IMG/VR virus record: IMGVR_UViG_3300009034_000154
Coordinates: 1-31,833 of that record
Length of the DNA: 31,833 bases
Strand: one strand, 5' to 3'
Origin: a virus
Shown here: in pieces, positions 1-31,833 of the stretch
Position numbering within the stretch: the stretch's first letter is position 1
How the letters are laid out: each line of letters opens with the position of its first letter
Program-made: the position numbers and the translations under genes
The notes under the pieces: model-generated
What the model saw: only the letters and a program-made list of their open reading frames with translations
Database searches by the model: none
Told to the model about the DNA's origin: nothing

Positions 1-646
1 TATAATCATCTAAGTTCATTGTGGCTATCGCTGTCGTGCTATCCGCATCATCGAGCAGACTACTACCAAAACTACTTACGGTCGCGGTAGAAGCAGTAAG
101 TCCGGTTGTGTGCGTAAGACTGCCATCGTCGCTCCAATAAGGATACGAAGAGGCTCGATCTACCGAGTTGACCGCCATCACAGTTGAGGATTCCGTTCGA
201 GGTATTTTAACACAACGGTCAACTTCTTCTTGCAATTCCTGGATAAGACGGGTTAATTTATCCAGCGCTTCTTTAATATTATCAAGGCGGAGAACCTGTG
301 TATCTTCAAGATTGGCATCCTGGTCCTGGTCTGTATCTCTGAGAATCGTCAGCGTATAAGCCGAACCATAGGTTGCCACAGTCGTTACCGTGCCACCGGA
401 ACTATAATCATTATTCGTCGCCGAGACCGTATAATCCGTCGTTTCCGTCAGAACCTCTTCTGCGCCGGTGGCTGTCGTGCGCAAAATGACGACAATCTCC
501 GACGTGGCGTCAATGGAAAAATCAAAGGTGAATGCGGTCGCACTGCCATTGCAGTTATGAGAGGCCGGCGGCGCATCCGTGGTGACATCCGCCATAAGAC
601 CGGTCGTCAATAACAATACGATGAATAAACCCCCCAGTTTAGTCAT
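1..646 (-). CDS. Tail fibre protein, N-terminal part (runs off left edge)
   Basis: The reading frame stays open from the ATG at 646 to the window edge, about 215 codons, so the C-terminus is missing. After a leader the protein has the N-terminal pattern of T7 gp17-type fibres: a beta-rich block (AFTFDFSIDATSEIVVILR), a TDYTV segment, then TILRDTDQDQDANL and the helical stretch DNIKEALDKLNRLIQELQEE. In T7 this domain anchors the fibre to the tail. The first 19 residues (MTKLGGLFIVLLLTTGLMA, then DVTTDAPP) look like a Sec signal peptide with an LMA|D cleavage site, which is not usual for a fibre. The Shine-Dalgarno AAGGAG lies in the last codons of the preceding gene, so translation is probably coupled. 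Fibre identity is fairly secure; receptor specificity is not visible. Confidence 0.8.
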   Translation of the reverse strand, partial: MTKLGGLFIVLLLTTGLMADVTTDAPPASHNCNGSATAFTFDFSIDATSEIVVILRTTATGAEEVLTETTDYTVSATNNDYSSGGTVTTVATYGSAYTLTILRDTDQDQDANLEDTQVLRLDNIKEALDKLTRLIQELQEEVDRCVKIPRTESSTVMAVNSVDRASSYPYWSDDGSLTHTTGLTASTATVSSFGSSLLDDADSTTAIATMNLDDY

Positions 647-647
647 T

Positions 648-3600
648 TTAAGGCTCCTTAATACGTTTTTGTCGCTCTTCAAATGTTTCTTTCGACCGTT
701 GCTTTTGTCGGCGCTTACGTTTACCAAATTCTGTCGTATCCCGTACGGCAGATTTTACCGGCCAAATCAAATCAGATTTCGGTCCCTCCCACGGTAGACC
801 ATAACGATAGGCAATCAATTGGGCGAACAGATCACCTGCATCTTTCGCGGTTTCTTTCCATTTGGGATCATTATTCATTACTTGATGTACCAAAATAGAC
901 AAATCAATACCCATTTCTGTAGCATCAAGCATTAAGTCACCAATCATATTGCCTGAACGTATTTCACTTAAATCAGCCTTTTCCCACGAACCATGCTCTA
1001 TGCGATCAATCGCCGCATATCCTATGCTTGTCAATATGCCTCCGAAAGCATTCAAACCAATTAAATTAAAAGCTGATTCTTTCGGCATTTTTGCCAATTG
1101 ATCTTTAACAAAACGCTTTGCTTCCTCATCCGGCTCTGAAGGACCGACGCCCGCCAGGGTGGCAAGCCCTAAAGCCCCTGTTCCCACGGCAATTTTGAAG
1201 AGGCGACGGGACGCAGATACGGAGACATTGGCTAAGGCTATCCCTCCTATCCGTCTTTCAAATTCCTGCTCGGTAATTCTTTCTTTGCGGTAATCATCAA
1301 CCGCTCGCAACAAGACATTATACTGCGCGTTCCTGGCCGACATAAACATTGTGAAACCGCGAACGAATGGATTCGGATGAGATGTTAAAGACGAACGATG
1401 AAGCATATCCCATTGAGGCTGTGTCTTGAGGGCTGCGTGAAGATGAGTTAAAGCTTCCTGCTCGAATTCAGATGTGCCACGTTTTAAGGTCGTCTCTGCT
1501 TCGACCTTGTTCTGCGCAGCGTGCCAGATTTTATTGATGGCAATTTCATCGCCCCATGTATAGGGCGCGAGCAGTTTCGAGGTAATCGGTGTCTTTCCAA
1601 ACACTAAGGACTCGAAGGCTGATTGATTTCCTACCAACCCCGTCGCATAATCGAATTGCCTGCCCTCCCACCGCAACCACAATGAAGGACTGATATCTTT
1701 AAGATGGCCAATCTCCTGTCGTGTCGGCGGCTTGATATTGACAAAATACTTAGGTTCAATGGCCTCAAAAGCCGCAGGGACACTGGCAATTTGCACTAAA
1801 CCTCCACTGGGACGAACACTCAGAAGGCTTTTAGCCGCTCCAGCGAGCCATTGAGAAGCCTGGCTTTCCAATACAGATTGGTCCGCCGTCAAACCGCGTA
1901 TTCTCCGCATCATCGTCGTCATTTCATTAAGGGCTTTTTCCTGCCCGGCCTGGCGCATGGCTTGACGCCATTTCGGATTTACAATCAATGTAGCGGCTTC
2001 CTGCATGGCAATGCTCATCGTACTATACGTAGCGTCCTGCTGCATTCCCCGCAGGACTTCCATATCAAAGGGACGGATAGCTATTCTGCGATTGCCCCCG
2101 GTACGCGGCTGATATCTTCCCGCCATATCAATGGATAATGTAACCTCAGCTTGTGTTCCGGCCTTCGGTTCAAAGACCCGGCTTAGATGAAAATACTTCT
2201 GACTCGGGTCCGTCAGTTCGTAATTGAGCATATCCACAGACATTATATTGATAGATGGCGCCTGTACTTTCTGGTTTGTGGCAAAATGTGCCTCGACAAA
2301 CGCCTTATGTTTTTCTGATATAGATTCATTGATAGCTCTCAATTCCGCCAATGTCGGTGTACCTACCATATAGACTTCTTTTTGGGCAAGAACACCGTTT
2401 TTATCACGGTAAAAGGTCGTAAAATTCAATCCTTCTGTTTTGAGAAGCCGTTCCAGATTACCGGTTGCCTGCGTATGGGCATAAATTGAAAGCGCTTCAG
2501 CTTTTGAAATATTGACTGTCTTGCCGCCGATAGTAACTTGTATGCGGTCTTGCAGGGCCTTTACGTCGTCCCATGCAACGCCTCGCGACGTGGCTTCCTG
2601 TCGAAATCTCTCTACGAATTCCTTATATTTAGCTTTTCGATCCTCGTTTGTCGTATCGAGATTGTCAACGAGAAGCGTTTCCATAGATTCAGCCTGCCGC
2701 CCGGTCGATAATTTTGTCAGGGTTTCCAAACTGGCCTGACCTTCTTTTGCCATCCAACCCAATGCACCAGGAATACCGGTATAGTAACGAACACGCTCTT
2801 GAGCCGGTAAAACTTCCTGACGGGCCATGTTCAAATGGGTACGAAGATTTTCCGCCCGACGGCTCTGGCGAGAATCCGCTTTAAGCTCATTCATTTTTAT
2901 AAGATGCTCAAGCGATTTGCGTATATAAGTAATCTGATCGGCATCCAAGTCGCCTATAAAGGTTTTGCCCAAACGTTTCAGCTCTTCAATACGGGCATTG
3001 CCCATGACAAGCAAATCTTTGGCGTCCTCATCATATTCCGGATTCATAGCCTCAAAACCGTCTGACAGCTCATCGGAAATACGTTTTACAAATTCATCGC
3101 GCGATTCAAGTTCTTGCGTCTTTTTTTCAGTTAGCTTAGCCGTATCATATTCATCCAAGACTTTATGAATGCGTTCGCGCGTCGCAAGAGGTAATTGACC
3201 CAAAGGCACTTCGCCTTTTCGATAGGTCTTGCGAATCTTGGAAATGTACTGCTTGAAGGCGTTTTTCGCCTGACGTTTCTCGGCCTTTTGAACATAGGTA
3301 TTGATTGCTTGAGAAATATTTTCAATCCGCTTGGGAGTTGTCGCCGCAAGGATTCTGCGAATGTACGCGCCCTGTTTTTCTTTCGGCGCGTAGGTCAAGA
3401 CAATATTCATGGCGTCGATACGGCTGGCCTGATCCATCTTACCCTTCAAACGAATAGCATCTATCGTCATCCTCGATTGCCGGGCCGTGGCCGCGACACC
3501 CATCTTGTAACCAATTTTATGCCCTTTGGCCTGCGCTTCTCGCATGAGCTTTTTGGCTTCGGGATTCAATAAGGACACTTCAGCCGCCGTTAATCCCGGC

Positions 3601-5696
3601 GGTTTTTCGGGCACGCCCCCTAACAGTGAAACACCGGGGGCGCTAGGTTCTGACGGCTGTTTTTCCGTGGGGGCAGGCTTCTCAAGTGCCGGCTCTTTGC
3701 CTTTCGGCTTTACTGGATCGACCCGTGTTGCAAAACCAGAACGTTTAAAGTCGAGCAGAGTATATGTTAGATCATCTCCGTGCCCCGACTCATGTACATA
3801 CCACGATTGTTGCGTTTTATCAGCAACTTCTTGAGCAATCCGTATAGCTTCTTCCTTATTCTTGTAGTATTTATAAGGCCCAGTACGTTCACTTATTTCC
3901 TTCCCCTCCACCTCTGCCGCCAGGGCCTCTTCTGTGGGAGCGGGCTTCGTCTCAATTACTTGTTCTGGACGTTTTGTCGGCTCAGGACGGGCGATCGGGC
4001 CTTCCGTTAGTACAGCCTCGACTTTGGTAAGAATCTCCTCCGCTTTACCTCGCGCTATATCAATTCTTTCTTGCTTGCCTTCTGCTGTCAGACCGGACAT
4101 CGGACCCAGAATACCTTCTGGATCAAGACCTTCAGCATAGGCTTGTTGTTTAAATATCTGGCTTGAAAGCTTTTTAATGGACTCCTCACTATTAATATCT
4201 CTGATTGTTTCGTCGAATCTTGCGGAACCAATACGATGCAATGGATCAAAGCCTTTATATGATGGGATGCCAAGTATCTCATAAACTGTATCGCGCACTA
4301 CTCCTTTTCTACTTGTGGATTCTTGGATGTTTATAAGAGCTTTGTCGATTGTAGTATCCAATCGTTCAAGCATCTCAATATTTGCCTTCTCAGCCGCTTG
4401 TTCTGGACCTTCTGTCGGCTCAGGCCGAAAGAGTTCTTGTTGAACCTCTTTTTCAAAGGCTTTGACTTCTTCTTCCGTTTTTTCCTTTGTCGCCTCTTTT
4501 TCAGCTTGTTCCGCTTCGAAATACCGCTGTGCAGCCTGCCTTTGCAAATGGTCATTTTCCTCTTGCCGTTTTTGAAGTTGCTGAGCCAGTAACCAGTCCT
4601 GTTCCTGTTGCTTCGTTGTCGCGAATGGGCGGGCTTCACTCGGCACGTGCATCATTTCGCGGGCTGAGGATCGTACCGTGTTGAATAGACCGCCAACAGA
4701 TGCACCCTGTCCGGCGGATGTAATCGTGCGATTAACAACCTCATCCCAATCAATATCTTTATATGTCGCCTCCCCCGTCAAGGCCGCTACTTCCTGACTG
4801 GCTTCCTCTATGGCTTCTGAAAATGATTGTGCTGTAAATGCTACTGTTTTTTGGACTATTCTGTTTGTCATTTTCGTCGTGGCTCGATTGATAAGGTCAT
4901 CGGCAAACCGGCCCCCGACTACTTCTATCGCACCTGAAATCACACCTACGGAAAAACCAATAAGACGGGCATCTTCCTCCGCTACGCTGTTATCAATGGC
5001 TGTTTGATAGGCAGCATTCCCTTCTACCATCCATCCCACTGCAAAACCACCTAAAGGCCCACCTATAATAGATGCAACAGTTGTCGCTGAGATGTATGGG
5101 ATGACGGCGGGGCCTAAGTTCAATAGTTTCTGTGTAATATCTCTGTTCGTCGGCGCTAAATCCGGATTTTGAGAAACCTCCCATAAGAACCGTGACTTTT
5201 CCTTGATTTCATTGGTACGTCTTTTTATTTGTTTTCTCTGAGCTTGTGACATCAAATGACCGAACCGGTGATATGCCCGTGGTTCGAGCTGTGATTCGAT
5301 AACTTCACCATATTTGCCAACAAAACCTGATGCGACCATTGCTAATGCACTTGCATGAACATCGACCATCTCATCCCAACGTGCCTTTTTTTCTTCGGGA
5401 CGCATGGAAGCAAAGCGCCTCATTGTGTCAATATCCCGCAAGCTGGCTAATGACGGAATACCGCTGGGCATCGGCACAGCAAGAATTTGCTGTTCCGGCG
5501 GACGCTTCTTTAGATTTTCAATCATCATGAAATTAGGATCGTAACGTGTCGACAACGTATACCTAACACCCGGTACTCTGGATAGCGGTCCCTTCATGCG
5601 CTCCGAAGGAATGAGGTCATTGAAATCCATCTCACCTGACTTTGGCAGCAAGTCATTGAAATCGAGACTTCCGGATTGTTGTTTAATCTCTGGCAT
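648..5696 (-). CDS. Very large internal virion / ejection protein candidate (1682 aa)
   Basis: This is the longest gene here, placed as T7 gp16 is: after the gp14- and gp15-like genes and before the fibre. It opens with a repeated motif (SLDFNDLLPKSG then EMDFNDLIPSE). A Gly-rich hydrophobic stretch lies near residues 195-225 (SIIGGPLGGFAVGWMV), and long charged helices near 370-470. Pro/Glu linkers (RPEPTEGPEQ, RPEPTKRPEQ, EKPAPTEKQPSEP) separate later blocks. A second hydrophobic stretch lies near 1490-1510 (VGTGALGLATLAGVG), and the C-terminus is strongly basic. I see no lysozyme or transglycosylase motif, unlike T7 gp16. The role proposed, ejection into the cell envelope with the genome, rests on position and on amphipathic or hydrophobic content. 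It may also contain a polyvalent-protein module. No clear Shine-Dalgarno precedes the ATG; the upstream stop lies 1 nt before it. Confidence 0.65.
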   Translation of the reverse strand: MPEIKQQSGSLDFNDLLPKSGEMDFNDLIPSERMKGPLSRVPGVRYTLSTRYDPNFMMIENLKKRPPEQQILAVPMPSGIPSLASLRDIDTMRRFASMRPEEKKARWDEMVDVHASALAMVASGFVGKYGEVIESQLEPRAYHRFGHLMSQAQRKQIKRRTNEIKEKSRFLWEVSQNPDLAPTNRDITQKLLNLGPAVIPYISATTVASIIGGPLGGFAVGWMVEGNAAYQTAIDNSVAEEDARLIGFSVGVISGAIEVVGGRFADDLINRATTKMTNRIVQKTVAFTAQSFSEAIEEASQEVAALTGEATYKDIDWDEVVNRTITSAGQGASVGGLFNTVRSSAREMMHVPSEARPFATTKQQEQDWLLAQQLQKRQEENDHLQRQAAQRYFEAEQAEKEATKEKTEEEVKAFEKEVQQELFRPEPTEGPEQAAEKANIEMLERLDTTIDKALINIQESTSRKGVVRDTVYEILGIPSYKGFDPLHRIGSARFDETIRDINSEESIKKLSSQIFKQQAYAEGLDPEGILGPMSGLTAEGKQERIDIARGKAEEILTKVEAVLTEGPIARPEPTKRPEQVIETKPAPTEEALAAEVEGKEISERTGPYKYYKNKEEAIRIAQEVADKTQQSWYVHESGHGDDLTYTLLDFKRSGFATRVDPVKPKGKEPALEKPAPTEKQPSEPSAPGVSLLGGVPEKPPGLTAAEVSLLNPEAKKLMREAQAKGHKIGYKMGVAATARQSRMTIDAIRLKGKMDQASRIDAMNIVLTYAPKEKQGAYIRRILAATTPKRIENISQAINTYVQKAEKRQAKNAFKQYISKIRKTYRKGEVPLGQLPLATRERIHKVLDEYDTAKLTEKKTQELESRDEFVKRISDELSDGFEAMNPEYDEDAKDLLVMGNARIEELKRLGKTFIGDLDADQITYIRKSLEHLIKMNELKADSRQSRRAENLRTHLNMARQEVLPAQERVRYYTGIPGALGWMAKEGQASLETLTKLSTGRQAESMETLLVDNLDTTNEDRKAKYKEFVERFRQEATSRGVAWDDVKALQDRIQVTIGGKTVNISKAEALSIYAHTQATGNLERLLKTEGLNFTTFYRDKNGVLAQKEVYMVGTPTLAELRAINESISEKHKAFVEAHFATNQKVQAPSINIMSVDMLNYELTDPSQKYFHLSRVFEPKAGTQAEVTLSIDMAGRYQPRTGGNRRIAIRPFDMEVLRGMQQDATYSTMSIAMQEAATLIVNPKWRQAMRQAGQEKALNEMTTMMRRIRGLTADQSVLESQASQWLAGAAKSLLSVRPSGGLVQIASVPAAFEAIEPKYFVNIKPPTRQEIGHLKDISPSLWLRWEGRQFDYATGLVGNQSAFESLVFGKTPITSKLLAPYTWGDEIAINKIWHAAQNKVEAETTLKRGTSEFEQEALTHLHAALKTQPQWDMLHRSSLTSHPNPFVRGFTMFMSARNAQYNVLLRAVDDYRKERITEQEFERRIGGIALANVSVSASRRLFKIAVGTGALGLATLAGVGPSEPDEEAKRFVKDQLAKMPKESAFNLIGLNAFGGILTSIGYAAIDRIEHGSWEKADLSEIRSGNMIGDLMLDATEMGIDLSILVHQVMNNDPKWKETAKDAGDLFAQLIAYRYGLPWEGPKSDLIWPVKSAVRDTTEFGKRKRRQKQRSKETFEERQKRIKEP

Positions 5697-5697
5697 T

Positions 5698-7554
5698 TTA
5701 TTGTGTAATAGGCTCTATTAAAGTCACTAAAAATTCCTGTATGTCCGGTCTCCCGGATACGCGATATGTATTCAATATCCGACGGAATACCTCTTTGGGA
5801 TCAGCACCATTGCCCACCGCCCGCATCGCGGTTTGCAGGTCCGTTACCAAATCTTCCGGTAGCGAATCTATATTCGATTGCGTCTTCATCCATGAATCGA
5901 GTTGTCGGACATAATCAATTTGCTGTGGTTGGCTAGGTCCATATAACTTCTTTCTTCTTTGAATATCTTCTTCGGGCGTACCCATTTCCCGCAACCATTT
6001 CTCTTCGACATTCCATGCCTCAACTGCCGATAGATTCTGTTTATCGTATCGTTGCTGCCGTTCTTGTCGCAAACGCTTCGCGCCCTCTTCTCGCAAGCGA
6101 AAATAAAAGCCCACTATTTCATCAATATCTTTCCCTTTCTCGTCTACGGATTTCTGATGATTCTCAGGATTCAGTCCGTACTGTGCGATGGTTTCCTCAG
6201 CCATTCGCGCATTATCGAGGGTCAATAGTTCAATGCCCTGCATCTCTTTTCGTACACGTTCAATATCAGCAGTGGATTTTATCACATCAATAGCAATTAG
6301 CTGGTCTATCTCTTTTTCAATATCCGGAATAAAACGCGCTAAATCACGAGCTTGGGCAACGCCACGGGTAATTACATCCGTATGAGACTTGTCGAACTTT
6401 GTCTGTGATGTCTTTAGTAATTCCTCATAATTACTCGCTGCCGGTTTTCCTCGACCTAAAGAACCATCTCGGTAGGCACGCTGCAATTCGTCTTGAAACT
6501 GAGCGAGTTCATCTCCTTCTGAGACTGCCATCGCTTTTAGATAGAGATTACCTTTTATAATAGGGTCAGCCTCTTTATCACCCTCTTGATTCTCCTTGTG
6601 GAGATTCCACCATTTCATGCGCTCATCGGGATCATCTAATTCGTTGATTTGTTGTTCGGCCGTTGGATCATTGTTTTGAAGTTTGGTAATAATCGTATGT
6701 TCGCGTTCAATATCGGCTTGCTTTTTCTCGTTCTCCTTTATAGCAATATGCGCTTCCAAGCGGCGGGATATTTCTAGTTGTTCACTTCTATCATACTGTC
6801 CCGTTGCAAAAAGCTGTTCCATCGCCGCTCGCGCGCTACTCTCATCTACACTATCATAGACAGAATTCAACCCGGTAACTTCCGCGCTAATTTGTTTCTG
6901 TCGTTTGCGTTTAACTTCCTCAACCAACTCACCTATAAGCCGCCTGTCGTATTCACTCAAATCCGTAGCAGCAGCACCTTCAAATAAGGAGCCTTCCGCT
7001 ACCATCTTACCGAGTTCTTTCTTAAATGCGTCACGCACGGCTTGTCTTTGTATATCCGTTTGGGCAGCGACGGCATCGGCCAGCGCACGATTCATCATAC
7101 CGGGAATACTGGCCCGCCGTGAGGCCGCCAGATGACGACCAGCATTAATACCAATGATTTTACTGTTCGAGTTGAGTTGATTTTTGAGCCAGACATCCAT
7201 GTCCTTCTGGGCACCGGATGATTGCATAGATGGCAAATAATGCTCTGCAAATTGTCGATGAGCTTCAGTATATTTTCTCGGCCAGTTGGCATAATCAGGA
7301 TCTTCCTCTTGGGTGACAAGATGCTTGGAATACATCTCCCCATAGGCTAACTGGCCCTTTACATATTCATCGTTTCTTTGAATCTCATCAAGTCTCAATC
7401 CGACAGAACTGAATTCATCGCCTAACTTTAGAATCTCAGCCGCCATATTACCAACTGCCTGCGTTTCAGAACGGCCAAGATCCGCCGGGGCCAAGGCTGC
7501 CCCGCTTTCGGAGCTTAATCTCTGTTTCGGTTGTCTTTTTTCTAATGTCGGCAT
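5698..7554 (-). CDS. Internal virion protein, gp15-like by position (618 aa)
   Basis: An almost entirely helical, highly charged protein rich in Glu, Lys, Arg and Gln, with many predicted coiled coils and no signal peptide or membrane segment. It sits between the gp14-like gene (stop 6 nt upstream) and the giant ejection protein (start 1 nt downstream), as gene 15 does in T7-like phages. T7 gp15 forms part of the internal core and the trans-envelope channel; the same role is inferred here from position and composition only. I recognise no catalytic motif. Its length is somewhat below T7 gp15. The ATG has only a weak Shine-Dalgarno (AAGAG), consistent with coupling to the gene before it. Confidence 0.6.
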   Translation of the reverse strand: MPTLEKRQPKQRLSSESGAALAPADLGRSETQAVGNMAAEILKLGDEFSSVGLRLDEIQRNDEYVKGQLAYGEMYSKHLVTQEEDPDYANWPRKYTEAHRQFAEHYLPSMQSSGAQKDMDVWLKNQLNSNSKIIGINAGRHLAASRRASIPGMMNRALADAVAAQTDIQRQAVRDAFKKELGKMVAEGSLFEGAAATDLSEYDRRLIGELVEEVKRKRQKQISAEVTGLNSVYDSVDESSARAAMEQLFATGQYDRSEQLEISRRLEAHIAIKENEKKQADIEREHTIITKLQNNDPTAEQQINELDDPDERMKWWNLHKENQEGDKEADPIIKGNLYLKAMAVSEGDELAQFQDELQRAYRDGSLGRGKPAASNYEELLKTSQTKFDKSHTDVITRGVAQARDLARFIPDIEKEIDQLIAIDVIKSTADIERVRKEMQGIELLTLDNARMAEETIAQYGLNPENHQKSVDEKGKDIDEIVGFYFRLREEGAKRLRQERQQRYDKQNLSAVEAWNVEEKWLREMGTPEEDIQRRKKLYGPSQPQQIDYVRQLDSWMKTQSNIDSLPEDLVTDLQTAMRAVGNGADPKEVFRRILNTYRVSGRPDIQEFLVTLIEPITQ

Positions 7555-7560
7555 TCTATC

Positions 7561-8046
7561 TTACTCTTGGGCAAGTTCTTTCTTACTCTGCCACGCAGCC
7601 AAATCACCTATCCCGCCAACAATTGACTGGAATAAGCCCAGCTTACCTGCTTTAGCGGCGCTCTTGGCGGCGAGCTTGGAAAAATAACCCTTCATTTCAA
7701 AACCCCTCGCGCGACGCTCGGCCCGAACGCCGGTCACTGCAATATCACGAGCATACGTTTCAATCAGATCCAATTGTGCGTCGATGGGTGAATCGACCAT
7801 CATAACCCCGGAAGCCGCCGTCGCGGCTTCATTTTCAGCCAGGAGTTTCCTTAATTCCAATCGTTGTAGTTCGGCATCGTATGCTCCCGCCTGACGTTCC
7901 GCCTTGGCTTGCGTCACATTCACAGCGTAATTATAATCGTTTATCATTTCTTCTGTGCGGGCTTGTCGATACGAGACAAGACCCTGCATGATGTTTCCCA
8001 GCATCGTAGAGCCTGGTCCCATCGTAGTATAATAATCGCTATTCAT
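7561..8046 (-). CDS. Internal virion protein, gp14-like (161 aa)
   Basis: A small helical protein. It has a Gly/Met-rich N-terminus (GPGSTMLGNIMQGLVSYRQA), a long amphipathic helix (RQAGAYDAELQRLELRKLL), an Ala/Gly turn (ATAASGVMMVDS) and a Gly-containing hydrophobic C-terminal part (GLFQSIVGGIGDLAAW). This pattern and its place right after tail tube B match T7 gp14-type internal virion proteins, which form a pore in the outer membrane during ejection. Its ATG overlaps the stop of tail tube B in an ATGA arrangement, giving tight coupling. The family call comes from pattern and synteny. Confidence 0.65.
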   Translation of the reverse strand: MNSDYYTTMGPGSTMLGNIMQGLVSYRQARTEEMINDYNYAVNVTQAKAERQAGAYDAELQRLELRKLLAENEAATAASGVMMVDSPIDAQLDLIETYARDIAVTGVRAERRARGFEMKGYFSKLAAKSAAKAGKLGLFQSIVGGIGDLAAWQSKKELAQE

Positions 8047-10619
8047 CGCCTAGCCTCGTATTCCACGATTAACGACAATATAGTAAAAGGCAATGGAAGG
8101 CTTTGCTGAACGCAGATATCTCCATCCGTCGACCAGCCGCCGGGAAACAGTAACCGCTTGGTGCCTGTATAGAGAGGTGTCGCTACCCACAACAGATCGC
8201 TTGCTTCACGAAAATAGACCGTATCATACGTGGTCCATGATGGACCGATATCGCAGCCTAAACTTTCATTTAAACGAATCGTGGTGGCAATAACACGCTT
8301 GGTCATACCCTGTAAAGCACCCGGAGCGGAACTGAATTCCTGACTCATCGGCATCAGTCTTGCAGTATAGGGCAAACCTAGATGTACGTGATTATAATAA
8401 TCCTCTAATACGATTGAGGACGATCCGGTATAACTACCCGCATAGCCACCGTCCCCACAGCCATGAATGGTCTTACCGTTCAGGTGCGTAAGCGTCGTAA
8501 ACGTATTTTCCACCTGCTCAACCGATCCACCACTTACATAGCCTGTAAAATTCGTGCTATTGATATTGCCGACGGATTCAGAGTCATCCAGCGAAAAAGT
8601 ATTTGTTGCAGCGTCATCGACAGTATAAACGTTATGATTTAGCTCCGTCATACCAACCACGCCTGTAATACGCACCTGGTCGCCATCCGAAAAACTATGT
8701 GCTGCCGCCGTGACAACGGCTGGATTTGCCTGAGTAATATCCGTAATTGTAACAGCATCGCCTCCGTCGAAGCTCAAGCCGGAATCAACGAAAAATACGT
8801 CATCCTGGTTCGTTCCCCAGTCAAACGGCTGCATCTGTTCGATATAACGGCGATCCTGACCTCCAATTGTACGCTTGATTGATAACCACACCTCATCTTC
8901 CTCAGTGCCGGAGATCACGGCAATGCTCTCCACGTCACCGTCGAATGTATGCTTTGCAAAGCCTACGACTTCCTGAAATTCTTCAAAAGTCAAGCTCAAC
9001 AAATCACCTTCATCGGTTACAATCCACAGAATCGTATACGGTGATTTTTGTAAGGCCATTTCCTTAATGCCATCGGCGGTCAAATGCTCGGCAATAACGG
9101 AAATCTCAGGGGCAATATAAGTATCGCCTGCGAATTCATAGCTGAACTGGCGAATCTTTTTAGCCTGGCGCTGCACGAAAAGAATCACATTATTGACAGC
9201 TAATGCCTGTAGGGTATCACTGCCGCAGGTGCTTTGGCGTTTACATGAAAAGTTGTCCGAAGACAAGGGTTCCCCTGGATTGTCTCCGGCGAGTTTCCAT
9301 TCACTTTCTGTTGTGCCAATCAGCATAGCATTGTGAGACACGAGCCAGCAGATGCGATTGACTTTATCCGATGCGATATTATAGCGAAGCGCATCCGTAG
9401 CTAAATCCCCTGTATAAAAGTCCTCCCAATCGTTTGTCTGAGATAGCCAGACAGCCTGTGGCTCTTCTTCCGTTCCGCCAAAGGCGAGTCGCTCATCATA
9501 AAATGCGACGGCCGCAGGATATCCACTATCGGCACTAAAGCTTCCTTCGTACCAATCCTCGGTAGCCGTTGTTCCTCCGAGATCTTTTATCACTGTACCT
9601 GTGACAACCGTGCTGCTCGTATAGCCGGTAATCTCGACAATACCTTCCAGCTCAAAGGTTCGTGCATTCAACGTATAACTACATGTTCCCGAACCCTTCC
9701 AGACATCACTGTAGCGGACACGATACAAAGCATCATTCACATCTTCTATTCCTGAAAAAGAAATATTGGGCGAGCCGCGCTCCCTAACGTGCGAGCGTAC
9801 GTCCATCCAGGTCGTTCCCTCGTCGTAACTCCGCTGGAGTGCTAATGTAGCCACCCATATATATCCGCTGGTCCAGTCGAAACTCCGGCCCCTTTGGACG
9901 GTAAGTGTATCCGATGTGCTTCCATCATCCGCCCGCGTAAAATATCCCGTGACCAGGTCCGCTCCGATGACATGACGCAGTTTCCATAAAGAACCGACGT
10001 GATTCGCCGTAAAAATACTACTGGAGGCTGTTAAGGTAATAGTGCCTGTGGTCGCAGAAGGTGTAATCGTTGTCGTGGTCGTATTCTTCGACATGAACGG
10101 TCCATTTTCAAACGCAACATCTGCAAGCGTCCAGGCATTGTGAGCCGTTCGCGTCAAGGTGGCCGGCGGATAATCAGGATGGACAAGGTACATTGTATCC
10201 GCAGATTGAATGTACTGGATATCGAATAAGTCCGCCGTTAGATAGTCTGTGGTGATTTCATAGACATCATCGTTATCATCGAGTATCTGGCCGCCGTTAC
10301 GATAAAAGCGCATATACTCATTGCCCAGTTCGATGACGTAGGCTTGTATTGTCGAATATTCAAACGGAATCAGACGACAAGCGACATCAGCGGATTTCGC
10401 CGATGCGATATAGTATGTCCCAGGGCGTTTCTGGACCGGACCCTGGGATAAGACAATCATGTTTTCGAGCGTTCGACAGCCCGAATAGTATTTCGTGACA
10501 TCCGTACGGCCCCTGAGCAAAGGGGATAACTCACCGGAATTGAAACTAGTGTATGTGCCGAAGCGGCCATAACTTACAGATACACACAGAACCAGAAATA
10601 AAGAAATACTGCGTTTCAT
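8043..10619 (-). CDS. Tail tubular protein B (gp12-like) with Sec-type leader
   Basis: After residue 17 the sequence reads FGTYTSFNSGELSPLLRGR, then DVTKYYSGCRTLENM and GPVQKRPGTYYIASAK. This is the N-terminal signature of T7 gp12-type nozzle proteins (GELSP...GR.D...Y..G...NM...G....R.G). The rest is beta-rich, as expected for the beta-propeller nozzle that closes the tail. The likely start is the ATG at 10619, 1 nt after the stop of the preceding gene; an upstream in-frame start at 10697 would only translate that gene's coding region. From 10619 the first residues (MKRSISLFLVLCVSVSYG) form a typical signal peptide placed exactly in front of the family's normal beginning. I know of no such leader in T7-type nozzle proteins. 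Confidence 0.82.
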   Translation of the reverse strand: MKRSISLFLVLCVSVSYGRFGTYTSFNSGELSPLLRGRTDVTKYYSGCRTLENMIVLSQGPVQKRPGTYYIASAKSADVACRLIPFEYSTIQAYVIELGNEYMRFYRNGGQILDDNDDVYEITTDYLTADLFDIQYIQSADTMYLVHPDYPPATLTRTAHNAWTLADVAFENGPFMSKNTTTTTITPSATTGTITLTASSSIFTANHVGSLWKLRHVIGADLVTGYFTRADDGSTSDTLTVQRGRSFDWTSGYIWVATLALQRSYDEGTTWMDVRSHVRERGSPNISFSGIEDVNDALYRVRYSDVWKGSGTCSYTLNARTFELEGIVEITGYTSSTVVTGTVIKDLGGTTATEDWYEGSFSADSGYPAAVAFYDERLAFGGTEEEPQAVWLSQTNDWEDFYTGDLATDALRYNIASDKVNRICWLVSHNAMLIGTTESEWKLAGDNPGEPLSSDNFSCKRQSTCGSDTLQALAVNNVILFVQRQAKKIRQFSYEFAGDTYIAPEISVIAEHLTADGIKEMALQKSPYTILWIVTDEGDLLSLTFEEFQEVVGFAKHTFDGDVESIAVISGTEEDEVWLSIKRTIGGQDRRYIEQMQPFDWGTNQDDVFFVDSGLSFDGGDAVTITDITQANPAVVTAAAHSFSDGDQVRITGVVGMTELNHNVYTVDDAATNTFSLDDSESVGNINSTNFTGYVSGGSVEQVENTFTTLTHLNGKTIHGCGDGGYAGSYTGSSSIVLEDYYNHVHLGLPYTARLMPMSQEFSSAPGALQGMTKRVIATTIRLNESLGCDIGPSWTTYDTVYFREASDLLWVATPLYTGTKRLLFPGGWSTDGDICVQQSLPLPFTILSLIVEYEARR

Positions 10620-10620
10620 T

Positions 10621-10968
10621 TCATGGATCATCATAAAAATTAACGGAAGTAATATGGCATGGGTCCTCGACCTGATGCCAATAGTCACCATTAACAAATT
10701 TTAAACGCGATCCGCCAATGGTTGATAAGTTGGTGAATTTCCAGACGTTCTCTCTTACGCTTATCCATATCCTGTCATTGTTGTAGGTAATCTCACCAAT
10801 ATGCGGTGTATCATCGCTGGATTGCGCCGGTGTCCAATTGCGGGGGTCTTGCCGTCTATCGTAATACATAGAATCAGATTGCGGATAATATATCAAGTCG
10901 GCTATACTCCACGACACCAGAATGAGCACAATCAGAAGAATATCCCTTGGAAACCGTAATCGTTTCAT
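10621..10968 (-). CDS. Small exported or membrane-anchored tail-region protein (115 aa)
   Basis: I do not recognise the family. The protein starts with a basic n-region and hydrophobic core (MKRLRFPRDILLIVLILVSW) ending in SIA|D, a good signal-peptidase I site. Alternatively it is a single N-terminal membrane anchor. The remaining 90 residues are polar, aromatic-rich and probably beta-structured (YYPQSDSMYYD, ENVWKFTNL, NGDYWHQVEDP). It lies between tail tube A (ATGA overlap at its start) and tail tube B (start 1 nt after its stop), so it is made together with the tail tube proteins. It could be a tail-tube accessory or an export partner. Its leader resembles those of three neighbouring exterior-tail proteins. 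Confidence 0.7.
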   Translation of the reverse strand: MKRLRFPRDILLIVLILVSWSIADLIYYPQSDSMYYDRRQDPRNWTPAQSSDDTPHIGEITYNNDRIWISVRENVWKFTNLSTIGGSRLKFVNGDYWHQVEDPCHITSVNFYDDP

Positions 10969-11621
10969 TGCTCGACAATCCTTTCAATAGGTTGCGTCCC
11001 CGCAAATGCCTCAAGGACATCCATATTCCCCATCACACGATTCACACTATTGTCATCGACCTCGGCGCCTTCCATGCCATTCGCCGCCTTGGCGTCGTCA
11101 TAAGCATCCTCATACCATCTGGCAATGAGATTGTTCTTCTGATCGTCTTTTGTCAGTGGTTTACAGATCAGCTTCGCCACATTATGATAAACCAGCTTGA
11201 CGAACCAAGGGGGCCACGTATTCGGATTGGTGCGCAAGACAATATACCGAATAAAGCATTCATCCTGATTCGTCAGCAGGACATCTACCTGCGTATTACC
11301 GGAGACATAGACCTCGCGTCTGTACTTATATTGGATAGTATCGCCATCCTCACTTGTAAAGCAGATAATACGCAAGCAGTTATCAGGCAATCCGTATTGG
11401 TAATCATAGCCTGTCACCGGGGCTGTACCATATGGCGAGAGTTCCGCGCGCGTCGAGCAGAAATTCCAGTTCTCCGGCAGGGTAAACATTTCGTTGCGAG
11501 CCTGCTCGTAGATGGCATTAAAGGCATTAACGGCCTTACTGTCGCCGCTGAGATTGCCGACAATGTCTTCGCCAATCAAGGCAAAGGACAGGTTCGCTAT
11601 GGTCGTTTCGCTGATGGACAT
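10965..11621 (-). CDS. Tail tubular protein A (gp11-like adaptor)
   Basis: 218 aa, close to the length of T7 gp11 (about 196). The order of elements fits the family: an N-terminal helix block (ETTIANLSFALIGEDIVGNL), a second helix region ending near PENWNFCS, a beta segment around the conserved GLPDNCLRI, then the C-terminal helices (WFVKLVYHNVAKLICKPLT, ARWYEDAYDDAKAANGMEG). gp11 proteins form the adaptor ring between portal and nozzle. There is no signal peptide, unlike the next genes downstream. The start overlaps the preceding stop as TAATG, preceded by AAAGG; the stop overlaps the next start as ATGA. Confidence 0.82.
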   Translation of the reverse strand: MSISETTIANLSFALIGEDIVGNLSGDSKAVNAFNAIYEQARNEMFTLPENWNFCSTRAELSPYGTAPVTGYDYQYGLPDNCLRIICFTSEDGDTIQYKYRREVYVSGNTQVDVLLTNQDECFIRYIVLRTNPNTWPPWFVKLVYHNVAKLICKPLTKDDQKNNLIARWYEDAYDDAKAANGMEGAEVDDNSVNRVMGNMDVLEAFAGTQPIERIVEQ

Positions 11622-12001
11622 TAGAGACCTTTCGCATAGACCGTAATAAGCCAGGAACCCGACGTGGGATCATCGGAAGGATTGCATCGAATTTTAAAAT
11701 TGTTGACCGGCTGGTCAATTGAGGATGGAATTGTCGTCGATCCTTCTGCTAATCCCGCATTGGCGTCAAACTCATTATCATCGGCATCGTCAAAATCAAT
11801 ATCGACGGTTCCTGCAATACCTGTCGCTGCGCCAACCACAATGACCAAGTCCATCAATCGTCCGTTGATCTCGACTTCTTCGGTGAGTTCCGTACTGCCG
11901 TCCCCGGCATCAATAGTAAAGACGGTTGTCGTCTGCCAAACCGGGTACTTCGGCCCTCTATGCCGGTTGTCTACCACCGTTGTTGCTGCTGTGAATGCCA
12001 T
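11621..12001 (-). CDS. Hypothetical virion-associated beta-rich protein (126 aa)
   Basis: Not recognised. The ATG at 12001 is preferred over the in-frame GTG at 12007 because AAGGA sits 7 nt before it. The protein is acidic and beta-rich, with many Thr, Val, Asp and Gly (TTTVFTIDAGDGSTELTEE, TAGIAGTVDIDFDDADDN-like stretches). Its C-terminal WLITVYAKGL is typical of small phage structural proteins with a jelly-roll or Ig-like fold. It lies between the spike gene, from which it is separated by a strong hairpin, and tail tube A. It may be a capsid or tail decoration protein. No leader sequence is seen. Confidence 0.65.
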   Translation of the reverse strand: MAFTAATTVVDNRHRGPKYPVWQTTTVFTIDAGDGSTELTEEVEINGRLMDLVIVVGAATGIAGTVDIDFDDADDNEFDANAGLAEGSTTIPSSIDQPVNNFKIRCNPSDDPTSGSWLITVYAKGL

Positions 12002-12019
12002 ACTCACATCCTTTCATAA

Positions 12020-12060
12020 AAGGTTGGGGGCTGAAGGACATTCATGTCAGCCCCCACCTT
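12020..12060 (-). terminator. Strong hairpin followed by T-run between spike and 126-aa gene
   Basis: Arms GGGGGCTGA (12026-12034) and TCAGCCCCC (12047-12055) pair perfectly over 9 bp. They are extended by AAGGT/ACCTT with one bulged base; the loop is 12 nt. On the minus transcript the stem is followed by TTTT and then by the Shine-Dalgarno of the next gene. It lies inside the late operon directly after the 1148-aa spike gene. It could be a partial Rho-independent terminator that lowers expression of the genes to the left, or an RNA-processing or stability hairpin. The short T-run favours incomplete termination. Confidence 0.6.
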
Positions 12061-12072
12061 ATCAAACAATAG

Positions 12073-15000
12073 TTACGGAGCGGCTCCTGTCACCGCCGCG
12101 TCTGGTGACAGAGGTATCCATTGCAAGTAAAACTCTATAACACCGCCCGCCATATTTTGGGTACTTACGGTTAGCGCAATATCCAAACCATTAGGAATGA
12201 CAACCCACGGGGCATCTAATTCCGCCGAAGGCATATCGGGTGGCTGTGTTAACGTCCAGACATCATTGGTAACAAACGCCGTGCCATCTACTGCATCCTG
12301 AACCAATAAACACGCAGTATCGCCCGCTACACCTAATTCCAAGCTGCCGCCAGCGGCATCTGATGTAACTGAGGAATTCACAATAGCCGTGCAACGTGCC
12401 ATAATATCCCCGGTCACTGTAAAGATAGTCACAGGACTATCACCCGTGTCATAATTGGATGACATGGCACCGGTCAGGTCGGATAGGATACGCGGTCCAT
12501 CCTGCAAAACGCCGTTCGGATCGACTAAATCTTCAAGTTCATCCGAGGTATCCATCGCCGCCGTGTCAGCAACAATATCCGCTGTCTTGATGCCGAGCGC
12601 TTCAAGAGAGTCCGTCGAATTATCATACGTTGTCGCTACGGCCGTGGCATCATCGCCCAGAATATAGGCTAAGATAGACTCGGAAGCGACGTTAGTGGGA
12701 TACGCTCCTGTACCGGCAGAAGCTACCAGCAAGTGATCCAAATCATCGGCTTCTATCGCTGCCGTAGCACCCGTTCCAGCCGCCAAGGCATTCGAGATAG
12801 CTTCCAATGAATCTGTGCTATTATCATAAGACGTAGCCACTGCGGTCGCGTCATCGCCCATGATATAGGCGAAAATAGACTCTTGAGCCACGCTTGCCGG
12901 ATAAGCACCGGTCCCGTCGGCCGTTGTTACAAGATGATCAAGACCATCACCATCAATGGCCGCTGTAGCACCCGTTCCGGCTGAGAGGGCGTTCGATATG
13001 GCTTCCAACGAGTCCGTCGTATTGTTGAACGTCGTCACAACGGGAGAGGCATCATCGGCCATGATGTAAGCAAAAATCGAATCCTGAGCGACGGAATCGG
13101 GATAAGCCGTTGCGCCGGCACTATCATCGGCGGCAATGAGCTTATCGAGAGAATCCGCCTCGACAGCATCCGTTGCCTCGGCCTCAATAGCCGCCAGGGC
13201 CGTGGCGTTCCAAGAGACCGTACTATCGCTCTTCGGGACTTTCGCCAATTCATCGGCAAGCGCCTCTAAAGAGTCGGTCGTCAGGTCGTAACCTGATGTA
13301 TCGGCATCGGATGTAATGATGCGAGATAGCACGGAACCGTCGGCTACTTCGGTGGTCATATCCGCTGCACCTGTAGCCGTATTACCCAAATGGTCCAGGT
13401 GCTCAGCTTGTAAAGCATCCTCTACTTCATCCTGAATCGCCTGTAAAGCCGTTGCATTCCAGGAAACCGTACTATCCGACTTAGGCACTTTCGCTAATTC
13501 GACCTGGATATACTCTTCGCGCTCCAGGATACTCCCGTCGGCGTCGCTTTCCGTTGTCGAACTGGAAAACGGCGTATCAGCGGCGGCTTCATTCGTGCCG
13601 ATAGCGCCCAGAAGCGAACCGGCAACCGCACCGGTTGTCGTACTGCCGTCACTACCGAGAATGTCCAGAATCGAATACGTGTCGGCCGGGGCCGTCAACT
13701 TGTTCAGCGTTCCGGTTTCTAGCAGCTCGATAATCTTTTCAGAGCGCTCGATCAATGACCCGTCCCTGTCCGCTTCGGCGGTCGAACTGGTAAACGGTGT
13801 ATCGGCCGCTGCTTCATTGGTGCCGATGGCACCCAGTAGAGACCCTGCATCAGCGTTCGTGGTAACAACGCCGTCGGAACCCAGAACATCAACCAGCGAA
13901 TTATCGGCACCTAAGTCGGTCCCCAGCGAAGAACTGCCGCCGCCGGCGGCGATAAACGTCGAAAGTGAACCCGTCACCGGGGCCGCTGCCAATGTTAAGC
14001 CGTCTATCAGCACATCTTCCCTTCGGGAGATCATAATCTTATCTCCAGAGGCCGCGGCCGCCGAAAAGGCGGTATGCGTAAATACACCCGTAGTGCTGGT
14101 GTAACCCGTGATGTCCCTGATCTCGCCTTCCGGGGCGGCGGCGGAACCGCCAACGTCGTAGGTGCAGATAATGACCCAGTCGGTCACAAAAAAAGCATCT
14201 CCGAACCCGGATAGATCGGTACTCGTGGTTGTACCCGATCCACCGGCAGTCACATCGCCTCTAAACTGTATTCCCGACAGCGCGGTAATCGCGTCACTAA
14301 TGGCCTCCAGAGAGTCCGTCGAGGCAACAAAAGTGCTCCAATCCTGCGTTTTCGACGTAATATCAGCGAGAAAGGATTCGTTGACAATCTCATCGGCGAC
14401 ACTCACAGCCGCCAGGTGGTCCAGGTGATCGGCTTCAATCGCATCCTCGGCCTCGCCTTCGATCTGTGCCAGTTCGGTGGCGCTCCATCGGGTCACGCCG
14501 TCCACATTGGTAAAATAGGGAACAGCAGAGACGTCGGTCTGACCGTAATCGACCCAGACGGTACTGTCGTCGACAGCCAGGCCCCCGGCCTCAATCGCCG
14601 TCGCATAGGTATCCGTGGCGACTTTATTATTCACGAGCCAGCCCGTCGCCGAAGCGCCCATCTGAATCGCGTAGAGGTTATTGGTCATGTTAGTAATAAT
14701 GTTATCTTTAATTAAGACTTCCAGGTCGGTCTGATCGCTAAAAATCGCCGCTACTGAAAACTCACTGTAGAGGTAATTACCAATGACCATCAAACCCTGA
14801 GTCGCTGTGGCCCCGCCGTCGATAAATTCCGCCGGACCCACGGCATCGGCATGCTTGTACGAACAGAAAGCGACCGTCACGTAATCCGATGCGCCCGCCA
14901 ATTGAATCGCCGTAATGAAATCAAAGGTATTGTTTGCCGGTTCCGGGAAGTCACAACCAATAATACTGGTATAATCCCCATCGGCAGTGATATTAATGCC

Positions 15001-15519
15001 CGTCGTAATCGCGTGGACACCGGCCAGGAAACTCAAATTGACGAGGGTGTTAGAGGCGGCGGAGATCGTAATGATATCCCCCGTACCGTCCCAGGTGATC
15101 TCCGGGCGGTCCTCACCACGGCCTACGCCCCTAATGGTCACGCCTTCGGTATCCAGCACCAATGTACCTAACGTCTCCTCGTGGCCCTGGGCGACGTAGA
15201 TAATGTCGCCCGCGTTGCCCGTACACTTATCGTATGCCTCTTCAATGGTATCATGGGCGTTGTCCCAGTCAGAGCCGTCGCCTTCGTTGGTGACACCCGA
15301 ATCGACGTAGAACACCGTACCCGTGCCGGGACTGCCCTGAAGTTCGACTAATTCGTCGATATCCTTGGCCCATTCCCAGGCTGTATCGCGGCCGCCCCGC
15401 GCCCCTGACCACCAGTCGGCATTCGGTCGTTGTGCAATATTCCACCGCGTTGCATCAGCATACACACTGCCTGTCAGAACGAAGGCGGCAAACAGTCCGA
15501 TTAAAAGTATCCGTTTCAT
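12073..15519 (-). CDS. Beta-helix tail spike / stalk protein with Sec signal peptide (1148 aa)
   Basis: Residues 1-21 (MKRILLIGLFAAFVLTGSVYA, then DATRW) form a textbook signal peptide with a VYA|D cleavage site. Residues about 65-340 look like a right-handed parallel beta-helix of the pectate-lyase type: FYVDSG, a DGSDWDNA element, GDIIYVAQGHEET, GVTIRGVG, then repeated NTLVNLSF and VIGNYLYS rungs. The middle (about 360-980) is a repetitive acidic stalk with recurring TDSLEAIS, AEHLDHL and SVSWNATAL-type motifs. The last 130 residues form a separate beta domain (TIFTVTGDIMARCTAIVNS to FYLQWIPLSP). Such spikes bind or cut host polysaccharide; no catalytic residues can be assigned by eye. The start has AAGGAGACC before it and overlaps the stop of the coiled-coil gene as TAATG. 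Confidence 0.75.
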   Translation of the reverse strand: MKRILLIGLFAAFVLTGSVYADATRWNIAQRPNADWWSGARGGRDTAWEWAKDIDELVELQGSPGTGTVFYVDSGVTNEGDGSDWDNAHDTIEEAYDKCTGNAGDIIYVAQGHEETLGTLVLDTEGVTIRGVGRGEDRPEITWDGTGDIITISAASNTLVNLSFLAGVHAITTGINITADGDYTSIIGCDFPEPANNTFDFITAIQLAGASDYVTVAFCSYKHADAVGPAEFIDGGATATQGLMVIGNYLYSEFSVAAIFSDQTDLEVLIKDNIITNMTNNLYAIQMGASATGWLVNNKVATDTYATAIEAGGLAVDDSTVWVDYGQTDVSAVPYFTNVDGVTRWSATELAQIEGEAEDAIEADHLDHLAAVSVADEIVNESFLADITSKTQDWSTFVASTDSLEAISDAITALSGIQFRGDVTAGGSGTTTSTDLSGFGDAFFVTDWVIICTYDVGGSAAAPEGEIRDITGYTSTTGVFTHTAFSAAAASGDKIMISRREDVLIDGLTLAAAPVTGSLSTFIAAGGGSSSLGTDLGADNSLVDVLGSDGVVTTNADAGSLLGAIGTNEAAADTPFTSSTAEADRDGSLIERSEKIIELLETGTLNKLTAPADTYSILDILGSDGSTTTGAVAGSLLGAIGTNEAAADTPFSSSTTESDADGSILEREEYIQVELAKVPKSDSTVSWNATALQAIQDEVEDALQAEHLDHLGNTATGAADMTTEVADGSVLSRIITSDADTSGYDLTTDSLEALADELAKVPKSDSTVSWNATALAAIEAEATDAVEADSLDKLIAADDSAGATAYPDSVAQDSIFAYIMADDASPVVTTFNNTTDSLEAISNALSAGTGATAAIDGDGLDHLVTTADGTGAYPASVAQESIFAYIMGDDATAVATSYDNSTDSLEAISNALAAGTGATAAIEADDLDHLLVASAGTGAYPTNVASESILAYILGDDATAVATTYDNSTDSLEALGIKTADIVADTAAMDTSDELEDLVDPNGVLQDGPRILSDLTGAMSSNYDTGDSPVTIFTVTGDIMARCTAIVNSSVTSDAAGGSLELGVAGDTACLLVQDAVDGTAFVTNDVWTLTQPPDMPSAELDAPWVVIPNGLDIALTVSTQNMAGGVIEFYLQWIPLSPDAAVTGAAP
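12590..13190 (-). repeat. Three tandem 67-residue repeats in the spike stalk
   Basis: The coding sequence repeats with a 201-nt period: matching GAYP(A/T/D)(S/N)VA elements fall at about 12701, 12901 and 13103. Each unit carries a DHL or DKL start, an AYP..VA.(D/E)SI(F/L)AYI element, a DDA..V.T..N(S/T)TDSLEA element and an Ala/Gly-rich linker. The units differ at many silent sites, so the duplication is not recent. Confidence 0.8.
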
Positions 15520-15863
15520 TATTTGGTCTCCTTTAACAGTTTCTTTGCAGCGGCAACCGCTTCAGCCTTGGCCCTGGCTTCCGCCTCAGCCTTGGCCCTG
15601 GTTTCCGCCTCGGCCTTGGCCTTCGCCTCGGCCTCAGCAAGAACGCGTTTGGCCTCTTGAATCGCCTTGGCCTTGGCCCTGGCTTTAGCTTCAGCTTCCA
15701 AGCACTTCGCTTGCCTGGCCTTTTCCGCCGCAATGCGTTTATCCCGTTGCGCCCTGAGTGATTGAACCAGAGAGTTCGTATCGTTGATGATGTCCACCAT
15801 CTCATTCAACACTCTCAGGAGCTTCTGCGGGCTTTCCAGTTCATTCTTTAATACGCGTTTCAT
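15519..15863 (-). CDS. Ala/Lys/Glu-rich coiled-coil protein next to the spike (114 aa)
   Basis: No known family recognised. The first 45 residues are an ordinary helical segment (KNELESPQKLLRVLNEMVD). From about residue 50 to the end the protein is a near-uninterrupted alanine-rich helix of AEAKAKAEAETRAKAEAEAR type, which should form a long rigid coiled coil or single alpha-helix. The underlying DNA is an imperfect repeat of GCC, GAG and AAG codons (complementary strand 15556-15700). It lies directly upstream of the spike gene (TAATG overlap) and downstream of the Bbp16-like gene, with AAGGAGACATT before its ATG. A scaffold, spacer or spike-chaperone role is possible. It has no leader peptide although it begins MKR. 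Confidence 0.65.
   Translation of the reverse strand: MKRVLKNELESPQKLLRVLNEMVDIINDTNSLVQSLRAQRDKRIAAEKARQAKCLEAEAKARAKAKAIQEAKRVLAEAEAKAKAEAETRAKAEAEARAKAEAVAAAKKLLKETK
15556..15700. repeat. Low-complexity imperfect repeat encoding the AEAKAKAEA helix
   Basis: On the given strand, GCCTTGGCC and GCCTCGGCC-like units alternate with GGCTTCCGC and GGTTTCCGC-like units over about 145 bp. The array keeps the reading frame of the coiled-coil gene and is likely to vary in copy number by slippage or recombination. Confidence 0.7.
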
Positions 15864-15872
15864 AATGTCTCC

Positions 15873-16310
15873 TTAGATGGCAGCGTAGGTAGTGGCATCC
15901 GTACTCTCGCCTTTATCTTCGACCCAGGCAATGATCTTGCCCGCTGAAGCAGCTTCGCTGACTAAGTCGAAATACAGACCAATATGTTGATAGGATGCCT
16001 CTAATTGCACCGGGGGAATGACCATCTGGTGCATATCCCCTAGGGTGAGTTCTGTGATTTTCTTGGCGGGTAATTCATTGATGACTTTCGGGGCGGTGGC
16101 CAAGTTCACGTTCGTATCCACGCGTAGTTGAATATTCAATCCGCTGGCCATGCCGGTAAACGCCTCACTGACCAGGATTTTAACAACGGGCCGTTTCATA
16201 CCAATGAACGGCGCGGCCGCACCAAACGTAATCGGATTATCACAGGGTGCATCGGTAGTAACCGCCTGGCCCCCGGAAGCCCTACATAACGTGTTTTCGT
16301 AATCCATCAT
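15873..16310 (-). CDS. Bbp16-like capsid-associated protein (145 aa)
   Basis: A small beta-rich protein directly downstream of the major capsid gene. It has an N-terminal MDYENTLCRASGGQAVTT segment and a central VVKILVSEAFTGMASGLNIQLRVDTN. The C-terminal half reads LGDMHQMVIPPVQLEASYQHIGLYFD and ends IIAWVED. This arrangement resembles Bordetella phage BPP-1 Bbp16, a capsid-associated (probably decoration or cement) protein encoded beside the capsid gene Bbp17. The call comes from remembered family pattern plus synteny, not from alignment. AGGAG lies 8 nt before the ATG at 16310. Confidence 0.6.
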   Translation of the reverse strand: MMDYENTLCRASGGQAVTTDAPCDNPITFGAAAPFIGMKRPVVKILVSEAFTGMASGLNIQLRVDTNVNLATAPKVINELPAKKITELTLGDMHQMVIPPVQLEASYQHIGLYFDLVSEAASAGKIIAWVEDKGESTDATTYAAI

Positions 16311-16342
16311 TGTTCTAACTCCTATTTCATCTGGGTTTTGTT

Positions 16343-17413
16343 TTATGTGACCGTCGCCTCGGTATTGCGAATTCCTCCGGCGGTGGCTGAGCCGTAGTTC
16401 GACGGATCGTTCTCGCCACAGACGAGAATCGGTACGTTATCGACGGCGGGAATATTCTTACCGAACGGGAAGTCGGCAGTATGAAAGATATTGCCTTTCT
16501 CGTTGCAGCGCTTGCGTATTTGGGCACGAAGGGTGTGATTCCCGAAGATCGCGGCGTTTTCCAGGTCCGGCATTGCCTCCAGGGCATCAATTAAATACTC
16601 CTCGTCGAAACTAAAGTCATCAACGCCATCGATATTCGACGTGCTGATATTGCATATCCGCTGAAGGTAGCGTGCATCCGCAATACAAATACCGAAATGG
16701 CACTGACAGTAATTACGCGCTGCCAGAAATTCATTCGTCCCGCCGGAGTCGCGCACCATATCATCCGGGAGGTTCTTGATCCTGATGCCCATCCCCTGAA
16801 TCTCGGGGTCAGGCATGCCTTCCAATGACCCGGGCGCATCGTTCCGGGGATAGATAATCGAAAATTTATCTTCTCCAAAGCCTATGAGATACATAGACGT
16901 CTTATTCGCTGTGACTGATGCCGCGCCGCCGGCGTTATCGTGGACATAACCACTCGATAATGTGTTCCAGTTCGAGCGCAACGTAACACCGTTGGGCCGT
17001 TTACCATCCGCAGAGCGATCACCGTAGAAGATCGTTGTCATAAACGTCTTCATCATGCCGGCAACAAACTGGCCGAGCATCCGTGCGCGCTTGGCATCCC
17101 CATTCTTCTGGTGTTGAAGTAAGGCCAGATCAGCCTTGAAATAATCGTCCAGCATCGCGGTCGGCTCACGAAACGGCTCACTTGTCGGCGCGTGCGCCAC
17201 AATACCTTCGTTATAGGCCCGCCAGGTTCCGGTTGGCTGAGAAAACTCCATGATCCCTTCGTGACCAGTGCCATCGTTACACTCCATGACGTGCGCGACC
17301 TTGAAAAGATCCATGCGCTGACTGAGCATATTAATCAAAGGCAGGAGGCCCTCCTGGCCGTCGTGCTGGGCTAATTCGACGGCCGTGACGTAACTTGAAA
17401 GTGCAGAAGCCAT
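16343..17413 (-). CDS. Major capsid protein, Bbp17-like HK97-fold (356 aa)
   Basis: Features typical of podovirus capsid proteins of this type include TANKTSMYLIGFGEDKFSII, GIRIKNLPDD, ICNISTSNIDG, and a helix-rich domain with LIDALEAMPDLENAAIFGN. The product builds the icosahedral head on the scaffold protein made by the gene just upstream. The start is set at the ATG at 17413 because GGAGA lies at the right distance; a GTG at 17434 in the same frame lies upstream of that site and is unlikely. The ribosome-binding site is inside the 3' arm of an 11-bp hairpin (17416-17462), so translation may be controlled. A truncated relative of this gene lies at 19812-20240. Confidence 0.88.
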   Translation of the reverse strand: MASALSSYVTAVELAQHDGQEGLLPLINMLSQRMDLFKVAHVMECNDGTGHEGIMEFSQPTGTWRAYNEGIVAHAPTSEPFREPTAMLDDYFKADLALLQHQKNGDAKRARMLGQFVAGMMKTFMTTIFYGDRSADGKRPNGVTLRSNWNTLSSGYVHDNAGGAASVTANKTSMYLIGFGEDKFSIIYPRNDAPGSLEGMPDPEIQGMGIRIKNLPDDMVRDSGGTNEFLAARNYCQCHFGICIADARYLQRICNISTSNIDGVDDFSFDEEYLIDALEAMPDLENAAIFGNHTLRAQIRKRCNEKGNIFHTADFPFGKNIPAVDNVPILVCGENDPSNYGSATAGGIRNTEATVT

Positions 17414-17415
17414 TT

Positions 17416-17568
17416 GTCTATTCTCCAAAAACACGATGAACTTGTCTTTTCGGAGAATAGACCGCGACGTTGCGGGGACTCCTAACGCTTATCGACTGCT
17501 CGCCGCCCCGCTCTTTACGGGGTAAGCATCAGGGACGGACCTATAGGCCCGAATAAGCTGAAATCATT
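17416..17568 (-). promoter_or_regulatory. Structured capsid-gene leader: hairpin hiding the Shine-Dalgarno, plus 8-codon ORF
   Basis: On the minus transcript an 11-nt arm GTCTATTCTCC (complement of 17452-17462) pairs perfectly with GGAGAATAGAC (complement of 17416-17426), with a 25-nt loop. The 3' arm contains the capsid Shine-Dalgarno GGAGA and ends 2 nt before the ATG. Upstream are two small stems (CCCCG/CGGGG and CCGC/GCGG). There is also a short ORF, 17541-17567, with AAGGAAAT in front of it, reading MISAYSGL. The 155-nt leader is the longest gap in this part of the operon. It looks like a translational switch for capsid synthesis; whether it responds to scaffold or capsid protein is unknown. 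Confidence 0.65.
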
Positions 17569-18411
17569 TTATTTCCTTGCTAAAGATGGACTGCCTGCGT
17601 TCACCTTATCAATAAATGCTTGATCCGCATCGGGTTTCTCTTGTTTTGTTTCACCCGAAGGCAGGGAACCCGGTTGCATACGCCGGCCGATATTGGACCA
17701 GACGCGCAAATCCGCTATATTGATTCCGAGTTTTTGCCATTTCTCGAAATCATCCGGTGTATCATATACTTTGCTCTCTTTTAAAAGCGTTTTGAGGCCC
17801 TTAACATTCTGGCCGTCAATTTCTACATCGTCACTGCCGAATTCCATGAGAGCGTCATGGGCGATACGCACATTCTTTACGAGATCATCCCCTTTCCAGT
17901 CGTTCTTCAATTCTTCGACGCTCGTATCAAAATGCTTTTGCGCGGCTCCTTGTGCATTTTCATGTTGTTGAATGACCTGTTCCCAGTTGATTTTGAACAA
18001 TGCCTCAGCAATGGGCTTGGGCACCTGTAATTTAGCAAAGGTCTCTCGCCAGAAGGTCTCGACATCCTTATTGTATTGAAGACCCTCTGGTAGCGCTGGA
18101 ATCTTAAAGTTATAGTCTTTTGGTGATTTCGGAGCGCCAGCCTCAGTCAGCAGAGTCGAGTGAAATTGCTTGATCTGCTCTTCGTCGGCATCCTTACCCG
18201 GGCGCTGAATCACATTCTCCAGTTTTGTATTAAAGGTGCGCTTAGTATGAACGTGATTCCTTAACAGCGTCGGAAAATCAGGAGTCTGCTTGAACATCTT
18301 CGTCAGATCCGTATCTTTTAATTTTTCATCTTCGGCTATTATCGCCTGAAGCTTCTCACTACTGCCTTCAGCAAATGTCCCGTCTTCATTGAATATTTCA
18401 TTCATGTTCAT
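17569..18411 (-). CDS. Capsid scaffolding protein (280 aa)
   Basis: Highly charged, helical and without hydrophobic segments. It lies immediately upstream of the capsid gene, the standard place for scaffolds. It contains KSPKDYNFKIPALPEGLQYN followed by FWRETFAKLQVPKPIAEALF, a combination common in podovirus scaffold proteins. Its C-terminus is a disordered Lys/Asp tail (GETKQEKPDADQAFIDKV), as seen where scaffolds bind the shell. The ATG at 18411 is chosen because AAGGA lies 7 nt upstream; it overlaps the end of the preceding gene by 14 nt. An in-frame start 30 nt further upstream lacks a ribosome-binding site. Confidence 0.78.
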   Translation of the reverse strand: MNMNEIFNEDGTFAEGSSEKLQAIIAEDEKLKDTDLTKMFKQTPDFPTLLRNHVHTKRTFNTKLENVIQRPGKDADEEQIKQFHSTLLTEAGAPKSPKDYNFKIPALPEGLQYNKDVETFWRETFAKLQVPKPIAEALFKINWEQVIQQHENAQGAAQKHFDTSVEELKNDWKGDDLVKNVRIAHDALMEFGSDDVEIDGQNVKGLKTLLKESKVYDTPDDFEKWQKLGINIADLRVWSNIGRRMQPGSLPSGETKQEKPDADQAFIDKVNAGSPSLARK

Positions 18412-18721
18412 CTTTGAATCCTTCAATAACCGTGGTATCAATGGCAGGTGGTGTATAGTTCGCTACAATCTTAGCCTCACCTTCAATGAGGGTAAGCTCG
18501 TCTGTGAGTCCCGCGTTTTGTTTTATAATCATCAATAAATCATTCAATTCGACAGCGGCTTCGGCTGTAAATTTCCCCGTATGTATGATACGGCTCAAAT
18601 CCGCGAGAACCTGCCGTCCTTCGGCCGTGTGATAAAATGTCATATAATAGGCACGCTGAGCCTGTTTGACGGCTTCCGGACTACGCCGGTTTGTCAGCCA
18701 CCACCTCAGTTGTTTTGCCAT
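18398..18721 (-). CDS. Bbp19-like hypothetical protein (107 aa)
   Basis: Contains RAYYMTFYHTAEGRQVLADL followed by a short helix and a C-terminal ENDLLMIIKQN-like helix region. This resembles the small Bbp19-type proteins encoded between portal and scaffold in BPP-1-like podoviruses; their function is not established. The ATG at 18721 gives a 41-nt overlap with the preceding gene; a start at 18769 would lengthen the overlap and has no better ribosome site. A GGAAGAAAG stretch lies upstream. The 3' end overlaps the scaffold start. Confidence 0.55.
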   Translation of the reverse strand: MAKQLRWWLTNRRSPEAVKQAQRAYYMTFYHTAEGRQVLADLSRIIHTGKFTAEAAVELNDLLMIIKQNAGLTDELTLIEGEAKIVANYTPPAIDTTVIEGFKDEHE

Positions 18722-19097
18722 TAGTCTTAACTTTCTTCCGAGGTCTACCCGGAGATTTCCTTGCAGCAAGGCTTTCCTGTAAGTCTTTGACCTGCTGCTT
18801 TAATTCCGTGACGGTGGATTCCATAAGATTACGCTGGATCATAGGCCGATGTGTCGCCGAGGCTGTCTCAAAACCGGGTGGGACAATCTGTAAATCCCAG
18901 CCCTCTTCGACCGTGCGCCCCGCTTCTTTCAACAATCGACCCGCCAATTGCTTGTCCGCCGATGGCAGGTCTTTCCTAAAGCCGCCGTTGATCTTGACGA
19001 ACCGGCGAATATCACGTTCGCGTTGGACATGCTCAGGCAATGTAACCACTTCTTTTTTCTTCTCATTAATATTCGGAATATCCTGGGGTCTCGGCAT
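18681..19097 (-). CDS. Basic/coiled-coil protein with AT-hook-like tail (138 aa)
   Basis: Family not recognised. Residues 1-85 are mixed charged, with DKQLAGRLLKEAGRTVEEGW. Residues about 93-112 form a short coiled coil (TVTELKQQVKDLQESLAA). They are followed by SPGRPRKKVKTNGK, whose GRP core flanked by basic residues is the signature of an AT-hook that binds the minor groove of A/T-rich DNA. The start has AAGGAGAAAC before the ATG, part of a 24-bp leader repeated in front of the previous gene. It could bind DNA or the capsid interior; the AT-hook reading is a motif match only. Confidence 0.65.
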   Translation of the reverse strand: MPRPQDIPNINEKKKEVVTLPEHVQRERDIRRFVKINGGFRKDLPSADKQLAGRLLKEAGRTVEEGWDLQIVPPGFETASATHRPMIQRNLMESTVTELKQQVKDLQESLAARKSPGRPRKKVKTNGKTTEVVADKPA

Positions 19098-19543
19098 TTG
19101 TTTCTCCTTATTTATAATAGTTCTTAGGCTTTTTTCAGCACCTTAGTTCGTCTCTGAGAATAAGCTATAGCATCCTTCTTCTTCCCAAATATCCGTGTTC
19201 CTGCGTAGTGAGATGTATTGTCGAGCATATTTGGACCTGTTCTAAAGCAATACTCGCATTCTGGTAAAAAATCTGAAAAGCACAAATCCTCATTTGTGAC
19301 TGTATCGATCTTGATTTCCTGGCTCCATAGATATACTTCTGTAACCGTCCCAAGCTTTAGACCAGATTTTACATCGTAAATATCATCCCCAACTTTCAGA
19401 TTAGAGCAGTCTTCTATTTTGGCTTTTAGCCAGTCGCGCCTCCGTTGAATTGCTTCTCTGAGCGATCTGTTCAGAGCTACCCATTCTCTCTTTTCCGTCT
19501 TGGTTAATAGGCGCTGACTCATTTGTTTCTCCTTATTTATAAT
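19095..19543 (-). repeat. Identical 24-bp gene leaders before two consecutive genes
   Basis: Positions 19095-19118 and 19520-19543 are identical over 24 bp. Each copy contains, on the minus strand, TTATAAATAAGGAGAAACAA and the ATG. The copies precede the 138-aa and 132-aa genes. Identity through the untranslated part suggests duplication of a translation-initiation module. Confidence 0.85.
19124..19522 (-). CDS. Hypothetical protein with SH3-like segment (132 aa)
   Basis: Not recognised. The N-terminal 40 residues are basic and helical (KTEKREWVALNRSLREAIQ). The middle has LKVGDDIYDVKSGLKLGTVTEVYLWSQ-type beta strands resembling KOW/SH3-like barrels, in which a DxV..GxxxGxV turn is common. 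Then come two Cys in ECEYC and a C-terminal basic segment (GKKKDAIAYSQRR). It lies in the late operon between the small coupled genes and the AT-hook gene, with its own AAGGAGAAAC. Role unknown. Confidence 0.6.
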   Translation of the reverse strand: MSQRLLTKTEKREWVALNRSLREAIQRRRDWLKAKIEDCSNLKVGDDIYDVKSGLKLGTVTEVYLWSQEIKIDTVTNEDLCFSDFLPECEYCFRTGPNMLDNTSHYAGTRIFGKKKDAIAYSQRRTKVLKKA

Positions 19544-19679
19544 ATTGCCTTGCTAATTCGTTTAAGACATCACTAAAAGACAAAGAATTAAGATAATCAC
19601 AAATTGCTTGTACGGCCGCATCTAATTCGTCGTCTGTAGCATTATCTACATCCATATCTGTAAAGTCTGGTCTTTTCAT
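19533..19679 (-). CDS. Small acidic protein (48 aa)
   Basis: Sequence begins MKRPDFTDMDVDNATDDEL and continues with DAAVQAICDYLNSL and a C-terminal helix ending LARQYYK. It is acidic and helical with no cysteines beyond one. The start overlaps the stop of the 39-aa basic gene in a TAATG arrangement, so it is probably translated by re-initiation; no strong Shine-Dalgarno of its own is seen. Its stop lies in the leader of the 132-aa gene. The acidic/basic pairing of these two tiny coupled genes suggests the products may bind each other. Confidence 0.6.
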   Translation of the reverse strand: MKRPDFTDMDVDNATDDELDAAVQAICDYLNSLSFSDVLNELARQYYK

Positions 19680-19798
19680 TATTTATGACGGCTCATCGCC
19701 CTGTGGGCGCGTTTCGCCTTGGCGACAGACGAATACGTTCTGATCTTTTTACCTTTGTTCTTACCGTGACAGTGCCGTACGGTTCTACCTGTTCTCAT
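19679..19798 (-). CDS. Small basic protein (39 aa)
   Basis: Reads MRTGRTVRHCHGKNKGKK then IRTYSSVAKAKRAHRAMSRHK. It has 15 Lys/Arg residues and several His, so nucleic-acid binding is likely. GGAG lies 7 nt before the ATG, in a GGAGCGGCTTAATG block identical to that in front of the mini-capsid gene at 20240. The stop overlaps the start of the 48-aa acidic gene. I know no named family. Confidence 0.6.
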   Translation of the reverse strand: MRTGRTVRHCHGKNKGKKIRTYSSVAKAKRAHRAMSRHK

Positions 19799-19811
19799 TA
19801 AGCCGCTCCTG

Positions 19812-20240
19812 TTAGACAACAGTCTGTTCGTATCCATCTAAACTCGGATCGATTATTATCTCTGCCCCTCCGAAGGACGTGAATCGTTCAGGTTGCTCAA
19901 CGTTATTGTGTGAGTACCACCATTTCCATAATTGTGCATAGGCTTGCCTGTTCATACGCAATATGAAATCGCCCGGTGAATATTTTGATAACATATCAAT
20001 AAGACAGTCACCCCCTACTGAAAAGTCATCAATTTCATCGGGAATTTCCGTCATGTCGCCATTGCCATCTATATTCGACAGACTAATATTACATAAACGG
20101 GCCAGGCATACATCGCTCTTAAAGAGATATATTGATGTTTTGTTTGGCGTTGATGATGCACAGCCCTGCGCATTGTCAAATAAATGCTCTGACCCCAACT
20201 TGTTAAACATCGGATTCTCACGAATTTTATCATAAATCAT
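19812..20240 (-). CDS. Truncated major-capsid-like paralogue (142 aa)
   Basis: Two blocks match the major capsid protein: FDNAQGCASSTPNKTSIYLF against its HDNAGGAASVTANKTSMYLI, and ARLCNISLSNIDG against QRICNISTSNIDG. These are followed by IDDFSVGGDCLIDML against VDDFSFDEEYLIDAL, and by a similar C-terminal helix (LRMNRQAYAQLWKW). The first 140 or so capsid residues are missing, and about 75-80 residues between the two blocks are deleted. The DNA also stays similar in the matching blocks. Its frame is intact and it has a good start (GGAGCGGCTTAATG), directly after the portal gene. It may be a minor head protein, a dominant regulator of assembly, or a decaying duplicate. Confidence 0.75.
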   Translation of the reverse strand: MIYDKIRENPMFNKLGSEHLFDNAQGCASSTPNKTSIYLFKSDVCLARLCNISLSNIDGNGDMTEIPDEIDDFSVGGDCLIDMLSKYSPGDFILRMNRQAYAQLWKWWYSHNNVEQPERFTSFGGAEIIIDPSLDGYEQTVV

Positions 20241-21934
20241 TAAGCCGCTCCCATCAGCGCCGCCGGCGAGTTCGGTTCGATACTCTTGCCGGGCGGCATC
20301 ATCTTGCTCATAGACTCGGCGACCATAAGCTGCTTTTGCATCTGCTCATCCTGCTGATCCTGGACCTCGATCTCGACCATCTCCTGATCGGTTTTAAAGA
20401 GGTCCTGGTCCATACCGTGCCGGATCATGGCCCTTTCGATATACTTCCAATCCCGTATCTTGGCTAAGGCGCGAGGGAACAAACCGGCGAAGACTTCAAG
20501 AATCTGCAACTGTTCGAGCGTCCCTTTCGTTTGGCGTATCGTTCGCTTGAGCTGCGCCAGACGGCCCATGTACTGATTCTGAATCTTACGATTCCCATAG
20601 GTATATAATTCATCCGGCATATCCGGCATCCGGCCGGCGCGTCTTTCGTAGGCCCAGATAATATTCGAGGCCGGCTCCAGGACCTGGTCCTCGTTAGCCT
20701 CAATCGTCGGACCCATCATGGTAATCTTCTCATTGACCATTTGAGAGACTTCATAGGCCGTGCGCGTGGGCTGATCTTCGCCGCCGGTCAGCATCTCGAA
20801 GAATTGAATGTAAAATACCTCGTCGGTATAGCCACCAATCTGAGTCACTTCGGCATCCGTCACCGGCCAGTTGATCTTATCGGTAATGGCCTCAATAATC
20901 TCCTCGGGATTATCTACAAACGTCATACTGCCGGGGTTCAACTGATTCTCAAGCACCTGCGAACGAAGTGTCCCGCTAATACGTTTGGCCGGCTGCGCGC
21001 TGAGATGGGCCGCCAAAAGCTTATATTTCGCCAGGGCGTTACCGTAGGATCCTTGTGTGAGTGCATCCAGGGCCGGGGATAAAGGATAATCTTCGCCGAC
21101 GCACGCCCCTAATCGTAAGGTAACCGGCCCCCAGTCAAGCCCCTCGGTAGCAATAAGCCGATTCGCTTTGCGTACAGTCGCCTCTCGAAGGATATAGAAG
21201 GCGATATAGGGCTTATCCGATGAATCGAGACTGCCCGACCGCCGGGATTCATTTTTATAAACAGCCAGAAGAATCTTGTAGGATTTGAAGGGATTCGGAT
21301 TGCGGCCTGTGAAGTTTTTCTTAATCTCTTCGGGCAGGGCATTGGCATCGAAGCTTTTCCTCATATCGTAGGCGGTCATATCGATATGAAAATGCCAGCC
21401 AACGATATGACCGAGATCGTCGACCTGAAACCAGTAATCCGCCGGATGACGACACTGAAAGACGACCCTGTCTTCGATCTTGTCTATTTTAGCCGTCATA
21501 CAACCGTAGGTACAGCCGGCGTCTTTCATAAACTGAGGTAGTTCCTGATAGAATGTAGACTGGGCGAAACCGAACCTAACCTGCTCCTCGGCCTCCTGAA
21601 GTTTCTGCTTGACCCTATCGTTCTCCATAAGCTCCTGATTCGCTGAGGTAAAGCGAATCCACCAGGGATCGGTATCGTTGGCAGAAACGGTATTACCGAC
21701 GAAACCTACGGCGAATTTGGAGAGTGACCGCGCCGGGTGCGGATCGTAGACCGTCAGCCCGAACTTATCGCCCTTGGCTCGATGGCGCTGAATATCGTAG
21801 CGCCGGGGCTGAAAGAGCTTAATCGCCATATCATAAAGCTCTTCGTAGACCTTGCGCTTGGCCTGCAAGCTCCTGTGGAGATTCATTACGAAGTCCACGA
21901 TCTTCTCGTTGGTCATTTCACGCCAATTGAGCAT
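20240..21934 (-). CDS. Portal protein (head-tail connector, gp8-like, 564 aa)
   Basis: Matches podovirus portal proteins throughout. It has the N-terminal helix with RKVYEELYDMAIKLFQPRRY, then DPHPARSLSKFAVGFVGNTV, WWIRFTS, a central EDRVVFQCRHPADYWFQVDD, and the crown/stem helices near residues 320-420 (YEVSQMVNEKITMMGPTIEA). The acidic Gln-rich C-terminus (EVQDQQDEQMQKQLMVAES) is also typical. It forms the dodecameric gate used for packaging and as the tail attachment site. The ATG at 21934 overlaps the previous stop as TAATG; a second in-frame ATG 18 nt downstream is possible. Length is near T7 gp8 (536). Confidence 0.87.
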   Translation of the reverse strand: MLNWREMTNEKIVDFVMNLHRSLQAKRKVYEELYDMAIKLFQPRRYDIQRHRAKGDKFGLTVYDPHPARSLSKFAVGFVGNTVSANDTDPWWIRFTSANQELMENDRVKQKLQEAEEQVRFGFAQSTFYQELPQFMKDAGCTYGCMTAKIDKIEDRVVFQCRHPADYWFQVDDLGHIVGWHFHIDMTAYDMRKSFDANALPEEIKKNFTGRNPNPFKSYKILLAVYKNESRRSGSLDSSDKPYIAFYILREATVRKANRLIATEGLDWGPVTLRLGACVGEDYPLSPALDALTQGSYGNALAKYKLLAAHLSAQPAKRISGTLRSQVLENQLNPGSMTFVDNPEEIIEAITDKINWPVTDAEVTQIGGYTDEVFYIQFFEMLTGGEDQPTRTAYEVSQMVNEKITMMGPTIEANEDQVLEPASNIIWAYERRAGRMPDMPDELYTYGNRKIQNQYMGRLAQLKRTIRQTKGTLEQLQILEVFAGLFPRALAKIRDWKYIERAMIRHGMDQDLFKTDQEMVEIEVQDQQDEQMQKQLMVAESMSKMMPPGKSIEPNSPAALMGAA

Positions 21935-22242
21935 TATCCTAACGTGTCCTTTAAACTTGGCCGCCGGGTCTGAATCGGCTCGATAAGACCCGGTAGACCC
22001 GCTCTGGACTTACCCCGGTTCATACCGGCAGCGCGCATCCGCTGCTCCATATTCCTGCGGGCCGCGTGAGATTCGGCCTGGATTTCCTTGACGGGCTGCT
22101 GCGGAATATGGATTTTGGGTATTTTCGGTTTCTGTAGGGCACTGTAAATGCCCACTCCGGCCCCTGCTAACGTAGCAATGGGCGCTACGGCCTTGGCCGC
22201 AGCAGCTATAGCTGATATCAAACCTGCAAGAAAAGCAAACAT
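21934..22242 (-). CDS. Small protein with hydrophobic N-terminus between terminase and portal (102 aa)
   Basis: Residues 1-33 are Ala/Gly-rich and hydrophobic (FAFLAGLISAIAAAAKAVAPI-type stretch). They are followed by a Pro/Lys/Ile linker (KPKIPKIHIPQQP) and a basic C-terminal tail (ARRNMEQRMRAAGMNRGKS). Genes of this size and composition often lie between the large terminase and portal in podoviruses, but their role is unclear. A membrane-associated or core protein is possible. AGAGGTG precedes the ATG and overlaps the terminase stop. Confidence 0.6.
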   Translation of the reverse strand: MFAFLAGLISAIAAAAKAVAPIATLAGAGVGIYSALQKPKIPKIHIPQQPVKEIQAESHAARRNMEQRMRAAGMNRGKSRAGLPGLIEPIQTRRPSLKDTLG

Positions 22243-22244
22243 GA

Positions 22245-23876
22245 TTACACCTCTAATAAATCCGTCACGCCCAGAATTGTCTTGGAGTTACAAGCGCCTT
22301 GCCAAACAGGTTTGGTCTCGCCTAACCTGCGGCCTCCAATACGACCGAGACGATGCTGAACCGCTAAGGTCTCAAGCGCCTTACAATCGTGGGAATAACG
22401 ATCGAGTCTCGGTACTTTCTTGTAGTCACCCATGGCCTCGTCGTACTCGAAACTATACATGGCCAGAGATTGACAGAAATTCGGGAGTTTTCTCTGGCTG
22501 TAGCCGGCCTTTTTCTCTCTGTCACAGGTCGGGGCATGAATATGTAAGTGCCGAAAAATCGTCCTGACAGCCGCAATACCCTCCGATTCACGGCGGATTT
22601 TAGGCACCTTCAACACAGGGCCTACTCTGAGCAATTTCTTATAATCGTCAATCAGGACAACGCCGGTATTCTTCTGATGCTCCATGACATCGTGCGGGAA
22701 ATAATGGCCGCCATACGTATAAGGCTTGTTATTGACGATATGGGCGTGATAAGGCGCCCCCCGGCCCACTTCCGAATGATGATCGATAATCCTGATCTCA
22801 CCGCCCAAAAACTGAGCAAAAATAGCTACCTGTGCATCGTGATAGCCAATATCCCAGAAGGTATAGACCGGGGTGTTCTCTACCCAATCGTAATGACCGA
22901 TTCGACCTTCTGACCGGGCCTGATTCATCTGACGACCATACACGGCCCCTTCACTCGACAGTTCAAACGGCTCATCGGGCGTCGAGGGATACTGCTGCTT
23001 CATATCTTCACCCTGACCGGCCGGTCCGTCCCGTGTGAGGGTATACCAGGCCTTCTGTCCGTCCGTCAGCGGCGCATAGGATTGCTGACGCTCCTGACAA
23101 TACTTCTGAATAGGTTCGGCGATTTGATCGAAATAACGCTCCAACTCGTCACTCATCAAAATCCCTTCGGTATTGGCTAACGTGTATTGAGGATGCCGCC
23201 ACCATGGGAAGAAATGAAACTTGATCTCCTTCTTCTGTAAATCGCGGCCTTCCCTCAGCGCCCGGGCTGTCGCCCCTCTCGATGACTGCGCCATTTCGTA
23301 AAACAGGCCCGCTGGACCCTCGGCGGTCGATTCCACAAACAAATAACTGCCATCGTGAAGCGTCGGTAAGGCCCCGGTTTTGATATCCCTGGCCTTCTCG
23401 GGATAGGTTGCACAAATCTTGCCCAATTCAGAAATGTGCAGCAGGCGGCAGGTAGCACTTACCGTCGATGCGCCGGTTCCCACCCAAATCTGAGAGCCGT
23501 TACTCAGGCGCAATTCCATCGAATCACACTTCAACGGAGAGGCCGCCTCCCGTACCTCCCACGGTAAATGCTCGTAAGGATATAAAATCTTGTTGTGGAA
23601 GATCCGCTGAGCCGACTTGAGGTTATGACAGATGATTGCGGCGTGCTGATTCGTGTTAAAAACGCAGTGATCCAAAATGAATAAGTCAATAAATGTGGTG
23701 AAACCTAACTGGCGGGCCTTCAAAATCAGGTTCCAGTACCACATCCGATGATAAAACCAGTGCTGGGCCGGGCGAAAATTGAACTGACACTCCTCACCCT
23801 CATCGTTCACAAAACGATATAAATGCGTCAGACGCCAGTCCCGATCCAGCAAATACTTGGCTATGCGCTTGTCCAA
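22245..23876 (-). CDS. terL: Terminase large subunit (543 aa)
   Basis: N-terminal ATPase: the adenine-site region is FRPAQHWFYHRMWYWNLI and the Walker A-type loop is LKARQLGFTTF. The Walker B strand is LLHISELGK (acidic pair reduced to SE, which I recall from this terminase branch), and the coupling motif is FVESTAEG. The C-terminal RNase H-like nuclease starts with FWDIGYHDAQ; later acidic positions are FPHDVMEH and DRYSHDCKALE. It powers DNA packaging and cuts concatemers. The frame starts at a TTG (23876); no in-frame ATG lies near, and the only upstream G-rich site is a 7-G run, so the start is unusual. An AAGCC/GGCTT inverted repeat surrounds that G run. Confidence 0.88.
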   Translation of the reverse strand: MDKRIAKYLLDRDWRLTHLYRFVNDEGEECQFNFRPAQHWFYHRMWYWNLILKARQLGFTTFIDLFILDHCVFNTNQHAAIICHNLKSAQRIFHNKILYPYEHLPWEVREAASPLKCDSMELRLSNGSQIWVGTGASTVSATCRLLHISELGKICATYPEKARDIKTGALPTLHDGSYLFVESTAEGPAGLFYEMAQSSRGATARALREGRDLQKKEIKFHFFPWWRHPQYTLANTEGILMSDELERYFDQIAEPIQKYCQERQQSYAPLTDGQKAWYTLTRDGPAGQGEDMKQQYPSTPDEPFELSSEGAVYGRQMNQARSEGRIGHYDWVENTPVYTFWDIGYHDAQVAIFAQFLGGEIRIIDHHSEVGRGAPYHAHIVNNKPYTYGGHYFPHDVMEHQKNTGVVLIDDYKKLLRVGPVLKVPKIRRESEGIAAVRTIFRHLHIHAPTCDREKKAGYSQRKLPNFCQSLAMYSFEYDEAMGDYKKVPRLDRYSHDCKALETLAVQHRLGRIGGRRLGETKPVWQGACNSKTILGVTDLLEV

Positions 23877-23895
23877 ATGTAAGCCCCCCCAGGCT

Positions 23896-23916
23896 TAAAC
23901 CCCTACATTTTATCCC
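23896..23916. repeat. 21-bp direct repeat, left copy
   Basis: Identical over 21 bp to 24765-24785; it includes CCCCTACATTTTATCCC. It overlaps the stop codon of the 180-aa Tat-leader gene and the terminase leader. Read on the minus strand it gives ATAAAATGTAGGGGTTTA, whose AGGGG can act as a ribosome-binding site. Confidence 0.9.
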
Positions 23917-24452
23917 ACCCAATTAATATGTAGACCTAAATAACTATCTGTGATTAGGACCTTGTAAAAACCATTCCTTAAAACTGAAACGACCTGAGAA
24001 ATGGTTGTTACAACTCGAATCGAGCCGCCACTATAACGATATCTTAGTAAATCCACGTCGGATTTGCTAAGGGGAATGCCTGAATTGCAACTCATCGCCA
24101 TACATTCATGTATAAATGACTGAGCTAATCGCAGGCGAGGCACAAAAACAAGAACAGAAGAGCCGTAAGCCCCCCCCCATATAGCTATAGAACGTAGAAA
24201 AATGTCCTTGTCAACATACTGATCGACACATGAATATATATGATCGGAATAGCCTTTGTCGAAAAAGGACTGAAGACATCGTCGCTGCCAAGGACGTAAA
24301 ACAAGACCTAATATGTCTTTGATAAAAATAAATGGGTCACGAGTAGACTCATAGATAAGATTAGCCGAAAGTTCGCCACGCTCCGCATCTGCCCTTAAAA
24401 AACCGCAAAAAGGCGAAAGAACGGTTAACTTTAGAAAATTACGACGTTCCAT
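23910..24452 (-). CDS. Tat-leader protein with degenerate terminase ATPase domain (180 aa)
   Basis: Residues 1-22 (MERRNFLKLTVLSPFCGFLR) resemble a twin-arginine leader (RRNFLK, hydrophobic core, basic end). Residues 35-175 follow the order of a large-terminase ATPase: FIFIKDILGLVLRPWQRR (adenine-site WQ), a Walker A position now CVDQYVDKD, a strand GSSVLVFVP with RLRLAQSFIHE, and finally FYKVLITDSYLGL where terminases have a hydrophobic strand ending in DE. Both key ATPase motifs are lost and the protein stops just after the Walker B strand, so it should not hydrolyse ATP. A run of nine G lies in the coding strand (24170-24178). GGAGA precedes the ATG. It sits right in front of the true terminase gene. 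Confidence 0.65.
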   Translation of the reverse strand: MERRNFLKLTVLSPFCGFLRADAERGELSANLIYESTRDPFIFIKDILGLVLRPWQRRCLQSFFDKGYSDHIYSCVDQYVDKDIFLRSIAIWGGAYGSSVLVFVPRLRLAQSFIHECMAMSCNSGIPLSKSDVDLLRYRYSGGSIRVVTTISQVVSVLRNGFYKVLITDSYLGLHINWVG

Positions 24453-24486
24453 TAAATATTCTCCGGCTCTTCCTTAGTTGCCTCTC

Positions 24487-24762
24487 TTATAGGTATGTTA
24501 TTTGCCCAGGGTTTTTATTGTCATTGTAGCCACGATGTGTGCCCTTCGGCTCCGGAACACCCGATTCCTCATCCTCCTTTTCCATCCATTGCTTCAATTT
24601 CCTACCCAGTAAGTCTGCCACCGTGGTATCATGATAAGCCTGTCCTTCTGTCCCCTGTATAAATATGTCCCGGCCTCGAAAAGTCGCCGGCTTACAACAA
24701 CCACTTCGAGCACCACACTTGGGACACCTATCAGGAGGAAAATAAACTGGCCACATTGTCAT
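24487..24762 (-). CDS. Zinc-ribbon protein, copy 2 of the small-gene cassette (91 aa)
   Basis: Begins WPVYFPPDRCPKCGARSGCC (two CxxC-like Cys pairs), then KPATFRGRDIFIQGTEG and a helix DTTVADLLGRKLKQWMEKED. It matches the 62-aa protein at 25017-25205 along its length, with an added 25-residue polar C-terminus. A Cys-containing knuckle followed by TFRGR and a LLGRKLK helix suggests a small zinc-binding adaptor. The Shine-Dalgarno AGGGG comes from the 21-bp direct repeat at 24765-24785. It is paired with the Tat-leader gene immediately downstream, as in the neighbouring cassette. Confidence 0.72.
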   Translation of the reverse strand: MTMWPVYFPPDRCPKCGARSGCCKPATFRGRDIFIQGTEGQAYHDTTVADLLGRKLKQWMEKEDEESGVPEPKGTHRGYNDNKNPGQITYL

Positions 24763-24764
24763 TC

Positions 24765-24785
24765 TAAACCCCTACATTTTATCCC
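24765..24785. repeat. 21-bp direct repeat, right copy
   Basis: Exact copy of 23896-23916, 869 bp away. It covers the last codons of the 82-aa Tat-leader gene and the ribosome-binding site of the 91-aa zinc-ribbon gene. The two copies bracket one full zinc-ribbon plus Tat-leader gene pair. Confidence 0.9.
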
Positions 24786-25020
24786 CATTCAACATGTTGT
24801 ATAAATCTGTATGAAACGCTTCGTCCATGTGAAACTGCGATACTCCCCATTGACGTGATTTTGCTATTATCTGTTTCTGAGCCTCGTTGAATTGGAAATC
24901 TTTCGGTAAAAAACCTATCTCCGAAATGTGGATCATATTCGGCACAGGCTTACTCTCTGCCTTCAATAAACCCGCAAAAGGCAAAAGAGCAGCTAACTTT
25001 AGAAAACTACGACGCTTCAT
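24772..25020 (-). CDS. Tat-leader small protein with terminase-like Walker A fragment (82 aa)
   Basis: The N-terminus MKRRSFLKLAALLPFAGLLK is a strong match to twin-arginine leaders (RRSFLK). The body contains QKQIIAKSRQWGVSQFHMDE, which resembles the strand and Walker A loop of large terminases (compare LKARQLGFTTF in the terminase gene here). The protein stops about 20 residues later. It overlaps the 62-aa zinc-ribbon gene by an ATGA junction and has GAGGA before the ATG. The first 25 bp of the gene are identical to those of the Tat-leader gene at 25468. A real exported protein or a relic of terminase recombination are both possible. Confidence 0.65.
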   Translation of the reverse strand: MKRRSFLKLAALLPFAGLLKAESKPVPNMIHISEIGFLPKDFQFNEAQKQIIAKSRQWGVSQFHMDEAFHTDLYNMLNGDKM

Positions 25021-25205
25021 TCGTTGTCCTCCTCTAGAACTTTCTTTAATTTGCGACCCAGTAAGTCTGCCATCGTGGTGTCATCTAATGGCTGGCCAGT
25101 GCCCTCTAAATATATACGGCGGCCGCGAAAAGTAGCCGGCTTCGGCTTACCAATAGAAGTATGGCAATTAGGGCATTCCTCAGGTGGAAAAAAAAGTGCT
25201 TCCAT
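25017..25205 (-). CDS. Zinc-ribbon protein, copy 1 (62 aa)
   Basis: Reads LFFPPEECPNCHTSIGKPKP then ATFRGRRIYLEGT and a helix DDTTMADLLGRKLKKVLEED. It has one clear CxxC; the second Cys pair of its relative at 24487 is replaced by SIGKPK, so metal binding may be incomplete. The gene starts with GGAGAATAGATAATG and ends in an ATGA overlap with a Tat-leader gene. Function unknown. Confidence 0.7.
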   Translation of the reverse strand: MEALFFPPEECPNCHTSIGKPKPATFRGRRIYLEGTGQPLDDTTMADLLGRKLKKVLEEDNE

Positions 25206-25219
25206 TATCTATTCTCCGG

Positions 25220-25468
25220 CTATTCCTTAAATTTATATTTATGTAACCAATAACTCGAATCAGTGGGTTGTGTTTTAACCATGTACCGTGCCATAGGTTC
25301 GGCTAGCATCGCCTGTTCATTGAATATTTCTTGCAATCGCCTTTCATCAGATGTTGATAATCCAGAACCCGGCTTTTTATATAAAGCCCAGCGTTCAGGA
25401 CTCTTGGTCCTTACAAGACAAGAAAAAGGCAATATACCTATCATCTTTAGAAAACTACGACGCTTCAT
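25220..25468 (-). CDS. Tat-leader small protein (82 aa)
   Basis: Starts MKRRSFLKMIGILPFSCLV, again a twin-arginine-like leader. The remaining 60 residues are polar and helical (STSDERRLQEIFNEQAMLAE, ARYMVKTQ, YWLHKYKFKE) and do not resemble a terminase. The ATG at 25468 is chosen over an in-frame one at 25486 because GAGGAACAC precedes it and it forms an ATGA overlap with the gene upstream. The leader DNA is nearly identical to those at 25020 and 24452 while the bodies differ, as if one leader had been fused to different sequences. Confidence 0.65.
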   Translation of the reverse strand: MKRRSFLKMIGILPFSCLVRTKSPERWALYKKPGSGLSTSDERRLQEIFNEQAMLAEPMARYMVKTQPTDSSYWLHKYKFKE

Positions 25469-25704
25469 TTGTGTTCCTCGCTGCATTCAAACTCAGGTAA
25501 AACCCCCTGGTAAACATACCAGGACTCATCCTCTAACGACTGTAAATATAAATGCCGCCGATATCTATGTGAATTGATTACCTGAACGATAATGTGCTGA
25601 TTACCATCGTTAGGCTCAACAATTAAACCATCCTGCGGACCACCTGAAAGTTCTACCAACATATGTATTCTACTTGGATTGTCTATTCTAATTTCGGCTT
25701 TCAT
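25465..25704 (-). CDS. Small phage protein with LSGGPQDG motif (79 aa)
   Basis: Contains VELSGGPQDGLIVEPNDGNQ followed by beta strands and WYVYQGVLPEF. The GGPxDG turn is frequent in small phage and bacterial hypothetical proteins of unknown function; I cannot name the family. A GGGAGAATACC site precedes the ATG, with GAGAATA in the loop of a 4-bp TCGG/CCGA stem. The stop overlaps the start of the Tat-leader gene. Confidence 0.62.
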   Translation of the reverse strand: MKAEIRIDNPSRIHMLVELSGGPQDGLIVEPNDGNQHIIVQVINSHRYRRHLYLQSLEDESWYVYQGVLPEFECSEEHK

Positions 25705-25731
25705 TCGGTATTCTCCCGAAAAACTGAGTAG

Positions 25732-25839
25732 TTATGGATGTTTTTCTTGAGAAAAACCGTCCTCATAACCCCACCAGTAACCAAAAAAATTCGATAACAA
25801 AATTAAAAAAGCCGATATTGCTACAAAAATCGCTATCAT
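25732..25839 (-). CDS. Tiny membrane protein (35 aa)
   Basis: Reads MIAIFVAISAFLILLSNFFG then YWWGYEDGFSQEKHP: one transmembrane helix with a short polar C-terminal tail. AGGGAA lies about 9 nt before the ATG. It lies between the LSGGP gene and a 50-aa coiled-coil gene on the same strand. The WGYxxG end is common in very small phage membrane proteins; function unknown. Confidence 0.55.
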   Translation of the reverse strand: MIAIFVAISAFLILLSNFFGYWWGYEDGFSQEKHP

Positions 25840-25883
25840 TTCAGTATTTTCCCTATTATTTCGATAGAATCAAGGGTTTAATG

Positions 25884-26036
25884 TCAAGAATCTTTCATTA
25901 GTAAGATTTGCTTGTCTTTATGTAATAATTCCTGCTTAAGCTCTGATATAAACGCTTTCTGTTCAGCAACTAAAAGACGATATTGAGTTATAACAGTGCG
26001 TAAATCATTTAATTTTTCATCTGTGCTGAGTGCCAT
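25884..26036 (-). CDS. Small coiled-coil protein (50 aa)
   Basis: Reads MALSTDEKLNDLRTVITQYR followed by LLVAEQKAFISELKQELLH and KDKQILLMKDS: a single amphipathic helix with heptads, no leader and no cysteines. AGGAG lies 10 nt before the ATG. The start comes one base after the stop of the reading frame upstream. Role unknown. Confidence 0.55.
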   Translation of the reverse strand: MALSTDEKLNDLRTVITQYRLLVAEQKAFISELKQELLHKDKQILLMKDS

Positions 26037-26037
26037 G

Positions 26038-26205
26038 TCAAGAAAACTCCTGAAATCTGAAAAAATTATATGGATGAGGTCTTATATATATATCATACCG
26101 GGCGTCCGCTGGCAGGCGTGGGTAGGTCGCGAATCCGGGACTCTCTATTGAATCATTGAACCTCACAACCTCACAGAAACGCACTCGAAACCATTGATAA
26201 ACCAT
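26038..26205 (-). CDS. Possible small aromatic-rich protein (55 aa)
   Basis: From the ATG at 26205 it reads MVYQWFRVRFCEVVRFNDSI, then ESPGFATYPRLPADARYDIY and IRPHPYNFFRF. GGGG lies 8 nt before the ATG. Its stop is one base before the next ATG, which fits the packing of this operon. The frame is also open upstream to a TTG at 26262, inside a stretch that resembles part of a tRNA-Cys, so the longer version is doubtful. Support is moderate. Confidence 0.4.
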   Translation of the reverse strand: MVYQWFRVRFCEVVRFNDSIESPGFATYPRLPADARYDIYIRPHPYNFFRFQEFS

Positions 26206-26329
26206 ATCTAAGCCCCGTACATAGCGGATCGGACCTATCCTGAAGGATATACGGTTTTGCAATCCGTAGCCCTGCCCGTGTTATTAAAGCAATAAACCAC
26301 ATTCCTACAACCGGTACTACAACTATATC

Positions 26330-26773
26330 TCATTTATCCTCTTTTTTCCTGAGTGTCATCGGCGGATCCATCACCTTATCCGCATCAATAATGGCGACTA
26401 AACCCGCTTCTTTGACATTAATATTCTGTGTCTCAGCCCATCCAAAGCCGGCTGAGAGTGCAAATTGAGCACCTCTGGCTGTATCACGATTGAACAGAGC
26501 TTGTTCATATGACTCTTGAACTAATAGCTTTGCGCGCGTGATTATGTTACGATACTCCTCACTATATCCCCCATAATCCAGTAACGCTTTACGATGCGCA
26601 AAACCAAGAGCTAATACTAATCCTGTTATAGTTGGGTTTTCATCTATTATACTACAACTTAGAAAGTACTCTTCGACTGCGCTTTCCATTTCTTTCGGTG
26701 TTTTGAAGTATCGCGGCTTTCCGATCGGATTTTTACTTATTTTATCTGCTTTTCTTATCGCTTTATCAATCAT
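26330..26773 (-). CDS. terS: Terminase small subunit, GP3-type DNA-packaging protein (147 aa)
   Basis: Shows the order of GP3-type packaging proteins: GKPRYFKTPKEMESAVEEYF, then PTITGLVLALGFAHRKALLD (helix-turn-helix-like), an EEYRNIITRAKLLVQESYEQ helix, and GAQFALSAGFGWAE. The last block corresponds to the conserved A.FALKN.FGW. The protein recognises the packaging site and stimulates the large subunit. It overlaps the holin-like gene by 8 nt. Its separation from the large subunit by about 2.4 kb of small genes is unusual. Confidence 0.85.
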   Translation of the reverse strand: MIDKAIRKADKISKNPIGKPRYFKTPKEMESAVEEYFLSCSIIDENPTITGLVLALGFAHRKALLDYGGYSEEYRNIITRAKLLVQESYEQALFNRDTARGAQFALSAGFGWAETQNINVKEAGLVAIIDADKVMDPPMTLRKKEDK

Positions 26774-27059
26774 TTTCAGGCTTTATCAATTCAACTATTT
26801 CCCCCTCTTGGGGGATTCTTTCGATTTTATCGATTTCTGATTGTTTGAGTAATGCGACTATTCCGGCGGTTACAATGCCAGTGATAGGTATAAGATAGGT
26901 TATAAGCTGATAGATGTTACTCGGGTCTTCTGGTCGTGGAATGGATATCACTCCGTAGACGACTATAGTAAGTATGAGTATCTTTCGGCTTAGAATGTGG
27001 TGTTTAACCAATTCAAGGACTATTTCCTTGATTGCTGTAAAGTCCCATTCCGCTTTCAT
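26766..27059 (-). CDS. Holin-like two-helix membrane protein (97 aa)
   Basis: Two hydrophobic segments, about residues 24-41 (LSRKILILTIVVYGVISIP) and 49-67 (YQLITYLIPITGIVTAGIVA), are joined by a short polar loop. The N-terminus is charged and the C-terminus acidic. Size and layout fit class II holins. In T7 the holin gene (17.5) also sits directly before the small terminase gene, and here the ends of the two genes overlap. Alternative: an unrelated membrane protein. Its start forms an ATGA overlap with the gene before it. Confidence 0.6.
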   Translation of the reverse strand: MKAEWDFTAIKEIVLELVKHHILSRKILILTIVVYGVISIPRPEDPSNIYQLITYLIPITGIVTAGIVALLKQSEIDKIERIPQEGEIVELIKPEND

Positions 27060-27256
27060 TTGCAGATTCCCTCTAATTTGGAATACAGTCTTATTATATC
27101 CCCGATCTGGTCCCTGAGATCTTGGAGGTATTCGGCCTGGTTTGCATCTTTCTTGCCATTGTTAGCCAAGACTTCACAACGGGTAATTTCCCCGAGGAGC
27201 TGATTCATCCTCTTTTCTATAGGCTGGATGTCTATTTTGCTAAGTATTGCCATCAT
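27056..27256 (-). CDS. Small coiled-coil protein before the holin-like gene (66 aa)
   Basis: Charged and helical: KIDIQPIEKRMNQLLGEITR, NGKKDANQAEYLQDLRDQI, then IIRLYSKLEGICK. No signal or membrane segment. Two ATGs are adjacent (27256 and 27253) with only a weak upstream GGTG. It is the first gene of the continuous late operon; a hairpin (27269-27294) lies just upstream. Function unknown. Confidence 0.6.
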   Translation of the reverse strand: MMAILSKIDIQPIEKRMNQLLGEITRCEVLANNGKKDANQAEYLQDLRDQIGDIIRLYSKLEGICK

Positions 27257-27268
27257 ACACCGAGTTTT

Positions 27269-27294
27269 AACTGGAGTATTATTAAGATCCAGTT
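27269..27294. other. Short inverted repeat upstream of the late operon
   Basis: AACTGGA (27269-27275) and TCCAGTT (27288-27294) form a 7-bp stem with a 12-nt A/T-rich loop. It is followed by T's on the given strand and preceded by A's. It could be a weak bidirectional terminator, but only the plus direction has a run of five T. Confidence 0.4.
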
Positions 27295-27333
27295 TTTGAC
27301 GGAGAGGTAAGTCTTTTTATATGAACCTCTATA

Positions 27334-27450
27334 TCATTCTGGCTCAGTCTCATCCCGCTCTAGTCTCCAGGGCCCTCGGACACATATCCCGTTACATTTC
27401 TGGCCGAATATGCTCTCGTTTGTCCGATTGTCAGCAGGATCGTTTGCCAT
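27334..27450 (-). CDS. Possible small hydrophilic protein (38 aa)
   Basis: Reads MANDPADNRTNESIFGQKCN then GICVRGPWRLERDETEPE. There is only a weak GGAT upstream. The 13 nt immediately before the ATG are complementary to the loop region of the terminator at 27487-27532, which may bear on its expression. Two Cys in a CNGIC arrangement. Modest support from composition and position. Confidence 0.4.
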   Translation of the reverse strand: MANDPADNRTNESIFGQKCNGICVRGPWRLERDETEPE

Positions 27451-27463
27451 AGACTTTTATCCG
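27451..27463 (-). promoter_or_regulatory. 13-nt element complementary to the terminator loop
   Basis: AGACTTTTATCCG here is the exact reverse complement of 27506-27518, which spans the loop and part of one arm of the downstream-strand terminator hairpin. On the minus transcript this places CGGATAAAAGTCT directly before the ATG at 27450. A loop-to-leader pairing would mask that start region or disturb the terminator. Confidence 0.55.
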
Positions 27464-27476
27464 TTCTATTTATATC

Positions 27477-27532
27477 CTATAAAAAAAGCCGGACCAGCGA
27501 GAATTCGGATAAAAGTCTCGCTGTATCCGGCT
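27477..27532 (-). terminator. Rho-independent terminator after the nuclease gene
   Basis: Arms AGCCGGA/TCCGGCT (27487-27493 with 27526-27532) and CAGCGAGA/TCTCGCTG (27495-27502 with 27516-27523) form a 15-bp stem with one unpaired position per side. Read on the minus strand it is followed by seven T. It ends transcription of the nuclease gene. The late operon to the left therefore needs its own promoter or antitermination; no consensus promoter was found between here and 27256. Confidence 0.85.
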
Positions 27533-27621
27533 CATATTCAATCATCCATGATGTATCCATTGTCGATTCCATCATTATATATATTACTATACGCCGGCTA
27601 TCACAATGCTGTCAAGAGATT

Positions 27622-28104
27622 CTACGCAAATTCAATAATTTTTTTCTCTTTGGTATACCGTCTATCTGCGTAAATGTCTATCATATCACCACTTGCGAGC
27701 CGAAACTCGAATTTGAGGTGGGGTAACATTTCTATGATTTTTTGATATTTTTCCCGATTTTTGTGTAGTGCTTGCCGGGTTCCGATGACTTCGATAAAGA
27801 CATTACGATTAGCATCATAAAAATCTGGCGTGTAATTAAAGTCCTCGCAATGAAATGTCACCAGCTCGTAAAACCAGTTTTTGTGCTCGAAGAAATGCCG
27901 CACAAACTCCATCTCGCGCGGATACAATGAACGTTTGTGTCGCCGCAGACTAAACATATCCCTATGTACTGCTCCCACCATTTCGCCTTGGGGCGGAAAT
28001 CCTCCAGCATTTTTTCGCTCTCTTTGATAATGGACTTCGCACAATCCGCGTTTCTTGATGTGCACATTTTTCCTGCAACCTTGAATTCTACATGTCTGAC
28101 TCAT
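27622..28104 (-). CDS. Zinc-finger plus PD-(D/E)XK-like nuclease (160 aa)
   Basis: Residues 1-30 hold CRIQGC and a GLCEVHYQRER element, the C..C...C..H pattern of small zinc knuckles often fused to phage homing nucleases. Residues 90-135 contain FNYTPDFYDANRNVFIEVIG and KYQKIIEMLPHLKFEF. The PDF...EV pair matches the PD-(D/E)XK nuclease core, but the usual Lys after the second acidic residue is Ile, so activity is uncertain or the Lys has migrated. AGGAGTAG precedes the ATG. It stands alone between its own consensus promoter and a strong terminator, typical of a mobile nuclease gene. Confidence 0.6.
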   Translation of the reverse strand: MSQTCRIQGCRKNVHIKKRGLCEVHYQRERKNAGGFPPQGEMVGAVHRDMFSLRRHKRSLYPREMEFVRHFFEHKNWFYELVTFHCEDFNYTPDFYDANRNVFIEVIGTRQALHKNREKYQKIIEMLPHLKFEFRLASGDMIDIYADRRYTKEKKIIEFA

Positions 28105-28128
28105 TTTCTACTCCTTAAAATAAGTGCA

Positions 28129-28156
28129 ATTATATCATGTAATTGTATTTTGTCAA
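28129..28156 (-). promoter_or_regulatory. Consensus sigma-70-type promoter for the nuclease gene
   Basis: On the minus strand TTGACA (28156-28151), a 16-bp spacer and TATAAT (28134-28129) give perfect -35 and -10 hexamers. The start would fall near 28122, 17-18 nt before the ATG at 28104. It faces away from the plus-strand promoter at 28249. Confidence 0.8.
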
Positions 28157-28248
28157 TATTTTATTCAAAAAAATGTGACATAGTTTCCTTGTTTTTACGC
28201 AATAAATGCCGATTTTCGCACTTTTTTTCTTTTCTTCCGATTTTTAAT

Positions 28249-28277
28249 TTGACAACTCGACGCAAATAGTCGATAAT
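28249..28277 (+). promoter_or_regulatory. Plus-strand promoter with internal palindrome
   Basis: TTGACA (28249-28254), a 17-bp spacer and GATAAT (28272-28277) form a good sigma-70-type promoter. The spacer carries TCGAC and GTCGA arms around a 7-bp centre (28258-28274), a possible repressor site lying exactly between the hexamers. Transcription would begin near 28284, about 22 nt before the leader ORF. Confidence 0.7.
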
Positions 28278-28305
28278 ATAATTAGTATAAAAGGATAAGT
28301 TAAGA

Positions 28306-28413
28306 ATGACGACGGCTAAAACAATCCAAATCACAACAATCGCGAGCGCCCGAGGGTCATATGGACTTAGCCGTCGTCTGCCTGGAGGCGCTCGCTTTTT
28401 ACAGGAGAATTGA
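28306..28413 (+). CDS. Putative leader peptide ORF, Thr/Ile-rich (35 aa)
   Basis: The ORF begins about 22 nt after the predicted transcription start with AAAGGATAAG upstream. Its first twelve residues, MTTAKTIQITTI, hold five Thr and three Ile, as in the leader peptide of the E. coli thr operon. It then reads ASARGSYGLSRRLPGG and ends two bases before the ATG of the next gene. It crosses all four arms of the RNA element at 28308-28400. That makes a role in attenuation or translational coupling plausible, but translation is unproven and a plain small protein is possible. Confidence 0.5.
   Translation: MTTAKTIQITTIASARGSYGLSRRLPGGARFLQEN
28308..28400 (+). promoter_or_regulatory. Leader RNA with crossing stems and terminator-like 3' end
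   Basis: Arm 1 GACGACGGCTAA (28308-28319) is the perfect complement of arm 3 TTAGCCGTCGTC (28367-28378), 12 bp. Arm 2 GCGAGCGCC (28342-28350) is the perfect complement of arm 4 GGCGCTCGC (28387-28395), 9 bp, followed by TTTTT (28396-28400). The order 1-2-3-4 with pairs 1:3 and 2:4 crosses, giving a pseudoknot or two competing folds. Pair 2:4 plus the T-run is an intrinsic-terminator shape. Arm 1 begins inside the leader ORF start codon, so 1:3 would also block its translation. Confidence 0.7.
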
Positions 28414-28423
28414 AAATGGCAAC
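28403..28423 (+). repeat. Translation leader repeat, copy 1
   Basis: 21 bp beginning AGGAGAATTGAAAATGGC, including Shine-Dalgarno and start codon. It is identical at 28668-28688; a shorter version (GAGAATTGAAAATGG) is at 28913-28927. The untranslated part AGGAGAATTGAAA also occurs on the minus strand at 31796-31808. Confidence 0.85.
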
Positions 28424-28637
28424 GAAAAACAAACCAAACATCGACCAGATAATTGCAGATTCTCGGTGCTTCGGATTGGATCCAGATTGGCTCCGGAATG
28501 CTCTAATCCCCGCTATTCAGCAGGCCGGGGGATCTGCTATCGACGGCCATCCCGTCCCGTATTCTGTCACTGTATCGCTAGGCGACGAATCTCGATATGT
28601 CTGGGCTGATGGTCGTGTCGAGATCAGTAGTACTTGA
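28416..28637 (+). CDS. Hypothetical protein, first gene of plus-strand cassette (73 aa)
   Basis: Starts MATKNKPNIDQIIADSRCFG and contains WLRNALIPAIQQAGGSAIDG and a beta end (YSVTVSLGDESRYVWADGRV). Not recognised. AGGAG lies 8 nt before the ATG. The leader ORF stops two bases before the start codon, so expression depends on passing the terminator-like element upstream. The start MAT..NI.QI is shared with the next gene, suggesting that at least the 5' end was duplicated. Confidence 0.65.
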   Translation: MATKNKPNIDQIIADSRCFGLDPDWLRNALIPAIQQAGGSAIDGHPVPYSVTVSLGDESRYVWADGRVEISST

Positions 28638-28667
28638 GCGAGCTTGCTGTGAAATTGAAACCTTCTT

Positions 28668-28688
28668 AGGAGAATTGAAAATGGCAAC
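28668..28688 (+). repeat. Translation leader repeat, copy 2
   Basis: Exact 21-bp copy of 28403-28423, in front of the 68-aa gene. Confidence 0.85.
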
Positions 28689-28887
28689 ACAAAAGATCAA
28701 TATACGCCAAATCCTCAAAACCATCGGTGCAGACAGAGTACGCCATAATGCCGATGGGAGTTGGGATGCCCTTTGGTATAAGCATCCGCACAATATTGCC
28801 TCCAACGGGCACTATGTGCTGATCGGGTGCAACGATGCAAAGGCACTCGATTATTTAATCAGGGCGCATGGCTGGGGTTCGGAATGA
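28681..28887 (+). CDS. Hypothetical protein, second gene of the cassette (68 aa)
   Basis: Reads MATQKINIRQILKTIGADRV, RHNADGSWDALWYKHPHNIA, then HYVLIGCNDAKALDYLIRAH. Mixed alpha/beta with no metal motif; not recognised. Start set by AGGAG and by the leader shared with the gene before it; a longer in-frame version from 28597 would overlap the previous gene and lacks a ribosome site. Confidence 0.65.
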   Translation: MATQKINIRQILKTIGADRVRHNADGSWDALWYKHPHNIASNGHYVLIGCNDAKALDYLIRAHGWGSE

Positions 28888-28923
28888 CAAGTTCAGTGGA
28901 CTCGCTTTTTGAGAGAATTGAAA

Positions 28924-29052
28924 ATGGATGACAATACACAAACCGAAGAACGTGAGTGTTTTCATTGTGGCGCTGATTTCTCGCCAGAGACACAAGATCA
29001 ATTCTTTTGCTCCGATGAATGCGAGAATATCTTTAATGCTCTTTTAGGATAG
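28924..29052 (+). CDS. Small zinc-binding protein (42 aa)
   Basis: Reads MDDNTQTEERECFHCGADFS then PETQDQFFCSDECENIFNAL. The CxxC...CxxxC spacing is a typical treble-clef or zinc-ribbon knuckle, as in small phage proteins that bind nucleic acid or partner proteins. GAGAGAATTGAAA precedes the ATG, part of the repeated leader, and CTCGCTTTTT upstream copies the end of the first leader element. A terminator follows the stop. Confidence 0.65.
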   Translation: MDDNTQTEERECFHCGADFSPETQDQFFCSDECENIFNALLG

Positions 29053-29372
29053 TTTTTCAATTCTCTGCGCCTTGGCTCCGGTCGGGCGCAGGGGATTTTG
29101 ATCTTTGACAAGTAAATAGCGAGGATGGCAGAAAGCGAGGATAACTATGTTGACAAAATCTGAGTATACCTTTCTATTGATATACAAATAAATCTAAAAC
29201 AACAAAAACATAAGGGTGAAAATAGATAAAAAAATCGAAAATTTTCAAGCCAAAATATAAATCCTTTAAAACAACATAGTTAAATCAACAAAAAATTTCA
29301 CTTTCTACTAAAGTTTCCACCTAAAATAACCGTTATAAAATAAAAACAATGTTAAACAGAAAGGAAATTACA
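29053..29372 (+). other. A/T-rich gap between cassette and lysis-type genes
   Basis: No convincing gene in 320 bp. After the terminator (29061-29099) the sequence is very A/T-rich. It holds a possible -35 TTGACA at 29151, an 11-bp inverted repeat TAACTATGTTG (29142-29152) with CAACATAGTTA (29272-29282), and TATAAAAT near 29334 as a possible -10. The gap probably carries the promoter for the lipoprotein genes; an origin-like role is possible but has no direct support. Confidence 0.45.
29061..29099 (+). terminator. Intrinsic terminator after the zinc-binding protein gene
   Basis: CTGCGCC (29065-29071) pairs with GGCGCAG (29085-29091). With G-T pairs the stem extends to 11 bp (29061-29071 with 29085-29095), loop 13 nt, followed by TTTT. 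It closes the plus-strand cassette transcribed from 28249. Confidence 0.75.
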
Positions 29373-29540
29373 ATGGACATGAACAGAAACCCCAGTAATG
29401 TCGAAATGTGGTTGATTGCTGTGTTATTAAGTATTTTGGTATGTGGAGCTATGATTCTCGCTTCCGGCTGCCATACCATTCATGGCATTGGTGAAGACCT
29501 CAAATGTACTACCTCCCATTATATAGGTGATCCACAATGA
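29373..29540 (+). CDS. Entericidin-like small lipoprotein (55 aa)
   Basis: A hydrophobic leader (MWLIAVLLSILVCGAMI) leads to a lipobox LASG|C, followed by CHTIHGIGEDLKC. Entericidins share the short lipoprotein form and the GC.T..G.G.D(I/L) motif after the acylated Cys. In bacteria they are small envelope-stress or toxin/antidote lipoproteins. AAAGGAAA precedes the ATG at 29373; an earlier in-frame ATG at 29349 lacks such a site. The stop overlaps the next start as ATGA. In a phage it could affect the envelope during lysis or alter the infected host surface. Confidence 0.65.
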   Translation: MDMNRNPSNVEMWLIAVLLSILVCGAMILASGCHTIHGIGEDLKCTTSHYIGDPQ

Positions 29541-29956
29541 TTCCCCTCCTCCTATTCACTCACTTCAAATATAAGGCAAGGATGCCTTCCCTTTTTTTGT
29601 TATGTTTCGTAAAATGGACTGTACTATTTGGATGTCAACCAGAACCGCAAAGCACAACAAAAGAATTTATCGTGACAGCATATTGTCCTTGCAGTAAATG
29701 CTGTGCTCCTTACGATGATGACATAACAGCTTCGGGCCACGTGATTCAACCCGGAGATAAATTAATTGCAGCACCTAAAATTATTCCTTTCGGGACACTA
29801 ATAGATATACCGGGATATGGAGAGAAAGTTCCTGTATTAGATCGGGGCGGTGCTATCAAAGGTAATAGATTGGATGTACTATTCGACACACATCAAGAAG
29901 CCCTAATTTGGGGGAGAAAGAAATTGAAGTGCGTCATTTATTGCCCTGATGCTTGA
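29537..29956 (+). CDS. 3D-domain (double-psi barrel) lytic-type lipoprotein (139 aa)
   Basis: Residues about 44-139 contain VTAYCPCSKCC, DDITASG, GDKLIAAPKIIPFGTLIDIP, VPVLDRGGAIKGNRLDVLFD and EALIWGRKKL. This is the order of 3D domains, named for three Asp and found in peptidoglycan lytic transglycosylases and resuscitation factors. The Asp residues of DRGG and LDVLF are present. A hydrophobic segment ends in VLFG|C, so it is probably a lipoprotein. The start at 29537 overlaps the entericidin-like gene (AGGTGA upstream). The in-frame ATG at 29582 gives a tidier 17-residue signal and is a serious alternative. Likely role: cell-wall degradation at lysis or entry. Confidence 0.75.
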   Translation: MIPLLLFTHFKYKARMPSLFLLCFVKWTVLFGCQPEPQSTTKEFIVTAYCPCSKCCAPYDDDITASGHVIQPGDKLIAAPKIIPFGTLIDIPGYGEKVPVLDRGGAIKGNRLDVLFDTHQEALIWGRKKLKCVIYCPDA

Positions 29957-30161
29957 ATAGATGTAATACCAAAAACCATTGATTTGGGTAAAACAATCTC
30001 ACCACAATAAGGCTGAAAAAATGATTTGGAAGACTACAGAAAACCTGCTGCTTATGTGGATTCAAATTGGACAAGGCCATCGCCAAAGCCACAGGAGAAT
30101 AATGTCCATCGACCGAACAAAATAGATGAGCCACGAAGATATGCAGAACAGCTTGAGCGGG
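29957..30161. other. Convergent intergenic region with doubtful small ORFs
   Basis: About 205 bp between converging genes. A plus-strand frame at 30021-30125 (34 codons, AAGG upstream) and a 15-codon one at 30126-30173 are possible. A frame reading CCLCGFKLDKAIAKATGE has no start and may be a relic of a Cys-containing gene. CCAAA/TTTGG (about 29968-29987) is a weak hairpin. No clear terminator was seen for either strand. Confidence 0.35.
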
Positions 30162-30383
30162 TTATATACCTAATCCATCATCGACGAATTGATTTCTTTC
30201 CCTTTTTTTACGCGCCCGGTTTTCCCGCTGCAAAGCCCCGCGAATCCTACTAATGAGCAAACCCCCCTCATATAAATCACAAACCGTTTTATGATTGCAA
30301 TGCAATAACGTCACGATTCGTATAATATTCATGCCGGGAATACCGGTTTTTTCTTCCCAGGAGCTATCGATGTGCGGGGTCAT
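30162..30383 (-). CDS. Small basic protein, possibly DNA-binding (73 aa)
   Basis: Reads MTPHIDSSWEEKTGIPGMNI, IRIVTLLHCNHKTVCDLYEG, then ISRIRGALQRENRARKKRER. The middle could form a helix-turn-helix, and the following region is strongly basic, so nucleic-acid binding is plausible but not established. GGAAGGAAT lies just before the ATG at 30383; an in-frame start at 30443 lies inside the upstream hairpin loop. Directly upstream are a terminator-like hairpin and a two-codon ORF, so expression is probably regulated. Confidence 0.5.
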   Translation of the reverse strand: MTPHIDSSWEEKTGIPGMNIIRIVTLLHCNHKTVCDLYEGGLLISRIRGALQRENRARKKRERNQFVDDGLGI

Positions 30384-30401
30384 TTTATTCCTTCCATAAA
30401 A

Positions 30402-30465
30402 AAGGCGGCGGTTTTTCGGTTCCTCAAAAGCATGACAAAGCACAAATGCGATTGACCGCCGCCTT
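30402..30465 (-). terminator. Long-loop terminator-like hairpin before the 73-aa gene
   Basis: AAGGCGGCGGT (30402-30412) and ACCGCCGCCTT (30455-30465) are perfect 11-bp complements with a 42-nt loop. On the minus transcript the stem is followed by T's and then by GGAAGGAATAAAATG of the 73-aa gene. The layout (G/C-rich arms, long loop, T-run, Shine-Dalgarno, ATG) mirrors the plus-strand element at 28342-28416. Confidence 0.6.
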
Positions 30466-30481
30466 AATCAGATAAGAGCTT

Positions 30482-30508
30482 TTAGAGCATATGGCACCTC
30501 CTTTCTAT
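30482..30508 (-). promoter_or_regulatory. Two-codon ORF with near-perfect Shine-Dalgarno
   Basis: On the minus strand AAAGGAGGTGCCAT is followed by ATG CTC TAA (30490-30482). AAGGAGGT is essentially the full anti-16S complement, yet the frame codes only Met-Leu. It lies 17 nt upstream of the terminator-like hairpin. It may be a mini-gene that halts or drops ribosomes, a standby site, or a duplicated remnant of the identical ATAGAAAGGAGGTG in front of the 34-aa gene. Confidence 0.5.
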
Positions 30509-30526
30509 TACGAGAAAATGAGTTGA

Positions 30527-30631
30527 TCATTTTAGGAATCTTGAAATATCTTTACCCGCCCGACCGCCCGTTGTCACTCTATCTATTCGACATATAGGAC
30601 AATCGCAATCTTGTACATGTGTCGTATACAT
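30527..30631 (-). CDS. Small Cys-containing protein (34 aa)
   Basis: Reads MYTTHVQDCDCPICRIDRVT then TGGRAGKDISRFLK. The CDCPIC cluster suggests one half of a metal site. A very strong AAAGGAGGTG precedes the ATG and at the same time encodes the end of the DUF551 gene, so the two genes are coupled. Function unknown. Confidence 0.6.
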   Translation of the reverse strand: MYTTHVQDCDCPICRIDRVTTGGRAGKDISRFLK

Positions 30632-30637
30632 TTGGCA

Positions 30638-30859
30638 TCACCTCCTTTCTATGAAAAATGCAGGTATATCACACCAATAAGTAACTTCTTTTGTTACACC
30701 TACCCAAATCGGATATGAAATTGTCTGACCAGAGGCAGTATGAAAACTTCGTAAATCAATGTGTGAAATTTTCACCTCACTTTTATCAAAGAACCGAACA
30801 ACTACGCGGACCCATCTATCTGGTAAGCGATCTTTCACAGATATCCACTGCCCAGTCAT
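30638..30859 (-). CDS. DUF551-type phage protein (73 aa)
   Basis: Begins MTGQWISVKDRLPDRWVRVV and ends with a VTYWCDIPAF segment. The W(I)xVKDRLP opening and a terminal V.(H/Y)W...P element are the hallmarks of DUF551 proteins, common in phages and prophages and of unknown function. AAGGA lies 8 nt before the ATG. The start overlaps the o-spanin-like stop as ATGA. The final codons (GAA AGG AGG TGA) form the ribosome site of the next gene. Confidence 0.72.
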   Translation of the reverse strand: MTGQWISVKDRLPDRWVRVVVRFFDKSEVKISHIDLRSFHTASGQTISYPIWVGVTKEVTYWCDIPAFFIERR

Positions 30860-31059
30860 GGATTCGTCCTTCCCGCCTTATCCTCACATCGTAACAGCCA
30901 ATGATAGCGGTCAAAATTAACAAGCACGCCCGGAAACGGTGCAGCCTCAGATTCGTGCAGGCTCACGTCGTTCATGCTCGAGGAGTTCGTGTCGTAACTT
31001 ATCACGTTCGGCGTGCAGCTTAGTCCGTATAGCAGACCATTTACGCATAGCATCATCAT
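30856..31059 (-). CDS. Possible o-spanin (Rz1-like), overlapping the i-spanin-like gene (67 aa)
   Basis: From the ATG at 31059 it reads MMMLCVNGLLYGLSC, a short leader ending in a Cys that recalls the start of lambda Rz1 (MMLCVMMLPLVVVGC), then a polar tail. The lipobox (GLSC) is weak because position -3 is Gly. About half of the gene lies in a different frame inside the i-spanin-like gene, the classical nested Rz/Rz1 layout. There is no good Shine-Dalgarno. The alternative is that this frame is chance overlap. Confidence 0.45.
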   Translation of the reverse strand: MMMLCVNGLLYGLSCTPNVISYDTNSSSMNDVSLHESEAAPFPGVLVNFDRYHWLLRCEDKAGRTNP

Positions 31060-31273
31060 TATGATCTTCGGCAAACGCCGTAACCATTTGGCTCGCAAAA
31101 TTCGTATCTTTAATGACCCGTCTGATTTGTTTAAGCATTTCATATTTCTGCTTCTCCCATTCTTCGTATTCTTTGTATTCCTTCCATTTGATTTTTTCAT
31201 CAACAGGTGTTGGTCTCGGCCAGAGCAGCTTCAGTAAGCCGACGATGAAGGTAATAATGCTTCCGAAAGTCAT
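30947..31273 (-). CDS. Possible i-spanin (Rz-like) (108 aa)
   Basis: A single N-terminal hydrophobic helix (MTFGSIITFIVGLLKLLW) is followed by a long charged coiled coil (KWKEYKEYEEWEKQKYEML, HAERDKLRHELLEHERREP) and no other domain. This fits inner-membrane spanins, which join the outer-membrane partner to fuse the membranes at lysis. AAGGAGTAACAG precedes the ATG. A lipoprotein-like frame starts inside it. The holin-like gene is far away at 26766, so the lysis genes are split. Confidence 0.55.
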   Translation of the reverse strand: MTFGSIITFIVGLLKLLWPRPTPVDEKIKWKEYKEYEEWEKQKYEMLKQIRRVIKDTNFASQMVTAFAEDHNDDAMRKWSAIRTKLHAERDKLRHELLEHERREPARI

Positions 31274-31276
31274 CTG

Positions 31277-31498
31277 TTACTCCTTAGCAGGACTCTTGTT
31301 TTCGGTGGACCAACGAATAGCCGGTTCCCATCGATCGCAGATATACGCCTGATGCACCAATGGATAGCCGGTGAATTTAGTACATTTGATAATGCGATTC
31401 CCATCACTCAACTTATACAGACAGTTGCTACAGCTATCCGTGTGATGATAATTATTCTTTTGCAACATCCCCTGTTGGATTTGGGTATTACCTGTCAT
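31277..31498 (-). CDS. Cys-rich small phage protein (73 aa)
   Basis: Contains DSCSNCLYKLSDGNRIIKCT and then YICDRWEPAIRW, i.e. CxxC, a third Cys and a fourth Cys in a CDRWE context. Proteins of this form are frequent in phage genomes and probably bind zinc; no function is known to me. AAGGA lies 7 nt before the ATG. The stop lies within the i-spanin-like gene's ribosome site. Confidence 0.62.
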   Translation of the reverse strand: MTGNTQIQQGMLQKNNYHHTDSCSNCLYKLSDGNRIIKCTKFTGYPLVHQAYICDRWEPAIRWSTENKSPAKE

Positions 31499-31508
31499 TT
31501 CTTATTCC

Positions 31509-31817
31509 TTAACGCTCTTTCGGTTTACCAAATGCCTCTATGATCCTTTCTCCGAGCCACTTGGCGACCGGGACAGTGACCGCGTTTCCAACGGTCCGTT
31601 CGCGAGCGCTGTTAGGTATTCCGTCAGTCCATCCAGCAGGCAATCCTTGAAGAGACTCCCGCTCTGCATGTGTGAAATGACGTAACCTGTTTTGCGTTTC
31701 ACAGAAGTAAGTTTCGTCCACCGAATTGCGCCGCCTGGCTCGCGTATTAAGACAAGTAATCGGCGGTTCCGGCGATGCATTCTCTTGTGGAATAATTTCA
31801 ATTCTCCTATTGCATCC
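31509..31817 (-). pseudogene. C-terminal end of a cytosine-5 DNA methyltransferase, frame interrupted
   Basis: The frame contains ENASPEPPITCLNTRARRRN, then RLRHFTHAERESLQGLPAGW and RTVGNAVTVPVAKWLGERI. The last two are motifs IX and X of C5-methyltransferases (R.LT..E...LQG.P and GNAV.VPVA..LG). The catalytic PC and ENV motifs would lie to the right of the window. A TGA at 31820-31818 closes this frame just before the edge. A second frame, open to the edge, reads AEEFEDAIGEL and could be the preceding part. Either the gene carries a frameshift, or the fragment starts separately near AGGAGAATTGAAA (31796-31808) at a non-standard codon. Sequencing error is possible. Confidence 0.65.
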
Positions 31818-31833
31818 TCAAATTCCTCAGCCA

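Follow-up and report, generated by a model that had tools for sequence, protein, structure and literature searches.

Crossed complementary helices in the leader of a three-gene phage cassette: a candidate transcription attenuator

What purpose is served by two perfectly complementary pairs of segments that lie in crossed order across a short leader open reading frame (ORF), between a promoter and three small phage genes? An earlier note on this DNA had suggested that the cassette at 28416-29052 is switched by translation of a Thr/Ile-rich leader, with amino acids or the ribosome being sensed, or else by a pseudoknot. Here we examine the locus within its window, the whole stretch of 31,833 nucleotides that was analysed.

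The phage record and the leader of the cassette

The virus record (IMG/VR IMGVR_UViG_3300009034_000154, 31,834 bases) represents an orphan phage. A structural module of podovirus-like type lies on the minus strand and comprises a head-tail adaptor, major head protein, tail tubular protein, internal virion protein and terminases. The packaging module (20240-23876, minus strand) is mosaic, the terminase being nearest to siphovirus or prophage terminases and the adaptor podovirus-like. The best relatives of the terminase are about 39% identical over its full length; the head-tail adaptor found no counterpart among viral or genome contigs and reaches about 24% identity at best against phage records, and a search with the major head protein gave one match, at 25%. 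DNA comparison with phage records yielded no usable relative, and neither did the exact arm patterns of the two crossed elements described below among 2.9 million viral contigs. Close relatives of this phage are absent from the collections searched. The contig is probably incomplete, because replication genes were not seen among the ORFs examined. Elsewhere on the minus strand two small phage genes (24772-25020 and 23910-24452) both start M(K/E)RR(S/N)FLK and resemble twin-arginine signal sequences, the first with a weak Pfam TAT match. Within 29373-29956 on the plus strand a small ORF judged by eye to be an entericidin-like lipoprotein stands immediately 5' of a 3D-domain peptidase (PF06725), a tandem repeat (unit 24 nt, 3.4 copies) occupies 15557-15638, and 22046-22206 is a region with a strong U-tract hairpin.

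The features of the leader, hereafter element 1, and of the cassette are as follows.

28249-28277, plus strand: sigma-70-like promoter, TTGACA-17-GATAAT, 11/12 consensus match
28306-28413, plus strand: leader ORF of 35 codons, translated as MTTAKTIQITTIASARGSYGLSRRLPGGARFLQEN
28308-28319, plus strand: arm 1, GACGACGGCTAA, in leader codons 1-5; 5' strand of the predicted antiterminator helix, perfect 12-bp complement
28342-28350, plus strand: arm 2, GCGAGCGCC, pairing perfectly over 9 bp with its partner at 28387-28395
28367-28378, plus strand: partner of arm 1 (perfect 12 bp), within the loop of the terminator hairpin
28342-28400, plus strand: predicted terminator hairpin of arm 2, inner pairs and the partner at 28387-28395, then TTTTT at 28396-28400; dG -28.2
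28416-28637, plus strand: gene 1, 73 aa, for which searches found no convincing relatives
28681-28887, plus strand: gene 2, 68 aa, for which searches found no relatives
28924-29052, plus strand: gene 3, 42 aa, Cys4 zinc-ribbon-like, with weak PHROG and Pfam treble-clef matches
29062-29099, plus strand: predicted cassette-closing terminator, hairpin dG -21.7, T-tract at 29096

The crossed pairs, their order, the T-run, the Shine-Dalgarno sequence (AGGAG, at about 28403) and the gene 1 ATG at 28416 all lie exactly where the earlier note had placed them. The leader, which it had carried on to 28416, ends at a TGA at 28411-28413, 2 nt 5' of the gene 1 ATG and in a different frame from gene 1. From the position of the promoter the RNA is predicted to start at about 28284. 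The hairpin is the second strongest of the 28 U-tract hairpins in the window, after that at 22046-22112; its U-tract is short (TTTTTA) and starts 90 nt after the leader ATG. The promoter at 28249-28277 is the only strong one for the three small ORFs, and the U-tract hairpin sits between it and the genes, as in intrinsic-terminator attenuators generally. The internal terminator matters because these ORFs are without another strong promoter and have a terminator of their own (29062-29096). In an Rfam search the element matched no known RNA family, riboswitches, ribozymes and group I introns included.

Chance, copied start regions and a second crossed element

A second crossed element, absent from the earlier note, lies on the minus strand at 27532-27451, 0.8 kb from element 1.

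27622-28104, minus strand: putative HNH-type endonuclease ORF between the two crossed elements, its promoter a perfect sigma-70 consensus
27586-27615, minus strand: promoter of element 2, TTGACA-18-TATAGT, 11/12 consensus match
27480-27532, minus strand: predicted terminator hairpin of element 2, GCCGGATACAGCGAGA...TCTCGCTGGTCCGGC, then 7 T; dG about -25 to -27
27506-27518, minus strand: loop arm of element 2, AGACTTTTATCCG, a perfect 13-nt complement to 27463-27451
27451-27463, minus strand: target arm of element 2, CGGATAAAAGTCT, directly 5' of the ATG at 27450 and covering a weak Shine-Dalgarno sequence of a 38-aa ORF
27334-27450, minus strand: the 38-aa ORF, putative

Common to both elements is a U-tract hairpin whose loop is complementary to a translation-start region, over 12 nt in element 1 and 13 nt in element 2. 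The start region is upstream in element 1, in the leader ORF, and downstream in element 2, and this different order of the parts counts against the explanation favoured below. The hairpin of element 2 also follows the endonuclease ORF at a distance of about 90 nt and may be no more than that gene's terminator. Between the RNAs of the two elements, pairing extends to 7 nt at most.

The crossed 12/9 perfect pair did not appear once when the whole window was dinucleotide-shuffled 300 times, and neither an equally high crossed stem score nor two independent crossed pairs arose in 400. Other phage and prophage loci, 1.83 Mb in all, contained few comparable crossed pairs, and none of these was followed by a U-run. 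Among the 28 candidate U-tract hairpins of the window, only those of elements 1 and 2 have a loop complement of at least 12 nt, each of these (12 and 13 nt) being reached in 1 of 5000 flank shuffles; the best loop complement of the remaining 26 is 10 nt, inside a coding ORF. The hairpin that carries it, at 22046-22112, was considered as a third such element and rejected, this complement being at chance level by estimate. The crossed element is real and goes beyond chance.

These figures bear on another view of the locus, which would be that of an ordinary terminator in an array of small genes, with the extra complementarity fortuitous and the leader ORF a decayed or duplicated gene start. Copying of start regions within the cassette is in keeping with such a view. 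A 27-nt repeat is 93% identical, genes 1 and 2 have an identical 21-nt start region, and CTCGCTTTTT, which stands before gene 1, reappears before gene 3, where there is no stem. Near-identical start regions, AGGAGAATTGAAAATGG(CAAC), stand ahead of the three consecutive small genes (28403-28429, 28668-28694 and 28905-28927, plus strand), and 9 other viral contigs also contain the repeated motif, in dissimilar surroundings. Among 21 gene starts compared, the start of the leader is closest to that of gene 1 (score 31; the next, 24). At the protein level, paralogy of the leader, gene 1 and gene 2 was not significant. However, loop complements as rare as those of the two hairpins, two such elements within 0.9 kb and the lack of two independent crossed pairs in any shuffle make an ordinary terminator a quite unlikely account.

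The earlier description of the leader as Thr/Ile-rich holds for its first 12 residues, 8 of which are Thr or Ile, a content seen in 1 of the 461 ATG ORFs of the window, but does not extend to the remainder. Copying of a start region may account for part of the Thr/Ile content, given that gene 1 has the start most like that of the leader and that genes 1 to 3 share a start motif. Codon usage of the leader was uninformative and no family match to it was found.

Predicted folding and a possible switch

As separate duplexes the two helices of element 1 have energies of -20.5 (arm 1) and -18.7 kcal/mol (arm 2). The arm 1 helix is the minimum-energy fold once 28378 has been transcribed (-23.8) and remains so through 28390 (-28.6), and the terminator overtakes it as the best predicted fold only once the partner of arm 2 has been finished, at 28395. 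When the RNA has reached 28401, the two nested conformers are nearly isoenergetic, with -30.0 kcal/mol for the antiterminator and -32.0 for the terminator; the competing helix that would exclude the terminator is seen in these predicted conformers only. When the fold begins at 28322, so that arm 1 is masked much as it would be by a ribosome on the leader start, the terminator stands (-29.6); when masking extends through arm 2, it is lost (-11.5).

Because the helices are crossed and neither uses the bases of the other, they can coexist only as a pseudoknot. The pseudoknot of the earlier note is sterically possible, with stems of 12 and 9 bp and loops of 22, 16 and 8 nt, and the structure stops 7 nt 5' of the Shine-Dalgarno sequence, a position from which it might control translation of gene 1 or bind a phage protein with no termination involved. 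Its energy by a rough Dirks-Pierce estimate (-20.4) is, however, weaker than that of either nested fold, and a U-run directly after the second stem would be needless for such a function, which we regard as quite unlikely. Given that the helices coexist only in this way, and given the rough estimate of -20.4, kinetics probably decide between them, the outcome depending on whether arm 1 is still available as its partner is transcribed.

The explanation that we tentatively favour, while giving it slightly less than an even chance, is that element 1 is a conditional terminator, or transcription attenuator, in the 5' leader of the three-gene cassette. As the RNA emerges, arm 1 would pair first with its partner, and the resulting antiterminator helix would hide leader codons 1-5 and place arm 2 in its own loop; once 28387-28395 had been made, arm 2 could form the terminator instead. 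Should an initiating ribosome, or some other factor, sit on the leader start site, arm 1 would be unavailable, the nested terminator would form and the cassette would be off. With the start site empty, or with a ribosome at codons 10-12 or beyond, arm 2 would be held and RNA polymerase would read through. Translation of the leader up to its stop codon would also bring ribosomes beside the start of gene 1. Starting from what the analysis shows, namely the arms, their order and departure from chance, the U-tract, near-equal energies, a predicted order of formation and another element built on a related plan, we infer that transcription terminates here, that the leader is translated and that control runs in the direction described. 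It speaks against a conditional terminator that, if the pseudoknot can itself terminate, the antiterminator gives no protection. The shortness of the U-tract and a leader with neither a family match nor informative codon usage also count against it, and the searches brought up no relative in which the arms are conserved or covary. The suggestion of a switch upstream of 28416-29052 is supported by a hairpin that follows the only good promoter and has a near-isoenergetic competing helix; it was the sensing of amino acids, offered with it, that fared poorly.

Leader translation and likeness to known regulators

A different possibility is attenuation of the pyrBI or thr type, in which a ribosome following RNA polymerase would melt the terminator and allow read-through, so that starvation or the state of the ribosome is sensed. 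The pyrBI leader ends close to pyrB, and in attenuators of this type a UTP-sensitive pause of the polymerase couples the ribosome to it. The E. coli pyrBI attenuator resembles the present locus in having a short leader ORF that passes through an intrinsic terminator and ends beside the first gene; here the ORF runs across the whole terminator and stops 2 nt before gene 1. The phage leader differs in its perfect 12-bp competing helix over the leader start, in a shorter distance from start to terminator and in the absence of pyrimidine genes after it. With the thr/ilv-type attenuators (thrL) it shares Thr/Ile codons clustered in a leader ORF ahead of a terminator, 8 of the first 12 codons in this case, but these stand at the very start, in positions mostly favouring termination, and are followed by no biosynthetic operon.

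The reach of a stalled ribosome, estimated with the usual ribosome footprint, bears directly on this possibility. A ribosome starved at codons 2, 3, 6, 7 or 9 reaches about 28342 at furthest, judging from the codon positions; it would sit over arm 1 without hindering the terminator, whereas in thr-operon-type control the stalled ribosome favours the antiterminator. From codons 10-12 a ribosome would release arm 1 while holding arm 2, which is the position that suits ribosome-following attenuation. Ribosomes paused on the Thr/Ile codons had been expected to cover arm 1 and reach arm 2; by this estimate they would cover arm 1, but arm 2 would be blocked only from codons 10-12. Codons 2-3 are the first Thr codons met, and therefore starvation would stall the ribosome in the wrong, terminating state. 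No amino-acid or other biosynthetic genes follow, the downstream ORFs being small orphans, and there was no match to an Rfam leader family. Translation reduced the efficiency of an E. coli terminator by only about 10% when the terminator lay in the first 100 bp of a reading frame (PMC4824070), so that with a U-tract 90 nt from the start most termination would persist unless the polymerase pauses. Sensing of amino acids is not supported, because early stalls would favour termination and the U-tract, at 90 nt from the ATG, would mostly escape translation; control by a following ribosome in general, a pause-coupled mechanism like that of pyrBI included, we consider improbable.

The loop complementarity may also be viewed as a self-antisense RNA module, in which the terminated short RNA would be the active product, its loop binding in trans to the start site carried by read-through transcripts. 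Each of the two terminator loops has a perfect complement in a start region of its own transcript, and there is phage precedent in IsrK of prophage Gifsy-1, where one promoter yields both a small RNA, by termination, and a read-through mRNA under the control of that small RNA, with translational coupling (PMC4825925). IsrK and element 1 are both phage leaders that contain a terminator and a small ORF, can adopt alternative structures and are coupled in translation to the gene that follows; IsrK acts in trans on orf45 as a separate small RNA, whereas only pairing within the transcript is seen here. The C4 antisense RNA of P1 and P7 and the CI RNA of P4, which work similarly (PMC5320573; PMC4825925), likewise have phage RNA loops that pair within their own transcript, with a start region or the leader, but neither a processing motif nor a multi-hairpin fold was found in the phage element. 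Rfam gave no match of the 1.1-kb region to C4 or any other family, either at gathering thresholds or among credible weaker hits, with matches considered down to E<=5 and the C4 covariance model absent among them. The target of element 1 lies within the same short RNA, so pairing would be mostly intramolecular. Action in trans by a putative stable short RNA is a doubtful reading of the locus.

We return to the conditional terminator. Element 1 would be an attenuator, an already known kind of regulator, in a new form and with a mechanism that we infer. It is a somewhat bolder idea, and on balance an unlikely one, that the phage twice uses a terminator whose loop is antisense to a nearby start site, with one crossed RNA fold, present on each strand of a divergent control region, tying termination to initiation. 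If the conditional terminator is true, it would be a compact switch that needs no protein, transcription going on or stopping according to whether a start site is occupied; two cases within a single phage control region would set out a simple design to search for elsewhere, in which the loop of a terminator is the complement of a translation-start region.
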